Shown: in pieces, positions 1 to 64,000 of the stretch
Layout: each line of letters opens with the position of its first letter
How positions within the stretch are numbered: position 1 is the stretch's first letter
From: Algoriphagus machipongonensis
GTDB taxonomy: Bacteria > Bacteroidota > Bacteroidia > Cytophagales > Cyclobacteriaceae
Direction: 5' to 3'
Assembly (NCBI RefSeq): GCF_000166275.1
Contig: NZ_CM001023.1
Coordinates: forward strand, 2,483,001 to 2,547,000
DNA length: 64,000 nucleotides
The notes under the pieces: model-generated
Databases searched by the model: none
Told to the model about the DNA's origin: nothing
What the model saw: the letters and a program-made list of their open reading frames with translations, nothing else
Program-made: the position numbers and the translations under genes

Positions 1-713
1 GTTTGATATCTAAAGACAGAACTACCACCCTAGAAATCCCTGCTATACCTGGCTTGAACGGATTTAACTTAAAAGGTGGATTGGAAGAAGCTTATCCTGA
101 TTATGAATTTTTTCTAGAAAATGATGCTGCGGCAGCTGGTATAGGAGAATTTTATTATGGAAAAGATAATCCAAGTGAAAACTTCCTATTCGTAACGATG
201 GGGACCGGTATCGGTAGCGCATTGGTTCTAGATGGAGAAGTATTTAAAGGTTCCAGGGGGAATGCCATGGAAATGGGGCATATGCTATCTAATGGAAATG
301 CCAGGCTAGAAACATTAGTCGGTAGAGCCGGAATTTTAAATATTATGGAGCGAATGATCGCAGCTTATCCCGAAAAAGCTGGCGATTTGGTTAATAAAGA
401 ATTAGGAACACACTTATTGGTGGATACAGCCAAGGCCGGAAATGAAGTTTCCTTAATGGTTTTTAAAGAAGTGGGTACGATTCTGGGTGAATCCATTGTT
501 TCTACCATCAGAATATTGGATGTCACTGAAGTTTATTTTGGAGGTGGAATTTCAGCAGGTTTGGAATTTATGATGCCTGCTTTGGATCACACCATCAGAC
601 AATATTTAACTCACTATTATGTGAAAGACTTAAAACTGAAAAAAGCTACCCTTGAAAACAATGCCGGTACCCTTGGGGCTGCAGCACTTTGTTTTATGGG
701 TTCAGGTTTGTAA
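1..713 (+). CDS. ROK family sugar kinase (glucokinase-like), 5' end outside window
   Basis: ROK kinases phosphorylate sugars such as glucose or N-acetyl sugars with ATP in the cytoplasm. The frame is open to the left edge, and the N-terminal phosphate-binding DxGxT motif is missing, so the first 60-90 residues lie outside the window. Visible are the substrate-side ENDAAAAGIGE segment with the expected catalytic Asp, the ATP-site motif MGTGIGSALV and the EMGHM segment. The usual cysteine zinc cluster after EMGHM (CxCGxxGCxE) is replaced by a cysteine-free SNGNARLETLVG, so this belongs to a zinc-less subgroup. It overlaps the convergent lipoprotein gene by 20 bases. Family is secure; the sugar is unknown. 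Confidence 0.88.
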   Translation, partial: LISKDRTTTLEIPAIPGLNGFNLKGGLEEAYPDYEFFLENDAAAAGIGEFYYGKDNPSENFLFVTMGTGIGSALVLDGEVFKGSRGNAMEMGHMLSNGNARLETLVGRAGILNIMERMIAAYPEKAGDLVNKELGTHLLVDTAKAGNEVSLMVFKEVGTILGESIVSTIRILDVTEVYFGGGISAGLEFMMPALDHTIRQYLTHYYVKDLKLKKATLENNAGTLGAAALCFMGSGL

Positions 714-1080
714 TCGTTACCTCAGATATTTTACTTACAGCATTTAACCGAAAAAGAACTCTCAAGGGTTCTTTTTCTGGTTTTACCCCATCACAATTTT
801 CACTGGGTTCCAAAAAATAGAAATAGAAGCTTTGGCTTTTATCTACTAATTCCACGCGATCAGGCCTTCCAAAGGTCTTAATAATTGACTGATTGTAAGC
901 TCCCAAGAAGTTGTTTTTAATTTTTTCAAGTTCAGCTTTATCCTGAATTCTCAGGCCTTTACAGCCATTACGGTCAGATTTCCAGTTTTCCAAATTGATA
1001 TTTCCTGCATCAAGTTTACCGCCACAGGAAATGGCTGCCATTAACATAAATGGGGAAATGAATTTCAGGAACTTTTGCAT
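694..1080 (-). CDS. small predicted lipoprotein, unknown function
   Basis: The 128-residue product begins with a lysine-containing n-region and hydrophobic stretch ending in AAISC at about residues 15-19, a lipobox with Cys19 as the lipidated residue. The mature part is soluble, with two further cysteines (near CKGL and NCDG) that could form a disulfide. I do not recognise a domain. The gene ends inside the 3' end of the convergent ROK kinase gene and lies 3 bases downstream of the sterol-desaturase-like gene, so the two minus-strand genes are probably co-transcribed. The reading frame is convincing because of the signal sequence; the role is unknown. Confidence 0.7.
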   Translation of the reverse strand: MQKFLKFISPFMLMAAISCGGKLDAGNINLENWKSDRNGCKGLRIQDKAELEKIKNNFLGAYNQSIIKTFGRPDRVELVDKSQSFYFYFLEPSENCDGVKPEKEPLRVLFRLNAVSKISEVTITNLNP

Positions 1081-1083
1081 GAA

Positions 1084-2316
1084 TTATAAGGAAGCCGAGG
1101 ATATTTTAGAAGTAAGCTTATGGTTTTTCCATAGCCATAGAAAGGATACAAAAGTATAAACTCCTAGGCTAGAAATCAGGATTAGTTGAGGAATAATTGA
1201 TTCAAAAAGGAAAAAAACAACCAAAGAAAACAAGATAACTCTCAAGAATTCCTGAGGAAAATACCAGGATCTTTTTTCGAAAATTCCAGAAAAGCTCACG
1301 GTGGTCCATGCGATCAGTAAGCTGACACCAACTTTCGCTAACCAATCAAAGGAATTGATTTGGAACAAGAAAAAGCCTGTCAGAATCAATAATAAACCAT
1401 ACTGAAGAAATATGTACCAGTTGATGGAAGAAGGAACTACTGTGTCAAACTTCTGATAAGATGCGTCGATTTCCTTAGGAGCTCTGTACCCGCCAAGGTA
1501 AGAAGGAAGCCAGCCAGGCTTGTTAAAGAGATATTTTATTTTGTCAGAAAACCCGTGAATTTGCTTTAGCTCTTCCTTCATCGTAACATAATGAGCTAGA
1601 TTCACCCAAATAGGATTCCAGCTATTAACAGGTGTGGTTATGCCATAAGTAGGTGTTTCTTCCTCTTCTTGAAATGTCCCAAACCACTTATCGAAAATGA
1701 TGAATGTTCCACCATGGTTTTTATCGATGTATTTTGGATTTCTTCCGTGATGTACACGGTGATGGGAGGGAGTATTCATGAACTTTTCAAAAAATCCCAT
1801 CTTACCAATCACCTCGGTATGTATCCAGAATTGATAAAGTAAATTGATTCCTGAAACCAGAACCAAAAGGACAGGGTCAAACCCTAAAATAGCAAGCGGG
1901 AAATAGAAGAAAAAGGTCCAGAAGGTTTGTGTGCTGCTCTGACGTAATGCTACCGAAAGGTTATATTCTTCGCTAGAATGATGTACCACATGACCGCCCC
2001 AAAAGAGGTTTATTTCATGACTCATGCGATGTGCCCAATAATAACAGAAGTCATAAAGGAAAAATAAGACACAAAATGTCCAAAAGTTGGAAGGGATATT
2101 AAAAAATGAGAGGTTTTCGTAAATCAAAGTGTAAATTCCGATGGAAAGGACTTTAATAAACACACCAGAAACTTGAGAGATCACTCCACAATTGATATTA
2201 GTGATCGCATCATTCAGGCGATATCCTGGATGTTTTTGAAATCTTAAGGCAATCATTTCTATTGCCATCAAGATGAAATAAATCGGGATGGCAATAACTA
2301 CTGGACTGAGGTTCAT
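1084..2316 (-). CDS. sterol desaturase / fatty acid hydroxylase family membrane protein
   Basis: Members are membrane di-iron enzymes that hydroxylate or desaturate lipids. The eight-histidine pattern is visible: HRMSHE, then HVVHHSSEEYN, then HRVHHGRNPKY, on a multi-pass hydrophobic background. The family core sits in the N-terminal two thirds. The C-terminal ~110 residues add further membrane segments (around LLLILTGFFLF and VILFSLVVFFLF), making 410 residues, long for the core alone but seen in the alkylglycerol-monooxygenase-like branch. A TATATTTG -7 box about 30 bases upstream supports the start. The substrate (sterol, hopanoid, ether lipid or fatty acid) cannot be read from sequence. 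Confidence 0.88.
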   Translation of the reverse strand: MNLSPVVIAIPIYFILMAIEMIALRFQKHPGYRLNDAITNINCGVISQVSGVFIKVLSIGIYTLIYENLSFFNIPSNFWTFCVLFFLYDFCYYWAHRMSHEINLFWGGHVVHHSSEEYNLSVALRQSSTQTFWTFFFYFPLAILGFDPVLLVLVSGINLLYQFWIHTEVIGKMGFFEKFMNTPSHHRVHHGRNPKYIDKNHGGTFIIFDKWFGTFQEEEETPTYGITTPVNSWNPIWVNLAHYVTMKEELKQIHGFSDKIKYLFNKPGWLPSYLGGYRAPKEIDASYQKFDTVVPSSINWYIFLQYGLLLILTGFFLFQINSFDWLAKVGVSLLIAWTTVSFSGIFEKRSWYFPQEFLRVILFSLVVFFLFESIIPQLILISSLGVYTFVSFLWLWKNHKLTSKISSASL

Positions 2317-2345
2317 TTATTTGGGCTTATTTTCACTATTAGCAT

Positions 2346-2353
2346 CAAATATA
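2346..2353 (-). promoter_or_regulatory. -7 promoter box of the sterol-desaturase-like gene
   Basis: On the minus strand this reads TATATTTG, an exact match to the Bacteroidota -7 consensus TAnnTTTG, about 30 bases upstream of the ATG at 2316. I see no clean TTTG -33 box, so confidence is moderate. Confidence 0.45.
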
Positions 2354-2432
2354 ATTATAAAAGGAACATGAAATTGGACTCTTTGGTTTGTTCAAATCCT
2401 TTATATTAGCACCATCAATTACATTCAATAAT

Positions 2433-2927
2433 ATGTACTATCGGTTTGGCAAGGCCTTTTATTTCCTAAGTATCCTCTTTTTTGTTTTCTTCTTATTGTA
2501 TTTCTATTCTGCACTTCCTGAGCAGATAAGTTTAAGTAGAAATGACTCGGGTCAATTGTTTGATGAAATGAGTAGGGGGGCTTTCTTCTATGGTATGATT
2601 GCCATTTTCGTATTTGTCAATGCGGTGGTGTTATTGCCTCCCAAGCTTTTGGAAACCAAAAATCATCGGGGTTTGGTACGAATATTTCCAGTGGGAGATA
2701 AATTCAGAGACTATTACTTAGCTTGGTTTTATTCCTTTGGGGGAATCATGAATTCCAGTTTGGCATTATTGGTGTTTTATACTCATGCCTTGAATAACAT
2801 GGATGAGAAAAATCCTCATGTTTACGACTTCCTTTTCTATATCATACCAACCCTGTTTGTGATTTGGATCATTGCATTATTTGCAATCATGGTAGGGAAG
2901 TTCAAACAAGTTCAAAAAAAGTCCTGA
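2433..2927 (+). CDS. hypothetical membrane protein with about four transmembrane segments
   Basis: The frame can be extended to a TTG at 2388, but that codon lies upstream of a likely -7 box (TATATTAG at 2402-2409). The ATG at 2433 is therefore preferred, giving 164 residues. Hydrophobic segments follow YRFGKA (AFYFLSILFFVFFLLYF), then GMIAIFVFVNAVVLLPP, then a segment around GGIMNSSLALLVFY, and a last one near the C-terminus (TLFVIWIIALFAIMVG). The intervening loop is charged. I do not recognise a family. It lies 22 bases upstream of parE and may be transcribed into the topoisomerase genes; nothing indicates a shared function. Confidence 0.72.
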   Translation: MYYRFGKAFYFLSILFFVFFLLYFYSALPEQISLSRNDSGQLFDEMSRGAFFYGMIAIFVFVNAVVLLPPKLLETKNHRGLVRIFPVGDKFRDYYLAWFYSFGGIMNSSLALLVFYTHALNNMDEKNPHVYDFLFYIIPTLFVIWIIALFAIMVGKFKQVQKKS

Positions 2928-2949
2928 TAGGTTTCATCAACATTAAATT

Positions 2950-4845
2950 ATGGCGAATCCAGTACAATATACAGAAGACAGTATCAGATCACTCGATTGG
3001 AGAGAACATATCCGTTTAAGACCGGGGATGTATATCGGAAAGTTGGGAGATGGAAGTGCTCAAGATGATGGGATATATGTCTTGGTAAAAGAAGTTCTTG
3101 ATAATTCCATCGATGAACACATGATGGGATATGGACGAACGATTGAAGTAAAAATTTCAGAACACAAAGTAGAAATTCGGGATTATGGTCGTGGAATTCC
3201 TTTAGGGAAAGTAATCGACTGTGTTTCCAAAATAAATACCGGAGGTAAATACGATTCCGGAGCCTTTCAAAAGTCTGTAGGTTTGAATGGAGTCGGTACT
3301 AAAGCAGTTAATGCCTTATCTGATTTCTTTAAAGTTCAGGCTTATAGAGATGGCCAAACGAAAGTGGCAGAGTTTGAAAAAGGTGTACTAACCAATGATC
3401 CGCCTGTTACCAAATCCTCTGATAGAAACGGAACGAAAGTCGTTTTCTCCCCCGATGCAAGTATTTTCAAAAACTATCATTTTATTCCAGATTATCTCGA
3501 AAATCAAATTTGGAATTATGCCTATCTAAATGCGGGATTAACGATTAATTTTAACGGCAAGAAATACTTTTCAGATAAAGGACTTTACGATCTTTTATCC
3601 AATAAAGTAGATGAAGAATCAGCTCGCTATCCTATTATTCACTTAAAAGGAAATGATATTGAGGTAGCGATAACTCACTCCAATCAATATGGGGAAGAGT
3701 ATTACTCATTTGTCAATGGTCAGTATACTACCCAAGGTGGAACTCACCTTTCGGCTTTTAGGGAGTCTATTGTAAAGACTGTTCGAGAGTTTTTCAAAAA
3801 GGATTATGATGCTTCTGATATCAGACAGTCAGTAGTTGCTTCGATTGCAGTTCGAGTTCAGGAACCCGTGTTTGAATCTCAGACAAAGACCAAATTGGGA
3901 TCGCATTCCGTAGGCCCAGATGGACCGACTTTACGAACTTTTGTAAATGATTTTATCAAAGTAGAACTTGACAATTACCTACATAAAAATCCTGCGGTTG
4001 CTGATGCTTTATTGAAAAGAATTCTTCAATCAGAGCGGGAAAGAAAAGAGATATCTGGCATTAAAAAGCTTGCCAATGAGCGGGCAAAAAAAGCTAATCT
4101 TCATAACAAGAAGTTGAGGGACTGCCGAGTACATTATGATGATGCCAAAGCAGATGAGGATAAGAAGAACAACACGATGCTGTTTATAACGGAAGGTGAT
4201 TCTGCCTCAGGCTCTATTACCAAATCACGTGATGTTCAGACACAAGCTGTATTCTCCTTAAGAGGAAAGCCATTGAATTGTTATTCCATGACCAAGAAGG
4301 TGGTCTATGAAAACGAAGAGTTTAACCTACTTCAGCATGCTTTAAACATTGAAGATGGCATAGAAAATCTGAGGTATAGAAAGATTGTCATTGCCACTGA
4401 TGCCGATGTGGATGGAATGCACATTAGGTTATTGATCATGACCTACTTTTTGCAGTTTTTTCCAGACTTGGTAAAGAATGGTCACTTATTCATTTTGGAC
4501 ACACCATTATTCAGGGTTAGGAATAAGAAAGAAACAATCTATTGCTACTCTGATGAAGAGCGCCAAAGAGCGATCCATAAATTAGGTTCCAAACCAGAAA
4601 TAACCCGATTTAAAGGATTGGGAGAAATCTCGCCTGAGGAATTTGGTAATTTTATTGGAGAGGACATTCGTCTGGAACCCATCATTCTAAACAAGGAAAC
4701 CAAAATTGCAGATCTATTAGGGTTTTACATGGGTAAAAACACACCTAATCGTCAGCAATTTATTATTAAGAACTTGAAGATTGAGAAGGATCTAGCCCTT
4801 GATGAGACCAAAGCCAAGGAAGAAAATGACGAGGAGGCTGCCTAA
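2950..4845 (+). CDS. parE: DNA topoisomerase IV subunit B (ATPase subunit)
   Basis: ParE supplies the ATPase and part of the cleavage core of topoisomerase IV, which decatenates replicated chromosomes. The GHKL ATPase shows [10 protein letters not shown] with its Mg-binding Asn, GRGIPLGK and [23 protein letters not shown] precedes the transducer domain. The TOPRIM part has TEGDSASGS near residue 414 and the DADVDG triad near 481. At 631 residues it is the compact ParE/GyrB form. Identification as ParE rather than GyrB rests on the directly following parC and the sequence style of Bacteroidota ParE. A 90-base gap separates it from parC. Confidence 0.95.
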
Positions 4846-4935
4846 GTCTTTCTAAAGCCAAACTTTAGAAGTTTATAGAAAAATTGATGAGGTCCTGATG
4901 GAGGACACCTAAAGAAATATAATTGGAATTGATTC

Positions 4936-7554
4936 ATGAGTGAAGAAAACGATTTGCCAAAAAACGGAGACGATAATTTACATGATACTGTGCCGGTATC
5001 GGGAATGTATAAGGATTGGTTTCTGGATTATGCTTCCTATGTAATTCTAGAGCGTGCTGTGCCTGCGATTGAAGATGGCCTGAAACCTGTTCAAAGAAGG
5101 ATCATGCATGCCATGAAGGAAATGGACGATGGACGTTTCAATAAGGTGGCAAATATCATTGGTCAATCCATGCAATATCACCCTCATGGTGATGCTTCTA
5201 TTGGAGATGCGATTGTCAATTTAGGTCAGAAAGATTTACTAATAGAAACCCAAGGAAACTGGGGTGATATCCGAACTGGAGATAGAGCAGCAGCAGCAAG
5301 ATATATTGAAGCTAGACTTTCCAAGTTTGCCTTGGAGGTTGTCTTTAACCCTCAAACCACGGAATGGCAACTATCCTATGATGGGAGAAAAAGAGAGCCG
5401 ATTACCCTTCCAGTAAAATTCCCTTTACTTCTTGCCCAAGGCGTGGAAGGAATCGCGGTAGGTCTATCAACGAAAATTCTTCCTCATAATTTCTGCGAAT
5501 TAATTGAAGGATCAATAGAGATCTTAAAAGGAAATAAAACCAATGTCTTACCTGATTTCTTAACTGGAGGCCTTGCTGATTTTTCTGAATACAATGGAGG
5601 ACAAAGGGGAGGTAAGGTTAAGGTTAGAGCAAAGATTGAGGAAGAGGATAGTAAAACTATATTAATCAAAGAGATACCGTTTGGTACAACCACCGATTCT
5701 TTGATAGATTCGATCTTGAAAGCCAATGATAAAGGCAAAATAAAGATCAAAAAAGTTGTAGATAATACTGCCAAGGATGTTGAGATTGCAGTTCATCTAG
5801 CACCCGGAATTTCTCCTGATGTGACGATAGATGCACTTTATGCTTTCACTGATTGTGAAGTATCTATTTCTCCCAATGCCTGTGTTATTATAGATGAGAA
5901 ACCAGTATTTCTGGATGTCAACGACATTCTTACTTACAACACCAAGCAGACCAGGGCGCTTTTAAAGAAAGAGTTGGAAATCCGAAAGGCAGAGTTGATG
6001 GAGAAGTTACTCTTTTCTTCTCTGGAGAAGATTTTCATTGAGAACAGGATTTACCGAGATATAGAAGAATGTACCACCTGGCAGGAGGTATTAGAGGCGA
6101 TTGATAAAGGTTTGGATCCTTATAAACCTGATTTTTATAGAGAAATCGTTGAGGAAGATTTGGTGAAGTTGACAGAGATTAGGATCAAGAGGATCTCGAA
6201 GTTTGACTCCTTTAAAGCTGATGAGTTAATGAAAAGGCTTCAGGATGAGTTGAAAGAAGTCAACTACAACCTGAGACACTTGACCGATTATGCGATAAAA
6301 TATTACGAGTCATTATTGACGAAATATGGCAAAGGAAAGGAAAGAAAAACTGAGATTCGTGCATTTGACACCATTCAAGCTTCTGTCGTAGCGGCTAATA
6401 ATGCCAAATTATACGTTAATCGTAAAGATGGATTTGTTGGAACTTCATTAAAGAAGGATGAGTTTGTATGCGATTGTTCTGACTTAGATGATATCATTGT
6501 CATCAGGAAAGATGGTATCTGTATGGTTTCCAAGATTCAGGAGAAAAACTTCATGGGCAAGGATATCTTGCATGTGGCGGTTTTTAGAAAGGGTGATGAA
6601 CGAATGGTTTATAACCTTATTTACTTGGATGGAGGTACTGGAAGAGCGATGGTCAAGAGATTTCAGGTGTTAGCTGTTACTCGAGATAAAGAATATAACC
6701 TTACCAAAGGATCCAAAGGCTCTAAAACTCTTTACTTAACCGCAAACTCTAATGGTGAAGCTGAGATAGTCACCGTTTACCTCACTCAGGGAGCAAAAGC
6801 CAGAGTCAAAGTTTTTGATTTTGATTTTGCTACCATAGATATCAAAGGAAGAGGGGCAGGAGGAAACATTCTCACCAAATACCCAATCAGGAAAATTCAG
6901 CTTAAAATGGAAGGTGTTTCCACTTTGGGTGGCTTGGATATTTACTATGATGACATCGTTGGTAGACTGAATACAGAAGAAAGAGGCAGATTGATAGGTA
7001 ATTTCTTAGGAGATGATCAGGTCTTGGTTTGTTACAAAAGTGGGGAATACGAGTTGACAAGCTTTGAATTAACAAATCGATATGATCCTGCAGATGTTTT
7101 ATTGATTGAGAAATTTAATTCAGATAAAGTTATTTCGGCGATTTATTACGATGGTAGTAGCAAGGCTTATTATATCAAGCGATTCCAGATAGAGACAACA
7201 TCAATGAATAAGAAATTCCTGTTTATCACAGATCATAAGCAGTCTTATTTGAAACTTGTTTCTACTGAGAAACAACCGCAGGTCTCAGCAACTTTGATTA
7301 AGGGGAAAGATAAGGAAGAAGAGGAGATGGAGTACGATTTGGATATGCTGATTGATGTTAAGGGATGGAAAGCCATGGGTAACAAATTAAGTACGCATCC
7401 TATAAAAGAGCTTCAATTGATCGAATCCAAGGAGTCAAAGTGTGAAACCAAAACTCAAGAAGAAGGTGAAGATGATGGGGTTGAAGTAGGAAAAACTATT
7501 GACCTTTCTGTGAAAAAAGACGAGGATGATGAGGAACAATTAGGCTTGTTTTAA
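4936..7554 (+). CDS. parC: DNA topoisomerase IV subunit A (DNA cleavage subunit)
   Basis: ParC forms the DNA gate with ParE. The 872-residue protein opens with the winged-helix core (YASYVILERAVPAIEDGLKP). Tyr123 in RAAAARYIEARLS is the expected DNA-attached tyrosine. The quinolone-resistance region reads HPHGDASIGDAIV. The tower and coiled-coil follow, then a C-terminal blade-type domain with a canonical-looking GRGAGGN turn near 645. The last ~40 residues form an acidic tail rich in Glu and Asp. The start after a short A-rich leader fits the family N-terminus. The gene ends 10 bases before the tRNA methyltransferase gene, implying one transcript. Confidence 0.95.
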   Translation: MSEENDLPKNGDDNLHDTVPVSGMYKDWFLDYASYVILERAVPAIEDGLKPVQRRIMHAMKEMDDGRFNKVANIIGQSMQYHPHGDASIGDAIVNLGQKDLLIETQGNWGDIRTGDRAAAARYIEARLSKFALEVVFNPQTTEWQLSYDGRKREPITLPVKFPLLLAQGVEGIAVGLSTKILPHNFCELIEGSIEILKGNKTNVLPDFLTGGLADFSEYNGGQRGGKVKVRAKIEEEDSKTILIKEIPFGTTTDSLIDSILKANDKGKIKIKKVVDNTAKDVEIAVHLAPGISPDVTIDALYAFTDCEVSISPNACVIIDEKPVFLDVNDILTYNTKQTRALLKKELEIRKAELMEKLLFSSLEKIFIENRIYRDIEECTTWQEVLEAIDKGLDPYKPDFYREIVEEDLVKLTEIRIKRISKFDSFKADELMKRLQDELKEVNYNLRHLTDYAIKYYESLLTKYGKGKERKTEIRAFDTIQASVVAANNAKLYVNRKDGFVGTSLKKDEFVCDCSDLDDIIVIRKDGICMVSKIQEKNFMGKDILHVAVFRKGDERMVYNLIYLDGGTGRAMVKRFQVLAVTRDKEYNLTKGSKGSKTLYLTANSNGEAEIVTVYLTQGAKARVKVFDFDFATIDIKGRGAGGNILTKYPIRKIQLKMEGVSTLGGLDIYYDDIVGRLNTEERGRLIGNFLGDDQVLVCYKSGEYELTSFELTNRYDPADVLLIEKFNSDKVISAIYYDGSSKAYYIKRFQIETTSMNKKFLFITDHKQSYLKLVSTEKQPQVSATLIKGKDKEEEEMEYDLDMLIDVKGWKAMGNKLSTHPIKELQLIESKESKCETKTQEEGEDDGVEVGKTIDLSVKKDEDDEEQLGLF

Positions 7555-7564
7555 TTCAAGCTAA

Positions 7565-8269
7565 ATGAATAAAGAGGGTTTAGACCATATTGACCAAGGA
7601 TTAATTGATTATTTGGCTCAGTATATCACAGCGCATAAGATGCAGGTGATGGAGAAAGTCTTAGCCCAAAGAACCCGTCATTTTACTGTTGTCCTGGAAA
7701 ATATCTATAAACCTCATAACGCAAGTGCGGTACTTCGTACTTGCGATTGTTTTGGGATTCAGGATGTTCATATCATTGAAAAAACCAGAGAGTACAAAGT
7801 CAATCCTTTTGTAACAAGGGGAGCTTCTCAATGGCTTACTTTACATAAATATTTTCAGCCGGAAGAACCTGAAAACGCGGTGATAAATTGCTTTTCAAGC
7901 TTAAAAAGCAATGGTTTTAAGATTTATGGGACAAGTCCTGATCCTCAAACTAGGCCTATTCAGGATTTAGACCCAAATGAAAAAATTGCCTTGGTATTTG
8001 GCAATGAACACGAAGGGATTAGCAATGAAGTGAAAAATGCAGCCGATGGCTTGGTACATATCCCTATGAGAGGATTTACTGAAAGTTTTAATATTTCTGT
8101 AGCTGCTTCACTTTTTTTACAGAACCTGGTTCAAAAGGCAAGTGATTATGTGATTCCGGATTACAATTTGACGGAAGTTGAGAAGCAAGAGCTTCGATTA
8201 ACCTGGTATAGGTCAATTGTGAAAAACTCAGATATTCATGAGAAGAAATATCGTGATGGAAAAGAGTGA
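7565..8269 (+). CDS. trmH: tRNA (guanosine-2'-O-)-methyltransferase, SpoU/TrmH family
   Basis: TrmH methylates the 2'-OH of a guanosine in the tRNA D-loop (G18) using S-adenosylmethionine. The three SPOUT motifs are visible: NASAVLRTCDCFGI (motif 1 with the catalytic Arg), LVFGNEHEGIS (motif 2) and IPMRGFTESFNISVAASL (motif 3), which together form the trefoil knot and cofactor pocket. The protein is 234 residues, normal for TrmH with short N- and C-terminal extensions. It lies 10 bases after parC. Its stop is 2 bases from the stop of the convergent gene, with no hairpin between. Another SPOUT 2'-O-methyltransferase specificity is possible. Confidence 0.88.
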   Translation: MNKEGLDHIDQGLIDYLAQYITAHKMQVMEKVLAQRTRHFTVVLENIYKPHNASAVLRTCDCFGIQDVHIIEKTREYKVNPFVTRGASQWLTLHKYFQPEEPENAVINCFSSLKSNGFKIYGTSPDPQTRPIQDLDPNEKIALVFGNEHEGISNEVKNAADGLVHIPMRGFTESFNISVAASLFLQNLVQKASDYVIPDYNLTEVEKQELRLTWYRSIVKNSDIHEKKYRDGKE

Positions 8270-8271
8270 TT

Positions 8272-8889
8272 TTAGTTATTCTTATTGAATAATGATTTCA
8301 GCTTATCATCCAAGGGCTCTTTGTTAGCCCTTTTTTTAGCTCTCTTTCTCTGCCTTTGTTTTTTCTTTTGCTGACTTCTTTTCACTAAGACTGTCCTTAC
8401 AGAAAACCCGACTTGACCTCTCATAAACTCCTCTCTACCCGTAATATTAAAATTGGGTTTGTAATCAAGAGATAGAACTGTGCTTGCAATTGTAAACTCG
8501 ATCCCTGCAATTCCTTCTACTCCAAAAGTGGAATTTCCATAAGTATGAATGATCTCTTTGCTTGCTTCATTCTTCACAAAACTTTCTTCATTCCCATAGG
8601 CCAATCCGCCTCCAAGGTAATAATTGAACCTTTTGGAGATGATAGGTCTATGCTTTTCCAGGAGAACACTAAAACTGGAGTTATTATTAAAATCTGTTTG
8701 AAGTATGGCTTCAACACTTGTTTTCTTAAGGACTCTTTGCTGGAAGCTAATGCCAACCTGCCTGCCTAGTTTATTGCTGCCTAATCGAATTCCAACAGCA
8801 TTGCCATAGTGCTGAGCAAAAGAGCTTTGAATGCTAAGCGTAGTTAGTAAAAGAAGTAAAAAGTATAGTTTTTTGAACATACGAGACAT
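8272..8889 (-). CDS. predicted exported outer-membrane-like protein with basic C-terminus
   Basis: The product has a clear signal peptide (KKLYFLLLLLTTLSIQ, cleavage probably after SSFA) followed by alternating short amphipathic segments ending in aromatic residues. This resembles the small beta-barrel proteins common in Bacteroidota (RLGSNKLGRQVGISFQQRV, YYLGGGLAYG, VGFSVRTVLV). Odd is the strongly basic tail from about residue 170, rich in Lys, Arg and Gln, after the last strand-like segment. I do not recognise a named family. An in-frame Met three codons in is an alternative start. The gene ends 2 bases from trmH, tail to tail. Confidence 0.68.
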   Translation of the reverse strand: MSRMFKKLYFLLLLLTTLSIQSSFAQHYGNAVGIRLGSNKLGRQVGISFQQRVLKKTSVEAILQTDFNNNSSFSVLLEKHRPIISKRFNYYLGGGLAYGNEESFVKNEASKEIIHTYGNSTFGVEGIAGIEFTIASTVLSLDYKPNFNITGREEFMRGQVGFSVRTVLVKRSQQKKKQRQRKRAKKRANKEPLDDKLKSLFNKNN

Positions 8890-8949
8890 TTTAACAAATG
8901 CCCATTGTCCAATAACTATTCCAATTTCAAAAGCCGTTCAAAAGTGATA

Positions 8950-8976
8950 AAAAAAGCCCTCCGAAAGGGAGGGCTT
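8950..8976 (-). terminator. intrinsic terminator of the cyclophilin gene
   Basis: A 9-bp GC-rich stem (AAGCCCTCC at 8954-8962 with GGAGGGCTT at 8968-8976) and a GAAAG loop are followed on the minus strand by a run of T. It lies just downstream of the cyclophilin stop codon. Confidence 0.9.
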
Positions 8977-8982
8977 CAATTG

Positions 8983-9417
8983 TTATTCACTAACTACTAT
9001 CTTTTCTATCTTATCTCCAGCTCGAATATCGTCAATTACCTCTAAGCCTTCGACCACCTTTCCAAAGCAAGTGTGATTTCTATCTAAATGTGAGGTGTTA
9101 TCTCTGCTGTGGCAGATGAAAAATTGGGATCCCCCAGTATTTCTACCAGCATGTGCCATTGAAAGCACTCCTCTGTCATGATATTGGTTGTCACCATCCA
9201 ATTCACACTTAATTGTATATCCTGGGCCACCAGCTCCGGTTCCTTTTGGACATCCACCTTGGATCACAAAATTAGGAATCACACGGTGGAAAGTAAGTCC
9301 ATCATAAAAACCCTTATTTGATAGATCTATAAAGTTTTGAACTGCGATAGGAGCATCATTATCATAAAACTCCACCTTCATTGTTCCTTTTTCAGTTATA
9401 ATCTCTGCTGTTCTCAT
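8983..9417 (-). CDS. cyclophilin-type peptidyl-prolyl cis-trans isomerase
   Basis: Cyclophilins catalyse cis-trans isomerisation of X-Pro bonds during folding. The 144-residue protein is a single cyclophilin domain without a signal peptide, so it is cytoplasmic. It shows [15 protein letters not shown], which carries the catalytic Arg and the Phe-x-x-Gln of the active site, [14 protein letters not shown], and [19 protein letters not shown]. Length and motifs match PpiB-type enzymes. It is monocistronic: its own terminator follows directly, and a TAATTTTG -7 box lies about 50 bases upstream. Confidence 0.93.
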
Positions 9418-9467
9418 TTCTTGTTAATTCGGAGGTATCAGATTTGGTATCAATAAAAATTAAAGTC

Positions 9468-9475
9468 CAAAATTA
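9468..9475 (-). promoter_or_regulatory. -7 promoter box of the cyclophilin gene
   Basis: The minus strand reads TAATTTTG, an exact TAnnTTTG box about 50 bases upstream of the ATG at 9417. No clear -33 TTTG is seen at the right spacing. Confidence 0.4.
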
Positions 9476-9500
9476 GTGCTTTAATTGAATAATATCATGA

Positions 9501-9534
9501 AAAAATAAAAGGAAGTAAGCATTTACTTCCTTTT
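9501..9534 (-). terminator. intrinsic terminator of pckA
   Basis: A perfect 12-bp stem (9507-9518 with 9523-9534) closes a GCAT tetraloop. The minus strand continues with a T-rich tract. It lies 7 bases past the pckA stop codon. Confidence 0.9.
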
Positions 9535-9540
9535 ACTACA

Positions 9541-11187
9541 TTATACTTTGGGAGCACCTTTTAGTATATCCTTAGAGGAACCAGCTTTGAATTTTTCAAA
9601 ATTCTTGGTAAATGCCTCTGCAAGTTTCTGATTTTGATGATCATAGGCTTCAGGATCATCCCAAGTATCTCTTGGGTTTAAGACTTTACTAGGCACTCCA
9701 TCACAGGATTGGGGGACTTGAAACCCAAACTTTGGATGCTCTTTATATTCACATTGGTCTAGCTTTCCCTCTAATGCAGCTGTAATTGTTGCTCTGGTAT
9801 AGGCAAGTTTCATTCTAGAACCTACGCCATAAGGTCCTCCTGTCCATCCTGTATTAATTAACCATACGTTGACATCGTTTTCCTCCATTTTTTCGCCAAA
9901 CAGAGTCGCGTATTTTGTCGGATGTAAGGGAAGAAAAGCTGCCCCAAAACAGGCGGAAAAAGTCAGTTTAGGTTCAGTAATACCAATTTCTGTTCCGGCA
10001 ACTTTCGCAGTGTAGCCTGATATAAAGTGATACATCGCCTGGCTTTTATTCAGTTTAGAAATAGGAGGGATGACCCCAAATGCATCTGCTGTTAGGAAGA
10101 AAATGTTTTTGGGAATTCCTCCGATAGAAGGGACGATTGCATTTGGAATAAAATGGATTGGATAGGCTGTTCTGGTGTTTTCTGTTACTGATTTATTAGC
10201 AAAATCTACCTCGCGGCTGTCCTTCTTAAACCGTGTGTTTTCCACGATAGAGCCAAATTTTATGGCGTTCCAAATCTCAGGCTCTTTCTCTTCTTTTAAG
10301 TCTACCACTTTGGCATAGCATCCACCTTCAAAATTGAATACCCCTTGATCTGTCCAAGCATGTTCATCATCACCAATCAAGCTCCTATTTGGATCTGCTG
10401 ATAAAGTGGTTTTACCTGTCCCCGATAAACCAAAGAAAATTGCTGTATCACCATTCTTTCCGATGTTGGCCGAACAATGCATTGAAAGAATGTTTTTTTC
10501 CTCTGGCAATAGATAGTTAAGAACAGAGAAAATTCCTTTTTTCATTTCTCCAGCATAGGCTGTTCCACCAATGAGAATGGTTCTTTTACTCAGGTTTAGA
10601 ATAGCGAAATTTGCGTTGCTGGTACCATCTGTTGCTGGGTTTGCCTGAAACTCAGGAATGCAAATGATTTTGAAATCAGGCTCAAAGTCATTTAATTCTT
10701 GCTCATCAGGTCTTAAAAACATGTTATAACAAAACAGATTGTGCCAAGCCAAGCTGTTAAAGATTCTGATTTTTAGCCGATGATTTTTATCGGCTCCTGC
10801 ATAAGCATCTCTGATAAACAAGTCCTTGTCTTGCAGGAAGACTAACATTTTTTTCTCTAAAAGATCGAATTGATTGGAGTCAAAAGGGATATTGATATCT
10901 CCCCACCAAACAGTATCTTTTGTTTTTTCATCTTTGACGATGAACCGGTCCTTAGGCGATCTTCCTGTAAATTTTCCAGTATCAGCCATTAACGCACCTG
11001 TGGAAGTCAAATAACCTTCATTTCTTTTCAATGAATGCTCTACCAGAGCAGCTGGAGGTAAGTTATAGTAAACTTTACCTGTTGTTTTAAATTCCAGTGG
11101 TGGATCCTTCAATTTTGGGTTTTCCAGAAGGGAATTCAACATAAAGATTGGGTTTATATTCTGAAATAAATCTTCCCAAAAGTACAT
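9541..11187 (-). CDS. pckA: phosphoenolpyruvate carboxykinase (ATP)
   Basis: PckA converts oxaloacetate and ATP to phosphoenolpyruvate, CO2 and ADP, the entry step of gluconeogenesis. The P-loop GLSGTGKTT is at residues 253-261, followed by IGDDEHAW with the metal-binding Asp pair. FTGRSPKDRFIV carries the substrate-binding Arg and GGTAYAGEMKK the active-site Lys. The C-terminal adenine-binding part (NTGWTGGPYGVG, MKLAYTRA) is intact. At 548 residues it is slightly long; Met16 (position 11142) is an alternative start that fits the family N-terminus. It is followed by a strong terminator and divergent from a peptide transporter gene. Confidence 0.96.
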   Translation of the reverse strand: MYFWEDLFQNINPIFMLNSLLENPKLKDPPLEFKTTGKVYYNLPPAALVEHSLKRNEGYLTSTGALMADTGKFTGRSPKDRFIVKDEKTKDTVWWGDINIPFDSNQFDLLEKKMLVFLQDKDLFIRDAYAGADKNHRLKIRIFNSLAWHNLFCYNMFLRPDEQELNDFEPDFKIICIPEFQANPATDGTSNANFAILNLSKRTILIGGTAYAGEMKKGIFSVLNYLLPEEKNILSMHCSANIGKNGDTAIFFGLSGTGKTTLSADPNRSLIGDDEHAWTDQGVFNFEGGCYAKVVDLKEEKEPEIWNAIKFGSIVENTRFKKDSREVDFANKSVTENTRTAYPIHFIPNAIVPSIGGIPKNIFFLTADAFGVIPPISKLNKSQAMYHFISGYTAKVAGTEIGITEPKLTFSACFGAAFLPLHPTKYATLFGEKMEENDVNVWLINTGWTGGPYGVGSRMKLAYTRATITAALEGKLDQCEYKEHPKFGFQVPQSCDGVPSKVLNPRDTWDDPEAYDHQNQKLAEAFTKNFEKFKAGSSKDILKGAPKV

Positions 11188-11422
11188 AAATTGGATTAAT
11201 AAAAATCATAAAAAACGCTGTTTTTTGCCGATACAATCGGTTGCATAGTAAAAACAGAATAAAATTTTATAAGTAATAAAAATCTGTTTTTCAGTTAAAT
11301 GATTTTTAATAGAAGTTTCATTCAATATGGTTTTTTCAAACCGCTCACAAGATTAAAATTGGAATAAAGTGACAAAATCGGTTATCATTGTATTCTAGAT
11401 ATACACCCAAAAATATATTTCA

Positions 11423-12985
11423 TTGGAAAAACAACTTACTCCGGAATTTGATGGCCCTACAGTATTTGGTCATCCAAAGGGTCTGATGACCTTATTTTTT
11501 ACAGAAATGTGGGAGCGCTTTAGCTATTATGGCATGAGAGCTTTGCTCATTCTTTTCATGACAAAAACAATTGTGGATGGAGGTTTAGGTTTTGATGACA
11601 CCACATCCGGCGCAATTTATGGACTTTATACAATGGGCGTTTACTTGTTGGCACTACCTGGTGGTTGGCTTGCAGATCGTTTATTTGGTTTGAAAAAGTC
11701 AGTTTGGTACGGTGGTATTATCATTACCCTAGGTCACTTCATGATGGCAGTTCCCGGTGTGATAGCTTTATTGGAAGGAAACCATGCTCCTAAAACAGAA
11801 TTAAGCACCATTGATACCTCTACCTTCTTTTTAGGTTTGATTTTAATTGTAATTGGTACCGGTTTATTAAAGCCAAATATTAGCTCTATAGTAGGGCAGT
11901 TATACCCAAAAGGAAGTTCTAAAAGAGATGCTGGTTTTTCTATTTTCTATATGGGAATTAACCTTGGAGGTTTTATTGCACCGATTGCTTGCGGTACCTT
12001 GGCAACCTATGATATGCACTTAGGTTTTGGACTTGCGGGTTTTGGAATGCTATTAGGCTTATTTCAATATAAACTAACTGCCAAAAATATCGAAGGTTAT
12101 GGTGAACCACCTGTAGTGGAAACACCTTCCGAAATAGAAAGCCAGAAAAAGTTAAAGACCTCAGTAACCTGGATCTCTGTTGGATTGGTAGCATTAATTG
12201 CTGTTTTGTTTATGGGGGTTGTTCCAATAAATGTATCGGCAATAGCAAGTGCATCAGGAACGGTCATTGCATTAGTTGCCTTTGGATACCTTGGCTATGT
12301 CATTGCTTTTGGAGGTTTATCTAAATCAGATAAAAATAAAGTAGGAGTAATTGCCATTCTTTTTCTATTCTCTGCGATGTTCTGGTCTGGATTCGAACAA
12401 GCAGGTTCAACTTTGAATTTGTTTGGAGAGCGATTTACCGATAGAACAGTTTTAGGTTGGGAGATACCAGCTAGTTATTTCCAGTCCATTAACTCTTTAT
12501 TCATTATCATTTTTGCACCATTCTTTGGGGCACTTTGGGTATGGCTAGGAAGAAGAAATCTTGAGCCTAGCTCACCTCTTAAATTCACCTTTGGTCTACT
12601 TTTATTGGGATTAGGCTTTTTCGTGATGTACTTCGCAGCTAAAATTGCTGCCTCAGGCGATTTAGCGGCTCCTACATGGTTAATCTTTACTTATATGCTC
12701 CATACCTTCGGAGAATTGAGTTTGTCTCCTGTGGGCTTAAGTCTTGTTACAAAGCTTGCTCCAAATGGATACGGTGGACAAATGATGGGGATTTGGTTCC
12801 TTTCAGTTGCCCTGGGTAACCTGATTGCAGGATTAATTGCTGGTGAAGCAAGTGGTGGTACTGATGAAGCATTGGCAAGTATGCCTGATCAATATATGCT
12901 CATCGTTTACACCGTCGTTGGTTCGGCAGTTTTACTGTTCTTACTGAAGCCAGTTATCAGAAAGATGATGGGAGAAGTTCATTAA
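11423..12985 (+). CDS. proton-dependent oligopeptide transporter (POT/PTR family)
   Basis: POT carriers import di- and tripeptides with protons across the inner membrane. The start is a TTG giving MEKQLTPEF, because the family N-terminus HPKGLMTLFFTEMWERFSYY must be included and no ATG precedes it. The ExxERF motif (EMWERFSYYGMRALL) sits in the first transmembrane helix. The PTR2 signature region includes GLLKPNISSIVGQLY and FSIFYMGINLGG. About 12-14 hydrophobic helices are visible in 520 residues, usual for bacterial POT. A terminator follows. Confidence 0.93.
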   Translation: MEKQLTPEFDGPTVFGHPKGLMTLFFTEMWERFSYYGMRALLILFMTKTIVDGGLGFDDTTSGAIYGLYTMGVYLLALPGGWLADRLFGLKKSVWYGGIIITLGHFMMAVPGVIALLEGNHAPKTELSTIDTSTFFLGLILIVIGTGLLKPNISSIVGQLYPKGSSKRDAGFSIFYMGINLGGFIAPIACGTLATYDMHLGFGLAGFGMLLGLFQYKLTAKNIEGYGEPPVVETPSEIESQKKLKTSVTWISVGLVALIAVLFMGVVPINVSAIASASGTVIALVAFGYLGYVIAFGGLSKSDKNKVGVIAILFLFSAMFWSGFEQAGSTLNLFGERFTDRTVLGWEIPASYFQSINSLFIIIFAPFFGALWVWLGRRNLEPSSPLKFTFGLLLLGLGFFVMYFAAKIAASGDLAAPTWLIFTYMLHTFGELSLSPVGLSLVTKLAPNGYGGQMMGIWFLSVALGNLIAGLIAGEASGGTDEALASMPDQYMLIVYTVVGSAVLLFLLKPVIRKMMGEVH

Positions 12986-13023
12986 AGAAAAGTCAGTTTA
13001 TCTGAGAATTAGACCAAAAAATT

Positions 13024-13069
13024 CAGCCTTCGATTTATGATGAGAATCCATAATCGAAGGCTGTTTCTT
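13024..13069 (+). terminator. intrinsic terminator of the peptide transporter gene
   Basis: Arms CAGCCTTCGAT and ATCGAAGGCTG pair, with an extension through one bulged T, and are followed by a T-rich tract. It lies about 40 bases after the stop codon. Confidence 0.85.
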
Positions 13070-13149
13070 TTATTACAAGGTATGTTTTGCTAGCAATCTA
13101 TCTTGTGTTCGATATGAAATGGACCAAGTGTTTTAATATAGTCTAACAA

Positions 13150-14580
13150 TTATTTTTCCTGTTGTTCTTTTTCACTAACCCATGCTTTAATATCAGCCAA
13201 CATACTGTCTATCTTTTCACGGTCCAGGAGCTTTCCGTTGAGTATTAGGCTTTGAATTGTAAGGGTAGCTTCTATATTTTCCAAAGGGTTGGAATTTAGA
13301 AGTAACAAATTGGCTTTTTTACCTTGCTCAATTGAGCCATACTGCTCATCCATTCCAAAATATTCAGGACCATTGATGATGGAAGCCTCTAATGCCTCTC
13401 TTGGCGTCAAGCCATATTTTACTAGTTTTTGAAGCTCAAAATGAATAGCTAAGCCTGGAAAATCATAAGTGTTTAGATATCCTGCATCCGTTCCTGCATA
13501 GATTTTCATTCCCGACTCTTTTACCAAAGGAATTAAATTAGCCACCCTTTCAAAATTGTCTTTTCTAGCTTGTTTGTCTTCAGGACTTTCATTTGCCATC
13601 CGATTTATTCTCCATTGATAGCTTTCCTTTAGCTTGGGGCCTAGGTAATTTAGAATCGTGTCCTCTTTAAAATTATCTTCTTCCAGATATGCAATGTTGG
13701 AGCTAATCAAAAGGGTTGGAACTACTCCAGTTCCCTGCGCTGCCAATAACCTGAACTTCTCCAAAGCAAGTGAGTCGTCTCGAGTCTCTCTTTGTAATTT
13801 TGTAGCATCTTGTCCACTCATTGTTCCACTTCCAAGCCCTAAACTTATTTCTTCCTCAAAGGGAGTTGTCATCCGCATAAGATAGGAGAGGTGTTCCACA
13901 GTTTTTTGTCCTGCTTTAGAAACCTGATCTATCGTCAATGCAGCTGGGATATGTCCTGAAACGCTCCAGCCTCTCTCGTGGGCTCTTTTTACTGCTTCCA
14001 GAAATAGCTCAGGTTTTAAGGTATTGTCGGTGATTTTAATAAAATCAACTTTCAGCTTTTCTAATGAATCAAGTGCTAATTTGAGCTCTTCCTCTGTACC
14101 GATTTCCAGATCTCCTGGCCAAATTGAATTGATACCTTCCAGTTTTGGGCCTGAAGTTAAAATCTTAGGACCAAGCCTTTTCCCTTGATTAATTTCGTCT
14201 CTCCACTTCAAGACTTCCAGGCTAATATCACCTGCAGCGTCTCTGACTGTAGTAACTCCAAAGCTTAAATAAAGCGGAAGAAGTTGTTCATTTTCATCGA
14301 CATATTCTGCTCCACCAAAGTGTACATGACTATCCCAGAGTCCCGGTAATAGGAATTTTCCTTGGCCATTGACTCTTTCTATGCCTTGGTAATTTTCTGC
14401 CTTCTCTTGCGCCAAGACTTGAAAAATGGTATCAGCTTGTATCAATACAGCTTGGTTTGGGATAACCTCACCATTCTTTACATCCACAATGTTGACTTGA
14501 TCAATAATAAGATCAACTTCAGTTTTACTTTGACAAGAAAATAGAATAGAAGCAGCTAAAATGGTTTTTAAGTACTTCAT
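13150..14580 (-). CDS. amidohydrolase family lipoprotein
   Basis: A lipobox (AASILFSCQSK, Cys near residue 16) marks a lipoprotein, so the enzyme probably works in the periplasm. The metal-dependent hydrolase fold is visible from SHVHFGG (the HxH metal pair) through SGHIP, TVEHLSYL and YAGTDAGY, which supply further metal-binding His and Asp residues. The C-terminal beta-sandwich returns at GSIEQGKKANLLLLNSNPL. Length (476) is typical of imidazolonepropionase- or prolidase-like amidohydrolases of Bacteroidota, whose substrates are mostly unknown. It is 1 base downstream of a TetR gene in the same direction. Confidence 0.9.
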   Translation of the reverse strand: MKYLKTILAASILFSCQSKTEVDLIIDQVNIVDVKNGEVIPNQAVLIQADTIFQVLAQEKAENYQGIERVNGQGKFLLPGLWDSHVHFGGAEYVDENEQLLPLYLSFGVTTVRDAAGDISLEVLKWRDEINQGKRLGPKILTSGPKLEGINSIWPGDLEIGTEEELKLALDSLEKLKVDFIKITDNTLKPELFLEAVKRAHERGWSVSGHIPAALTIDQVSKAGQKTVEHLSYLMRMTTPFEEEISLGLGSGTMSGQDATKLQRETRDDSLALEKFRLLAAQGTGVVPTLLISSNIAYLEEDNFKEDTILNYLGPKLKESYQWRINRMANESPEDKQARKDNFERVANLIPLVKESGMKIYAGTDAGYLNTYDFPGLAIHFELQKLVKYGLTPREALEASIINGPEYFGMDEQYGSIEQGKKANLLLLNSNPLENIEATLTIQSLILNGKLLDREKIDSMLADIKAWVSEKEQQEK

Positions 14581-14581
14581 G

Positions 14582-15280
14582 TTAAAAGAGGGAGCCTTGT
14601 ACGGTACTAGGTTTCACTGCCTGAATAGTACCTTTTAGCATGTCTTGCAATAATTTAAGAAATCCTGGTTGCCAATTAGATGGTGTTATTTTGATTTCTT
14701 TTCCTTCGTAATCAATTGGTCCCATCATTTTCTCATAACCAATGATCATACTCCAAATAGTATAGAAAGTGATCTCTGGCTGAAGTTCAGGCCGAATGCT
14801 ACCGTCTTTAATTCCTTGGCTGATCATCATAACACCCAGTTTTGCAGGTTCGTGATGTATCTCTAAAAGTTTTTGAAAATGGTCTGAAGCAAGAGTTTTT
14901 GGGTCTATTTGTTCTCGTGTTTCCGGATTGTTATACTTTTTCATTAGATCCAAAAAGTTCAAAATGGAGTCATAATAGACCTGGTTTTCTTTTGCAAAAG
15001 CTGGTATTCTAACTACCAGTTCGCTGATCATTTCAAGACCATTTTTCCCTTTACTTCTGTATACATCTCTAAACTCATCTTTAAACTGGTCAAAGGCTTT
15101 TTTAGTCAAGGCCATGAAAAGGTCTTCTTTATTCTTATAATAAAAATATGTCAGGCCTTTACTGATACCAGCCGTTTTAGCCACATCTTCCATTCGTGTT
15201 GCTACAAATCCTTTACTCGTAAAAAGTGAAACTGCAGCATCTAAAATGAGTTTTTCTTTGTTCGTTTTTTCTGAGGGCAT
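14582..15280 (-). CDS. TetR/AcrR family transcriptional regulator
   Basis: The N-terminal helix-turn-helix shows the usual TetR pattern: ILDAAVSLFTSKGFVATRMEDVA, then AGISKGLTYFYYKNKEDLF (residues about 12-57), which binds operator DNA. The C-terminal ~170 residues form the ligand-binding and dimer part and are not assignable to a ligand. The gene is immediately upstream of the lipoprotein amidohydrolase and shares its transcript, so the two are probably autoregulated together. A TATCTTTG -7 box lies about 30 bases upstream of the ATG. Length 232 is normal to slightly long. Confidence 0.92.
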   Translation of the reverse strand: MPSEKTNKEKLILDAAVSLFTSKGFVATRMEDVAKTAGISKGLTYFYYKNKEDLFMALTKKAFDQFKDEFRDVYRSKGKNGLEMISELVVRIPAFAKENQVYYDSILNFLDLMKKYNNPETREQIDPKTLASDHFQKLLEIHHEPAKLGVMMISQGIKDGSIRPELQPEITFYTIWSMIIGYEKMMGPIDYEGKEIKITPSNWQPGFLKLLQDMLKGTIQAVKPSTVQGSLF

Positions 15281-15311
15281 TGCTATTCTGTATAGAGTTC
15301 GTTTACTAGAT

Positions 15312-15319
15312 CAAAGATA
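15312..15319 (-). promoter_or_regulatory. -7 promoter box of the TetR-amidohydrolase operon
   Basis: The minus strand reads TATCTTTG, an exact TAnnTTTG match, about 32 bases upstream of the regulator start codon. A -33 TTTG at standard spacing is not evident. Confidence 0.45.
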
Positions 15320-15376
15320 TTAAACTATAGTCAAAAATCTATTTTACCTTTGAATAAAGAAATAGTAAAAGCAAAG

Positions 15377-15409
15377 AAAAAGGCCTTTAAATTTGATTAA
15401 AGGCCTTTT
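15377..15409 (-). terminator. intrinsic terminator of tyrS
   Basis: A 13-bp stem (AAAAGGCCTTTAA with TTAAAGGCCTTTT) closes a six-base loop about 20 bases downstream of the tyrS stop. T-rich sequence follows on both strands. Confidence 0.88.
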
Positions 15410-15430
15410 ATTTAATTGAATTTAAGTCAA

Positions 15431-16723
15431 TTACTTTATCTCTACTATATAATAATTTTTCTTTCCTCTTTGAATCAAAAGGTATTTCCCTTGAAGTAAA
15501 GAGCAGGAAAGAGCTGCATTTGGATCAGTAAGTTTTTCTTTATTGATACTTACTCCACCCCCTTGGATCATTTTTCTTGCTTCACCTTTTGATTTGAAGA
15601 TCACTCCTTGAGTTGCCTCTCCAAATAAATCAAGAGTGGATTCAAATCCAGCAAATTCATCCTTAGAGAGTTGTACCTGAGGAACCCCATCAAATACCTG
15701 AAGGAATGTTCTCTCATCCAAAGAAGCCAAATCTTCGGTAGATGATTTGCCAAAAAGTATTTCTGAAGCTTTGATAGCCATGTCTAACTCTTCTTGACCA
15801 TGAACCATCACGGTAACATTTTTTGCAATCTCTTTCTGCAAAGCTCTTTGATGGGGTGCTTCTGCATGAGCTGCCTCCAAGCTTTCAATTGTTTGTTGGT
15901 CTAGAGTGGTAAAGATTCGGATATATTTTGAGGCATCTTCATCCGAAACGTTTAACCAAAACTGGTAGAAAGCATAAGGAGAAGTTTTTTCTGGATCAAG
16001 CCAAACAGAGCCACCCTCAGTTTTACCAAATTTGGAACCATCAGCTTTTGTAATCAAAGGAACGGTCAAAGCAAAAGCACTTCCTCCGCCCATTCTTCTA
16101 ATCAATTCTGTTCCTGTGACAATATTTCCCCATTGGTCAGAACCACCCAGTTGAATCGTACAGTTTTCGTTTTTCCAAAGATGATAGAAATCATAGCCTT
16201 GGATCAACTGATAACTGAATTCCGTAAATGATAAGCCATTTCCGTCTTCCAATCTTCTTTTCACAGAATCTTTGGCCATCATATAATTGACGGTAATGTG
16301 CTTTCCTACATCTCTTATAAATTCCAAAAAGCTAAACTCAGACATCCAGTCGTAATTGTTTACCAATTCCGCTTTGTTGTTAGTCTCTCCAGAAAAATCA
16401 AGAAACTTAGAGAGCTGGTTCTGAATACATGAAACATTATGATCAAGCGTTTCTTTATTCAAAAGATTTCTCTCTGCAGATTTAAAAGAAGGGTCACCGA
16501 TCATTCCCGTAGCACCACCGACTAAAGCGAATGGTTTATGACCTGCTCTTTGGAAATGCAATAATGTCATCACCCCAACAAGGTGACCTATATGTAATGA
16601 ATCTGCTGTTGGGTCAAATCCCAAATAGGCAGAAGCCACTCCTTTGGACAAGTGTTCTTCTAATTCGGGAGTCATATCCTGAAGCATCCCCCTCCAGCGC
16701 AATTCTTCAATAAATGAATTCAT
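15431..16723 (-). CDS. tyrS: tyrosyl-tRNA synthetase
   Basis: TyrS charges tRNA-Tyr with tyrosine. The class I HIGH motif appears as HIGHLVG, preceded by [11 protein letters not shown]. The KMSKS loop appears as KFGKTEGGS, and the tyrosine pocket as [11 protein letters not shown]. The C-terminal S4-like RNA-binding domain ([20 protein letters not shown]) is complete. A longer frame reaches 16777, but an exact TATATTTG -7 box at 16751-16758 lies inside it. The ATG at 16723 ([10 protein letters not shown]) is therefore chosen, giving 430 residues, the family's usual length. Monocistronic with its own terminator. Confidence 0.95.
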
Positions 16724-16750
16724 CTGAGTCTTTGTGATTTTTTTGAGTGG

Positions 16751-16758
16751 CAAATATA
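16751..16758 (-). promoter_or_regulatory. -7 promoter box of tyrS
   Basis: The minus strand reads TATATTTG, an exact TAnnTTTG box, 28 bases upstream of the chosen ATG at 16723. It rules out the longer start at 16777. Confidence 0.55.
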
Positions 16759-16912
16759 GCCTTCCTGATTGTAGCATGGAAGAAATGGAGAATTGATTCT
16801 GGTGAATTTGAAAGAAAATTGCTTCATGGAATAGCTATTAATCAGGATTCAGCTTTTTAGACTCAGTTTAAGCTTCTTTTTTTAATTACTTTAGCAATAA
16901 AAATCCCTATAT

Positions 16913-19900
16913 ATGAAATCATTTCTTTACTCTTTAACCATATGCTTGGTTCTACTTGTTGGGAATATTGCTTTTGCTCAGTCTCCTCCCAAATGGATGA
17001 GATATCCAGCAATATCTCCTGACGGATCTCTAATCGCTTTTACGTTTAAAGGAGATTTATTTCTAGTTTCCAGTACGGGTGGAGATGCCAAACAACTTAC
17101 TTTTCATGAAGCTCATGATTATAAGCCTGTATGGAGCAAGGATGGAGAGCAACTGGCTTTTGCTTCTGATAGGTATGGAAACTTTGATGTTTTTATCATG
17201 AGTGCTCAGGGAGGTCCGGCTACCAGACTTACATTTCATTCCAATGATGAGCAACCATTTGACTTTAGTGCAGATAATCAAAATGTGATTTTTGGGGCCA
17301 CTAGAATGGATATCGCTGAACATAGACAATACCCAACAGGCTCTCAACCTGAACTCTACCAGGTTCCTAAGAAATCAGGACGGGTAGATCAAATTTGGAC
17401 TATTCCTGCCGAATATGTGCAAACAAGTCAGGATGGAACCAAAATGATATATCACGATAAAAAAGGTGGAGAAAATGAGTGGAGAAAGCATCACGAATCT
17501 GGAATAGCTAGGGATATTTGGCTTTATGATGCCGAGGAAGGATCCCATAGCATGTTGACAGATTATTATGGAGAGGATCGAAATCCTGTATTCTCACCTG
17601 ACGAAAGCGAAATCTATTATTTAAGTGAGGCGAATGGAAGCTTTAATGTGTTTGCAATGCCTTTAAACAATCCTAAGCAAAGTTTGGCCTTAACTAGCTT
17701 GACAGATTTTCCTGTTCGCTTTTTGACAATTTCTCAGGATGGCTTAATGAGTTTTGGATATGATGGAGAGCTTTACACGTTAAGAAAAGGAGAAAGCCCA
17801 AAAAAGTTAGAAGTACGTATTAAAACTCAAGCAGTCAGTAATTCAGATTCTTATATTGCCATCAATGGCGGTGTGCGTGAAATGGTGATTTCGCCAAATG
17901 GAAAGGAAATCGCATTAATAGCAAGGGGTGAGGTTTTTGTTACTTCTGTAGATGGTTCAATGACCAAAAGAATCACTAATACACCAGAGCAGGAGCGTTT
18001 CTTGGATTTTTCACCTGATGGTAAATCACTTGTTTATTCTAGTGAAAGAGATGGGAAATGGAGCATCTATTCCTCTTCTAAAATAAGATCTGAGGAGCCT
18101 TATTTCTTTGCTTCTACATTAATTGAAGAAAAGGTTTTGGTGTCCAAAGAAGTAGATGTTTACGAACCAGATTATTCTCCAGATGGCAAAAAACTGGCTT
18201 ATGTGGAAGATCGCCGAACGCTTAAGGTTATGGATTTGGAAAGCCAAGAATCCGTGACATTAATGACCCCTGATGAGCTTTTCCATATGAGAGATGGAGA
18301 TCAATATTTTACTTGGTCACCGGATAGTAAATGGCTTTTGGCCACATATAACCCTACCATGGTTAATTCTGAGGTGGTTTTATTGGATGCTACTGGCAAG
18401 GAACCTAAGAAAAACCTTACGAAAAGTGGGTATGGGGATAGCCAGCCTGTTTGGGTCAATGAGGGGAAACAAATGTTGTGGTTTTCTAACCGTGATGGTA
18501 TGAGAAGCTATGCTACCTCCGGAAGAAGCCAAAATGATGTCTATTCTTTATTTTTTGACAAAGAGTCCTGGGATAAATTCAATTTGTCAAAGGAAGATTT
18601 TGACTTAATGAAGGAGATAGAGAAGTCCAAAAAATCAGATACGGATAAGAAAAATAAAGAGGGGAAAGATGAGGAGAAAAAAGAAGTTGAGCCAATTGAA
18701 TTTGATTGGGATGGATTAGAAGAAAGAAAGGCGAGACTTACAATTCATTCTTCAACTTTAGGCGATGCGGTTCTTTCTAAGGACGGAGAGAAATTGTTTT
18801 ACCTGACAAGTTTTGAAAAAGGGATGAATCTTTGGAGTACAAATTTAAGAACCAAAGAAACCAAACAAGAGATAGCATTGAATTCAAGCTATGGGAGTTT
18901 GGTTTGGGACAAGGATCAGAAAAATTTGTTTTTGCTTTCCAATGGCAGTATTTCCAAGATTAATCCTGAAAGCATGAAAAAGGAATCTGTTAAGATTTCT
19001 GGTGAGATGACTTATGATGCTGAAGAGGAAAGAAATTATATGTTCGAGCATATTTGGTTGAGGACTAAAGGCATTTTTTATACTCCAGATATGCATGGTG
19101 TAGACTGGGAAGCGGCAAAAGTAGCTTATGAGAAGTACTTGCCTAGTATCGGAAATAGCTATGAGTTTGCAGAAATGATTTCTGAAATGATAGGAGAATT
19201 AAATGTTTCCCATGCAGGTGCCAGATTCTCTAAGAGTATCCCGATGGCGGATGAAACAGCTTCTTTAGGAGTATTTTGGGACTATGGTTTTGCTGAGGAT
19301 GGTCTTAAGATTAAAGAAATAATCAAAGGAGGGCCGCTTGATAAGGCGGATTTGGATATTAAAGAAGGTATGGTAATTCAGAAAATTGATGGAGAGTTGA
19401 TTTCTGCCCAAATAGACTTTGCAAAGTTACTTAATAGGAAAGCAGACAAGTTGACTTTGTTGGAGGTCCTAGATCCAAGTAATGGGGAAACGCAACAAGT
19501 GACAATAAAGCCTATCTCATTAAGAGAGGAAAATCAGTTACTCTATAAAAGATGGGTAAAAACAAACCAAGAGGAAGTGACCAAGTTGAGTGATGGAAAA
19601 CTTGGCTATGTTCATATCCCAGGAATGAGTGATGGCCCATATAGAAATGTTTATGAAGAAATGATGGGTAAATTTCATGACACGGAAGGAGTCATCGTAG
19701 ATACCAGGTTTAATGGAGGAGGAGATTTGGTTGCTGATTTGGCAATGTTCTTTACCGGTGAGAAGTTTCTAACCTATGCGACGGAAGCCAAAGAGGTGGG
19801 TTATGAACCTACTGCAAGATGGACTAAGCCAACCTTAGCGATGTTCAATGAGGCTAATTATTCTGATGGACATTGTTTTGCCTGTGGTTATACAGATTTA

Positions 19901-20146
19901 GGTATTGGCAAGACGGTAGGAATGCCCACTCCTGGAACTTGCTCATTTGCAGGTTGGGAAGGTTTGCCAGATGGTGGTAGATGGGGAGCTGTTCCTATAT
20001 CAGCGAAAAATAAAGCAGGGGAGTGGTTAGAGAATAACGAGACCAAACCACAATTTGAGATAAAGAATATGCCTGGAAAAATTGATCAAGGAATTGATCA
20101 GCAATTAGAAAAGGCCATAGAGGAATTATTGAAGGACGTGGATTAA
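16913..20146 (+). CDS. tricorn-protease-like S41 peptidase with beta-propellers and PDZ domain
   Basis: Tricorn-type proteases degrade peptides behind beta-propeller gates. A signal peptide (LTICLVLLVGNIAFAQ) indicates export to the periplasm. Residues ~25-700 carry PD40/WD40-like propeller repeats (ISPDGSLIAF, WSKDGEQLAFASDR, FSPDGKSLVYSSERDG). A PDZ domain is near 790-860, and the S41 core lies in the last third. By analogy with archaeal tricorn, Ser766-His767 (NVSHAGARF) and Ser984 (NYSDGHCFACGY) are catalytic, and the C-terminal EIKNMPGKIDQG segment would supply the Glu. A Lys/Glu-rich insert lies at about residues 565-600. Length 1077 matches the family. A strong terminator follows. Confidence 0.92.
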   Translation: MKSFLYSLTICLVLLVGNIAFAQSPPKWMRYPAISPDGSLIAFTFKGDLFLVSSTGGDAKQLTFHEAHDYKPVWSKDGEQLAFASDRYGNFDVFIMSAQGGPATRLTFHSNDEQPFDFSADNQNVIFGATRMDIAEHRQYPTGSQPELYQVPKKSGRVDQIWTIPAEYVQTSQDGTKMIYHDKKGGENEWRKHHESGIARDIWLYDAEEGSHSMLTDYYGEDRNPVFSPDESEIYYLSEANGSFNVFAMPLNNPKQSLALTSLTDFPVRFLTISQDGLMSFGYDGELYTLRKGESPKKLEVRIKTQAVSNSDSYIAINGGVREMVISPNGKEIALIARGEVFVTSVDGSMTKRITNTPEQERFLDFSPDGKSLVYSSERDGKWSIYSSSKIRSEEPYFFASTLIEEKVLVSKEVDVYEPDYSPDGKKLAYVEDRRTLKVMDLESQESVTLMTPDELFHMRDGDQYFTWSPDSKWLLATYNPTMVNSEVVLLDATGKEPKKNLTKSGYGDSQPVWVNEGKQMLWFSNRDGMRSYATSGRSQNDVYSLFFDKESWDKFNLSKEDFDLMKEIEKSKKSDTDKKNKEGKDEEKKEVEPIEFDWDGLEERKARLTIHSSTLGDAVLSKDGEKLFYLTSFEKGMNLWSTNLRTKETKQEIALNSSYGSLVWDKDQKNLFLLSNGSISKINPESMKKESVKISGEMTYDAEEERNYMFEHIWLRTKGIFYTPDMHGVDWEAAKVAYEKYLPSIGNSYEFAEMISEMIGELNVSHAGARFSKSIPMADETASLGVFWDYGFAEDGLKIKEIIKGGPLDKADLDIKEGMVIQKIDGELISAQIDFAKLLNRKADKLTLLEVLDPSNGETQQVTIKPISLREENQLLYKRWVKTNQEEVTKLSDGKLGYVHIPGMSDGPYRNVYEEMMGKFHDTEGVIVDTRFNGGGDLVADLAMFFTGEKFLTYATEAKEVGYEPTARWTKPTLAMFNEANYSDGHCFACGYTDLGIGKTVGMPTPGTCSFAGWEGLPDGGRWGAVPISAKNKAGEWLENNETKPQFEIKNMPGKIDQGIDQQLEKAIEELLKDVD

Positions 20147-20169
20147 TATTTACATTTGAGTATGGCCAT

Positions 20170-20205
20170 AAAAAAACCTGGATGATAAATCGTCCAGGTT
20201 TTTTT
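20170..20205. terminator. bidirectional terminator between tricorn-like and BlaI-like genes
   Basis: CCTGGATGA pairs with TCGTCCAGG (one G-T pair) around a four-base loop. The stem is flanked by six A on the left and seven T on the right, so it can stop transcription of both convergent genes. Confidence 0.9.
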
Positions 20206-20219
20206 GATCAAAAGTCAGA

Positions 20220-20549
20220 TTATTGATACTCTTTCGTGTTCAATGTTTCGTCATTCTTAAAAAACTCATGAAGTTTAGAGAAAGAATTATCGAAGTATCC
20301 ATCCAGCATTTTCTTAATGATGAAAGTTCTGTATTCATCTTTAGAAACGATTGGGAAGTATTCGTGACTTTTACCATAAGACTTGTGACTCACAAAACCT
20401 TTTCTCTCCAAAATTCTCACAATGGTAGAAACTGTGTTGTAAGCAGGCTTTGGTTCCTGCATTGGCAATAAGATATCTTTAACAAATCCTCTTTCGATAT
20501 CCCAAAGGATTTGCATGATATCCTCTTCGGCTCTAGTTAATGGTTTCAT
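20220..20549 (-). CDS. BlaI/MecI/CopY family transcriptional repressor, orphan
   Basis: The 109-residue protein has the BlaI winged helix: LTRAEEDIMQILWDIERG, then PAYNTVSTIVRILERKGFV and the wing at SHKSYGKSHEYFPIV. The rest is a short dimerisation segment. BlaI-type repressors are usually inactivated by a membrane metalloprotease sensor (BlaR1/MecR1) encoded next door. No such gene is adjacent on either side. Either the partner lies elsewhere or the regulator responds differently, as in CopY. Its target is not identifiable here; no clear inverted TACA/TGTA operator is seen upstream. Confidence 0.9.
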   Translation of the reverse strand: MKPLTRAEEDIMQILWDIERGFVKDILLPMQEPKPAYNTVSTIVRILERKGFVSHKSYGKSHEYFPIVSKDEYRTFIIKKMLDGYFDNSFSKLHEFFKNDETLNTKEYQ

Positions 20550-20685
20550 AAAATTTTAGGCGTTAAGTTTTAAATCGGAAGAAAATTATTCGTTTAGTTT
20601 GATAAAACCAAAAATTACGTCAGTTAAAATCTGTATTTTTTCCAATTATAACTTAATTAGTCCAAGTGAAACTCTGAAAATAATA

Positions 20686-20712
20686 CAAAAAAAGTCACCC
20701 TAGAGTGACTTT
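20686..20712 (-). terminator. intrinsic terminator of the desaturase gene
   Basis: AAAGTCAC pairs with GTGACTTT around a six-base loop. The A-run at 20687-20693 becomes the U-tract on the minus strand. It lies about 20 bases past the desaturase stop. Confidence 0.88.
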
Positions 20713-20733
20713 CATTTGACCAAAAACGTTCGT

Positions 20734-21483
20734 TTAAGTGGTTCTGAGCTTAATTATTTTCGTAGCATGCAATAATTTGACAATTGGATAAGTTGGATCA
20801 AACTCATACCACTTCACTGCAAAATTAGGTCTGTTAGGAAGTTTGTGATGATTATTTTGAAATAATTCTCCCAACATCAACACGTCTAACAACAAGCTGT
20901 TTTTTGATTTATCATTATTGTCAAAATTGGCATATCCGTATTTATGACCGCTCCAATTGACAATTGCACCGTGAACAGGGCCCATTAAAAAATGAATTGG
21001 TAGCAAGAAATACATCCACCAATGTGTTCCTGGCAATTCAAAAACTGAAATACATAAAACGTAGATTAGTACATACAATAAACCCCATGCTACTCTGATG
21101 TACATGGTGTCAGCAAATTTATCGAATCGGTTCCAATCAGGAATGTCTTTTGAAAATCGCTCTTCGGGTGTCAGCCTGAAGCTGAAATATTCATTGTAAA
21201 TGTTTTTGGTTTTCCACATCATTGTAAAAAGGTTTTCGGTATGATGTGGGCTATGTGGATCTTTCGGTGTGTCCGAGTAGGCATGGTGCATTCTGTGTAG
21301 AATAGCGTAAGCTCTTGGTGATAAATAAGAGCTGCCTTGCCATAGCCAGGTAAATATATAGAAGAAGCGTTCCCAGTATTTGTTCATAACAAACATCTGA
21401 TGAGCAGCATATCTATGCAGAAAGAAACTCTGGCAAAACAGGGAGAAGTACCAGTGCAACAGAAAGAAGATAATTATAATCAC
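20734..21483 (-). CDS. acyl-CoA/acyl-lipid desaturase (membrane fatty acid desaturase)
   Basis: Membrane di-iron desaturases introduce a double bond into acyl chains (delta-9 type). The three histidine boxes are visible: HRYAAH near residue 24, HRMHHAYSD near 64, and NNHHKLPN near 214, in the positions of the SCD/DesC-like family. Hydrophobic helices flank the boxes. At 249 residues it is at the short end of the family, lacking long termini. Probable role is membrane-fluidity adjustment. A TATATTTG -7 box lies 27 bases upstream, and a terminator ends the transcript, so it is monocistronic. Confidence 0.92.
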   Translation of the reverse strand: MIIIIFFLLHWYFSLFCQSFFLHRYAAHQMFVMNKYWERFFYIFTWLWQGSSYLSPRAYAILHRMHHAYSDTPKDPHSPHHTENLFTMMWKTKNIYNEYFSFRLTPEERFSKDIPDWNRFDKFADTMYIRVAWGLLYVLIYVLCISVFELPGTHWWMYFLLPIHFLMGPVHGAIVNWSGHKYGYANFDNNDKSKNSLLLDVLMLGELFQNNHHKLPNRPNFAVKWYEFDPTYPIVKLLHATKIIKLRTT

Positions 21484-21509
21484 TTGGTGTTCGGTTAAAA
21501 TTGAAGCTA

Positions 21510-21517
21510 CAAATATA
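21510..21517 (-). promoter_or_regulatory. -7 promoter box of the desaturase gene
   Basis: The minus strand reads TATATTTG, an exact -7 match, 27 bases from the start codon. The -33 position holds only a T-run. Confidence 0.5.
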
Positions 21518-21625
21518 AGCCTCTCAATCTAAAAAAAGTTTATTTTTATATTTTTGGATAAGATATGTTAACATGATAATTGTCAGGTTTTATATTAAAT
21601 CTTAAATTTTATACCTTTTATCTAA

Positions 21626-21991
21626 ATGGGAAATACTTCAAATGGCAGTTCTGTTCTCGTAAAAATCCTTTTAGGAGGCATTGCTGTATTAATAGCAGAA
21701 TTTTTACTTCCAGGAGTACACATTGATTCATTCATTACTGGATTTTTGCTAGCTGCGGTGATAATCTTGATCAATTTGACGATAAAGCCGATTCTAATTT
21801 TATTGACTTTCCCGATTACCTTACTGACTTTGGGCTTGTTTCTTCTGGTGATTAATGCAGCTATGCTACTTTTAGCTGCGAAGATTATCCCTGGTTTCGA
21901 CTTGGATGGTTTTTGGTGGGCAGTATTGTTCGCTATCGTTTTGAGTATTATTAATTCTTTGTTTGGGAATAATTTAGATTCCAGCAAATAA
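21626..21991 (+). CDS. small membrane protein, phage-holin-4-2-like (superfamily IV) family
   Basis: The 121-residue product has four hydrophobic helices: VKILLGGIAVLIAEFLLPGV, then a stretch around GFLLAAVIILINLTI, then FPITLLTLGLFLLVINAAM, and a last one before NSLFGNN. The pattern and the KPILILLTFPITLLTLG signature match the Phage_holin_4_2 family (PF04020), widespread chromosomal membrane proteins of unknown role. Despite the name there is no phage context. The last 18 bases overlap the convergent AlbA_2 gene. Confidence 0.82.
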   Translation: MGNTSNGSSVLVKILLGGIAVLIAEFLLPGVHIDSFITGFLLAAVIILINLTIKPILILLTFPITLLTLGLFLLVINAAMLLLAAKIIPGFDLDGFWWAVLFAIVLSIINSLFGNNLDSSK

Positions 21992-22411
21992 TTTGGTTTG
22001 ATCTTCAATCCTGATGTAGTGTCTCAGCTCTCCCGTATTTCCTTTGTAAAGGATAACCCCTTCATTTGATTTCTGAATTTCCACAATCAAGATCCAGGTT
22101 TCCTCCTCATTTTCTTTAGAATCTTCATCAATCCATAGAAAATCTATCATTTTAAGTTTAACCTTAGGTTGGCAATATTCCTGATTTGCCCTTTCAATCA
22201 TAAATCTTTCTTCATGGACATCGATTCCTACAACCTTTTTCTGATCTGAAATTCCAATTATCAAAAATCCTCCTTCTGTGTTTGCCATTGCAGCTAGGGT
22301 TCGAGCAATCTTTGAACTGGAACTAACCTCTAGCTTGAAATCCAGAGTTTTACTTTCCTTAGATAGGATTAGATTTTTTATAAATTCTTTGCTAAAGATT
22401 GTGGATTTCAT
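21974..22411 (-). CDS. stand-alone AlbA_2 (Schlafen AAA_4-like) domain protein
   Basis: The 145-residue protein shows the AlbA_2 core: ESKTLDFKLEVSSSSKIARTLAAMANTEGG, with the conserved acidic residue and the Ala-Asn-Thr-x-Gly-Gly motif, then FLIIGISDQKKVVGID. In larger relatives this domain sits with winged-helix or ATPase parts and is annotated as a putative nucleic-acid or nucleotide binding unit. Here nothing else is attached. It is divergent from the acidic conserved gene at 22510 and overlaps the holin-like gene tail to tail by 18 bases. Role unknown. Confidence 0.78.
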   Translation of the reverse strand: MKSTIFSKEFIKNLILSKESKTLDFKLEVSSSSKIARTLAAMANTEGGFLIIGISDQKKVVGIDVHEERFMIERANQEYCQPKVKLKMIDFLWIDEDSKENEEETWILIVEIQKSNEGVILYKGNTGELRHYIRIEDQTKLFAGI

Positions 22412-22509
22412 TTTATTGATTTAGATTTTGCGTGTATATTAATTATCTATTCATTAGTATTATGTCAAAATTAAACCAGACACCAAGGAGGCAGTAAAAT
22501 TTTTGAACT

Positions 22510-23076
22510 ATGTCCATTATTAACCCAGGATTTGATCCCAAACATATAGAAGAACTCAAGAGTGAGTTGAAAAAAACAGGTAAGTCTTTCAAAATCATTC
22601 CTGACGAAGAAAATTCTGATGAGTTTGTCAATTTTTATTTCATAGGAATGTACGAAGGAAAGAGTGTCATTTATGATGCTGCAGTATATACTTTGAGGCT
22701 TCATCATGCTAGCGAGGTTTACGAAATTGCAGAACATGAAGCAGCAAAAAAATTCCCCAATTTCAATGGGATTTCCTATGAAGAAGACGAAAACGGGAAT
22801 ATGCTACCATTAACCAGTGATCAAGAAGAAATTGGATGGTTCATCACTGAGATGATCATGGAGATGGAAGAGGAAGAAACGGTGAAGGTTCAAGAATTTA
22901 TTGATATAGATACTCACCATGATTTTGGTATAGGGTTAGACGCTGCTTTGCATGTGGATTCCATTGACGAAGATGTAATAACAAAATTCATAGCTGAATT
23001 TAATGACGATACTATTGAGTTGGATGAAACGATGTATGCTTATCAGTCAGAAGCAGAAGACGCTGAAGAAGATTAA
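22510..23076 (+). CDS. acidic conserved hypothetical protein
   Basis: The 188-residue product is soluble and strongly acidic (many Glu/Asp runs, e.g. MEMEEEETV and the tail EAEDAEED), with no signal peptide or membrane segment. The N-terminal part looks like a compact alpha/beta domain (FYFIGMYEGKSVIYDAAVYTLRLHH). I do not assign a family, though the sequence has the feel of a conserved Bacteroidota protein. A possible SD-like AAGGAGG lies 23-29 bases upstream, too far to be typical. A perfect terminator hairpin ends the gene. Confidence 0.75.
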   Translation: MSIINPGFDPKHIEELKSELKKTGKSFKIIPDEENSDEFVNFYFIGMYEGKSVIYDAAVYTLRLHHASEVYEIAEHEAAKKFPNFNGISYEEDENGNMLPLTSDQEEIGWFITEMIMEMEEEETVKVQEFIDIDTHHDFGIGLDAALHVDSIDEDVITKFIAEFNDDTIELDETMYAYQSEAEDAEED

Positions 23077-23102
23077 ACAATTTCGAGTTAAAAGTACTTT
23101 CA

Positions 23103-23129
23103 CGCTTGTACCCTACAAGCGTTTTTTTT
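23103..23129 (+). terminator. intrinsic terminator abutting the next start codon
   Basis: A perfect 8-bp stem CGCTTGTA / TACAAGCG with a CCC loop is followed by exactly eight T (23122-23129). The next base begins the ATG of the deacetylase gene. Confidence 0.92.
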
Positions 23130-24032
23130 ATGCTTAAAATAGCCTGGTCACCCATATTTGCCCATCCATTGCCTCTGGGACACCGTTTTCCCATGGAGAA
23201 ATACCAATTACTACCTGAGCAATTGATGTATGAAGGAACGGCCACCGAAGCTAATTTCTTTGCTCCTGAATTGGTAGAAGAAAGGTGGATAGTCAATACG
23301 CATGAAAGCGAGTACTGGGAAAAATTAAGAACCCTTAGCCTAAGTAAATCTGAGATAAGAAAAACAGGGTTCCCATTAAGTTCTGAATTAGTATCCCGTG
23401 AAGTCCACATCATGGCTGGTTCCATTCAAGCGGCTATTTATGCGATTGATTATGGGATTGGGATGAATATAGCAGGTGGTACTCATCATGCTTTCACCAA
23501 TCGGGGAGAAGGCTTTTGTTTATTAAATGACCTCGCGATTACGGCAAATTATTTATTGGAAAATAAGCTGGCAAAAAAAGTCTTAATCATTGATTTGGAT
23601 GTTCATCAGGGAAATGGCACAGCCGAAATTTTTCAGGAGACCCCAGAAGTTTTCACTTTTAGTATGCATGGAAAAGCAAATTATCCCATGCACAAAGAGA
23701 AGTCAGATTTGGATGTGGAACTGGATGATGGAATGAAGGATTTTGAGTATTTGAAATTGTTGGACGAAAATCTAAATCAAGTTTTAAAAACTTTTACTCC
23801 TGATTTCATTCTTTACCAATCCGGAGTGGATATTTTGGAAACAGATAAACTCGGGCGTCTTAGTGTAAGTATTCAGGGACTTAGAACTCGAGATAATATG
23901 GTTTTGGATCTGGCAAAAGAGATGCAGATTCCTATTATGTGCTGCATGGGAGGTGGTTATTCTCCCCAAATCAAGGATATCATTGAAGGTCATGCGCAAG
24001 TTTATAGGTTGGCACAGGATATCTTTTTTTGA
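23130..24032 (+). CDS. histone deacetylase superfamily protein (AcuC/Hda-like)
   Basis: Bacterial members remove acetyl or larger acyl groups from lysines, polyamines or other amines, using zinc. The active-site set is complete: the tandem His in GGTHHAFTNRGEGFC, zinc ligands in DLDVHQGNGTAEIF, the third ligand in YQSGVDILETDKLG, and the tyrosine of CMGGGYSPQI. The ATG at 23130 gives 300 residues and a family-like N-terminus (MLKIAWSP). A longer frame begins inside the upstream terminator stem and is rejected. The leader is therefore peculiar: the ATG directly follows a U-tract. Substrate unknown. Confidence 0.9.
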   Translation: MLKIAWSPIFAHPLPLGHRFPMEKYQLLPEQLMYEGTATEANFFAPELVEERWIVNTHESEYWEKLRTLSLSKSEIRKTGFPLSSELVSREVHIMAGSIQAAIYAIDYGIGMNIAGGTHHAFTNRGEGFCLLNDLAITANYLLENKLAKKVLIIDLDVHQGNGTAEIFQETPEVFTFSMHGKANYPMHKEKSDLDVELDDGMKDFEYLKLLDENLNQVLKTFTPDFILYQSGVDILETDKLGRLSVSIQGLRTRDNMVLDLAKEMQIPIMCCMGGGYSPQIKDIIEGHAQVYRLAQDIFF

Positions 24033-24073
24033 GAACTTTAACTGAAATTAACCCTCTTTAATCCAAGTGTCGC

Positions 24074-24102
24074 TTGCAAAATCAATACTTTCTTTATATT
24101 TG
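24074..24102 (+). promoter_or_regulatory. consensus Bacteroidota promoter of the OmpH-like gene
   Basis: A TTG (-33) at 24074-24076 and TATATTTG (-7) at 24095-24102 are separated by 18 bases. Transcription would begin near 24108, so the gene must start downstream, at the GTG 24131. Confidence 0.75.
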
Positions 24103-24130
24103 CGCCCTTGTGAACTATAACAAATTAAAA

Positions 24131-24730
24131 GTGAAAAAAGGATTTAAAATGTTCGGTGTGCTAGGCTTGGCAACAGCACTTTTCTATAGCTGTAATCAAC
24201 CTGCTGCACAAAAAACTGAGGGAGAAGGTACTACCACCACTGTATCTAGTGGAGATTTGAAAGTTGCTTTTGTTTTCACAGATTCTGTGATCAACAAGTA
24301 TGATTACTTTGTAAAAAAGTCTGAAGAAATCACTGAAAAAGGTCAAAAGTTTGAAACAGAGCTTCAAAGTAGAGCTCAAGGATTTGAGAGAGAAGTAGCT
24401 AACTTCCAGCAATCGGCAAACAATATGACTCAAAACCAAGCTTTGGCAAAACAAGACGAACTTGGTAAAAAGCAACAAAACTTAATGTCATACAGAGATA
24501 ATTTGATGCAAGAATTATCTGTTGATGAGGCTAATCTTTATAATGAAGTGTACACTAAAGTACAGGATTATTTGAAGCAGTATGCAGCTGACAATTCCTT
24601 GGATATCATTTTATCTTACACTAGAGGAGGAGCAGTTTGGTATGCAAATGATGCAATGGATGTAACAGAAAAGGTTATTGAAGGGTTAAATAGCAGTTAT
24701 AACGAAACTGCAGTTGATTCTGTAAAATAA
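24131..24730 (+). CDS. OmpH/Skp family lipoprotein, periplasmic chaperone-like
   Basis: Skp/OmpH proteins are trimeric periplasmic holdases for outer-membrane proteins. A promoter at 24074-24102 excludes earlier codons, so a GTG at 24131 (MKKGFKMFGVLG) is chosen. It gives a proper lipoprotein signal ending in ALFYSC with Cys21. The mature part has the OmpH pattern: a beta strand LKVAFVFTDSV, a long coiled coil (residues ~60-140, ETELQSRAQGFEREVANFQQ), and a closing strand LDIILSYTRGG. Length 199 is normal. Lipid anchoring differs from soluble E. coli Skp. A terminator follows. Confidence 0.85.
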   Translation: MKKGFKMFGVLGLATALFYSCNQPAAQKTEGEGTTTTVSSGDLKVAFVFTDSVINKYDYFVKKSEEITEKGQKFETELQSRAQGFEREVANFQQSANNMTQNQALAKQDELGKKQQNLMSYRDNLMQELSVDEANLYNEVYTKVQDYLKQYAADNSLDIILSYTRGGAVWYANDAMDVTEKVIEGLNSSYNETAVDSVK

Positions 24731-24753
24731 TAGCCCTTCATAATAAGTAATTA

Positions 24754-24780
24754 AAAACCCGGCTGAGTCCGGGTTTTTTT
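24754..24780 (+). terminator. intrinsic terminator of the OmpH-like gene
   Basis: AAACCCGG pairs with CCGGGTTT around CTGAGT, followed by seven T. It lies about 25 bases after the stop codon. Confidence 0.92.
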
Positions 24781-24830
24781 GTGCTGAAAATTTGGGTAAT
24801 TTTAGAGCATTAAATGAAAAAAATAACAGA

Positions 24831-25802
24831 ATGAAAATCACCGAATTCTTAAAGCATAACTACCGACATTTCAATGCCGCAAGTCTGATTGATGCAGCAG
24901 AGGGCTATAAAGCACATCTTGATAATGGAGGTCAAATGATGATTACTCTTGCTGGAGCTATGTCCACAGCAGAATTGGGTATTTCATTAGCCGAAATGAT
25001 CCGGCAGGATAAAGTACAAATCATTACTTGTACAGGGGCAAATTTGGAAGAAGATGTTTTTAACCTTGTAGCACATGACTACTATGAGAGAATTCCCAAT
25101 TATAGAGAATTATCTCCAGCTCAGGAGCAGGATTTGGTAGAGCGTCATATGAATCGTGTTACTGACACATGTATTCCTGAAATGGAGGCCATGCGTAGAA
25201 TCGAGGATGTTATTTTGGAAGAATGGGTTGCTGCAGATCAAGCGGGAGAATCCTATTTTCCTCATGAGTTTTTCTACAAGATTTTGCTTTCTGGAAAACT
25301 GGAGAAGTTTTACCAAATAGATCCAAAGGATAGCTGGTTGCTGGAAGCTGCCAAGAAAAATATTCCTATTATTTGTCCTGGATGGGAAGATTCTACTTTA
25401 GGGAATATGTTTGCAGGACATGTGATCACGGGTGATGTGAAAAATGTGCATACCGTGAAAACCGGAATTCAATACATGATTTACCTTGCAGATTGGTATA
25501 CAAAATCAGCAACTGACGAATCTACTGTTGGATTTTTCCAGATTGGCGGGGGAATTGCAGGAGATTTCCCAATATGCGTGGTTCCAATGCTACATCAGGA
25601 TTTGCAGCGTGATAATGTGCCTCTTTGGGGGTACTTCTGCCAAATTTCGGATTCCACCACTTCCTATGGTTCTTATTCAGGGGCTGTGCCTAATGAAAAG
25701 ATCACCTGGGGAAAACTGGGAATCGATACACCAAAATATATCATAGAATCTGATGCTACCATTGTTGCCCCGCTGGTGTTTGCCATCGTATTGGGTCAAT
25801 AA
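24831..25802 (+). CDS. deoxyhypusine synthase family protein (bacterial homologue)
   Basis: Deoxyhypusine synthase transfers the butylamine part of spermidine to a lysine of eIF5A, a protein bacteria lack, so bacterial members must do something else (homospermidine-type synthesis is one known outcome). Recognisable are MMITLAGAMSTAELG, the NAD-site region CTGANLEEDVFNLVAHDYY, PIICPGWEDSTLGNMF, and the C-terminal WGKLGID containing Lys295, the equivalent of the intermediate-forming lysine. The ATG at 24831 (MKITEFLKHNYRHF) is preferred to a longer TTG frame overlapping the terminator region. The OmpA-like gene begins 2 bases later. Confidence 0.88.
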   Translation: MKITEFLKHNYRHFNAASLIDAAEGYKAHLDNGGQMMITLAGAMSTAELGISLAEMIRQDKVQIITCTGANLEEDVFNLVAHDYYERIPNYRELSPAQEQDLVERHMNRVTDTCIPEMEAMRRIEDVILEEWVAADQAGESYFPHEFFYKILLSGKLEKFYQIDPKDSWLLEAAKKNIPIICPGWEDSTLGNMFAGHVITGDVKNVHTVKTGIQYMIYLADWYTKSATDESTVGFFQIGGGIAGDFPICVVPMLHQDLQRDNVPLWGYFCQISDSTTSYGSYSGAVPNEKITWGKLGIDTPKYIIESDATIVAPLVFAIVLGQ

Positions 25803-25804
25803 TA

Positions 25805-27493
25805 ATGAAAAGAAAAATAGCAACATATCTAAAAGCAAGTAGCCTTGTGCTGCTTGCTTTTTGCATTTCAAACTTTAGCTCAGCTCAGGAACTTAAGTCT
25901 CTCTCTGGGGCCAATAGCCCACAAGATGATCAGAATCCAGTTTGGATTGGTGACAATGTCTTGTTGTTTACCCGAGCTTTTCACCCCTTAAATTTGGGAG
26001 GGGAATCTGACCCGGGAGATATCTGGATGACAAAAAAGGATGAGCAAGGAGTATGGGGAGAAGCTATTCACCGAGCCGATTTAAGTACAGATGGTTATGA
26101 CTTTGCTCTGGGTTTAGAAGATGTATTGACACTTCTTGTTTACCACAAAGGCTCAGGAAGAAATGGTCTTTATCAATATTCAAAATTTGGAACCGACTGG
26201 AATTTTCTTCGCCAAGTGAATTTTGAGGGTTTGGAAGAACTACAAGGGCAATTGCTGGGTAGAGTAGCCAAAGGGGGAAAGTTGATTTTCCTTTCTGCAA
26301 AAGGGCCAGATAATTACGGAAATGAAGACTTATATATCAGTGAAAAAATCGGAATCATCGATTGGGGGAAGGCAGTCAACTTAGGTTCTGCCATTAACAC
26401 AAAAGGGCAGGAGATGAGTCCTTATTATAATCCTAGCACTCAGCTACTTTACTTTTCTTCCAATATGCATGATGACGCAGAAGGAAAAGATATCTTTATT
26501 TCAAAGAAAACAGGAGAAGATTGGAAGTCTTGGAGTAAGCCAGAGCGATGGGAATTAATTAGTTCCAGAGGTTCGGACGTTTCAGTAACTTTTATAAGTG
26601 ATGATGAGGTCGTCTGGTCTAGCACAAGGAATAGTGACGGATTTGCGGATTTAATGACTTTCTCAACAAAAGTCCCATTAGAAATCCCTCAGGAATTTTC
26701 AACTGCTCCTCCAGCTATTTTACCTCCTAAAAAGGCTTTGGCTGATGTCTCCAATAATAAATCTTCTAATGAAGAGGTAACATTAGCACCTATCTATCCT
26801 AAAAGTAGTATTGGTAAGCCAGAGGTTTCTATGGAGCAGATTCAGCAAATGGCAGAAGCTAAACCTGTTGCGGAAGTAACCGAAGCACAAACACCTGAAG
26901 AGAACCCGGTGGAATGGCTCGTTCTAGATGGAAAAAATAGCACCCGATTAGATTATGAAATGAAATTTTTTAATGGAAAGAATGAAGTGATTTTTGAAGA
27001 TTCTTCTGCTTATACATTGTCATTTTTGAAAGAATCAAATGTGAATTTGATTAAAGTGAAATCAGCTGGTTTTTTTCCTAAAGAGCTCACATTGAAAGAT
27101 ATAAACCCATTGGATAAAACGGTGGTTTTGATGACCAAGCTTGAGTCTGGAAGTGTACTTCTTCTAGAAAACGTCAATTTTAAGAGAGGCACTGCAGAGT
27201 TAGAAGGTGAAGAAACTGAAGCTGTGCTTTCAGAACTAGCTGAATTTTTATCTGAAAACTCCAGTGTTAAACTCCGGATTAATGGACATACAGATGGAGG
27301 AGGGGATCCAAGTTTGAATAAAGGCTTATCTCTGGATAGGGCCAGAAGTGTCAGAGATTATTTGGTTGATCATGGGGTTACATTCGAAAATCTAAGAATT
27401 GCAGGTTGGGGTGGAACTCGACCTATAGCTTCCAATGCAACAGAATCAGGAAGGTCAAAAAATAGAAGGGTAGAATTAGAAGTAATTCAATAA
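25805..27493 (+). CDS. OmpA family outer membrane / peptidoglycan-binding protein with PD40 repeats
   Basis: The 562-residue protein has a signal peptide (SSLVLLAFCISNFSSAQ). PD40-like propeller repeats follow at about 35-300 (DQNPVWIGDNVLLFT, EMSPYYNPSTQLLYFSS). A linker rich in Pro, Glu and Ala is near 300-370, then a beta-rich segment. The C-terminal OmpA domain starts near residue 450 (LENVNFKRGTAELEGEE) with the peptidoglycan-binding NGHTDGGGDPSLNKGLSLDRA and RRVELEV end. Such proteins anchor the outer membrane to the wall. It follows the DHS-like gene by 2 bases, so they share a transcript; no functional link is obvious. Confidence 0.92.
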   Translation: MKRKIATYLKASSLVLLAFCISNFSSAQELKSLSGANSPQDDQNPVWIGDNVLLFTRAFHPLNLGGESDPGDIWMTKKDEQGVWGEAIHRADLSTDGYDFALGLEDVLTLLVYHKGSGRNGLYQYSKFGTDWNFLRQVNFEGLEELQGQLLGRVAKGGKLIFLSAKGPDNYGNEDLYISEKIGIIDWGKAVNLGSAINTKGQEMSPYYNPSTQLLYFSSNMHDDAEGKDIFISKKTGEDWKSWSKPERWELISSRGSDVSVTFISDDEVVWSSTRNSDGFADLMTFSTKVPLEIPQEFSTAPPAILPPKKALADVSNNKSSNEEVTLAPIYPKSSIGKPEVSMEQIQQMAEAKPVAEVTEAQTPEENPVEWLVLDGKNSTRLDYEMKFFNGKNEVIFEDSSAYTLSFLKESNVNLIKVKSAGFFPKELTLKDINPLDKTVVLMTKLESGSVLLLENVNFKRGTAELEGEETEAVLSELAEFLSENSSVKLRINGHTDGGGDPSLNKGLSLDRARSVRDYLVDHGVTFENLRIAGWGGTRPIASNATESGRSKNRRVELEVIQ

Positions 27494-27507
27494 GAACCTA
27501 TAAATGC

Positions 27508-27549
27508 AAAAAATAAAGGCTTTGAGTTAATCAAAGCCTTTATTTTTTT
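27508..27549. terminator. bidirectional terminator between convergent genes
   Basis: A long stem (AAAAATAAAGGCTTTGA with TCAAAGCCTTTATTTTT) closes a five-base loop. A-rich and T-rich flanks serve both the OmpA-like gene and the convergent oxidoreductase gene, whose stop codon it overlaps. Confidence 0.9.
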
Positions 27550-29005
27550 ATAAGCTATAATCTCCTTGATATTGCCTTTTGACAAATTGATTAGCAGGTT
27601 CGAAATTGGTTATTTTCATATTTTCACCATCCCAAAGCAGTTTAATACCTCTTCCAGGATAATCAAATTGATTCTGATTTTCTTTTCTTGGAGCTCTATA
27701 ATCGTAGCTTCTTATGGCAAGGTTACCCATTAAAACAGATTCTGTTAAAGGTCCAGCTACTGAAAAAGGAGAACTTAGTAAATCAAATTCTTTTGATCCA
27801 TAACCTCCTATGCAAGCCTCAACCCAGTTAGCATAGTGTCCTTGATCACCTTTAGGAACTCTGTATAATGTTTCAGGAACATTGATATCCTTGGTTTTGC
27901 TGGTAGGAAGTAATTGTGGGTTAATTCCATAAGTGGAACACATCATTTTCCCCTTAGTGCCTTCGATGATTACACCATTTCCACCATCACCCATTTGTTC
28001 ATTTGCCTCTAATTCCTCTGGTCTAGTGGGTTGAATACCACCATCCATCCAATGAAACTCAAGGTCTTCTTTACCTGGTCTATCAAATCGAAGCGTTATG
28101 TGAGAAGAAGGAGGGCAACTTTCAGGAAAGTATCCCTGCTGAAACTCGCCTACATAAACAGAACCTACTGAGCATTCTGCAGATTTTGGATACCCTAAGC
28201 CCAAAACTCTAAAGGGGGGCTCCATTATATGACAGGCCATATCTCCTAAAGCACCGGTTCCATAATCCCACCAGCCTCTCCAGTTGAAAGGAACTAGGTT
28301 TTCTACATAGTCTTTATAGGGTGCTGTACCTAGCCAAAGGTCCCAGTCTAAATCTTTTGGAGGTGTTTGTCCTTTCTCTGGCCAAGGAATTCCCTGAGGC
28401 CAAACAGGTCTGTTGGTCCAGGAGTAAACTTTTGTGGCCTCTCCAATCAAGCCTGCATCATACCATTCCACCATTTTTCTCACTCCATCTCCGGAGGAAC
28501 CTTGGTTTCCCATTTGGGTTACCACCTTATATTTACTGGCTGCCTCCGTAAGCATTCTTGCTTCATATATGTCATGGGCCATGGGTTTTTGAACATACAC
28601 ATGTTTTCCCATTTTCATTGCCATCATAGCAATTACCGCGTGCATATGATCAGGAGTGGAAACAGAAACTGCATCAATATTATTCTCCTCATTTTCCAGC
28701 ATTACTCTAAAGTCTTTGTAATACTTTGCTTTAGGATGAGCTTCAACACTTTGTTTAGCTCTGCTGTCATCTACATCACAAAGAGCAATCATGTCCACTT
28801 TTCCAGTGCCATAAATTCCTCTTACATCTCCTCCTCCCATACCTCCAACACCCACACTGGCGACTCTCAGTTTATCACTAGGGGCGATAAAACCCGGGCC
28901 TCCTAATACATGTCTTGGTACTATATAAAATCCTGCCAAAGCAGTGGCAGATGTTTTCATGAAATCTCTCCTGGAATTACTAGAGTTTTTGTCCTTTTTG
29001 CTCAT
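27548..29005 (-). CDS. Tat-exported Gfo/Idh/MocA family oxidoreductase
   Basis: The family are NAD(P)-dependent sugar or polyol dehydrogenases. The N-terminus SRRDFMKTSATALAGF is a twin-arginine signal, so the folded, cofactor-loaded protein would be exported. The Rossmann motif VGVGGMGGGDV is near residue 50, with the acidic end at ALCDVDD. The usual catalytic EKP is QKP here (YVQKPMAHD). The second domain contains the WWDYGTGALGDMACHIME block typical of this Bacteroidota subgroup. Length 485 is long but usual for exported members. It is monocistronic, and its substrate is unknown. Confidence 0.92.
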   Translation of the reverse strand: MSKKDKNSSNSRRDFMKTSATALAGFYIVPRHVLGGPGFIAPSDKLRVASVGVGGMGGGDVRGIYGTGKVDMIALCDVDDSRAKQSVEAHPKAKYYKDFRVMLENEENNIDAVSVSTPDHMHAVIAMMAMKMGKHVYVQKPMAHDIYEARMLTEAASKYKVVTQMGNQGSSGDGVRKMVEWYDAGLIGEATKVYSWTNRPVWPQGIPWPEKGQTPPKDLDWDLWLGTAPYKDYVENLVPFNWRGWWDYGTGALGDMACHIMEPPFRVLGLGYPKSAECSVGSVYVGEFQQGYFPESCPPSSHITLRFDRPGKEDLEFHWMDGGIQPTRPEELEANEQMGDGGNGVIIEGTKGKMMCSTYGINPQLLPTSKTKDINVPETLYRVPKGDQGHYANWVEACIGGYGSKEFDLLSSPFSVAGPLTESVLMGNLAIRSYDYRAPRKENQNQFDYPGRGIKLLWDGENMKITNFEPANQFVKRQYQGDYSL

Positions 29006-29227
29006 GGAATGATGTAGGTTATTGTAATTGAAGTCTTAAAATATAAAAAACACTTTAAAAAGTAGTCCCAAGTTTTTTAAATACCCCAATTATTGTTTTA
29101 ACTGATATGATGGGCCCTGATTTCAAGCGTTTTTGACCCAATGTTTTTCTGCCATTAAATTATAAAATCGTTTTATCAATTCAAGATATTTAAAAAATTA
29201 CAGTAAGTTTATCCAAAATATTAATGT

Positions 29228-30823
29228 ATGAGAAAACCAGTTTTAGGCCTTGTTACCCTTATATCGGCCGTTTTATTTAGTTGTCAAAAACCCTTGTCTG
29301 AACTTGAAAGCGCGGCGATTATACCTCTGCCCAGTAGTATAGTAGCAGGGCATGGATCTTTTGAATTAAATTCAGGTTCAGCTATTCAAATCATTGGTAA
29401 CTCGGAGGGTCTGCAAGGTTTGGGAGAAGTTTTAGCCTCTCGGTTAAAACCAGCTACAGGATTTGATCTTCCAGTTAATGCAGATGGTGGGGATATTCAG
29501 CTAGAACTTTTAGGAGGAGAAGAATCAGAAGCATACACTTTAGTAGTAGAGGAAGACCTGATTAAGATTACTGCGAATTCAGAAGCAGGACTTTTCTATG
29601 GAATACAGACCTTGGTTCAGTTGTTTCCTGTTGCTATAGAAAATAACTCGATAACTGAGGCAAGCTGGACAGTTCCAGCAGGTAAAATTGTCGATCAGCC
29701 AGAGTATGGCTACCGAGGGTCTATGCTGGACGTGGCCAGACATTTCTTCACGGTAGATGATGTGAAGTATTACATCGACGAAATGGCAAAATTGAAGTTA
29801 AACAGTCTTCATTTGCATTTAACAGATGATCAAGGATGGAGAATTGAAATCAAATCTTGGCCAAACCTGACCACAATTGGTGGGAAATCTGAAGTTGGTG
29901 GTGGAGATGGAGGTTTTTACACTCAAGAAGACTACAAAGAAATTATTGCCTATGCAGCAAAGAATTACATTACAGTAATTCCTGAAATCGATATGCCAGG
30001 ACATACAAATGCTGCCTTGGCCTCTTATGGAGAGTTGAATCCAGGTGTAAACCTTCCAGATGGAGATTTTAGTACTATGAATGAAGGTGAAATCGACTTT
30101 GATATTTTAGATGGTGATCCAAAAGCTGCTGAAATTTATACTGGTATTGAAGTTGGATTCAGTACACTAGCAACAAATAAGGAAATCACTTATCAGTTTG
30201 TAGAAGATGTAATAAGAGAAATTTCTGAGATGACACCTGGCCCTTATTTTCATATTGGTGGAGACGAGTCTCATGTAACAGAGAAAGACGATTACATTGA
30301 ATTTGTAGAGCGAGTGCAGAAAATCACAGCTAAATATGGAAAGACAAGTATAGGTTGGGATGAGATTGCGACGACGGAGCTATTGAAGGGAAATGTTGCT
30401 CAATTTTGGGCTTTAGCAGAAAATGCGAAGTTGGCAATCGAGCAAGGAAATCAAGTATTGATGTCACCAGCCAAAAAGGCTTATTTGGATATGCAATACG
30501 ATTCAACTTCAAGACTTGGCTTACATTGGGCTGCCTATATAGAATTGGATTCGGCCTATATATGGGATCCGGAAAATTACGATCCAGGAATAAAGAAACA
30601 GGATATTTTTGGGATTGAAGCGCCGCTTTGGACAGAGACCATAGAAACAAGAGAAGACCTTAACTACATGGTTTTTCCAAGGATTGCAGCAATTGCTGAA
30701 ATAGCCTGGACACCAAGTGAAAAAAGAGAATGGTCTGATTTTCAAAAAAGAATTGCTGTTCAGGGGAAAAGGTGGGATATCAATGGAATTGGATTATACA
30801 AATCTCCCAAAGTGGAATGGTAA
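29228..30823 (+). CDS. beta-N-acetylhexosaminidase, GH20 lipoprotein
   Basis: GH20 enzymes release terminal N-acetylhexosamines from glycans, such as chitin oligomers or glycoproteins. The N-terminus (VTLISAVLFSCQKP) is a lipoprotein signal with Cys near residue 19. A GH20b-type domain occupies ~30-150. The catalytic TIM barrel starts at YGYRGSMLDVARHFF and contains HLHLTDDQGWRIEIK, then FHIGGDESH with the Asp346-Glu347 catalytic pair of substrate-assisted catalysis. The barrel closes with GIEAPLWTET and IAAIAEIAWTP. Length 531 is standard. A terminator follows. Confidence 0.94.
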   Translation: MRKPVLGLVTLISAVLFSCQKPLSELESAAIIPLPSSIVAGHGSFELNSGSAIQIIGNSEGLQGLGEVLASRLKPATGFDLPVNADGGDIQLELLGGEESEAYTLVVEEDLIKITANSEAGLFYGIQTLVQLFPVAIENNSITEASWTVPAGKIVDQPEYGYRGSMLDVARHFFTVDDVKYYIDEMAKLKLNSLHLHLTDDQGWRIEIKSWPNLTTIGGKSEVGGGDGGFYTQEDYKEIIAYAAKNYITVIPEIDMPGHTNAALASYGELNPGVNLPDGDFSTMNEGEIDFDILDGDPKAAEIYTGIEVGFSTLATNKEITYQFVEDVIREISEMTPGPYFHIGGDESHVTEKDDYIEFVERVQKITAKYGKTSIGWDEIATTELLKGNVAQFWALAENAKLAIEQGNQVLMSPAKKAYLDMQYDSTSRLGLHWAAYIELDSAYIWDPENYDPGIKKQDIFGIEAPLWTETIETREDLNYMVFPRIAAIAEIAWTPSEKREWSDFQKRIAVQGKRWDINGIGLYKSPKVEW

Positions 30824-30835
30824 ATTGATATAAGT

Positions 30836-30871
30836 TAAAAACCCGAGTACTTTCATTTACTCGGGTTTTTT
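30836..30871 (+). terminator. intrinsic terminator of the GH20 gene
   Basis: AAACCCGAGTA pairs with TACTCGGGTTT and is followed by a T-run, about 13 bases after the stop codon. Confidence 0.92.
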
Positions 30872-30981
30872 GTTTGCATTCTGTATAAAAACTTTTGTTT
30901 TTGGATCAAATAGCTCCTAATATGGATGTTTAATTGAATATTCAATTCTAATACAAACCTTAATACTAGCTTAATAAACCT

Positions 30982-32370
30982 ATGGGTGATCTTATTATTT
31001 CTTTCAGCAACTGGATTTGGGGCACTCCCATGTTGATCATGTTGATGGGGGGTGGTTTAATACTTTTTTTTCATTCAGGTTTATTGCCATTTAGAAAAAT
31101 TGGTCACTCTATACGCCTGTTAAGTGGGAAATATGACGATGATTTAGCACCAGGTCAAATTACTTCATTTCAAGCTTTATCCTCTGCAATTGCAGCAACC
31201 GTTGGACTAGGTAACATCAGTGGAGTTGCTATAGCCATTAATATGGGAGGTCCAGGAGCAATTTTTTGGATGTGGGTTTCAGCTTTCGTGGGCATGGCCA
31301 CAAAGTACTACACCTGTACTTTGGCTATTATGTTTCGAGGAAAAGATTCTTCGGGAGAAATTCAAGGTGGGCCTATGTATGTCATTCAGGAAGGAATGGG
31401 TAAGAAATGGAAATTCTTATCTGTGATTTTCTGTACAGCAGGTATTTTAGGTCTTTTGGCTATTTTCCAGGCAAATCAATTAACAGCCGTCATCAGAGCT
31501 GTTTTACTTATTCCAGCTGGATTGGATGGGGGAGAAACTTCTCGATTCGTTTTAGCAGGAGTAGACCTAGGCCAATCAACTCGATGGATTCTTGGGGTAT
31601 CTATGATGGTTTTAGTGGCAATTGTGATCCTTGGAGGAATTAAAAGAATTGCTTCCGTGGCATCTAAAATGGTTCCTTTCATGGTGGCTCTTTATTTCAT
31701 CACAGTGATCATGATTGTGTTTAAGTATATTGGTGATGTTCCTGAAATGCTTTGGTTTATTGTGGAAGATGCTTTTACAGGAAAAGCCATAGCTGGTGGA
31801 GCTGTGGGTGCTGTAATTGTAACAGGTGCTCGTAGAGCTGCTTTTTCTAACGAAGCAGGAATTGGAACAGCCCCTATGGTACATGGAGCTTCAAAAAACA
31901 ATGAACCCGTTAGAGAAGGTCTTATTGCTATGCTCGGCCCCTTTATTGATACCATTGTAGTTTGTACGCTTACTGCCTTGGTAATTATGTTGACTGGGGT
32001 TTGGCAAACAACTGAACATGATGGAGTTAGATTGACACTCAATGCTTTTGAAATGGCGCTTCCTGGTTTTGGGAAATATCTTTTGATGGTAGCAGTACTG
32101 GTTTTTGCTTTATCTACAATGTTTACTTATTCCTATTACGGGCATAAATGTTTCAATTACTTATTTGGAGCCAGTAAAGCTGATTATTACAATTATTTTT
32201 ATCTGGCAACCATCGTATTGGGTGCAGTAGCCTCATTGGAGGTTGTGATAAGCTTGGTAGATGGAATGTATGCGATTATGGCTATTCCTACGATGATTTC
32301 GACATTGTATCTAGCACCGAAGGTAAAAGCAGCCTCCGTGGATTATTTCAAAAGAATGAAAAATGTGTAA
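30982..32370 (+). CDS. sodium:alanine symporter family (AGCS) transporter
   Basis: AGCS carriers import alanine or glycine with Na+ through the inner membrane. Around ten or more hydrophobic helices are visible in 462 residues. The family block SFQALSSAIAATVGLGNISG, with the following AINMGGPGAIFWMW, and GTAPMVHGASKNNEPVREGL are clear hallmarks. The start ATG precedes a first helix (GDLIISFSNWIWGTPMLIML). The glycerate kinase gene begins with the base after its stop codon, so both are translated from one mRNA; the substrate could be another small amino acid. Confidence 0.93.
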   Translation: MGDLIISFSNWIWGTPMLIMLMGGGLILFFHSGLLPFRKIGHSIRLLSGKYDDDLAPGQITSFQALSSAIAATVGLGNISGVAIAINMGGPGAIFWMWVSAFVGMATKYYTCTLAIMFRGKDSSGEIQGGPMYVIQEGMGKKWKFLSVIFCTAGILGLLAIFQANQLTAVIRAVLLIPAGLDGGETSRFVLAGVDLGQSTRWILGVSMMVLVAIVILGGIKRIASVASKMVPFMVALYFITVIMIVFKYIGDVPEMLWFIVEDAFTGKAIAGGAVGAVIVTGARRAAFSNEAGIGTAPMVHGASKNNEPVREGLIAMLGPFIDTIVVCTLTALVIMLTGVWQTTEHDGVRLTLNAFEMALPGFGKYLLMVAVLVFALSTMFTYSYYGHKCFNYLFGASKADYYNYFYLATIVLGAVASLEVVISLVDGMYAIMAIPTMISTLYLAPKVKAASVDYFKRMKNV

Positions 32371-33462
32371 GTGAAAATACTTGTTGCTCCCAATGCTTTC
32401 AAAGGAACACTATCAGCTTTTGAAGCTGGGAGGATCATTTGTGATCAACTGAAAATCAAATACCCTGAAGCAATTATACAATTGACTCCGATTGCTGATG
32501 GTGGAGATGGTACATGTCAGCTTCTTTCTGAATCTTTAGGTTTAAAGCCTTCTCATCGATGGAGTTTAGGCCCATTAGGCAGGCCGGCCAAAGGTGTATT
32601 TTTCTTAAAAGATGAATCTGCCTATTTAGATGTTTCTAAAGTTTCAGGTTTAGGTCTTCTCGCTTCTAATGAGTTGGATGTAAAAACTGCTTCTACATTT
32701 GGTACTGGCTTATTGATAAGGGAGGCTGTTAAAGCAGGAGCAAAAGAGATAGTTTTGGGGTTAGGAGGGAGCGCAACAGTTGATCTGGGGATTGGGATTT
32801 TGCAAGCATTAGGAATCCAGTTTTTGGATCAAAATGGCCGGGAGGTAATTCCATTTAGTCCTGATTTTTTAAAACGGGTTATGCATGTTCAGAGATCCCC
32901 AACCCTACCTAAAATTGAATTTACCTTATTATGTGACGTAAAGAACTCCTTTTTAGGCTCAGAAGGAGCAATACCTGTGTATGGTCCTCAAAAAGGCTTG
33001 GCTAATGAGGATTTAGCTAGTTATGAAGCCCAATGTACTAGACTTTTGAAGTTGATGTATAAAAAAACTAACAGGGATTTTATTGATAAAAGCGGGTTTG
33101 GAGCTGCAGGAGGTATTGCAGCTGGATTATCTGCCTTTTTTGATGTGAAAATAGCTTTTGGTGCTTCCTATATTTTTAATGCGCTTAGCATAGATAAGGA
33201 TATTAAAGATGCTGATTTAATTATTACGGGTGAAGGAAGGTATGATTCCCAGTCAAGGTCTGGAAAAGCATGTTACGAATTGCTTCAATTGGCAAAGAAG
33301 TATCAAAAAGAGATTTACTTAATTACTTCTGGTGATGAAGGATTTGATGAGGGCTTTTCAAAAGTTCTCCAATTACCTGATTTGGATTTTAATAGTCCTG
33401 ATTTCAAGAAAAAAGCAGCTAGGAACTTAGAAGCTGTTTGTTCTAAACAATGGTTTTCCTAA
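32371..33462 (+). CDS. glycerate kinase (GckA/GlxK type)
   Basis: The enzyme phosphorylates D-glycerate with ATP to a phosphoglycerate feeding glycolysis. The start is a GTG abutting the symporter stop, giving MKILVAPNAFKGTLSAFEA, the characteristic family N-terminus. Other hallmarks are ADGGDGT near residue 49, LGLGGSATVDLGIGILQALG near 130, GFGAAGGIAAGLSAFF and ADLIITGEGRYDSQSRSGKA. At 363 residues it has the usual length. The symporter-glycerate kinase pair may serve serine/glycine-related carbon use, which is inference. A bidirectional-looking terminator follows. Confidence 0.94.
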   Translation: MKILVAPNAFKGTLSAFEAGRIICDQLKIKYPEAIIQLTPIADGGDGTCQLLSESLGLKPSHRWSLGPLGRPAKGVFFLKDESAYLDVSKVSGLGLLASNELDVKTASTFGTGLLIREAVKAGAKEIVLGLGGSATVDLGIGILQALGIQFLDQNGREVIPFSPDFLKRVMHVQRSPTLPKIEFTLLCDVKNSFLGSEGAIPVYGPQKGLANEDLASYEAQCTRLLKLMYKKTNRDFIDKSGFGAAGGIAAGLSAFFDVKIAFGASYIFNALSIDKDIKDADLIITGEGRYDSQSRSGKACYELLQLAKKYQKEIYLITSGDEGFDEGFSKVLQLPDLDFNSPDFKKKAARNLEAVCSKQWFS

Positions 33463-33472
33463 TAGTAGAAAC

Positions 33473-33497
33473 AAAAAAAGAGGCATAAGCCTCTTTT
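33473..33497. terminator. bidirectional terminator after glycerate kinase and small membrane gene
   Basis: AAAAGAGGC pairs with GCCTCTTTT around an ATAA loop, with A-run on the left and T on the right. It sits between the stop codons of the convergent glycerate kinase and 45-residue membrane protein genes. Confidence 0.88.
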
Positions 33498-33520
33498 AAA
33501 TTTCATAGTATAGTTTGAGT

Positions 33521-33658
33521 TTACTTCTTCTTAGAAAAAGTGCTTCTCACATCTATGGCAGATATTCCTGCTCCTAATCCGATAAGGACACAAACGATGA
33601 TTAGAAATGTCTGCGCACCAGAAGCGATTGGAGAAGAAAAAACATCAAGTAGTATCAT
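33521..33658 (-). CDS. 45-residue single-pass membrane protein
   Basis: The product starts MILLDVFSSPIASGAQ, has one hydrophobic helix (TFLIIVCVLIGLGAGISAI) and ends with basic SKKK. I recognise no family. Support comes from signals rather than homology: a near-consensus promoter (TTTG, 20 bases, TATCTTCG) at 33688-33719 places transcription about 20 bases before this ATG, and a terminator follows the stop. A longer frame to 33718 begins upstream of the promoter and is rejected. An open frame also exists on the opposite strand but lacks such signals. Confidence 0.45.
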   Translation of the reverse strand: MILLDVFSSPIASGAQTFLIIVCVLIGLGAGISAIDVRSTFSKKK

Positions 33659-33687
33659 AGTATCTGTTTCGTTGAACTTAACAGTTG

Positions 33688-33719
33688 CGAAGATAATTTC
33701 ATTGATTGAAATTACCAAA
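33688..33719 (-). promoter_or_regulatory. near-consensus promoter of the 45-residue membrane protein gene
   Basis: On the minus strand TTTG (33719-33716), a 20-base spacer, then TATCTTCG (33695-33688, one mismatch to TAnnTTTG). Confidence 0.45.
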
Positions 33720-33746
33720 GACTAGTAGTTTTAAAGTGCTTTAACT

Positions 33747-33938
33747 TTAAACTAAATCATCATCTAGATCTTCGAAATCATCATCGAAGTCCTCCTCATC
33801 ATCATCGAAGTCGACAATGTTGTCATCTAGGAATTCGTTTTCTTCATCCAAGTCATATTCATCCTCGAATTCATTTTCAAATTCATCAGTATCATCAAAG
33901 TCATCAAATTCTTCGAAATCGTCATCTAAATCCTCCAT
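33747..33938 (-). CDS. 63-residue extremely acidic microprotein
   Basis: About 40 of 63 residues are Asp or Glu and nine are Phe, with no Lys, Arg, His or Cys; typical stretches are DDDEEDFDDDFEDLDDD. The rhythm of acidic clusters separated by single Phe or Leu suggests a disordered, charged ligand or DNA-mimic-like segment, but no domain can be named. The GAT/GAA-rich frame could be a low-complexity artefact. The ATG is preceded by an A-rich leader of the sort used in Bacteroidota, and a weak AT-rich inverted repeat overlaps the stop. Existence and role are uncertain. Confidence 0.5.
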   Translation of the reverse strand: MEDLDDDFEEFDDFDDTDEFENEFEDEYDLDEENEFLDDNIVDFDDDEEDFDDDFEDLDDDLV

Positions 33939-33947
33939 GGCTGTGTT

Positions 33948-34191
33948 TTTAAAGGGTTTTAAATAAATAAACGGTGCGAATTAAAATAAAATTTTAATCT
34001 GTGATATCAGCTTGAGCTTTTTTTTTTTGAAAATTTTAGATTTAACAATTCTCTAAGTTTGAAAATCGCCAAAAGGAACCTTTCTTGGTCTAATTTACTG
34101 ATTTCCAGTTGAAAATGCCAAGCTGTTTTTAGGTCAAAAAAAGAAGAGGGGAATGGAATTAATGAAGATCAAAAAGTGAAATGGTAGGTTG
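33948..34191. other. intergenic stretch without an assignable gene
   Basis: AT-rich sequence with an 11-base T-run at 34018-34028. No hairpin terminator, promoter-grade box pair or convincing small frame is seen on either strand. Confidence 0.4.
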
Positions 34192-34551
34192 TCAATTAAA
34201 TATCGACTTAATACATTTCTTAATAAGAGGTTTTGATAAGTAGTCTTTAACGAATTGGTATTCGCTTGCTTTGTTAATATCTCTTTCGTCCACAGAACTA
34301 CTTAGGATATAAATTTTTGCATTATTCTTAGCAATATCAAAAGTGTCTAGAAAATCCCAACCTGTCATTTCTGGCATATTCAAATCCAGAAACAAGTAAT
34401 TTGGTTTGATTTCGTAGATCTCCCTTAACGCTTCTTTAGCGCTCTGATATTTAAAAAACTGACAGGGTTCTGTCACATTTTTTGAAATCAGTTTTTCAGT
34501 CACAAAAGTGCTGATCGGATCATCATCTATGAGTACTATGGTTAACATCAA
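34192..34551 (-). CDS. single-domain response regulator (CheY-like receiver)
   Basis: The 119-residue protein is only a receiver domain. The acidic pocket is Asp9-Asp11 (VLIDDDPIS), the phospho-acceptor Asp56 (YLFLDLNMPEMTGWDFL), the switch Ser84/85 (ILSSSVDERD) and the conserved Lys107 (YLSKPLI). No output domain or neighbouring histidine kinase is present, so it probably receives phosphate from a kinase elsewhere, as is common for orphan receivers in Bacteroidota. A perfect consensus promoter lies upstream. An alternative start is the second Met. Confidence 0.92.
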   Translation of the reverse strand: MMLTIVLIDDDPISTFVTEKLISKNVTEPCQFFKYQSAKEALREIYEIKPNYLFLDLNMPEMTGWDFLDTFDIAKNNAKIYILSSSVDERDINKASEYQFVKDYLSKPLIKKCIKSIFN

Positions 34552-34590
34552 AATGCAAAAATTTGCAACTGAACTACATTAAAGATATTA

Positions 34591-34621
34591 CAAAAGTAAC
34601 ATCATGGGGCTAAAACACAAA
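34591..34621 (-). promoter_or_regulatory. consensus promoter of the response regulator gene
   Basis: The minus strand has TTTG at 34621-34618, a 19-base spacer, and TACTTTTG at 34598-34591. This is the full Bacteroidota consensus TTTG-N19-TAnnTTTG, about 40 bases upstream of the ATG. Confidence 0.75.
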
Positions 34622-34632
34622 TATTTTGCCAA

Positions 34633-34662
34633 TTTAATTCTATGATCCTAATGATATATTTG
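34633..34662 (+). promoter_or_regulatory. possible orphan plus-strand promoter
   Basis: TTTA at 34633-34636, an 18-base spacer and an exact TATATTTG at 34655-34662. No plus-strand gene follows until 35493; a 19-codon frame begins at 34684. It may be a chance match. Confidence 0.25.
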
Positions 34663-34768
34663 TACGGTAGAAAGATAGATTTGAATGGTAACCGATGTTT
34701 GGTTGAATGAAAAAATAAGATCTAAAAGATTTTCCTTTAATTAAGCCCTTGAGAGGTGTTTAATAGTT

Positions 34769-35350
34769 CTATCGACGAACCGATTGAGTTTCTGTACTCA
34801 TATCAAAAATGAATTTTTCCATGATTTTGTCTACTGATTTAATCACTTTTTTCTCTTTTGATTTTTTGCTACTTACCTCTGTAACACCTGTCAATGTCAT
34901 GATGAATTTGTCTTGACTAGGTTCAATAAAATCTACAATAACCTGTAATAGCTCATAATTCGTTGTTTTGGGTCCGTAATCATTTCTAAAGTTTGAATAG
35001 GCCCATGGATCCCAAACTCTGTATCCCCAATAAGGTGAGGAAGGGTAATTAGTTGTAGTTCGCTCTCTTGGCTCTTCATTGGAAGTATAGCGAATTACCA
35101 GATCTGGATTCTCTTTGTCATAGGTTAATCCCTCTGCCTCCAGTAGTTCTTGGATCCGTATTTGAACTTTTTTATCTATAAACTGTGCTTTAAATCCTCT
35201 CATTCCTACTTCCTGATTGACTAATACAAATGATTGATAGCGTTTCTGAATAGGCGTTTCTGTATTTTCTTTAAAGATTTCTATAGAACTACAACTAGAA
35301 AATATCAATAGAAACAATAAGAGAAGGGAACTATACTTTTTTGAAATCAT
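34769..35350 (-). CDS. DUF4136 family lipoprotein
   Basis: The 193-residue protein has a lipoprotein signal (LLLLFLLIFSSCSS, Cys near residue 20), so it is membrane anchored in the cell envelope. The mature part matches the DUF4136 style: a YQSFVLVN strand, helix IRIQELLEAEGLTYDKENPDLVIRY, an aromatic/proline stretch (SSPYWGYRVWDPW), YELLQVIVDFIEP and a final helix. Function unknown in the family. An AAGGAG sequence about 8 bases before the ATG is a genuine-looking Shine-Dalgarno, uncommon in this window. Confidence 0.82.
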   Translation of the reverse strand: MISKKYSSLLLLFLLIFSSCSSIEIFKENTETPIQKRYQSFVLVNQEVGMRGFKAQFIDKKVQIRIQELLEAEGLTYDKENPDLVIRYTSNEEPRERTTTNYPSSPYWGYRVWDPWAYSNFRNDYGPKTTNYELLQVIVDFIEPSQDKFIMTLTGVTEVSSKKSKEKKVIKSVDKIMEKFIFDMSTETQSVRR

Positions 35351-35470
35351 AAATACTCCTTAATATTTAATTTTTTTTACGTACCTGAGTGGCGAATGTT
35401 GGATTTAATGAATCTGGTCTTTCTATTGAAGTAAATTTCTGAAATCTTCTTCATACCTGAATTTACTTAC

Positions 35471-35478
35471 TAATTTTG
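35471..35478 (+). promoter_or_regulatory. -7 promoter box of the dCMP deaminase gene
   Basis: TAATTTTG, an exact TAnnTTTG match 14 bases before the ATG at 35493, implying a very short leader. The -33 box is weak. Confidence 0.4.
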
Positions 35479-35492
35479 TAAAAAATTAAACG

Positions 35493-35975
35493 ATGGAAAA
35501 ACCTGATTTCGACGATATTTTTATGGAGTTGGCAGTAAACCTTGCCAAACGCTCACATTGTATAAAAAAGCATGTTGGGGCGGTTCTAACTAAAGAAACT
35601 AGGATCATTTCAATTGGCTACAACGGGCCTCCAGCGGGAACGCATAATTGCGATGATGAATTTCCTGAAAATGGATGTGCCAGAGATAGTAAGGGGTCTT
35701 GCTCCCTTGCATTACACGCAGAGCAAAATGCTATTTTATACGCAGTTAAAAACAATACTTCTGTAGAGGGTTCAACTTTATATGTTACCCTTGCACCATG
35801 CCTTGCCTGTGCTCGTATCATTTTCTCAATGGGGATCTCTAAGGTAGTTTACCTTTTTTCCTATGCAGAATATAAAGGGATAGGCACAGATGAAGGGGTA
35901 GATTTTTTAAGAAAATTTGGAATCAAAGTGGACCGATACACGAAAGAGATTTTGGTCCATGATGAATTAATTTAA
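35493..35975 (+). CDS. deoxycytidylate (dCMP) deaminase family protein
   Basis: dCMP deaminase converts dCMP to dUMP for thymidylate synthesis. The zinc site of the cytidine deaminase fold is complete: HAEQNAIL (His ligand and catalytic Glu) and APCLACARII (two Cys ligands). The N-terminal half has KRSHCIKKHVGAVLTKETRIISIGYNG and the Cys/Asp-containing insertion NCDDEFPENGCARD typical of dCMP deaminases, which can bind a second zinc. Length 160 is normal. It ends in a 4-base overlap with the convergent murB gene. Confidence 0.93.
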   Translation: MEKPDFDDIFMELAVNLAKRSHCIKKHVGAVLTKETRIISIGYNGPPAGTHNCDDEFPENGCARDSKGSCSLALHAEQNAILYAVKNNTSVEGSTLYVTLAPCLACARIIFSMGISKVVYLFSYAEYKGIGTDEGVDFLRKFGIKVDRYTKEILVHDELI

Positions 35976-36985
35976 ATAAAATTTACTTCCGGGTTTAGTT
36001 GGATATTGAATTGATCGAAAACAGATTTTTGGATCTTTTCGGATAGTTCCTTAATGTCCATTCCATCTCCATCTCCATAGTTAACCAATACAAGGGATTG
36101 GTTTTTATGAACTCCAATTTCTCCAAAGGTTTTTCCTTTCCATCCTGCTTGTTCTATCAGCCATGCTGCGGGGACTTTTACTCCTTCCTTCAAAGGATAA
36201 CCGGGGATATTGGGATAGTCTTGTTTTAGTTTTTCCCAGTCACTTGTTAGAATGGTCGGATTTTTAAAAAATGAACCAGCATTTCCTATTTCTTTTGGAT
36301 CTGGAAGTTTAGACTGGCGAATTTTTATGACTGCATCACTCACTGCTTTTATACTCAGTTCATTTGATCCACTTTCTTTCAATGTATCTTTAATTGCTCC
36401 ATACTCGAGCTTGAAATCAGGTTTCTTTTTGAGTTTGTATGTTACAGAAGTAATGATGTATTGGCCTTTTAATTCATGCTTAAAAACACTTTCCCTGTAA
36501 CCAAATTGACAGGCTTTTTGGTCAAAAATTTCAAATTCCAGATTAGACCTGTTGAAAGCAGTTAGGCTTTCAAATACATCTTTTATTTCCACTCCATAAG
36601 CTCCGATATTTTGCATGGGCGATGCACCTACAGTTCCAGGTATCAAAGACAAATTTTCAACGCCTGCCCAATTCCTTGATATACAATATTTGACAAACTC
36701 ATGCCAGTTTTCTCCTGATCCTACTTTGACCCAAACATGATCATTGTCCTCTTTAATCAGCTCTATACCGTCAATCTCGTTTTTTATCACAAGCTTATTG
36801 ATATCCTGCGTGAGCAAAATATTACTTCCTCCTCCAAGTATAAAAATGTCTAAACCTCTGTGGCTTGCCCAGATTAATGCTTCGATTAAATCCTTTTCGG
36901 AACCAGCACTTGTAAAAAATCTTGCTTTTTTATCTAGGCCAAAAGTATTGAATGGCTTAAGGGAAATGTTTTCTTGTATATTCAT
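35972..36985 (-). CDS. murB: UDP-N-acetylenolpyruvoylglucosamine reductase
   Basis: MurB reduces the enolpyruvyl group of UDP-GlcNAc-enolpyruvate to give UDP-MurNAc in peptidoglycan synthesis, using FAD and NADPH. The FAD fold shows FNTFGLDKKA, ILGGGSNILL and IPGTVGASPMQNIGAYGVE. The substrate domain has NAGSFFKNP with the proton-donating Ser, and the C-terminal catalytic Glu in LNPEVNFI. It has the insert YRESVFK of type I MurB. A longer frame reaches 37015; the ATG at 36985 (MNIQENISLKPFNTFG) fits the family and gives 337 residues. Confidence 0.95.
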   Translation of the reverse strand: MNIQENISLKPFNTFGLDKKARFFTSAGSEKDLIEALIWASHRGLDIFILGGGSNILLTQDINKLVIKNEIDGIELIKEDNDHVWVKVGSGENWHEFVKYCISRNWAGVENLSLIPGTVGASPMQNIGAYGVEIKDVFESLTAFNRSNLEFEIFDQKACQFGYRESVFKHELKGQYIITSVTYKLKKKPDFKLEYGAIKDTLKESGSNELSIKAVSDAVIKIRQSKLPDPKEIGNAGSFFKNPTILTSDWEKLKQDYPNIPGYPLKEGVKVPAAWLIEQAGWKGKTFGEIGVHKNQSLVLVNYGDGDGMDIKELSEKIQKSVFDQFNIQLNPEVNFI

Positions 36986-37061
36986 GAACCAATTCTTGTC
37001 TTGCGAAATAAACAAGATTTCTGCTAATAAGAAATGGATTTTACATTACATTCCCCATTTC

Positions 37062-38006
37062 ATGAAAGAATTAATAATAAACGGTATCAGAGTTCGCCCA
37101 GGTCAAAAGCTAAATATAGAATTAGCTATAGCCAAACTTCCTACTCATACCTTAATCGATCTCCCAATTTTTATTCGTTCTTCCAAAGAACCCGGTCCTG
37201 TGGTTTTGATTTCAGGAGGTGTTCATGGTGATGAGATCAACGGTATTGCCACTGCAAAGAAAGTGCTAGAAGAAATTGATGAGTCGCTGGAGCTTTTGAA
37301 AGGAACACTAATCATCATACCGCTGGTGAATATTTACGGTTTCTTATCAAATAGTCGAACTTTTCCTGATGGGAGAGATTTAAATAGAAGTTTTCCCGGA
37401 AGCAAAAAAGGTTCTCTGGCTTCGCAGATTGCCTATATTCTGAGTAATGAAATTATTCCTTTGATAGATTTTGGGGTGGATTTCCACACAGGTGGCCGCA
37501 TGCTAACCAATTACCCCCAATTGAGAGTTGATTTTACTGATAAATTAGCCCTTGAGCTAGCCAGTAATTTTGCTCCTCATTTTATTGTCAATTCCAAATA
37601 CATAGAAAAGTCATTCAGAAAAGCAGCTTTTAGATCTAAAAAGCGAATTTTGGTTTATGAAGGAGGGGAATCAATGCGTCTTGACGATTTTTCAATTGAT
37701 GAAGGTGTAGCGGGGACAAAAAGGTTTTTAGCTAGTTTGGGGATGCTGAAATCAGAATACGCCTTACAAAAGCCTATCTATATCAAACAAAGCGATTGGA
37801 TAAGAGCGAAAGCATCTGGGATCTTTAATTCAAACATTAAACTCGGTGAAGAGGTAAAAAAAGGGCAGGTGTTGGCAAAAATAACAGACCCCTATGGACA
37901 GGTAAAAATACCTGTTAAAGCTAATTCAAATGGCTATGTGATCGGAATAAATAACCTTCCTGTAATCAATGTGGGTGAAGCTTTGATCCATATCGGGAAA
38001 GAATAA
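37062..38006 (+). CDS. succinylglutamate desuccinylase/aspartoacylase family (M14-like) deacylase
   Basis: These zinc carboxypeptidase-fold enzymes hydrolyse N-acyl amino acids or similar amides. Zinc ligands are in SGGVHGDEINGI (His and Glu) and DFHTGG (His); the catalytic Glu is likely in LVYEGGES. NSRTFPDGRDLNRSFPGS carries the substrate-binding Asn-Arg pair. A C-terminal biotinyl-lipoyl-like beta barrel (IKLGEEVKKGQVLAKITD) completes the family architecture. The frame runs further upstream antisense to murB, but the family start is the ATG at 37062 (MKELIINGIRV), giving 314 residues. Substrate unknown. Confidence 0.88.
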   Translation: MKELIINGIRVRPGQKLNIELAIAKLPTHTLIDLPIFIRSSKEPGPVVLISGGVHGDEINGIATAKKVLEEIDESLELLKGTLIIIPLVNIYGFLSNSRTFPDGRDLNRSFPGSKKGSLASQIAYILSNEIIPLIDFGVDFHTGGRMLTNYPQLRVDFTDKLALELASNFAPHFIVNSKYIEKSFRKAAFRSKKRILVYEGGESMRLDDFSIDEGVAGTKRFLASLGMLKSEYALQKPIYIKQSDWIRAKASGIFNSNIKLGEEVKKGQVLAKITDPYGQVKIPVKANSNGYVIGINNLPVINVGEALIHIGKE

Positions 38007-38033
38007 AAAAAGCGCCAAATTTTTCTTTGGCGC
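38004..38033 (-). terminator. intrinsic terminator of the phosphohexomutase gene
   Basis: GCGCCAAA pairs with TTTGGCGC around a six-base loop, with an A-run on the left giving a U-tract on the minus strand. It may also hinder plus-strand readthrough from the deacylase gene. Confidence 0.85.
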
Positions 38034-38045
38034 CTTACTTTGGTT

Positions 38046-39776
38046 TTAGCTGAAATATTGTTTTAACCCTTCTAATTTCTGGGTCAATTCTTTTTCACAA
38101 CTCCTGTATTCTTTTCCATTATCCAATGGTTGATTGACGGAAAAGTAATACTTGATTTTTGGTTCGGTTCCAGATGGCCGAGCTGAAATCTTACTTCCAT
38201 CAGCTAAGTAAAATTGCATAACATTGGACTTGTCCATGTCTAACTTTTCTACCTTACCTGTAGCAACTTCGGTTATAGTGCTGGCTTTTACATCAACGAT
38301 TTTTTCCACCTTTTGTCCATTCATTTCTTTTGGTGGGTTATCGCGGAAGTTTGTCATCAAAGCCTGAATTTGCTCAGCCCCATCTTTTCCTTTTTTGGTC
38401 ACTGAAATTAAATTCTCCTTGTAGAAGCCAAATTTCTCATAAATCTCTGCCAAAACATCAAAGACTGTTTTTCCTTGAGACTTGTAGTATGCGATTACTT
38501 CCGCCACCATGGCACAAGCACTAACACCATCCTTATCTCTCACAAAATCACCTACTAGGTATCCATAGGACTCTTCTCCACCACCGACAAACTTCTCTTT
38601 GCCTTCAAGTTCAAGGATGATAGCTGCGATATTTTTAAATCCTGTCAATACAGAAAAACACTTTACACCAAATCCTTCACATATTCTGTCAATCAATTCT
38701 GTGGTTACAATGGTGTTAACCATAAACTGTTTTCCATCCAATTTCCCAGCTTCCTTCCATCTACTCAGTAAATAATAGGTTAGGAGGGACCCTGTTTGAT
38801 TTCCATTTAACAATTCAAACTCTCCACTTTCGTTTGGAACTGCGGCTGCATAACGATCTCCATCTGGGTCACAGGCTAATATTAATTCAGCTCCAACTTC
38901 TTTACCTAATTTTACTGAAAGTGTTAAGGCTTCAGCCTCTTCAGGATTTGGATAAACTACTGTTGGGAAAGTTCCATCAGGCTCTGCTTGTTCTTTAACT
39001 ACATGGATATTATCAAATCCAAATGCTTTGATCGCGGCAGGGACCATTTTTCCAGAGGCACCATGAATTGGAGAAAAAACGATAGGCATGGATTTTTGCT
39101 TCTGAATTTCTTCAGGAGCTAGACTTAAACCTTTGACTAGGTCTAAATAAATGGCGTCAAAATCCTCTTCTATATAGCTGAACAATTCATCTTTCTTATT
39201 CCAGTTGACCATATCAAAGGAGGTGATTTTCTGAACCTCTTTGATAATGTTTGTGTCATGAGGGGCAACCACTTGTGCGCCATCTTCCCAGTAAGCCTTA
39301 TAGCCATTGTATTCTTTGGGATTATGGGAAGCAGTAATCATTACACCACTTTTGCATCCATAATGCCTTACAGCAAAAGAAAGCATTGGGGTAGGTCGCA
39401 TTTCTTTAAAGTATAGAACTTTAATTCCATTAGCTGTTAGTACGTTGGCAGTAGTCGTAGCAAATAATGTGTTGTTAATTCTGCTATCATGAGTTATTGC
39501 AACCTTGATGTCCTCACCGGGAAAACACTTTAATAAATAATTGGCTAGTCCCTGCGTTGCCATCCCAACAGTATAAACATTCATCCTGTTGGTACCCACA
39601 CCCATCAAGCCTCTTAATCCTCCAGTCCCAAATTCTAGATCTCGATAAAATGAATCCAACAGTTCGGATGGATTTTCATCGATCAACTTCTTAATTTCAT
39701 TCTTTGATTCTTCATCAATGTTTCCATCTAGCCAACTTTGGGCTTTCGATAGAGTAGCAGGATCTATTACGCTCAT
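38046..39776 (-). CDS. phosphoglucomutase/phosphomannomutase family phosphosugar mutase
   Basis: The enzyme interconverts hexose 1- and 6-phosphates via a phosphoserine. The active-site serine loop is ITASHNPKEYNGYK (around residue 145), the metal loop is DPDGDR, the sugar-binding loop is GGGEESYGYL, and the phosphate-binding loop near the C-terminus is SARPSGTEPKIKYYF. All four domains are present in 576 residues, the size of the alpha-phosphoglucomutase/PgcA branch rather than short phosphomannomutases. Cytoplasmic; probably glucose-1-phosphate supply. Monocistronic with its own terminator. Confidence 0.95.
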   Translation of the reverse strand: MSVIDPATLSKAQSWLDGNIDEESKNEIKKLIDENPSELLDSFYRDLEFGTGGLRGLMGVGTNRMNVYTVGMATQGLANYLLKCFPGEDIKVAITHDSRINNTLFATTTANVLTANGIKVLYFKEMRPTPMLSFAVRHYGCKSGVMITASHNPKEYNGYKAYWEDGAQVVAPHDTNIIKEVQKITSFDMVNWNKKDELFSYIEEDFDAIYLDLVKGLSLAPEEIQKQKSMPIVFSPIHGASGKMVPAAIKAFGFDNIHVVKEQAEPDGTFPTVVYPNPEEAEALTLSVKLGKEVGAELILACDPDGDRYAAAVPNESGEFELLNGNQTGSLLTYYLLSRWKEAGKLDGKQFMVNTIVTTELIDRICEGFGVKCFSVLTGFKNIAAIILELEGKEKFVGGGEESYGYLVGDFVRDKDGVSACAMVAEVIAYYKSQGKTVFDVLAEIYEKFGFYKENLISVTKKGKDGAEQIQALMTNFRDNPPKEMNGQKVEKIVDVKASTITEVATGKVEKLDMDKSNVMQFYLADGSKISARPSGTEPKIKYYFSVNQPLDNGKEYRSCEKELTQKLEGLKQYFS

Positions 39777-39971
39777 ATGTTAAAAATTACTTTGAATTCT
39801 AAGTTAGATAAAATGTGAATTAATGCCATTTCTTTGGCAGAAATCATTCCTATTTTAAAATCTGTCTAAGAAATAGACTGAGTTATTCGGTTTCTTTTGC
39901 CGTCGAACAACAATGGATTTTTTAAAGTATAGAATAAAACTAATTTTAAGAAAATTCATTAAGCCCACTTC

Positions 39972-42755
39972 ATGACTCACCTGATTCGAGTAGCCTGCTT
40001 TCAGGCCTTTTTATTTGCATTTTCTCTTCCAGTTTTCTCCCAGACAAATAACTCTTATGAGAGAGTATATTTAAGTGGGAAGGATGTCGCTTCAGCAGTG
40101 CAATGGGATTTTAAAGTTAGTGATGGTAGAAATGCAGGTATCTGGTCAAAAATTCCCGTTCCCTCTAATTGGGAGCTTCAGGGATTTGGAACCTTCAATT
40201 ATGGACATGATCATAAGGATTCCAAGATAAAACTGGGTAAAGAAATAGGTAATTATAAGACAGAGTTCTACGCTGATAAAGACTGGAAGGGGAAAGTTAT
40301 CCAACTTGTTTTTGATGGTGTAATGACTGATACCGAAGTTAAAGTCAATGGAAAAATCGTCGGAGATATTCACCAAGGTGGCTTTTATCGGTTTAAATAT
40401 GATATCAGTAAATATTTGGATTTTGATGATCAAAATGTACTTGAAGTAAAAGTTTCTAAAGTATCAGAAAATGAATCTGTTAACAAAGCTGAAAGAGAAT
40501 CTGACTTTTGGATTTTTGGAGGGATTTTTAGACCGGTATTTTTGGAGATTTTACCCAAATATCATTTTAGCAGAATTGCTCTGAACCCAAAAGCAGGAGG
40601 TGAGTTTCAAGCTGTCTTGACCTTAGATAAATATCCGAAAAATGCTAGAGTTGATGTAGAACTTAAAACCGCGGATGAACAAACATCCTTAGGGAAATTT
40701 AGCCAAGTAGTGAACTCCGATTCTGTTTGGTTAAATCATCAATTTGAAAATGTGAGTTCATGGAATCCTGAATCCCCTAAAATGTATACAGCAATTTTTA
40801 GGCTGATGGAAGAGGGGGAAATTTTATTTGAGAAAAAGGAAAAATTGGGTTTTCGTACAGTTGAGTTGAGACCAAAAGATGGGATTTATGTGAATGATGT
40901 TCGTGTGATTTTCAAAGGAGTAAATCGGCACTCATTTTATCCAAGCACAGGAAGGGCTTTAAGTGAAGAAAATCATTTGGAAGATATTCGTTTGATGAAG
41001 GAAATGAATATGAATGCTGTTCGTATGTCACATTATATACCTGACGAACGTTTTCTAGAGTTGGCGGATTCACTTGGGCTATTCGTTTTAGATGAAGTAA
41101 CAGGATGGCAAGATGGCTATGACACGGAAATAGGACCGAAGCTGATCAAAGAAGCAGTTTTAAAAGATGCCAATCATCCTTCTGTGGTTATTTGGGATCA
41201 TGGAAATGAAGGAGGATGGAATTTTGAGAATGAGTTTGCTTTTCATCAATATGATATACAAAAAAGGCCTATCATATACCCTTGGCTGCTTAGGAATGAT
41301 ATAGATACATTCCATTATCCTACCTATGACACACGAGAAGGAAGACTTGATAAAAGTGGAGAGATTTTTATGCCTACTGAATGGCTTCACGGTTTGTATG
41401 ACGGAGGTCTTGGGGCAGGGTTGAATGATTTTTGGAATAAATACAAGCCAAATCCCCTGTTTGCCGGAGGGTTTTTATGGGTGTTTTCAGATGAAGCAGT
41501 AAAGCGGGTTGATTTGGATGGTAAATTGGATTCGGATGGAAATCATGCTCCTGATGGTATTTTAGGACCCTACAGAGAAAAAGAAGGTAGTTTTTACACG
41601 ATTAAGTCCATTTGGTCTCCTATTCAAATACATGGATTTGATTCTCTTGATAACAATTCAAAGGAAATTGAAGTCAGCAACCAGTATTTGTATTCGGATA
41701 TTAATGGTTGTAAGCTTCAAGTGGATATTTTTAAGATTGATGCTTGGTCTAATTTGAAAATAGAAAGCAGTAAGGAAATAAAATTGCCCACAGTGATACC
41801 TGGGGAAACTATAAAAGTGAAATTAGACATACCTGAAAATTGGCAAGATGGAGACCTTATCCAACTCAAATCTTTTGGAATTCATGGAGAATTGCTCAAC
41901 ACATGGTCAAAGGAGATTAGAAAGCCTAAGGAAGGGAATCCTAGATACTTTGGAAAAGGAGAATTTGAAATTTATCCAATTAAAGTGCGGGAATCAGTTT
42001 CAGATTTACAAATTGAAGTAGATGGTAGAATCTACTTTTTTGGGAAAAAATCTGGAAATCTTGAAATGGTTAAAGTGAATCGAAAGTTTTTCTATCTATC
42101 TCAAAATCCTTTGATAGAGGGAATAGAATCACAGGTGAAAGATGTGACTTGGAAAAAGTTAGATGATGGCTCCATTCAAGTTAAATCCATGTTTGACTCT
42201 TACCCTAAGGAGGTTACTTGGACTGTTTTACCAACTTCAGAGCTCAAATTTGTTGCAAAGGCTCCAGGTCAAATTGGAGCAGAGGAAGAATTGCTGGGAG
42301 TAGGTTTTATTTATCCAGAAGCTAAAATGGAGGAGGCTAATTTAATTGCAAATGGGCCTTACCGAGTTTGGGGAAATAGATTGGAAGGAGTCAATTTTGG
42401 TCTTTGGAATAAGAAATTTAATAATACCCAAACTGCTTCAAATTTTGAAGAATTAATATATCCGGAATTTAAAGGTTATTATTCCAATTTTCATGCACTG
42501 CAAATCAAGACAGCCGATGGTGAAATTGATATTCGAACCGAAACTCCGGGATTATTCTTGAGTTTATTTAAGCCTCAATTTCCTGAAAATTCCACCAAAG
42601 GAGTTCTACCAGTTCAGACAAAATCAGATATTAGCTTTTTATATAAGATTCCATCTATAGGTACTAAGTTTCATACAGCAGAAGAAATGTCTCCAAAAAA
42701 TGAAAGCACTAAGGCATTTAATGAAGAACTTATTTTATGGTTTAGATTCCGGTGA
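39972..42755 (+). CDS. glycoside hydrolase family 2 (beta-galactosidase-like), exported
   Basis: GH2 enzymes cleave beta-galactosides, glucuronides or mannosides. A signal peptide (FQAFLFAFSLPVFSQ) sends it to the periplasm. The order is sugar-binding jelly roll (KIPVPSNWELQGFGTFNYG), immunoglobulin-like domain, then the TIM barrel starting at FRTVELRPKDGIYVNDVRV. The acid/base Glu413 is in WDHGNEGGW, and Glu470 (MPTEWLHGLY) is the likely nucleophile. C-terminal beta domains follow to residue 927. Its last 21 bases overlap the convergent BrkB-like gene. The exact substrate is not predictable. Confidence 0.9.
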   Translation: MTHLIRVACFQAFLFAFSLPVFSQTNNSYERVYLSGKDVASAVQWDFKVSDGRNAGIWSKIPVPSNWELQGFGTFNYGHDHKDSKIKLGKEIGNYKTEFYADKDWKGKVIQLVFDGVMTDTEVKVNGKIVGDIHQGGFYRFKYDISKYLDFDDQNVLEVKVSKVSENESVNKAERESDFWIFGGIFRPVFLEILPKYHFSRIALNPKAGGEFQAVLTLDKYPKNARVDVELKTADEQTSLGKFSQVVNSDSVWLNHQFENVSSWNPESPKMYTAIFRLMEEGEILFEKKEKLGFRTVELRPKDGIYVNDVRVIFKGVNRHSFYPSTGRALSEENHLEDIRLMKEMNMNAVRMSHYIPDERFLELADSLGLFVLDEVTGWQDGYDTEIGPKLIKEAVLKDANHPSVVIWDHGNEGGWNFENEFAFHQYDIQKRPIIYPWLLRNDIDTFHYPTYDTREGRLDKSGEIFMPTEWLHGLYDGGLGAGLNDFWNKYKPNPLFAGGFLWVFSDEAVKRVDLDGKLDSDGNHAPDGILGPYREKEGSFYTIKSIWSPIQIHGFDSLDNNSKEIEVSNQYLYSDINGCKLQVDIFKIDAWSNLKIESSKEIKLPTVIPGETIKVKLDIPENWQDGDLIQLKSFGIHGELLNTWSKEIRKPKEGNPRYFGKGEFEIYPIKVRESVSDLQIEVDGRIYFFGKKSGNLEMVKVNRKFFYLSQNPLIEGIESQVKDVTWKKLDDGSIQVKSMFDSYPKEVTWTVLPTSELKFVAKAPGQIGAEEELLGVGFIYPEAKMEEANLIANGPYRVWGNRLEGVNFGLWNKKFNNTQTASNFEELIYPEFKGYYSNFHALQIKTADGEIDIRTETPGLFLSLFKPQFPENSTKGVLPVQTKSDISFLYKIPSIGTKFHTAEEMSPKNESTKAFNEELILWFRFR

Positions 42756-43718
42756 TTCCTCGGGTTTATAGTGTTTATCAACGATTACTTCTTTTTTTTT
42801 AACTCTTGAAAAGCTTTCATTTGGTGAGATTCCATATCCGTATTTTATAGAAAATACTTTAGTGAATTCTGCACCAAAGAAGAAGATCAAACAGGAATAA
42901 GAAACCCAAAGGAGTATCAAAATAATACTTCCTGCAGCACCGTATGTAGATCCCGGGTCTGTTGCGCCAAAGTATAAGCCTAAAAGTACCTCTCCCAAAA
43001 CAAACAATAAGGCTGTAAGAAAAGCCCCAACCCAAACTGATTTCCATTTGATTTTGGCATCAGGTAAATATCTGAAAATCAGTGCAAAGAGTAGCGATAT
43101 AACTGATATGGAGATAATCCAGTCTAAGCCAAATGCTAAGTATAATATTACATCAGGTAACTGCTCTTTAATGTATTCACTCAAAATTGATAGAGCAGCA
43201 GTAAGGACAAAACTAACCAATAGCAGGAAACCTAAAACGAGTACAAAACCAAAGCTTATCAATCGGTCTTTTACCAATTTGAACCAACCGATATTCTCCG
43301 TCATTTTTAGCTCCCAAATTTCATTTAATGAGATTTTTAAGTGATAAAAAACACCAGTAGCACCAAATATCAATGTACCTATACCGATGACAGTTGCTAC
43401 AGTAGATTTACCACCTAACTGAGTACTGGCAATCATTTCTTGTACAATAGAAGCAGTATCTGCTCCTACGATGCCTTCAATTTGTGAGGAAAGTCGACCT
43501 GTCACAGCATCAACTCCCCAAATCGATCCTACTGAATTGACAACAATTACCAGTAATGCAGGAAGAGAAAGTACAGCGTAATAGGCAATTATAGCACTTA
43601 ATCTAGCTGGATCGGTTGCAGCCCAACGCTTAAACGTCAAAGCCAATAGGCTAGGAATATGCCTTACCTTGAACTTTTCTGGTGTGAACGTTCCCTCATC
43701 TGTTTCTTTCTCTTCCAT
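42735..43718 (-). CDS. YihY/BrkB family inner membrane protein
   Basis: The 327-residue protein has six hydrophobic helices with the family features: RWAATDPARLSAIIAYYAVLSLP, GATGVFYHLKISLNEIW, DRLISFGFVLVLGFLLLVS, and the late GSIILILLWVSYSCLIFFFGAEF. The role of YihY/BrkB proteins is not settled; older labels such as ribonuclease BN were wrong, and lipid or solute transport has been suggested. The cytoplasmic tail is charged. It lies 6 bases after the MscS-like gene, so both are one operon. The 3' end overlaps the GH2 gene by 21 bases. Confidence 0.9.
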   Translation of the reverse strand: MEEKETDEGTFTPEKFKVRHIPSLLALTFKRWAATDPARLSAIIAYYAVLSLPALLVIVVNSVGSIWGVDAVTGRLSSQIEGIVGADTASIVQEMIASTQLGGKSTVATVIGIGTLIFGATGVFYHLKISLNEIWELKMTENIGWFKLVKDRLISFGFVLVLGFLLLVSFVLTAALSILSEYIKEQLPDVILYLAFGLDWIISISVISLLFALIFRYLPDAKIKWKSVWVGAFLTALLFVLGEVLLGLYFGATDPGSTYGAAGSIILILLWVSYSCLIFFFGAEFTKVFSIKYGYGISPNESFSRVKKKEVIVDKHYKPEESPESKP

Positions 43719-43724
43719 TAGTTA

Positions 43725-44669
43725 TTAGTCTGCGGTCTTATTACCATTTCCAAAAGTTAACCCTTGCATTTCTTCACTCATGGTGACACCACCTTTGATT
43801 CCAAAATCCAATGTTCTGATTGGGAATGGAATTGTAATATCTTCCTTATCAAAAGCCTTCTTCAACGCAAGAATGGCTTCATTCCTTGCTGGAATAAAAT
43901 TGATTTCATCTGTGGAGAATTTCACCCATACATTTAAAGTGAAATTGATAGAACTATCTCCAAACCCTGTCCAGAAAATAGATGGATCTTCAGACTTGAG
44001 TCGACTTGGAAGGTCTTCCATCGCGGAAAGTGCTACTTCCTGAACGTGCTCTAAATCTTCGCCGTAACTGATCCCACAATCTATTTGTACCCTTCGTCTA
44101 CCTTCTTCGGTGAAGTTTATAAAATACTCTTGGAAGAGCATTCTATTAGGAACATGTACAATTGGACCATTGTAAGTTCTGATTTTGGTTACTCGAAGAT
44201 TTACATCTATTACTTTACCTTCATGCCCATCTTTTGTTTGAATGACATCTCCAATTTTGTAAGGTTGGTTGAAGGTGATGAAAACACCTGACATGAAATT
44301 GGCAGCAGTATCCTGAAAAGCAAAACCTAACGCCAAGCCCATAATACCTAATCCTGCAAGAATAGAAGAAACGGTTTTAGTTAATTCCATTGCTGAAAGC
44401 GAGAGCATAATCCCCAAAACCAAAACTGCTAAAAATATGATCTGGCTTAAAAACCTACTGATCGTAGGGTTGATTTTTACCTTGTTTAAATATTTATGGG
44501 AATATTTTTTCAACTTGTTTGCTGAAAAAATACTGATCGTCATGATGATTATTGCCAAGACTAGGTTGGGTAAATTATCAATTGCTGCATCTCCCCAGGC
44601 TTGAAGTTTTTCTGTTATTTTTTCGAATATTTTTTGGGTATCATACCCTAATATTTCTGCTAATCTCAT
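43725..44669 (-). CDS. small-conductance mechanosensitive channel (MscS family)
   Basis: MscS channels open under membrane tension to release solutes after osmotic downshock. The 314-residue protein has three N-terminal helices (LVLAIIIMTISIFSANKL, then FLAVLVLGIMLSLSAMEL). The pore-lining TM3 is glycine/alanine rich (ILAGLGIMGLALGFAFQDTAANFMSG), followed by the beta domain (YKIGDVIQTKDGHEGKVIDV) and a C-terminal alpha/beta domain. All match E. coli MscS architecture. It is the first gene of a two-gene operon with the BrkB-like protein. Confidence 0.94.
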   Translation of the reverse strand: MRLAEILGYDTQKIFEKITEKLQAWGDAAIDNLPNLVLAIIIMTISIFSANKLKKYSHKYLNKVKINPTISRFLSQIIFLAVLVLGIMLSLSAMELTKTVSSILAGLGIMGLALGFAFQDTAANFMSGVFITFNQPYKIGDVIQTKDGHEGKVIDVNLRVTKIRTYNGPIVHVPNRMLFQEYFINFTEEGRRRVQIDCGISYGEDLEHVQEVALSAMEDLPSRLKSEDPSIFWTGFGDSSINFTLNVWVKFSTDEINFIPARNEAILALKKAFDKEDITIPFPIRTLDFGIKGGVTMSEEMQGLTFGNGNKTAD

Positions 44670-44926
44670 GGGTTTGGTTTATGTTCGCCTTAAAGGTGAA
44701 ATGATCATGCCACAATACCCCATCAGTTTTCATTTAAAAATTTAGCAGTAATCTGTGGATCTAATCTTCTTAAAACCCGTCCCTAGACTTCAAAAAATGG
44801 TTTTTTCTCCTAAATCTCCGAATTTAGGATAAGAGCAGGAATTAAATATTTAATATCTGTAGCAATTAAAAACTTGATCTTTTTCCCGAATTGGGGAATT
44901 CTTTACATGCTCAAAAGATCCTCTGT

Positions 44927-45508
44927 TCATTTTCTATTTCTCTCCCAAAGCTCTTTGGAGTCAGTCCCTAATTGCCTTAATAATTTCTGCACTTCTTTTT
45001 GGCTAAGGGCACTAGGTTTGATTTGGCTTTTATCAAAAATCACTAAACTTCCTTCCCAAGAATTCGGTGCTGAGGGTACAAAAACCACAACCTCTCCAGA
45101 ATCTAATTCCTCTACTAAAAATGCCAGCATCCATCCATCGATAGGAACCATTACCACCGGAAAATCTTTTTCCATTTCGATCCCAGCAGTATTTTCAAAT
45201 GTACTCTTCATCAGTTTATACCCTGGGAAAAGAGTCAAGATATTGTTTTCTATCCAATTGATCATGGCTTTTCCTATTCCCAATTTGGAAATGTATCCCG
45301 CAATAAGACAGATCAGAATTAGGGTGAAAATTGCAACTAAGTAAGGTGCCATTACCCTATTAAGTCCTAAAGCATTGCCAATAAAATGCGATATAGGTTG
45401 TAATAAATGAATCGCTTTTTGAAAAAGTACAACTACCAGAATTATGGGAAGTAAAAAGAATAAACCTCCTTTAAAAGTGATGGAGAAAATGGACAGTAGA
45501 TTTTTCAT
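44927..45508 (-). CDS. DUF502 family membrane protein
   Basis: The product has 193 residues and two hydrophobic helices near the N-terminus (GLFFLLPIILVVVLFQKAI and YLVAIFTLILICLIAGYIS). The DUF502 hallmarks follow: an IPG-like loop as LFPGYKLMKSTFENTAG and the VVMVPIDGWMLAFLVEE beta segment, then VVVFVPSAPNSWEGSLVIFD. The family function is unknown; it is widespread and sometimes found near transporters or regulators. It sits between the MscS/BrkB pair and the dioxygenase gene, in the same direction but with 257 bases before the channel gene. Confidence 0.86.
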   Translation of the reverse strand: MKNLLSIFSITFKGGLFFLLPIILVVVLFQKAIHLLQPISHFIGNALGLNRVMAPYLVAIFTLILICLIAGYISKLGIGKAMINWIENNILTLFPGYKLMKSTFENTAGIEMEKDFPVVMVPIDGWMLAFLVEELDSGEVVVFVPSAPNSWEGSLVIFDKSQIKPSALSQKEVQKLLRQLGTDSKELWERNRK

Positions 45509-45580
45509 AATCTTAAAATTTTAGAAAAAATTAAGTCTTTTTGAGGAAATTAAAAATCTGATCCTTCTTGGTTTAAGGAA

Positions 45581-45607
45581 AAAATAAAGCCGGAATTAAT
45601 TCCGGCT
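45581..45607 (-). terminator. intrinsic terminator of hppD
   Basis: A perfect 20-base palindrome at 45588-45607 (AGCCGGAATT and its complement) follows the hppD stop. The adjoining A-rich tract at 45579-45588 gives the minus-strand U-tract. Confidence 0.85.
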
Positions 45608-45613
45608 CTTAGG

Positions 45614-46708
45614 TTACAAGTTTCCTCTGAGTTCCTGTTCTCTTTCGATGGCTTCAAATAAGGCCTTGAAATTTCCTTTACCAAAGGATTTTGCCCCCTT
45701 CCTTTGAATAATTTCAAAGAATAAAGTAGGTCTGTCTTGCACAGGTTTGGTGAAAATCTGAAGTAGGTAACCTTCATCATCTCTATCAACCAAGATGTTC
45801 AAATCCTTCAAGGGTTGTAGGTCCTCGTCAATTTTTCCTACTCGATCCAATAAGTCATCATAGTAGGACTGCGGTACTTCTAAAAACTCAACGCCTCTCT
45901 TTCTTAATTCAGAAACAGTGTAAATGATATCGTCAGTAGCGATTGCCATATGTTGAACTCCAGGTCCGTGGTAGAAATCCAAGTATTCCTCTATTTGAGA
46001 TTTCTTTTTGCCTTCAGCAGGTTCATTGATAGGGAATTTAATATATCCATTGCCATTGGAGACAACTTTTGACATCAAAGCGGAATACTCGGTAGATATA
46101 TCAGAATCGTCAAAAGTGATCAATAATTTAAATCCCATGACATCTTCATAGAATTTCACCCAGCGATTCATTTCCCCTAATTCTACATTGCCTACACAAT
46201 GGTCAATATATTTCAATCCAATGGATTGGGAATTGTAAAGGCTTTTTCTAGGAATATATCCTGGTAGGAAGGTACCATTGTAGTTTTTTCGCTCAACAAA
46301 CGTATGAATGGTTTCTCCATAAGTTTTTATTGAAGCGACTTTTACCTCTCCATTGGCATCAGACAGCACATGTGGTTCGATAGCAGATTGAGCTCCTCTG
46401 GAAGTAGTTTCTTTCCAGGATTTTTCTGCATCGTCTACCCACAGCGCAAGTACTTTTACCCCATCACCATGTTTGGCAATATGCTGAGTGATGGGATTGT
46501 CAGGAGAAAGGGGAGTGGTAAGTACGATTCTGATTTTATCCTGTTTGAGCACATAAGAGGCTCGGTCTTTAATACCCGTCTCGGGCCCTGCATAGGCTAT
46601 GAGCTCAAAACCAAAAGCGTATTGGTAGTAAAGGGCTGACTGTTTGGCATTGCCAACATACAGTTCTACGTAGTCTGTCCCGTTAATTGGAAGAAAATCT
46701 TCTGTCAT
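45614..46708 (-). CDS. hppD: 4-hydroxyphenylpyruvate dioxygenase
   Basis: The enzyme converts 4-hydroxyphenylpyruvate to homogentisate in tyrosine breakdown, using Fe(II) and O2. It has two vicinal-oxygen-chelate domains. The iron ligands are His in YIDHCVGNV, His in GVQHMAIATDDI and Glu in FFEIIQRKG. The C-terminal KSFGKGNFKALFEAIEREQ helix closes the active site. Length 364 fits. No homogentisate dioxygenase or fumarylacetoacetase is adjacent, so the pathway must be completed elsewhere. A TACCTTTG -7 box lies 33 bases upstream, and a terminator follows, so it is monocistronic. Confidence 0.95.
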   Translation of the reverse strand: MTEDFLPINGTDYVELYVGNAKQSALYYQYAFGFELIAYAGPETGIKDRASYVLKQDKIRIVLTTPLSPDNPITQHIAKHGDGVKVLALWVDDAEKSWKETTSRGAQSAIEPHVLSDANGEVKVASIKTYGETIHTFVERKNYNGTFLPGYIPRKSLYNSQSIGLKYIDHCVGNVELGEMNRWVKFYEDVMGFKLLITFDDSDISTEYSALMSKVVSNGNGYIKFPINEPAEGKKKSQIEEYLDFYHGPGVQHMAIATDDIIYTVSELRKRGVEFLEVPQSYYDDLLDRVGKIDEDLQPLKDLNILVDRDDEGYLLQIFTKPVQDRPTLFFEIIQRKGAKSFGKGNFKALFEAIEREQELRGNL

Positions 46709-46740
46709 ATTATCGTTAATTTTGGGTTTGTATTCTTTAC

Positions 46741-46748
46741 CAAAGGTA
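46741..46748 (-). promoter_or_regulatory. -7 promoter box of hppD
   Basis: The minus strand reads TACCTTTG, an exact TAnnTTTG match 33 bases upstream of the ATG at 46708. The upstream -33 element is degenerate. Confidence 0.5.
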
Positions 46749-46782
46749 AAAAATTAACGAAAGAACATTTCGAAAATCAGCT

Positions 46783-47784
46783 TTATTCCTGTGGGTTCCT
46801 ATTTCCCCAAAGGCTGATGGATGCCATTATTAGAAATGCTAATGCCCAGGTGCCAAAATTAGGGTTAAAAGCTAATAGCAATAAGCCTAAGTAATAAATC
46901 GGACCTAAAGCAAAGCCAATCAAAAATTTAATTGTGGAATCAAAAACCTTATCCTTGATTTTAGGGCTTCTCCATAACCAAATCCAATACAATGGGAAAT
47001 GAAAAATCTTCATCAGTTTGTTTTTTATTCCCGAATAGGACTCGATTGGATCCTCTACATTACCTGTTTCTAGAAACAAATTAACTGCTTTTTGATCTGT
47101 CAGATCTACACCATTCTCGATTAGTCTAGACAGGTTTTCATCATAATTCTCATTGGGAATTTCCACTACCATCTGATGTAAGGCTTTCTGTACAGACTTA
47201 GTCAGTTTCCCAGACTGTGAGTGAGGCATATCCACTTCTATCGTTTCGCCAAAAATCATCTGAACCTTACTTCCTGATTTCCTATGTGCAGAATAATTAA
47301 TCCCTACAGGTAAAATTACAGGGTCCAAATGAGGATATTTTTCCTTAAGTCCAAAAGCCATTCTAGTGAACCCTTTGCTTAAGGGGCGTAAATTTCTAAC
47401 GTTGCTATGACTTCCTTCAGCAAAGATGATGACAGTCCCATTTTTCTTTAGAATTTCATAGGTCTTGTCAAAAATTTGTTGGTTTTGCTGAATAGTAGAA
47501 AAACCATCTCTCACACGGTAGACAGGAAGCATTCTGATAAAATCCAGGAGTTTGGCTGCTATTGGGTTTTTGAATACCGAGGCACGTGTAAGAAAATAGG
47601 GCTTTAGTCGGGTATGTGTGGCTAAAAGCAGTGGATCGATCAAGGCATTCTGATGATTGGCTACCAGAATAACCGGTCTTTTCTTGGGAATATTTTCTTT
47701 CCCGAGAACTTGAATTTTTTTGAAATAGAAATGAAGGCTGACTTTCACTTGTAAGCGAAGCCAAGAGTTTATTAAGTCTTTCAT
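46783..47784 (-). CDS. 1-acyl-glycerol-3-phosphate acyltransferase family (PlsC-like) protein
   Basis: PlsC-type enzymes transfer acyl groups to lysophospholipids or related acceptors at the inner membrane. The catalytic HxxxxD is in ANHQNALIDPLLL, and the second motif is FAEGSHSN, a variant of EGTRS. The family block KAYFLTR-like (LKPYFLTRASVFKN) lies between. Two hydrophobic helices sit at the C-terminus (IGFALGPIYYLGLLLLA). Length 333 is longer than PlsC (about 245), as in Bacteroidota acyltransferases of uncertain substrate. Its ATG overlaps the stop of the upstream symporter gene by 4 bases, so translation is coupled. Confidence 0.9.
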   Translation of the reverse strand: MKDLINSWLRLQVKVSLHFYFKKIQVLGKENIPKKRPVILVANHQNALIDPLLLATHTRLKPYFLTRASVFKNPIAAKLLDFIRMLPVYRVRDGFSTIQQNQQIFDKTYEILKKNGTVIIFAEGSHSNVRNLRPLSKGFTRMAFGLKEKYPHLDPVILPVGINYSAHRKSGSKVQMIFGETIEVDMPHSQSGKLTKSVQKALHQMVVEIPNENYDENLSRLIENGVDLTDQKAVNLFLETGNVEDPIESYSGIKNKLMKIFHFPLYWIWLWRSPKIKDKVFDSTIKFLIGFALGPIYYLGLLLLAFNPNFGTWALAFLIMASISLWGNRNPQE

Positions 47785-48683
47785 TCTTTATTTTTCCAAA
47801 GAGTAGCGATTGCCATACCCGAGATTAAGTGCCAAATACCCCAAAAAGCAGTGATAATTGCCATTCCACCCAGACCATTAAAATAAGTGAAGATTAATAC
47901 CAAGCCCAGCCCAGAATTCTGAATTCCAGTTTCTATGGTTAGTGATTTTACATCTGCCAAGGGAAGATGAAAAATTTTTCCTGTGGTAAAACCAGCCAAC
48001 AAAGCAATGAAATTGTGGGCTAAAACCCATAAAAAGATGAGAGAAATATAGGAAAGGAAGATATCAAAATTGCCCAAAAAGGCGACTATAATAAAGGCAG
48101 TAAACAAAATTAGGCTTACTGGCTTTAAGATTTTAGATAGCTTTTCAGCCAATTGAGGGAACTTTTGATGTGTCAAAACACCAAGAATTAAGGGAATGCC
48201 TAAAATTAAGGCTACTGTAAAAAATGCGTCTTTATAATCTAACTGGATCTCTCGCAATAAGTTAGAAGTGGGAGCATACATGCTCGCCCAAAAAGCGAAA
48301 TTTAATGGGGTAGAGAAAATAGACAATATACTGGATACTCCAGTTAAGCTTATTGAAAGTGCCGTATTCCCTTTGGCTAAATTTGTCAAAAAATTAGATA
48401 TGTTTCCTCCGGGGCATGCAGCAACTAAAAACATTCCTAAAGCTACGCTTGGAGGAGGTTGAATGATATTAATTAATCCCCAAGTCAAGAAAGGAAGCAA
48501 AAGGAATTGGGAAAAAACTCCAAGATAAAATCCCTTTGGGTTTTTTGCCAAATACTTAAAATCATTGAATCTTAGATCCAATGCGACGCCATACATGATC
48601 AAGGCTAAAGCCAAATTGAGCAAAAGTAGGTCGCTGGGAGAAAAATTTAACTGGATAGAATCCAGACTGCTTTCTTGGGTCAT
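47781..48683 (-). CDS. bile acid:sodium symporter family (BASS-type) transporter
   Basis: BASS proteins are sodium-driven importers of organic acids, including pyruvate-like and steroid-like compounds. About nine to ten hydrophobic helices are visible. Family blocks are GMFLVAACPGGNISNFLTNLAKGN (Na+ binding, with the discontinuous helix), and LTIETGIQNSGLGLVLIFTYF (the second crossing region). Length 300 is typical of prokaryotic members such as ASBT-NM. It is the first gene of an operon with the acyltransferase. Given the family, the solute cannot be named. Confidence 0.9.
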   Translation of the reverse strand: MTQESSLDSIQLNFSPSDLLLLNLALALIMYGVALDLRFNDFKYLAKNPKGFYLGVFSQFLLLPFLTWGLINIIQPPPSVALGMFLVAACPGGNISNFLTNLAKGNTALSISLTGVSSILSIFSTPLNFAFWASMYAPTSNLLREIQLDYKDAFFTVALILGIPLILGVLTHQKFPQLAEKLSKILKPVSLILFTAFIIVAFLGNFDIFLSYISLIFLWVLAHNFIALLAGFTTGKIFHLPLADVKSLTIETGIQNSGLGLVLIFTYFNGLGGMAIITAFWGIWHLISGMAIATLWKNKE

Positions 48684-48967
48684 TGACCCGAAAATCCTTT
48701 GAATTCTTCAATTTTCAAAGTTTTACTACTATTTATAAGCTTGTTTTTATGCAATTAAGATGGGTTATAAACTCATCTAATTGGATTGAATGCTAGAATT
48801 TGTTTCTTGAATCTTCTCTTTTTTATGGTTTTGTGCAAACGATTTCGCATCTTTTGATACTATCCAAATAATTCATATTGAATACTATACAGAGAATCTT
48901 TAGATTAAGAAAGATTTTAGTAGATAGATAGCTTAAACTAATACAATAACCCCAAACCCTTAGTCTT

Positions 48968-50341
48968 ATGACTCAAAGAAGAGAATTCATTAAAAAGAGT
49001 GTGCTTGGAACTGCCGGGATTGCCATGGCAGGTATGAGCATGAGTGCAAAATCTTATGCTTCTATTTTAGGTGCAAACGAACGCATAAACTTAGCAGTAA
49101 TTGGTATCCGAGGACAAGGATCTAATCATATCAACCAGTGGTGTGCTTTAAAAGACAATAGAAATGTTCGCCTTAAAACACTTTGTGATGTAGACGAACA
49201 GTATTTTGAACCGAAGTCAAAGGTTGTCATAGAGAAAACTGGTGTAACTCCATTGACGGAGTGGGATATGAAAAAAGTTTTTGATGACTCTGAAATCGAT
49301 GCAGTTTCATTTGCCGTACCAAATCACTGGCATGCCTTAGGTACCATTTGGGCCTGTCAGGCAGGAAAACATGTGTACGTAGAAAAACCAGCAAGTCATA
49401 ATGTTTGGGAAGGAAGAAAGATGGTTGAAGCTGCTAGAAAGTATGATAGGAGAGTTCAGGTAGGGTTTCAAAACAGATCCATTGAAAACGTTATGGAAGC
49501 GATGAAATTCTTGCATGATGGAGGAATTGGAGATGTTTATATGGCGCGTGGAACCTGCTATAAGCCTAGAGATTCTTTTGGTAAAGTAGCAGATAGCACT
49601 CCACCATCCAGTTTACATTATGACCAATGGTTGGGTCCTGCACAATATCAGCCTTACAATGAGAAAAAAGTACATTACAACTGGCATTGGCACTGGGCTA
49701 CAGGAAATGGCGATACAGGAAACCAAGGCCCACATCAATTTGATGTCGCTAGATGGGGTTTAAATAAAAATGAACATCCAGTTTCTGTATATTCTTCAGG
49801 AGCTATTTATGGCATTACACCAGAAGAATGCTCTCAAGAGACACCTAACACACAGGTTTCTATTTTTAAATATGCCGATGGCAAAACCCTTGAGTTTGAG
49901 ACAAGAGGTAGATATACCAATGGTGAAGGGGATTTAGGAATCCATATTGGTAATGTATTTTATGGAACTGATGGATACCTTGAAGTAGATGGAAGTACTT
50001 GGAGAGCTTATCGTCAAAGAGAGAAAGAACCCTTTGCAATGTCAAAGAAGAGAGAGGCTGCTCCTTCATCAAATAATAATCTTATGGCCGCTCCAGGTGG
50101 AGCTGAGCATTATGCTAATTTCATTGATGCAATCCGTGCAGGAAATAACGAGACGCTACACTGTGACATTGAAGAAGGTTTTGTTTCTTCAGTTCTGCCT
50201 CTGATTGCAAATGTTTCCTACTTAACTGGTAGCCAATTAATGTTTGATGGGAAAAAGGAAATGTTTGTTGATAATAAGAAAGCAGATAAACTTTTGACAA
50301 GGGATTATAGAGATCAGTATGCTGTTCCTAACAAAGTCTGA
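48968..50341 (+). CDS. Tat-exported Gfo/Idh/MocA family oxidoreductase
   Basis: The N-terminus TQRREFIKKSVLGTAGIAM is a twin-arginine signal, so the enzyme is exported with its NAD(P) bound. The Rossmann site is LAVIGIRGQGSNH near residue 42 and ends in CDVDE. The catalytic EKP motif is present in VYVEKPASHNVWEG, followed by YDRRVQVGFQNRS. The second domain contains HYNWHWHWATGNGDTGNQGPH, unusually rich in His and Trp. Length 457 is normal for the exported subgroup. The sugar-isomerase-like gene starts 24 bases later, so the two likely act in one pathway on a sugar derivative. Confidence 0.93.
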   Translation: MTQRREFIKKSVLGTAGIAMAGMSMSAKSYASILGANERINLAVIGIRGQGSNHINQWCALKDNRNVRLKTLCDVDEQYFEPKSKVVIEKTGVTPLTEWDMKKVFDDSEIDAVSFAVPNHWHALGTIWACQAGKHVYVEKPASHNVWEGRKMVEAARKYDRRVQVGFQNRSIENVMEAMKFLHDGGIGDVYMARGTCYKPRDSFGKVADSTPPSSLHYDQWLGPAQYQPYNEKKVHYNWHWHWATGNGDTGNQGPHQFDVARWGLNKNEHPVSVYSSGAIYGITPEECSQETPNTQVSIFKYADGKTLEFETRGRYTNGEGDLGIHIGNVFYGTDGYLEVDGSTWRAYRQREKEPFAMSKKREAAPSSNNNLMAAPGGAEHYANFIDAIRAGNNETLHCDIEEGFVSSVLPLIANVSYLTGSQLMFDGKKEMFVDNKKADKLLTRDYRDQYAVPNKV

Positions 50342-50365
50342 TTTTCCACAAATAATCCGAAATTC

Positions 50366-51268
50366 ATGAACATATTGAAACATAATTCGAGAAGGGATTT
50401 CCTTCTCAAAAGCTTTGCTGCCAGTTTAGGACTGGCAGCGGGTAGTTTGCCTTTTGAAACGATTGGTGCTCCGCAGAAAAATGGAATGCAATTCGGTCTT
50501 GTAACCTACCAATGGGGTAGAGATTGGGATTTGCCCACCTTGATAAAGAATTGCGAAAGCGCAGGCATCTTAGGAGTAGAACTGAGAACTCAGCATGCCC
50601 ATGGGGTTGAAACCTCACTTTCAGGTTCAGAGCGTCTTGAGGTAAAAAAGCGTTTTGAAGATAGCCCGGTAACCTGTTTGGGTTACGGAAGTAATTTTGA
50701 GTATCATAGCCCTGATCCAAAAATTCTTAGAGATAATATTCAACAAACTAAAGCTTATATACAGCTTTGTCAGGATATTGGCGCCACTGGAATTAAAGTC
50801 AAGCCCAATACACTACCTGCAGATGTTCCTAAAGAAAAAACAATTGCACAAATAGCTTCTTCCTTTAACGAGGTAGGCAAATTTGCTGGTGATTATGGTC
50901 AATTGGTAAGAGTAGAGGTTCATGGTCATCTAACTCAAGAACTGCCTGTAATGAAGGCTATTTTTGACCAAGTAACAGACCCGAATGTCAAGATTTGCTG
51001 GAACTGCAACCCTGAAGATTTAAATGATCCGGGCCTAGAAGCCAATTTCAACTCCGTCAAAAAATGGTTTGGAGATACTGTTCATGTTCGGGAATTTAAT
51101 GAAGGTGACTACCCCTATCAGGAATTGTTTGATTTGTTTGCTGGGATGGATTATCAAGGATGGATTCTGATGGAAGCTAGGACGGAACCCAATGATCGCG
51201 TGGAAGCCTTAAAAGAGCAACTCCAGCTGTTTAAGAATCTAAGAGCAAATTCTTTGGGAATAGTTTAA
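50366..51268 (+). CDS. Tat-exported sugar phosphate isomerase/epimerase-like TIM barrel
   Basis: A Tat signal (NSRRDFLLKSFAASLGLAAG) is followed by an AP-endonuclease-2/xylose-isomerase-like barrel. The features are FGLVTYQWGRDWDLPTL, the metal-binding Glu in VELRTQHAHG, VEVHGHLT, ICWNCNPED and a final WILMEARTEP. Members isomerise or epimerise free sugars or inositols with a divalent metal. It lies between the exported oxidoreductase and the DUF6807 gene in the same direction. Its stop codon sits inside a terminator-like hairpin, which would reduce readthrough into the next gene. Confidence 0.86.
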   Translation: MNILKHNSRRDFLLKSFAASLGLAAGSLPFETIGAPQKNGMQFGLVTYQWGRDWDLPTLIKNCESAGILGVELRTQHAHGVETSLSGSERLEVKKRFEDSPVTCLGYGSNFEYHSPDPKILRDNIQQTKAYIQLCQDIGATGIKVKPNTLPADVPKEKTIAQIASSFNEVGKFAGDYGQLVRVEVHGHLTQELPVMKAIFDQVTDPNVKICWNCNPEDLNDPGLEANFNSVKKWFGDTVHVREFNEGDYPYQELFDLFAGMDYQGWILMEARTEPNDRVEALKEQLQLFKNLRANSLGIV

Positions 51269-51288
51269 TGTTCCCTTTTGCTCTTTTT
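51241..51288 (+). terminator. terminator-like hairpin spanning the stop codon
   Basis: AGAGCAAA (51241-51248) pairs with TTTGCTCT, with an inner GGGAA/TTCCC pairing, followed by a T-run. It spans the isomerase stop and probably attenuates the downstream DUF6807 gene. Confidence 0.7.
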
Positions 51289-51320
51289 TACAATTAACAA
51301 ACCCAATATTTAAGCAAACC

Positions 51321-52415
51321 ATGTATTTCACTCAAATAAATCAGTTTTTGATCCTGCTCTTGTTGGGATTTACCAATTCTCCAATCAATAAAACTTTTGA
51401 CTCTGTGATTAATAATTCAAAGGAAGTTGAGCTTAAGAATAATGAAATAAAATTAGTCGACAACACAGCTGAAAAGAAGGTGGATGTATTAGTGGACGGA
51501 GAATTATTTACTTCATTTATCTACCCAGATACCTTAGATAAGCCTGTTCTTTTTCCCATTAATTCTTCCCAGGGTACCACAATTACCAGGGGATGGCCTT
51601 TAGATCCAAAGCCGGGAGAACGTTTTGATCATCCCCATCATATTGGGCTTTGGTTTAACTATGGCGATGTTAATGGCATTGATTTTTGGAATAATTCCTA
51701 TGCTATTCCAGAAGAGAAAAAGTCGGATTATGGACACATCACATTAAAGAGTATTGATGAGGTTTCAGTGAAAAATAATGAAGGAAAACTCTCTGTGACT
51801 ATGGAATGGAAAAACCATACAGGTGATGTTCTCCTAGTCGAAAACACGACTTTTATTTTTAAAGCAAAAGATTCGGAGAGAATCATTGAGCGTACTTCTA
51901 CCTTGACAGCTGCCGATCAGATAGTTCGCTTTACAGATAACAAAGAAGGAATGTTGGCCATTAGGATGGCTAGAGAATTAGAGCATCCTGCTACCAAACC
52001 TGAATTATTTACGGATGCCTCTGGAAAAGTTACCGATGTTCCTGTATTGAATAATGAGGGAGTCACAGGGATGTATACCAGTAGTAATGGAAAGAAAGGT
52101 GATGATGTTTGGGGGACCAGAGGCGATTGGGTTGATTTAGAGGGGGAGATAGATGGAGAGAAAATCTCAGTGGTTATTTATGACCATCCGAAGAATGTGG
52201 GTTATCCAACGTATTGGCATGCCAGAGGATATGGGTTGTTCGCAGCAAACCCTCTTGGACAAAAAGCCATGAGTCTGGGGAAAGAGGAACTCAATTATCA
52301 ATTGAATCCTGGAGAGTCAATGACATTTAAATTTAAAATTGACATATTAAATGATCAAAACCCGGATTTAAAATCAATTGAATCAACTTGGAAAAAATGG
52401 AAAAAAACTAGTTGA
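51321..52415 (+). CDS. DUF6807 family protein (formerly PmoA-like), exported
   Basis: The 364-residue protein begins with a short hydrophobic region (INQFLILLLLGFTNSP) that is probably a signal peptide. The body has the DUF6807/PmoA hallmarks: RFDHPHHIGLWFNYGDVNGIDFWNN with its His cluster, then WKNHTGDVL and YPTYWHARGYGLFAANPLG. The old 'methane oxygenase PmoA' label is misleading; the family occurs in Bacteroidota and Planctomycetota sugar-utilisation loci and its activity is not established to my knowledge. Context with two exported sugar enzymes supports a carbohydrate role. Confidence 0.85.
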   Translation: MYFTQINQFLILLLLGFTNSPINKTFDSVINNSKEVELKNNEIKLVDNTAEKKVDVLVDGELFTSFIYPDTLDKPVLFPINSSQGTTITRGWPLDPKPGERFDHPHHIGLWFNYGDVNGIDFWNNSYAIPEEKKSDYGHITLKSIDEVSVKNNEGKLSVTMEWKNHTGDVLLVENTTFIFKAKDSERIIERTSTLTAADQIVRFTDNKEGMLAIRMARELEHPATKPELFTDASGKVTDVPVLNNEGVTGMYTSSNGKKGDDVWGTRGDWVDLEGEIDGEKISVVIYDHPKNVGYPTYWHARGYGLFAANPLGQKAMSLGKEELNYQLNPGESMTFKFKIDILNDQNPDLKSIESTWKKWKKTS

Positions 52416-52442
52416 TATTTTACTTAAAACTCGAAGAATTAG

Positions 52443-52472
52443 AAGCACCATAAGATCATGGTGCTTTTTTAT
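52443..52472 (+). terminator. intrinsic terminator of the DUF6807 gene
   Basis: AAGCACCAT pairs with ATGGTGCTT around a six-base loop, followed by a T-rich tract, about 30 bases after the stop codon. Confidence 0.9.
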
Positions 52473-52658
52473 TTTGGCATAGCATGTGAACTTAATTCAT
52501 TATAAATGAAGCAAATGTCTTGAAAACGATGAAAATACAGTATTTTGAAGGTATAAAATGGGCCTTGATTCGGTAATTTCTTCACCAAACTGTGGGAAAC
52601 TAGAACAATTAAATTGAGCAGTTTTTAATAGCCTCCAAAAGCAAAATTTTATTTGAAA

Positions 52659-53249
52659 ATGATTAGAAACTATAAAAATGTAATTGCCATACTTCTTCTT
52701 GCTTTTTGCTCCTTCAGTTGTCTGGAAGATTTAAAATTTGTCCCAGAAACTGCTAAAGATGGAACTATTACTGCAAGCATAGATGGAGAACCATTTGATG
52801 TGGAGAGTGGACAAGGAGTTTTTGGTTCAGAGTTCATTGTAGCTGAATTGGAGGAGGAAAAGGACCATTTTGTATTGACAGTATTCGGGGTGGAAATAGA
52901 GGAAGATGGAAAAGCTTTTGCCATGGGAATAAAAATCGGCGGTGAAAATATCAATGAAATGAAAGCTGGTAATGTGTACAAAGAATGGGTTCCAATCGAT
53001 GGATTTGAAGAGGTATATTCAGGTGCAATGGGAGGAGTGGAAAAGAGAAAATCAGTAAATGCAAAAGATAATATTTTCAAAGCAGGGTCAAATCATACAG
53101 GAGAAATGGAGATCAGTATCACTGAAATTGATTTTGAGTTAAAAAAGATTTCAGGAACATTTTCTTTTATTGCTTTGGATGAAGATAAGGATGTGAGAAT
53201 AGAAGTAAAATCAGGTGTGTTCCAAGGAATAGAATGGACAAATATTTAA
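52659..53249 (+). CDS. lipoprotein, possibly DUF6252-like
   Basis: The ATG at 52659 (MIRNYKNVIAILLL) gives a lipoprotein signal ending CSFSCLED, with Cys19 or so lipidated. The mature part is all-beta in style: GTITASIDGEPFDVES, later ISGTFSFIALDEDKD and a closing VKSGVFQGIEW, which resembles the DUF6252 pattern (an internal GTFSF strand and a terminal GxF strand). The function of that family is unknown. A second lipoprotein gene follows within about 30 bases, so these two surface-anchored proteins are probably co-expressed. Confidence 0.75.
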   Translation: MIRNYKNVIAILLLAFCSFSCLEDLKFVPETAKDGTITASIDGEPFDVESGQGVFGSEFIVAELEEEKDHFVLTVFGVEIEEDGKAFAMGIKIGGENINEMKAGNVYKEWVPIDGFEEVYSGAMGGVEKRKSVNAKDNIFKAGSNHTGEMEISITEIDFELKKISGTFSFIALDEDKDVRIEVKSGVFQGIEWTNI

Positions 53250-53280
53250 TTAATCAATGACCAACAAAACAATCACAAAC

Positions 53281-54018
53281 ATGAAATTAAGACCAATGAA
53301 AAATTTCCTCTTAGGGATTACAGCTACCGCTTTAATAGCTTCCTGTACAAGCAGTGAAGATGAAGCTCCTGTCGAAGCTCAAAGTGAAGTAACGATTGCA
53401 GCTACTTTAGGATCTTCGATTAATGATGCAGGTGCAAGAACATCTGACTTGATCCAAGGTAATTTCAAAATCCAAGATGTAAAGCTTTCGGTTGATAATG
53501 TCAAGTTGATACTTCGTGCGACAAGTCAGGATTCTAAAAAACCAACGATCGTGCAGATTAGAGACAGAGATCCTCAAATATTAGACTTGGTGGATGATGG
53601 CGAAATCAAAGTAGCCCCAATTGGTTCAGCAATGGCTTATGATGGTGTTTATGGGAAGTTGACGCTTGACTTGGTTCACGCTGATGTTCCTGAAGAAGAT
53701 GATATGAGTGGATACTCTGTGATGATCAAGGCTTCTTGGTTTGATATCCCAGCTATAGTAAATGTAGATTTAGAAGGTGAATGGGTTGTTCAATTCAACC
53801 AAGGTATTGAAGTTGATGGCGCTCAAGAAATGTTATTGACTATGTATTATGATAAAATTCTTGAAGATGTACCTCCAAGTTTGGTAGGTGATGGAAATGG
53901 TGATGGTTTGATCGAGCTAGGACCAAATAATGTGGATGACAATGGCGAAGCTTATGATATGATCGTAGCTAATATGGAAAAAGCTCTTGTTATGAAAAAT
54001 GGAAAATTTAAAGATTAA
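53281..54018 (+). CDS. lipoprotein with a dockerin-like calcium loop
   Basis: The start at 53281 (MKLRPMKNFLLG) gives a compact signal ending LIASCTSS, with Cys22 lipidated; an in-frame ATG at 53257 would add eight residues. The mature protein is beta-rich and Asp/Glu-rich (VTIAATLGSSIND, MKASWFDIP-like strands). Near the C-terminus GDGNGDGLIELGPNN matches a DxNxDG EF-hand/dockerin-type calcium loop, here single rather than paired. It resembles DUF4382-type Bacteroidota lipoproteins only loosely. A terminator follows. Confidence 0.72.
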   Translation: MKLRPMKNFLLGITATALIASCTSSEDEAPVEAQSEVTIAATLGSSINDAGARTSDLIQGNFKIQDVKLSVDNVKLILRATSQDSKKPTIVQIRDRDPQILDLVDDGEIKVAPIGSAMAYDGVYGKLTLDLVHADVPEEDDMSGYSVMIKASWFDIPAIVNVDLEGEWVVQFNQGIEVDGAQEMLLTMYYDKILEDVPPSLVGDGNGDGLIELGPNNVDDNGEAYDMIVANMEKALVMKNGKFKD

Positions 54019-54060
54019 TATCAGACATTTTTTTTAGGCGTTTTTTATTTAGTGTGTAGA

Positions 54061-54099
54061 CACCAGCAGGGTAAATTCTTATTCTGTTGGTGTTTTTTT
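54061..54099 (+). terminator. intrinsic terminator after the calcium-loop lipoprotein gene
   Basis: CACCAGCAG pairs with CTGTTGGTG (one G-T pair) across a 14-base loop and is followed by seven T. Confidence 0.85.
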
Positions 54100-54268
54100 A
54101 TGTAAACTTCCAAAAGAATAAATCGGAATTTTTAGTCTTAAAAAAGATTTATGAAGATATATTCTTATTTTAAATTACTTTACAAGATTCTACCCAATAA
54201 CCCATTCTATTCCATTCTAAACCAGAATTATAGAATTAGCTATTTTTATACACTATTAACCGACAAAT

Positions 54269-57200
54269 ATGTCCATCAGAGTTGCCTTACGCCACTATAC
54301 TAAATATCAATACGACCGTCACATTACCCTAAGTCCCCAGGTAATCCGTTTAAGGCCCGCACCGCATTCCCGTACCCATATCAAAGCCTATTCCCTGAAT
54401 ATAAAGCCAGAAAACCATTTTATTAACTGGCAGCAAGATCCTTTTGGGAATTACTTGGCAAGAATTGTCTTTCAAGAAAAAGTGAAGTTTTTTGAAATCG
54501 ATGTAGAAGTCATCGCAGATATGGTGGTGATTAATCCATTTGACTTTTTTGTGGAAGATTATGCGGAAGTTTTTCCTTTTAAGTATGAAGACAGCCTCAA
54601 GAATCAGTTGAGTCCTTATTTGGAACTGAAGGAAAAGGATCCCCTTTTGATGGACTTGGTAGCAAAAGCTAAATCCATCCTAGCTGAAAACACCAAAACA
54701 GTAGATTACTTGGTTCAAATCAATATGTTGATTCATAATCAATTGAAATACAATGTAAGGATGGAGCCTGGAGTCCAAAGCTGCGAGGAAAGTTTGACGA
54801 AAGGTTCTGGTTCATGCAGGGACTTTGCCTGGTTAATGGTGCTAGTTCTTCGACACGTGGGTCTAGCAGCTCGTTTTGCCTCTGGGTATTTGGTTCAACT
54901 TAAATCAGACGAAAAATCTTTAGATGGACCTTCCGGACCAGAGGAAGATTTTACGGATCTGCATGCTTGGACTGAAGTGTTTATTCCTGGTGCAGGCTGG
55001 ATAGGTCTTGACTCAACTTCGGGGCTTTTTGCCGGTGAAGGTCATATTCCATTAGCTTGTACTCCAAGCCCACAAGATGCTGCCCCTATTTCCGGAATGG
55101 CGGAGCCCGCTGAAACAACTTTTGAATTCGAAAATGAGGTGACACGAATAGTGGAAAAGCCTCGGGTTACTAAACCATATTCAGATGAGCAATGGCAAAA
55201 GATTCTGGATGTAGGAGATAAAGTTGATGCAGACCTAGAAGCCAACGATGTGAAATTGACGATGGGAGGTGAGCCTACATTTGTATCCGTCGATAATCAA
55301 GATGCTCCAGAATGGAATTCTGATGCCGATGGAGAACATAAAAGAAGTCTTTCAAATACACTTTTTCATAAACTGAAAGGCGAATTTGGTACAGGTGCAT
55401 TGATGCAATATGGTCAGGGGAAATGGTATCCTGGAGAACCTTTGCCTAGATGGAAATTAGCTTGCTTCTGGAGAAAAGATGGCATTCCTATGTGGCATAA
55501 TGATGCTTTAATGGCTGATTTATCAAAAGACTATAAACATTCGGCAAAAGATGCAGAGGCATTTATGACCGAGCTCACCACTCATTTAAATGTAGATCAA
55601 AAAAATATTACTCCTCTTTATGAGGATCCTATATATTTCATCTGGCAAGAGAGCAAAATTCCAGTTAATGTAGACCCAAAAGATTTTGATTTAAAATCTC
55701 CTCTGGAAAGGCAAAAACTTGCACAGTTATTAACTGAGGGATTGGATAAGCCAATTGGTTTTTCAGTGCCCTTAGAATGGGAATATGTGGAAGACAGATG
55801 GCAAAGTTGTTATTGGAAATTCAGAAGGAATGACCTATTTCTAGTTCCTGGAAATTCACCTGCCGGTTTGCGATTACCATTGGATTCTATTGAGCATACA
55901 CCGACCGAAGAGGAACCTATACTTCCAGAAAGAGATCTTTTTGCTGATGTGGATGCATTGCCAGATTTGAGTCATGAAGAATTTAAGACTAAACCTCCTT
56001 TAAATTCTAAGAGGATATTTAAAACTGCCTTGGTGGTTGAAGCCAGGGAAGGAAAGTTATTTGTGTTTTTTCCTCCAGTGTCTACGATGGAGCAATACCT
56101 TGATTTAGTTCAGGCAGTCGAGAGAACAGCTGAGAAATTGAAGACACCTATCTTGATAGAAGGTTATGACCCACCATCGGATAAGCGTATAGAAAAAATG
56201 ATGATTACGCCAGACCCAGGTGTAATCGAAGTAAATATCCAACCAGCAAAAACTTGGAAAGAAATCCTTAATAATTATGGGATACTTTATGAAAAGGCCA
56301 GGGAGACCAGGCTCATTAGTGAAAAATTTAATGTGGATGGAAAACACACTGGCACAGGTGGTGGAAACCACATAACACTAGGTGGTGTCACACCAGATCA
56401 AAGCCCAATATTACGAAGGCCCGATATCTTAAAAAGTTTTATAACGTATTGGCAACACCACCCATCTTTATCCTATCTGTTTTCTACTCAGTTCATTGGA
56501 CCAACCAGTCAGGCACCCAGAGTGGATGAAGGAAGAGATGATATATTGTATGAGCTGGAGTTAGCCTTCCAACAAGTGCCTTTGGGAAAAGAGGATGAAA
56601 TTCCTTATTGGATGGTGGATCGAATCTTTAGAAATTTATTAGTTGACATAACTGGTAATACACATCGTGCGGAATTTTGTATAGATAAGTTATATTCGCC
56701 GGATTCTAGCAGCGGAAGGCTGGGGATTTTGGAGTTTAGAGGTTTTGATATGCCACCTCATTTTAGAATGAGCATGGTTCAATTGCTTCTAATTCGAGGA
56801 CTGATGAGTTGGTTTTGGAAAGAACCTTATGATCATAAGCTAGTGAGATGGGGAACATCTCTTCATGATAAATTCCTACTGCCTCATCACTGTCAGAAAG
56901 ACTTAGAAGAGGTTGTCAATGATTTGAACAGGGCTGGATATGATTTCGATCTTAGCTGGTTTGACCCATTCTTCAGCTTTAGATTTCCATTTATTGGAGA
57001 ACTACAAGAAGGAGAAATCAAAGTGGAGTTGAAAATGGCGATTGAGCCCTGGCATGTTTTGGGTGAAGAGATGTCTAGTACCGGTACAGCCAGGTATGTA
57101 GATTCCTCTTTGGAGCGATTGCAAATAAAAATCTCTGGATTAACAGATTCCAGATATCATTTACTTTGCAACGGTCATAGAATCCCTTTGAAAAACACGG

Positions 57201-57625
57201 GAGTTCAAGGAGAGTATGTGACAGGAATACGGTATAGAGCTTGGCAGCCTTATTCTGCATTGCATCCTACCATCGGGATTGATACGCCTCTGGTGATAGA
57301 TTTATATGATACTTGGACCAAAAAGTCAGTGGCTGCTTGCCAATATCATGTGGTCCATCCTGGAGGTAGAAGTTACGATTCTTTCCCTGTCAATAGTTAT
57401 GAGGCAGAATCCCGTAGAATTTCAAGATTCTATGACTATGGGCATACGATTAATCCTGTCAAGGAACCCTTGGAAATGCCTATCGCGAGCAATCAAGGAG
57501 AAGGAAAACCGGATCGATACATTAGTAAACTAGAATTAAAAACAGCCTACAAAGAGGCACCTGCAATAGTCAACCCAGAATTTCCATACACCATGGACCT
57601 TCGGAGATATAAAAAGTTTGATTGA
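54269..57625 (+). CDS. transglutaminase-like protease fused to putative amidoligase (DUF2126)
   Basis: The 1118-residue protein begins with the bacterial transglutaminase N-terminal domain (RHYTKYQYDRHITLSPQV). A papain-fold transglutaminase core follows with the full triad: Cys183 (GSGSCRDFAW), His232 (LHAWTEVFIP) and Asp248 (GLDSTSG). From about residue 325 to the end is DUF2126, a putative amidoligase (KLTMGGEPTFVSVDN, HTGTGGGNHITLGG, GILEFRGFDMPPHFRM). No signal peptide is seen, so it is cytoplasmic. It heads a three-gene operon with an ATP-grasp/alpha-E protein and a second transglutaminase. Family context suggests peptide ligation and trimming; the substrate is unknown. Confidence 0.93.
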   Translation: MSIRVALRHYTKYQYDRHITLSPQVIRLRPAPHSRTHIKAYSLNIKPENHFINWQQDPFGNYLARIVFQEKVKFFEIDVEVIADMVVINPFDFFVEDYAEVFPFKYEDSLKNQLSPYLELKEKDPLLMDLVAKAKSILAENTKTVDYLVQINMLIHNQLKYNVRMEPGVQSCEESLTKGSGSCRDFAWLMVLVLRHVGLAARFASGYLVQLKSDEKSLDGPSGPEEDFTDLHAWTEVFIPGAGWIGLDSTSGLFAGEGHIPLACTPSPQDAAPISGMAEPAETTFEFENEVTRIVEKPRVTKPYSDEQWQKILDVGDKVDADLEANDVKLTMGGEPTFVSVDNQDAPEWNSDADGEHKRSLSNTLFHKLKGEFGTGALMQYGQGKWYPGEPLPRWKLACFWRKDGIPMWHNDALMADLSKDYKHSAKDAEAFMTELTTHLNVDQKNITPLYEDPIYFIWQESKIPVNVDPKDFDLKSPLERQKLAQLLTEGLDKPIGFSVPLEWEYVEDRWQSCYWKFRRNDLFLVPGNSPAGLRLPLDSIEHTPTEEEPILPERDLFADVDALPDLSHEEFKTKPPLNSKRIFKTALVVEAREGKLFVFFPPVSTMEQYLDLVQAVERTAEKLKTPILIEGYDPPSDKRIEKMMITPDPGVIEVNIQPAKTWKEILNNYGILYEKARETRLISEKFNVDGKHTGTGGGNHITLGGVTPDQSPILRRPDILKSFITYWQHHPSLSYLFSTQFIGPTSQAPRVDEGRDDILYELELAFQQVPLGKEDEIPYWMVDRIFRNLLVDITGNTHRAEFCIDKLYSPDSSSGRLGILEFRGFDMPPHFRMSMVQLLLIRGLMSWFWKEPYDHKLVRWGTSLHDKFLLPHHCQKDLEEVVNDLNRAGYDFDLSWFDPFFSFRFPFIGELQEGEIKVELKMAIEPWHVLGEEMSSTGTARYVDSSLERLQIKISGLTDSRYHLLCNGHRIPLKNTGVQGEYVTGIRYRAWQPYSALHPTIGIDTPLVIDLYDTWTKKSVAACQYHVVHPGGRSYDSFPVNSYEAESRRISRFYDYGHTINPVKEPLEMPIASNQGEGKPDRYISKLELKTAYKEAPAIVNPEFPYTMDLRRYKKFD

Positions 57626-57661
57626 TAAATATTCCATGTGGAATTAGTTGAAAAAGGAGAT

Positions 57662-60202
57662 ATGATTGAATCTTATCTTACGGAGAAGATGTTCAATAAT
57701 GAGCCGTTTCTGGATGAAATGGCCACGGATGAAGGCAAAATCCACTCTCATTGGAAACAAATTGCCAAATACTATAATCAGATTGGTTCAGAGAAAATGG
57801 GCCAATTTCAGGAAGAAGTAGCCCGTCAACTTCGTGAAAACGGGGTGACCTATAATGTCTATGGTGATCCTGATGGAATGAATAGGCCTTGGATTTTAGA
57901 CCCGGTTCCAATGGTTTTTGAAAGCCAGGAGTGGGAGGAATTAGATAAAGGACTTGTTCAGCGTACCGAACTCTTAAATTTGATTCTAAAAGATCTTTAT
58001 GGTGAGCAAAGCCTAATTAAAGAGGGATTTATTCCTTTTGAGCTGATCTATAATCATAGAGGATATCTAAGACAAGCACAGCATATCAAATTGGATGGAG
58101 ATCAGCAATTGATTCAATATTCCTCCGATCTTGCCAGAGGGCCCAATGGTAAAATGTGGGTGCTTCATGATCGTACGGATGCTCCTTCCGGTGCAGGCTA
58201 CACCTTTGAAAATAGAGCTGCCATGACACGTGTTTTTCCTGAATTAATTCGGGAAAACCATGTTCGGAAAATAACTTCCTACTATCAAACTTTTAAGAAT
58301 ACTCTAAGTAATCTTACTCTGAATAATAAGGAAAACCCGAGGGTGGTTTTACTTTCTCCCGGTCCAACCAATGAAACCTTTTTTGAGCATGCCTATATCT
58401 CCTCATTTATGGGGTTTACGCTCGCTTTTGGAGAGGATTTAACGGTAAGTGGAGGCTATGTATGGCTGAAGACAATTAAGGGTCTGGAGAAAGTTGATGT
58501 TATCATTCGTAGGGTGGATGATTTGTTTTGTGATCCGCTGGAATATAGAAATGATTCCCATCTTGGAGTGGTAGGATTAATGGAGGCTGTCCGACAGAAA
58601 AAAGTACTTGTGATCAATCCTTTGGGTTGTAGAGTTCTTGAAAACCCCGGATTGATGGCCTTTTTGCCAAAAATCTCAAAGCACCTGCTCGGGCAAGATT
58701 TGTCTCTTCCTTCAGTAGCAACCTGGTGGTGTGGTCAACCCAAAGAAATGAAGTATGTTTTCGAACATATGGAGACTTTGGTTATCAGAAATATCTATCG
58801 AGGCACCGCTCATAAATCTGTTTTTGGAGGAGAACTTTCCAAAGCAGAATTGGAGAAACTAAAGCAGAGTATCAAGAGGAATCCATACATGTTTGTAGGA
58901 CAAGAGATGGTAGACTTTTCTACTTCGCCTTCTTGGATTGATAATAAGCTGGAAGCCAGAAACGCTGTCTTTAGAAGTTATGTAGTAGCAGATACCGAAA
59001 GTAAAAGCTACAAAGTGATGCCAGGTGGACTATCCAGAAGCTCTCCTAAAAAAGGAGCCTTTTTAGTCTCTAATCAAACAGGGGGTATCAGTAAGGATAC
59101 TTGGGTTTTAGGCAAGAAAAGAGAATCTACTTCAAGTTATTCGGCAACTATAAAAGCCCAACCATTGATTCGCAATGTGCTACCCAGTAGGACAGGAGAA
59201 CGATTGTTTTGGCTAGGCAGGTATCTAGAAAGATCAGCCTATACTGTTCGTTTAATTAGAATGACATTATTATCTTATAATGAGGCAGATGAGGATATTC
59301 ATGTCTATGAAAATCCTGTTTTGGGCACCATGCTGAAAACGCTCACTGCACTGACAGGAACACTGCCGGGATTTCAGGAAAAAGCAACACTGAAAAACCC
59401 GGAACCAGAACTACTTTCATTAGTTCATGATATTTCAAAATCTGGAACATTAGCTTATTCAATTCAATCATTCTTGACCAATGCCTATGCGGTGAGAGAT
59501 CGTTTGAGTTTAGATACTTGGAGGATTTTGGATAGCATATCTGAAGAGTTGACCAGAATGAGAAAGTCTGAAACGACCCTAATGCAAGCCTACCATAATT
59601 TAGATAATATGGTGATCAAATTGATGGCTTTTTATGGGTTGAATATTGATAATATGACTCGTGAACCTACTTGGCATTTATTAAATATTGGGAGGTTTAT
59701 TGAGTCAGCAGCAAATAACTGTACGATACTCAAGAACATGCTTCATCAATCTTTCGATTTGGAAGACAATAAGGAGCTGATGGAGAACACGTTGAGGTGT
59801 AATGAAAGTTTGGTGACTTATCGCTATAGATACCGCTCCAATCTTGAAATGCATGGTGTTTTAAGCCTATTGATATTGCATGAGGATAATCCTAGGTCTT
59901 TGATATTTCAGTTGCTAGAGATTGATAGCCACTTAAAAACATTACCAAATCAGGAAGAGGCTGAGTTATTTAGTATCGAAAGAAAGAAACTTCTGGAGGC
60001 GATTACTAAAATCAGGCTTTGTGATATAGATGTTTTAGCAACAGTGGATCCTGAAACCAAGCAGTATCATGAGTTAAACCACTTCTTAGATCAAATTATA
60101 GAACTACTTCACGATACTTCCGACGTGATTTATCAAAATTATTTTAGTCATACCGGAAGCGGATATAGTATGATTCAAACCTCTGTTCTACCTGAGATAT
60201 GA
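57662..60202 (+). CDS. circularly permuted ATP-grasp ligase fused to alpha-E domain
   Basis: Residues 1-~480 form the circularly permuted ATP-grasp (DUF404/DUF407): VYGDPDGMNRPWILDPVP, SSDLARGPNGKMWVLHDRTD, GAGYTFENR and VINPLGCRVLENPGL, typical of COOH-amine ligases. From LPSRTGERLFWLGRYLERS (near residue 515) the all-helical alpha-E domain (DUF403) follows to the end. Many genomes carry these as two genes. Start: a GTG at 57638 is possible, but the ATG at 57662 has a good ribosome site (AAGGAGAT just before it), giving 846 residues. The stop overlaps the next ATG by 4 bases. Confidence 0.93.
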   Translation: MIESYLTEKMFNNEPFLDEMATDEGKIHSHWKQIAKYYNQIGSEKMGQFQEEVARQLRENGVTYNVYGDPDGMNRPWILDPVPMVFESQEWEELDKGLVQRTELLNLILKDLYGEQSLIKEGFIPFELIYNHRGYLRQAQHIKLDGDQQLIQYSSDLARGPNGKMWVLHDRTDAPSGAGYTFENRAAMTRVFPELIRENHVRKITSYYQTFKNTLSNLTLNNKENPRVVLLSPGPTNETFFEHAYISSFMGFTLAFGEDLTVSGGYVWLKTIKGLEKVDVIIRRVDDLFCDPLEYRNDSHLGVVGLMEAVRQKKVLVINPLGCRVLENPGLMAFLPKISKHLLGQDLSLPSVATWWCGQPKEMKYVFEHMETLVIRNIYRGTAHKSVFGGELSKAELEKLKQSIKRNPYMFVGQEMVDFSTSPSWIDNKLEARNAVFRSYVVADTESKSYKVMPGGLSRSSPKKGAFLVSNQTGGISKDTWVLGKKRESTSSYSATIKAQPLIRNVLPSRTGERLFWLGRYLERSAYTVRLIRMTLLSYNEADEDIHVYENPVLGTMLKTLTALTGTLPGFQEKATLKNPEPELLSLVHDISKSGTLAYSIQSFLTNAYAVRDRLSLDTWRILDSISEELTRMRKSETTLMQAYHNLDNMVIKLMAFYGLNIDNMTREPTWHLLNIGRFIESAANNCTILKNMLHQSFDLEDNKELMENTLRCNESLVTYRYRYRSNLEMHGVLSLLILHEDNPRSLIFQLLEIDSHLKTLPNQEEAELFSIERKKLLEAITKIRLCDIDVLATVDPETKQYHELNHFLDQIIELLHDTSDVIYQNYFSHTGSGYSMIQTSVLPEI

Positions 60203-61095
60203 AATACCAAGTCATCCATATCACAGATTATATCTATGAGTTTCCGGCTACATTATGCCATAACTTAATGTTTCAAATTCCCCAAAGTTCTCCTTTTCAG
60301 GAGGTTTTGGAGTATTCCTGTGAAATCAGTCCAAAACCCAGTTCTGAGGCAGAAAGGACTGATTTCTTTGGGAATAAATATCTTTATTTTTCTGTGGAGC
60401 GATCTCATAAGAAATTGACAGTGACCTCTCAGAGTGTATTGAAACTTCAAGAACCAGAATGGGTAGGAGTAGACCCTTCTCAAACTAAACCTTGGGAAGA
60501 AGTGGTGGACTGGCTTCATACGACAGAAGCCTCAAATGATATTAGACAATATTATTTGGAATCCGATCATGTCAATTTTTGGGAAGAAATAAAGGAATAT
60601 GCGTTAAAGTCCTTTACTCCGGGAAGACCTTTGATGGAAGCTGCAATAGAATTGAACACTAGAATATTTACCGATTTTCAATTCACCCCGGGCTTTACTG
60701 ATATCAGTACTCCATTAGAAAAGGTATTTGAACACAAAAAAGGAGTGTGTCAGGATTTTGCTCATTTTGAGTTAGCCTGCTTGAGAAGTCTCGGTCTAGC
60801 GGCGAGATATGTGAGTGGATATATAGAGACTTTGCCTCCTCCAGGTAAACCTAAATTAGTGGGATCAGATGCTTCTCATGCATGGATAGCAGTTTATATA
60901 CCAGATCATGAATGGGTAGAATTGGATGCTACCAATAACTTGCTAGTAAATGACAAACATGTACGTGTAGCAGTAGGTAGAGATTTTGCTGATGTAACCC
61001 CTCTCAAAGGAATCGTTTATAGTGGTAGTGAGCAGGAAATGAAAGTTAGCGTGGATGTAACGAATCTAGACTCTCAATTCCTACATGAAAATTAA
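60199..61095 (+). CDS. transglutaminase-like family protein
   Basis: The N-terminal half is the bacterial transglutaminase-associated beta domain (YQVIHITDYIYEFPA). The catalytic core has Cys184 (KKGVCQDFAHFELACLRS), His227 (DASHAWIAVYIP) and Asp243 (ELDATNN), a complete triad. Members act as proteases, amidases or acyl transferases. The start ATG overlaps the ATP-grasp/alpha-E stop codon (ATGA), so translation is coupled. With the transglutaminase of the first operon gene it forms a paralogous pair flanking the ligase. No signal peptide. Overlaps the convergent DUF3472 gene by 4 bases. Confidence 0.93.
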   Translation: MKYQVIHITDYIYEFPATLCHNLMFQIPQSSPFQEVLEYSCEISPKPSSEAERTDFFGNKYLYFSVERSHKKLTVTSQSVLKLQEPEWVGVDPSQTKPWEEVVDWLHTTEASNDIRQYYLESDHVNFWEEIKEYALKSFTPGRPLMEAAIELNTRIFTDFQFTPGFTDISTPLEKVFEHKKGVCQDFAHFELACLRSLGLAARYVSGYIETLPPPGKPKLVGSDASHAWIAVYIPDHEWVELDATNNLLVNDKHVRVAVGRDFADVTPLKGIVYSGSEQEMKVSVDVTNLDSQFLHEN

Positions 61096-62390
61096 GGAAG
61101 TTTATCCCAATCAATGCTAGGCGCTGTTCCCTGACTTGGCCTATTATGGATACTATTGATTGGAGTGTTAACATTAAAAAATCCCCCGTTTTTCAGGTAA
61201 AATTTGCCTAGACCTGAGCCTCCAGCATAATCCATTCTATATCCTCTTCTGGCTATATCATCTCCTGTGAATTTTGCTTCGGTAAGCTCTACCCAGTTTC
61301 CAAATTCATCAGCAGCCCATTGATTTTGGTATTCTCCCATTCTTTGGATATTTCCTGATTGCGGAACAAAATTCTCTAAGAAAGAATGCGGACTCTTGTA
61401 CCAGGTATCAGTTTTCGGTCTTAAAAAGCTTGCAATTAATATCCAATTGCCAACTTCCGGATCATAAAAATATGCTGTGTAAATAGTATTTCCATTTCCA
61501 TCCGGTTCAACGGAATTTAAAAAGCGGTAAGTTTGACCTGCTTTCCATGGGTATTTGAGAAAGCTTTGACCACCGGAACCTTCATTTCCAAATTCTCCCG
61601 TATATACGTCTTCTCCTTTTTTCAATAATTTGATCTTTTCTTCCTCAGGAATTTCGTTAGGATTATCCGTTTTGAAAGGACTCCAAACCGAAAACAATAT
61701 TCTTCTCTCGGTCTCGGAATTAACCTGAATACCAAAATACCCCTCCCCAAAACCATTTGCCATAAAATAAGAGCCGATGGGATCTTGACCAACAGGAACA
61801 CTTACTTCGTTGTAAAACCATTTGAAATTTTGGTTTTCTGGTAAAGTATAGGTTAAATGGACAGAAGGTCCTCTGCGACCCCAGTAGAAACGATTGTCAA
61901 TATTGTCTTTGACATAGTTTAGAGATAATTCACCTTCATAGCTGAATATCAAATTCTTGATTTTGGCATAATCTGCAGCTTCTTTGGAAATAGCTTTCAA
62001 GGTAATTTGGTTATACCCAGCCAATAATTTTATCTCTTTAACAGGAACATTTCCACTTTGCCCTTTTTCTAGATTAATGGTACTTGCTCCATCGAAATCA
62101 ATAAGTATTTCCGCATTTCCTTCTTGCTCTAATAGCTCTAGAGAGAGTAAAACCTGCTTTTCTTCTGCTGATTTGATATATATACTGAACTCACTTTGAT
62201 GGTCTGACCAAGATTCAATTCCTGAATTACCTATTTTTTCTTTGACACTTCCTGCCGTTTGGTATGCATTTCCTCCAAGTGGGATAGCAATTGTTGCAGA
62301 GTATTGATCTCTTGAGATTTCAATGCCTTCCTTGCTTAAAAAAACTGTGTTTAAAGAAAAAAGGAGGATTAATAAAAGGATGTTATTCAC
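61092..62390 (-). CDS. exported DUF5077/DUF3472 protein
   Basis: The 432-residue protein has a signal peptide (LLLILLFSLNTVFLS). A beta-sandwich (residues ~30-150, DUF5077-like) is followed by the DUF3472 domain with YWGRRGPSVHLTYTLPE, WFYNEVSVP, GYFGIQVNSETERRILFSVWSPF and LENFVPQSGNIQRMGEY. The pattern of aromatic and acidic residues suggests glycan binding, which is inference; no enzymatic activity is established. It is convergent to the transglutaminase operon (4-base overlap) and functionally separate. It is divergent from the FG-GAP protein gene with 154 bases between. Confidence 0.85.
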   Translation of the reverse strand: MNNILLLILLFSLNTVFLSKEGIEISRDQYSATIAIPLGGNAYQTAGSVKEKIGNSGIESWSDHQSEFSIYIKSAEEKQVLLSLELLEQEGNAEILIDFDGASTINLEKGQSGNVPVKEIKLLAGYNQITLKAISKEAADYAKIKNLIFSYEGELSLNYVKDNIDNRFYWGRRGPSVHLTYTLPENQNFKWFYNEVSVPVGQDPIGSYFMANGFGEGYFGIQVNSETERRILFSVWSPFKTDNPNEIPEEEKIKLLKKGEDVYTGEFGNEGSGGQSFLKYPWKAGQTYRFLNSVEPDGNGNTIYTAYFYDPEVGNWILIASFLRPKTDTWYKSPHSFLENFVPQSGNIQRMGEYQNQWAADEFGNWVELTEAKFTGDDIARRGYRMDYAGGSGLGKFYLKNGGFFNVNTPINSIHNRPSQGTAPSIDWDKLP

Positions 62391-62544
62391 GATTGAGATG
62401 GTATTTTGTCCAAAGATAGAAAGCTGGATTGAAACTGAGCAGGATAGTATCTAAGAATCTATTTCGTAGACTTATGAATTAAAATGTATTTTGATGGAAA
62501 TCTAACAGTTTTCCTCTAACTATTGATCTTCTAAACCCAAAGTA

Positions 62545-64000
62545 ATGTCAATGAACTCTTTTTATCTTAAGCCCCATTTCCACTCGTTTTTTAAAATTTC
62601 CCTGACCTTCCTACTAACGTTTTCCTTTTTATCATTACAGGTAAAGGGGCAATCAACCCAGAAAGAAAAACATGAATTTGAAATAGTTAAGTACAATAGA
62701 CCTGAAGGAAATTCATTTTTGGGAGTAGGATTGTGGGCTTGGCCATTGCCAATGGACTATGATGAAGATGGAGACATGGATTTATTAGTTTCTTGCCCTG
62801 ATAAACCTTTTAATGGGCTTTATTTTTTTGAAAACAAATCAGGAGATAAAATTCCTGTTTTCGAGCCTCCAATCAGAATTGGAGATGCCATCCAGCAGAT
62901 TCAAGTTTCCCATATCAATGAAGGCGCTAAAGTTACAATTCCTGGAAAGGTATTGAATGATTTCAAATCACAACTTGATAAGAATCCCGAAGAGTTATTT
63001 CCAGCTGAGGAATTGCTAAAAGGATTAGAAAAAAAGCCCAGATTCAATCAATGGAAAATGGTGGATTATGAAGGAGATGGCGATTTGGATATTGTGGTGG
63101 GTATGGATGACTGGACAGATTACGGTTGGGATAATGCTTATGATGAATCAGGTAATTGGACGAATGGCCCTCTTCATGGCTATTTGATTTTGCTTGAAAA
63201 TGTGGATGGAAAATATAGTGTAAAAGGCAAGATACAGGCTGCAAATAAGGACATAGACTTGTATGGAGCCCCATCACCTAATTTTGCTGATTTCGATGGA
63301 GATGGCGATTTGGATATTATTTGTGGGGAATTTTTAGACAGGTTAACCTATTTCGAAAATGTTGGAACAAGAAGTAAGCCTATCTACAAGGAAGGAAGCT
63401 TTCTGACAAATCATGAAGGAACTATTAAAATGGATTTAGAAATGATTCTTCCAGTTTCCATTGACTGGGATGGAGATGGTTTTATTGATTTAGTGGTAGG
63501 AGATGAAGATGGTCGGGTGGCTTTAGTTAGAAATACGGGGAAATTGGAAGGTCAAAAGCCAGTATTTGAATCCCCTTTCTATTTCCGGCAAAAAGCAGAC
63601 AATTTAAAGTTTGGGGCTTTAGTGACCCCAGTTTCTGTGGATTGGGATCGAGATGGAGATGAGGATTTGATAGCGGGTAATTCAGCTGGATATATTGCTT
63701 TTATTGAAAATTTAGATGGTAAAGAAAACCCTACTTGGAATGAGCCCAAACTTTTGGAAGTTAATGGTGAACCTTTCAGAAGTCAAGCTGGGGAAAACGG
63801 ATCTATTCAAGGACCTGCCGAAGCCAAATGGGGATATACTACTTTATCAGTTGCTGATTGGGATAATGATGGAAATAGGGATATCATTTTTAATTCCATT
63901 TGGGGCAAAGTAGAATGGATTCGTAATACAGGGACATCGCTGGAGGAGCCAAAGCCTATAAAAATCAATTGGGGAAATGAACCTATGAAATATCCTGCTT
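62545..64000 (+). CDS. FG-GAP/VCBS-type repeat protein, exported, 3' end outside window
   Basis: The frame starts at ATG 62545 (or 62551) and stays open for 485 codons to the right edge, so the C-terminus is missing. A signal-like hydrophobic stretch (FKISLTFLLTFSFLSLQ) is followed by repeats of the calcium-binding type Asp-x-Asp-x-Asp-Gly-Asp: DYDEDGDMDLLVS, DYEGDGDLDIVVG, DFDGDGDLDIICG, DWDGDGFIDLVVG, DWDRDGDEDLIAG, DWDNDGNRDIIFN. These form a beta-propeller like integrin alpha or fungal lectin folds. Such Bacteroidota proteins are often surface-displayed and bind glycans; the role here is unknown. Confidence 0.88.
   Translation, partial: MSMNSFYLKPHFHSFFKISLTFLLTFSFLSLQVKGQSTQKEKHEFEIVKYNRPEGNSFLGVGLWAWPLPMDYDEDGDMDLLVSCPDKPFNGLYFFENKSGDKIPVFEPPIRIGDAIQQIQVSHINEGAKVTIPGKVLNDFKSQLDKNPEELFPAEELLKGLEKKPRFNQWKMVDYEGDGDLDIVVGMDDWTDYGWDNAYDESGNWTNGPLHGYLILLENVDGKYSVKGKIQAANKDIDLYGAPSPNFADFDGDGDLDIICGEFLDRLTYFENVGTRSKPIYKEGSFLTNHEGTIKMDLEMILPVSIDWDGDGFIDLVVGDEDGRVALVRNTGKLEGQKPVFESPFYFRQKADNLKFGALVTPVSVDWDRDGDEDLIAGNSAGYIAFIENLDGKENPTWNEPKLLEVNGEPFRSQAGENGSIQGPAEAKWGYTTLSVADWDNDGNRDIIFNSIWGKVEWIRNTGTSLEEPKPIKINWGNEPMKYPA

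Follow-up and report, generated by a model that had tools for sequence, protein, structure and literature searches.

The three genes described here, which lie in a row on the forward strand of a 64,000-nucleotide stretch of the Algoriphagus machipongonensis genome (the window), form half of an enzyme system of five genes. The other half, an S-type ATP-grasp protein of 475 aa with intact motifs and a free alpha-E protein of 328 aa (the S pair), is encoded in the same genome at G000:C1:3729104-3731524, 1.19 Mb from the operon. The initial annotation had regarded the operon as an uncharacterized amide-bond system, which is a fair reading, except that the operon holds only half of it. In the interpretation favored here, to which we give about even chances, the three genes make up the accessory part of a five-gene amide-bond system serving nitrogen use, in which the F-type ATP-grasp protein of the window is disabled and the S pair forms the core. 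A core branch with intact motifs can be told from an accessory branch without them, and the two co-occur across genomes. Iyer et al. reportedly predicted in 2009 amidoligase systems of DUF2126, alpha-E and circularly permuted (CP) ATP-grasp proteins, i.e. of the same domain families, and the window system is a variant of that kind. The families are present in many bacterial phyla; the literature searched names no substrate and reports no reaction for any transglutaminase-like (TG), alpha-E or DUF2126 member, and a search by the name DUF2126 found no paper.

Operon layout and gene calls

Gene calls bear out the three-gene operon of the initial annotation, including its coordinates and junctions, in the order TG-DUF2126, fused ATP-grasp/alpha-E and TG, and Pfam recovers all of the families it had named (two TGs, DUF2126, ATP-grasp and alpha-E). 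Gene 1 (54269..57625, + strand, 1118 aa) joins a TG-like domain to DUF2126, a predicted glutamine synthetase (GS)-like amidoligase. Its Pfam domains are Bact_transglu_N (residues 6-83), Transglut_core (134-248) and DUF2126 (280-1112; 55106..57604, +), the last matching positions 2-826 of the 826 of profile PF09899 above the cut-off (1294 bits, E 0). The codon of the TG residue Cys183 lies at 54815..54817 (+), those of His232 and Asp248 at 54962 and 55010. Gene 2 (57662..60202, +) exceeds the cut-offs for CP_ATPgrasp_2 (E 7.9e-144, 479.7 bits) and CP_ATPgrasp_1 (326.2 bits) and carries an Alpha-E domain (PF04168, E 1.2e-67, 229 bits) at residues 515-836 (59180..60145, +), residues of this gene being numbered throughout from GTG 57638, where its longest frame opens (854 aa). 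Five of six orthologues begin with MI.SYL, while the remaining one starts two codons further upstream; based on this pattern, ATG 57662 is the likely start, giving 846 aa and, therefore, a 36-base junction to gene 1. The start of gene 3 overlaps the end of gene 2 by 4 bases. Gene 3 (60199..61095, +, 298 aa) encodes a stand-alone TG-like protein, termed TG3, with Bact_transglu_N and Transglut_core domains. Inspection by eye agrees with the earlier statement that no export signal is seen in the three proteins.

A foreign origin is not indicated by base composition, as gene GC contents of 0.387-0.406 against 0.377 for the window are not telling. When the insertion site was sought in same-genus genomes (G134, G169, G251), one flanking protein was unmatched in all three and the other matched in two, too little for a comparison of the site. 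Nor did a role in anti-phage defence find support, since PADLOC gave no match for the window proteins and the S pair other than Cas2b at E 0.006, judged to be chance.

The other half of the set and its distribution

Elsewhere in bacteria, the three operon genes often stand next to those for an S-type ATP-grasp and an unfused alpha-E protein. In 15 of 96 loci, the five genes share a strand and follow each other with no break in the run of system genes, arranged either as S-aE-DUF2126-F-TG3 (12 loci) or as DUF2126-F-TG3-S-aE (3 loci), and these loci come from Bacteroidota, Pseudomonadota, Thermodesulfobacteriota, Planctomycetota and Verrucomicrobiota. Searching 51 DUF2126 genomes as a whole (17 from the samples and 34 of 80 named loci, the latter chosen mainly for flanks not showing both modules) yielded S and F alpha-E in 43, S only in 7 and F only in 1 (G330), the two types being distinguished in whole-genome counts by frame length and score. 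A 796-aa frame in G470 was classed by length and score only; in a closer inspection of eight places, long S-type alpha-E frames resulting from frame run-on (L139, L140, L142, L143) and a fused S-type in G565 (L138) were not counted as F.

Across 247 Bacteroidota genomes, alpha-E exceeded the cut-off in 95, an uneven draw with about two thirds of the alpha-E genomes in one family (f17) and one match below the cut-off (G208) left out. DUF2126 was found in 11 of these genomes, all with alpha-E (11/11), and F in 8, all with DUF2126 (8/8). Correspondingly, the 232 genomes from the class of G326 gave alpha-E in 70, DUF2126 in 43 (alpha-E in 43/43) and F in 20, of which 18 had DUF2126, while G427 and G348 gave no DUF2126 match. 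For each group, the alpha-E and DUF2126/F counts are taken to come from the same draws, as sizes and handles agree in the lists seen in part, and Fisher values of such genome comparisons are inflated by shared ancestry. The distribution is nested, with F mostly within DUF2126 genomes and DUF2126 within alpha-E genomes.

Transglutaminase-like and DUF2126 domains

Both window TGs possess the Cys-His-Asp triad by which bacterial transglutaminase-like proteins are recognized. In alignments including the window, the triad of gene 1-type TGs is conserved in 97/97 (Cys), 96/97 (His) and 96/97 (Asp) sequences, with one gap each for the latter two, and that of gene 3-type TGs in 64/64 for each residue. 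TG3 is the usual neighbor of the F-type gene; the sole exception seen is L137 (G348), where no TG was found within 8 kb around F. A TG also stands beside the S pair in all 28 genomes without DUF2126 that were considered, which are Bacteroidota only and were picked by the analyst from 84. At S loci of F genomes, in contrast, it is missing in 12 of 34 (drawn from 32 of the 43 S+F genomes, with G314 and G326 giving two each) and in 4 of 15 among Bacteroidota, own genome included; the S-locus stretches L150, L151, L163, L164, L186, L196 and L201 reach the end of a contig. The S pair of A. machipongonensis has no TG beside it, and the only other TG-core matches of this genome are two DUF3857-type proteins. 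Since its own pair lacks a TG, unlike those of the 28 chosen genomes, the window TGs may serve this pair, replacing the TG normally carried by S pairs; the genome would represent a natural experiment in which the S pair appears dependent on the window TGs.

The fusion of TG and DUF2126 is the same in all 96 loci compared, and the DUF2126 motifs GGEPTF, PDPGVIEVN, GTGGGNH and GRLGILE.R show little or no variation across 28 rows. DUF2126 may adopt a glutamine-synthetase fold, judging from a fold search with its model (pLDDT 72.9), in which GS-type entries lead with 37 of the 50 matches listed, all of them weak (best E 0.016, TM by target under 0.3). The likeness to glutamine synthetase and gamma-glutamylmethylamide synthetase consists of these weak fold matches, as DUF2126 gave no match to PDB sequences and differs from GS types by large extra regions and the TG fusion.

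Link to nitrogen use and proposed function

S-type clusters come under NtrC in published data, as does a large TG protein in Burkholderia. According to the accessible text of PMC5491218, I35_5080-5083 of Burkholderia cenocepacia (DUF404/407, DUF403, TG and a large TG protein) are NtrC targets. In P. putida, nitrogen limitation raises PP_2686-2688 by 11 to 37 fold and PP_2685 by only 1.1 to 4.8 fold, as far as the available part of PMC7801951 reports; PP2685-2687 also occur in the nitrogen data of PMC3325844, and PP_2685 and PP_2688 in a comparison of nitrate with ammonium (PMC8050072). All observations of such nitrogen control come from proteobacteria. The five-gene system likely runs a cycle of amide ligation and hydrolysis tied to nitrogen, and it probably makes and breaks amide bonds under nitrogen scarcity. 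In the mechanism proposed here, the S-type ATP-grasp, with alpha-E, would spend ATP on activating a carboxylate and couple this to an amine, DUF2126 would form a second amide bond, and the TG domains, with their complete triads, would cut or transfer amide bonds; under nitrogen shortage, the pathway would probably both build and reopen an amide-linked compound. The ATP-grasp of a Yersinia Anbu operon does free phosphate from ATP, in an assay not telling ligation from hydrolysis. A more specific version, held tentatively, is that the pseudo-ATP-grasp/alpha-E protein acts as substrate-binding or regulatory partner of the TG-fold hydrolase, with the true ligase elsewhere and the amide-bond cycle yielding a novel product in nitrogen economy.

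Rather less probably, the system may serve salvage: ATP-dependent acylation such as glutamylation would mark an amine or peptide, from which TG hydrolases then release nitrogen, with PuuA- or GmaS-type pathways as analogues. The weak fold matches of DUF2126 that include gamma-glutamylmethylamide synthetase would suit this reading, but they are not significant. Against this reading as well as the favored one, the Yersinia ATP-grasp is not stimulated by glutamate or glutamine. As for genomic context, the NtrC regulon also holds urea, xanthine and polyamine genes (accessible part of PMC5491218), and DUF403/404/407 group with urea genes in one marine metagenome network (PMC3597751, likewise in the portion available). 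Nevertheless, no widely recurrent uptake or oxidation gene appears among the 45 neighbor families listed, most of them unannotated, an ABC-transporter ATPase family being present in 5 of 96 loci.

Loss of the ATP-grasp sites in gene 2

The initial annotation had considered all motifs intact and had counted two amide-bond-forming enzymes. This holds for DUF2126, which keeps its motifs, but not for the ATP-grasp of gene 2, which has lost the metal-pair and glycine-loop residues of its sister group. In a quick, non-bootstrapped tree that carried warnings of long branches and uneven composition, the ATP-grasp of the window falls in group F, split from its sister group S with an SH-aLRT of 100; each group spans several phyla. 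The metal pair E-x-N (both E and N) is kept in 0 of 64 F sequences versus 50 of 50 S sequences and the loop GGYG in 0 of 64 versus 49 of 50; these F counts and the tree include the window and leave out fragment L058, while the 64 F genes of the 96-locus set include L058 and leave out the window. Where S-type proteins have E-D-N, the window has H177-D178-R179 (58166..58174, +), and T-A-H-K (390-393; 58805..58816, +) replaces G-G-Y-G. A profile alignment agrees with the loss of both sites in F, and the solved S-type ATP-grasp 3n6x, of the same family as the window protein (E 1.9e-82), carries both E-D-N and GGYG, neither of which is found in the window protein. We take both motifs to be the ATP/Mg residues by analogy to glutathionylspermidine synthetase, the profile match behind this assignment being weak (E 0.57).

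Gene 2 hence lacks, on sequence grounds, the combination of E-x-N pair and glycine loop expected of a catalytic ATP-grasp ligase and resembles a ligase that has been disabled or repurposed, although lost motifs are no proof of lost activity. Because it looks disabled, the working ligase probably resides elsewhere on the chromosome. An active F-type ligase with altered metal chemistry, which would give the operon two working ligases, is unlikely: F is conserved across phyla, keeps Asp in 56/64 and Lys in 50/64 sequences (the window has Arg at the Lys position) and carries a near-fixed Arg at the lost Asn in 57/64, a position that looks to be under selection, but none keeps both metal residues or the glycine loop. 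Under the favored accessory role, the ATP-grasp/alpha-E protein of the window would instead serve TG3 as a binding subunit, either non-catalytic or repurposed. Its alpha-E domain (AF2 model pLDDT 92) keeps the first ER core and has E-S at the second motif against E-R in 21/21 S rows, while W21, R24, R28, R34 and G181 are fixed across 20 F and 21 S rows; a comparison with the PDB by fold or profile gave no match at E 0.001 or better, which shows little. The S/F split points to the S-type ATP-grasp, with DUF2126, as first assay targets, with nitrogen limitation as the condition to choose and the F-type as a candidate pseudoenzyme.

Comparison with the Anbu operon and the search for a substrate peptide

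The four-gene Anbu operon (ATP-grasp, alpha-E, transglutaminase and Anbu) shares the S-type ATP-grasp, alpha-E and a TG-like protein with the system described here, and its four genes occur in a row in the same-genus genomes G134, G169 and G251 (L141, L177, L178). In contrast, the S pair of A. machipongonensis has neither Anbu nor a TG beside it, and the window adds DUF2126 and the F-type fusion. A tagging of proteins, in which the ligases would add a peptide or amino acid that TGs or Anbu take off again, has been put forward for the Anbu operon (accessible part of PMC6376114), and Anbu accompanies 9 of the 28 chosen S pairs from genomes without DUF2126, 4 of the 34 S loci in F genomes and 17 of 96 DUF2126 loci. 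Such tagging is doubtful here, as Anbu showed neither peptidase activity nor specific binding to its operon partners in the same portion of that paper. In addition, no Anbu was found next to the window operon or to the S pair of this genome, and the only PF00227 match of the genome is HslV, although this profile detects Anbu weakly and might overlook it; Anbu was thus set aside as partner in this genome.

Least of all do we expect a ribosomal peptide as substrate, whether its small gene lies nearby or elsewhere, even though ATP-grasp enzymes act on such peptides in some systems, because the operon junctions, one of 36 bases and one overlapping, are too tight to hold its gene and none of the small ORF families among the 45 neighbor families listed is present at more than 6 of the 96 loci. 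The underlying search, which answers the suggestion in the initial annotation of a hidden substrate peptide detectable near homologous operons, compared ORFs of at least 30 aa within 5 kb at 96 loci (the window not in the set) by BLAST at E 1e-6, a threshold that short peptides may miss, and ordered the families by the number of loci apart from 11 Pseudomonas-like ones, so that Pseudomonas-only families rank low. Within these limits, no hidden substrate gene emerged beside the operon, nor did a conserved nearby precursor gene of the graspetide-like kind. The small ORF families that were found occupy places where longer genes lie.

Window operon and ATP-grasp groups

The window carries the accessory half of a system whose kind is known, though uncharacterised, encoded on the plus strand by gene 1 (54269-57625; a transglutaminase-like (TG) domain fused to DUF2126), gene 2 (57662-60202; a fusion of circularly permuted ATP-grasp and Alpha-E) and gene 3 (60199-61095; the stand-alone TG protein TG3), all with Pfam matches far above cut-off. 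Orthologue comparison favours a gene 2 start at ATG 57662 and, hence, the junctions of 36 and minus 4 bases reported in the initial annotation are borne out. TG triads are conserved in both window TG proteins. A gene for a DUF5077/DUF3472 protein on the minus strand (61092-62390) converges on gene 3 and shares 4 bases with it; no match to this protein was obtained in three same-genus genomes.

The initial annotation had also regarded all motifs as intact, which does not hold for the window ATP-grasp. A total of 114 ATP-grasp domains, taken from 96 loci, the second copy in the own genome and the window, separated into two groups, S (n=50) and F (n=64), the dividing branch having an SH-aLRT of 100 in a quick tree built without bootstrap, for which long branches and uneven composition were flagged by the tool. 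Both groups are found across several phyla; the window ATP-grasp is placed in F and the second own-genome copy in S. In the loci compared, all 50 S members are free-standing, and the 64 F members are fused to Alpha-E, bar one truncated at a contig end. Fusion by itself is no marker of the F group, as an S-type ATP-grasp fused to alpha-E occurs in genome G565 (locus L138, 3741-6377).

Judged from the sequences, the F group has lost residues that characterise its sister group. Both E and N of the E-D-N motif are present in every S member (50/50), and 49/50 retain the GGYG loop. Among F members, E and N never occur together (0/64; E alone in one sequence), Arg replaces the Asn in 57/64 and GGYG is found in 0/64, with the Asp preceding the lost Asn kept in 56/64 and the Lys in 50/64 (Arg in the window). 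The same residues are paired by S-versus-F profile-profile alignment, and two F genes beyond the 114-domain set read A-D-H with the loop absent (locus L137) and A-D-R (locus L136). The E-x-N residues are presumably a metal pair, as in glutathionylspermidine synthetase; alignment of the S profile with that family places D, E and N onto D-x12-E-x-N with equal spacing, albeit as a weak match (E 0.57). In contrast to this loss, the first core of Alpha-E is retained in S and F alike. S and DUF2126 would carry out ligation, the TG proteins would act in hydrolysis or transfer, and F may have a binding role.

AlphaFold2 models alpha-E as an all-helical domain (pLDDT 92), for which the PDB gave no match at E 0.001. 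Model quality is lower for DUF2126 (pLDDT 72.9); glutamine-synthetase-type entries make up 37 of the 50 matches listed, none of them significant.

Five-gene set and nested distribution

An Alpha-E search of the own genome revealed a second site at 3729155-3730090, part of an S pair consisting of an S-type ATP-grasp (475 aa) and an adjoining free alpha-E (328 aa; 3729104-3731524), with neither TG nor Anbu within the 16 kb fetched. In other bacteria, the five genes for S, alpha-E, DUF2126, F and TG3 are often clustered. Both modules were within reach in 30 of the 80 named loci (F only 24, S only 14, neither 12) and in 2 of the 16 Bacteroidota loci (F only 8, S only 4, neither 2), and where one module lies in the flanks, the other is usually found at another genomic place: 51 DUF2126 genomes comprised 43 with S and F, seven with S only and one with F only. 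All five genes lie on the same strand, in two orders and with no other system gene interposed, in 15/96 loci, the gaps being below about 350 bases by coordinates. TG3 adjoins F on the same strand for 60/64 F genes of the 96 loci; the remaining four comprise L117, where a TG is truncated by the locus end, and three at contig ends. In three extra F genes inspected, TG is present in two and absent in one: at L137 (2601-5177), genome G348 has an F-type gene accompanied by neither DUF2126 nor, in the 8 kb fetched, a TG.

DUF2126 is patchy in the own family (7/60 genomes, own genome counted). The sequence searches show a nested distribution with exceptions. In 247 Bacteroidota genomes, alpha-E exceeds the cut-off in 95, while DUF2126 is present in 11 and F in eight, with alpha-E in 11/11 DUF2126 genomes and DUF2126 in 8/8 F genomes; the corresponding numbers in 232 genomes from the class of G326 (a Pseudomonas) are 70, 43 and 20, with nesting in 43/43 and 18/20, respectively. 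As Fisher values are too small because of shared ancestry, weight is placed on the pattern. An exception is genome G427 (L136, 3877-9992), a four-gene version with consecutive genes for the S pair, F and TG and no DUF2126 match. In three sampled same-genus genomes, S is present, and DUF2126 and F are both absent. Second, shorter DUF2126-related matches (frames of 713-718 aa) occur beside the usual one in genomes G503, G376, G474 and G483.

Likely TG partners of the distant S pair

A TG adjoins the S pair in 28/28 Bacteroidota genomes without DUF2126, chosen out of 84 in the sample, and Anbu does so in nine; same-genus loci L141, L177 and L178 encode, one after another, ATP-grasp, alpha-E, Anbu and TG. 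A whole-genome search of the own genome gave only four TG-core matches, two of them in the window; the other two are adjacent (366310-368419), of DUF3857 type and without Bact_transglu_N. Since the own S pair, by its sequence neighbourhood, lacks both TG and Anbu and only DUF3857-type matches lie outside the window, the window TGs are likely its partners, which would be a takeover in the own genome. S loci of F genomes have no separate TG adjoining in 12/34 cases, in two of which the TG-DUF2126 gene is adjacent; within Bacteroidota, such S loci number 4/15 in F genomes versus 0/28 in those without DUF2126.

Expression and biochemistry in other bacteria

The system may serve nitrogen economy. 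In Burkholderia cenocepacia, I35_5080-5083 (DUF404/407, DUF403, TG and a large TG protein) appear among NtrC and sigma-54 targets, with listed values of -8.2, -9.4, -9.4 and -6.0 (PMC5491218). The large TG protein is taken here as TG-DUF2126 by size and place, an identification that is not that paper's own. In P. putida, nitrogen limitation raised PP_2686-2688 11 to 37 fold and PP_2685 1.1 to 4.8 fold (PMC7801951), PP2685-2687 were likewise up (PMC3325844), and nitrate versus ammonium gave about 16 to 22 fold for PP_2685 and PP_2688 (PMC8050072). Against nitrogen control counts that, according to PMC5666114, Anbu operon genes are unchanged in expression under various conditions; they are also described there as non-essential absent stress.

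The Anbu-operon ATP-grasp of Yersinia bercovieri, taken as S-type from its operon rather than sequence, freed phosphate from ATP, ligation and hydrolysis not being distinguished, and was not stimulated by glutamate, glutamine or Anbu (PMC6376114, section 8). According to PMC11597610, the function of an M. leprae protein that combines PF08379 and PF09899 is not described in any experimental study. A table in a review lists, as nematode-killing, a metagenome clone that carries genes for ATP-grasp, alpha-E, TG and protease (PMC7764037).

Other genes near the system

Near system genes, 6/96 loci encode a zinc-ribbon protein that also has a putative metallopeptidase domain (PF10005 plus PF15887), Pfam-checked in L040 (14901-15950) and L049 (13356-14414) and assigned by BLAST cluster in L098, L099, L100 and L103. 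A 417-aa protein, with no Pfam match for the scanned L069 copy (6656-7909), lies near S/DUF2126 genes in L069, L046, L047, L074, L080 and L111. The operon is also present in L050, whose record title, Helicobacter pylori MAG, looks doubtful. Finally, an AstE/AspA-type hydrolase (PF24827; L063 scanned) is found near the genes in L063, L072 and L101.
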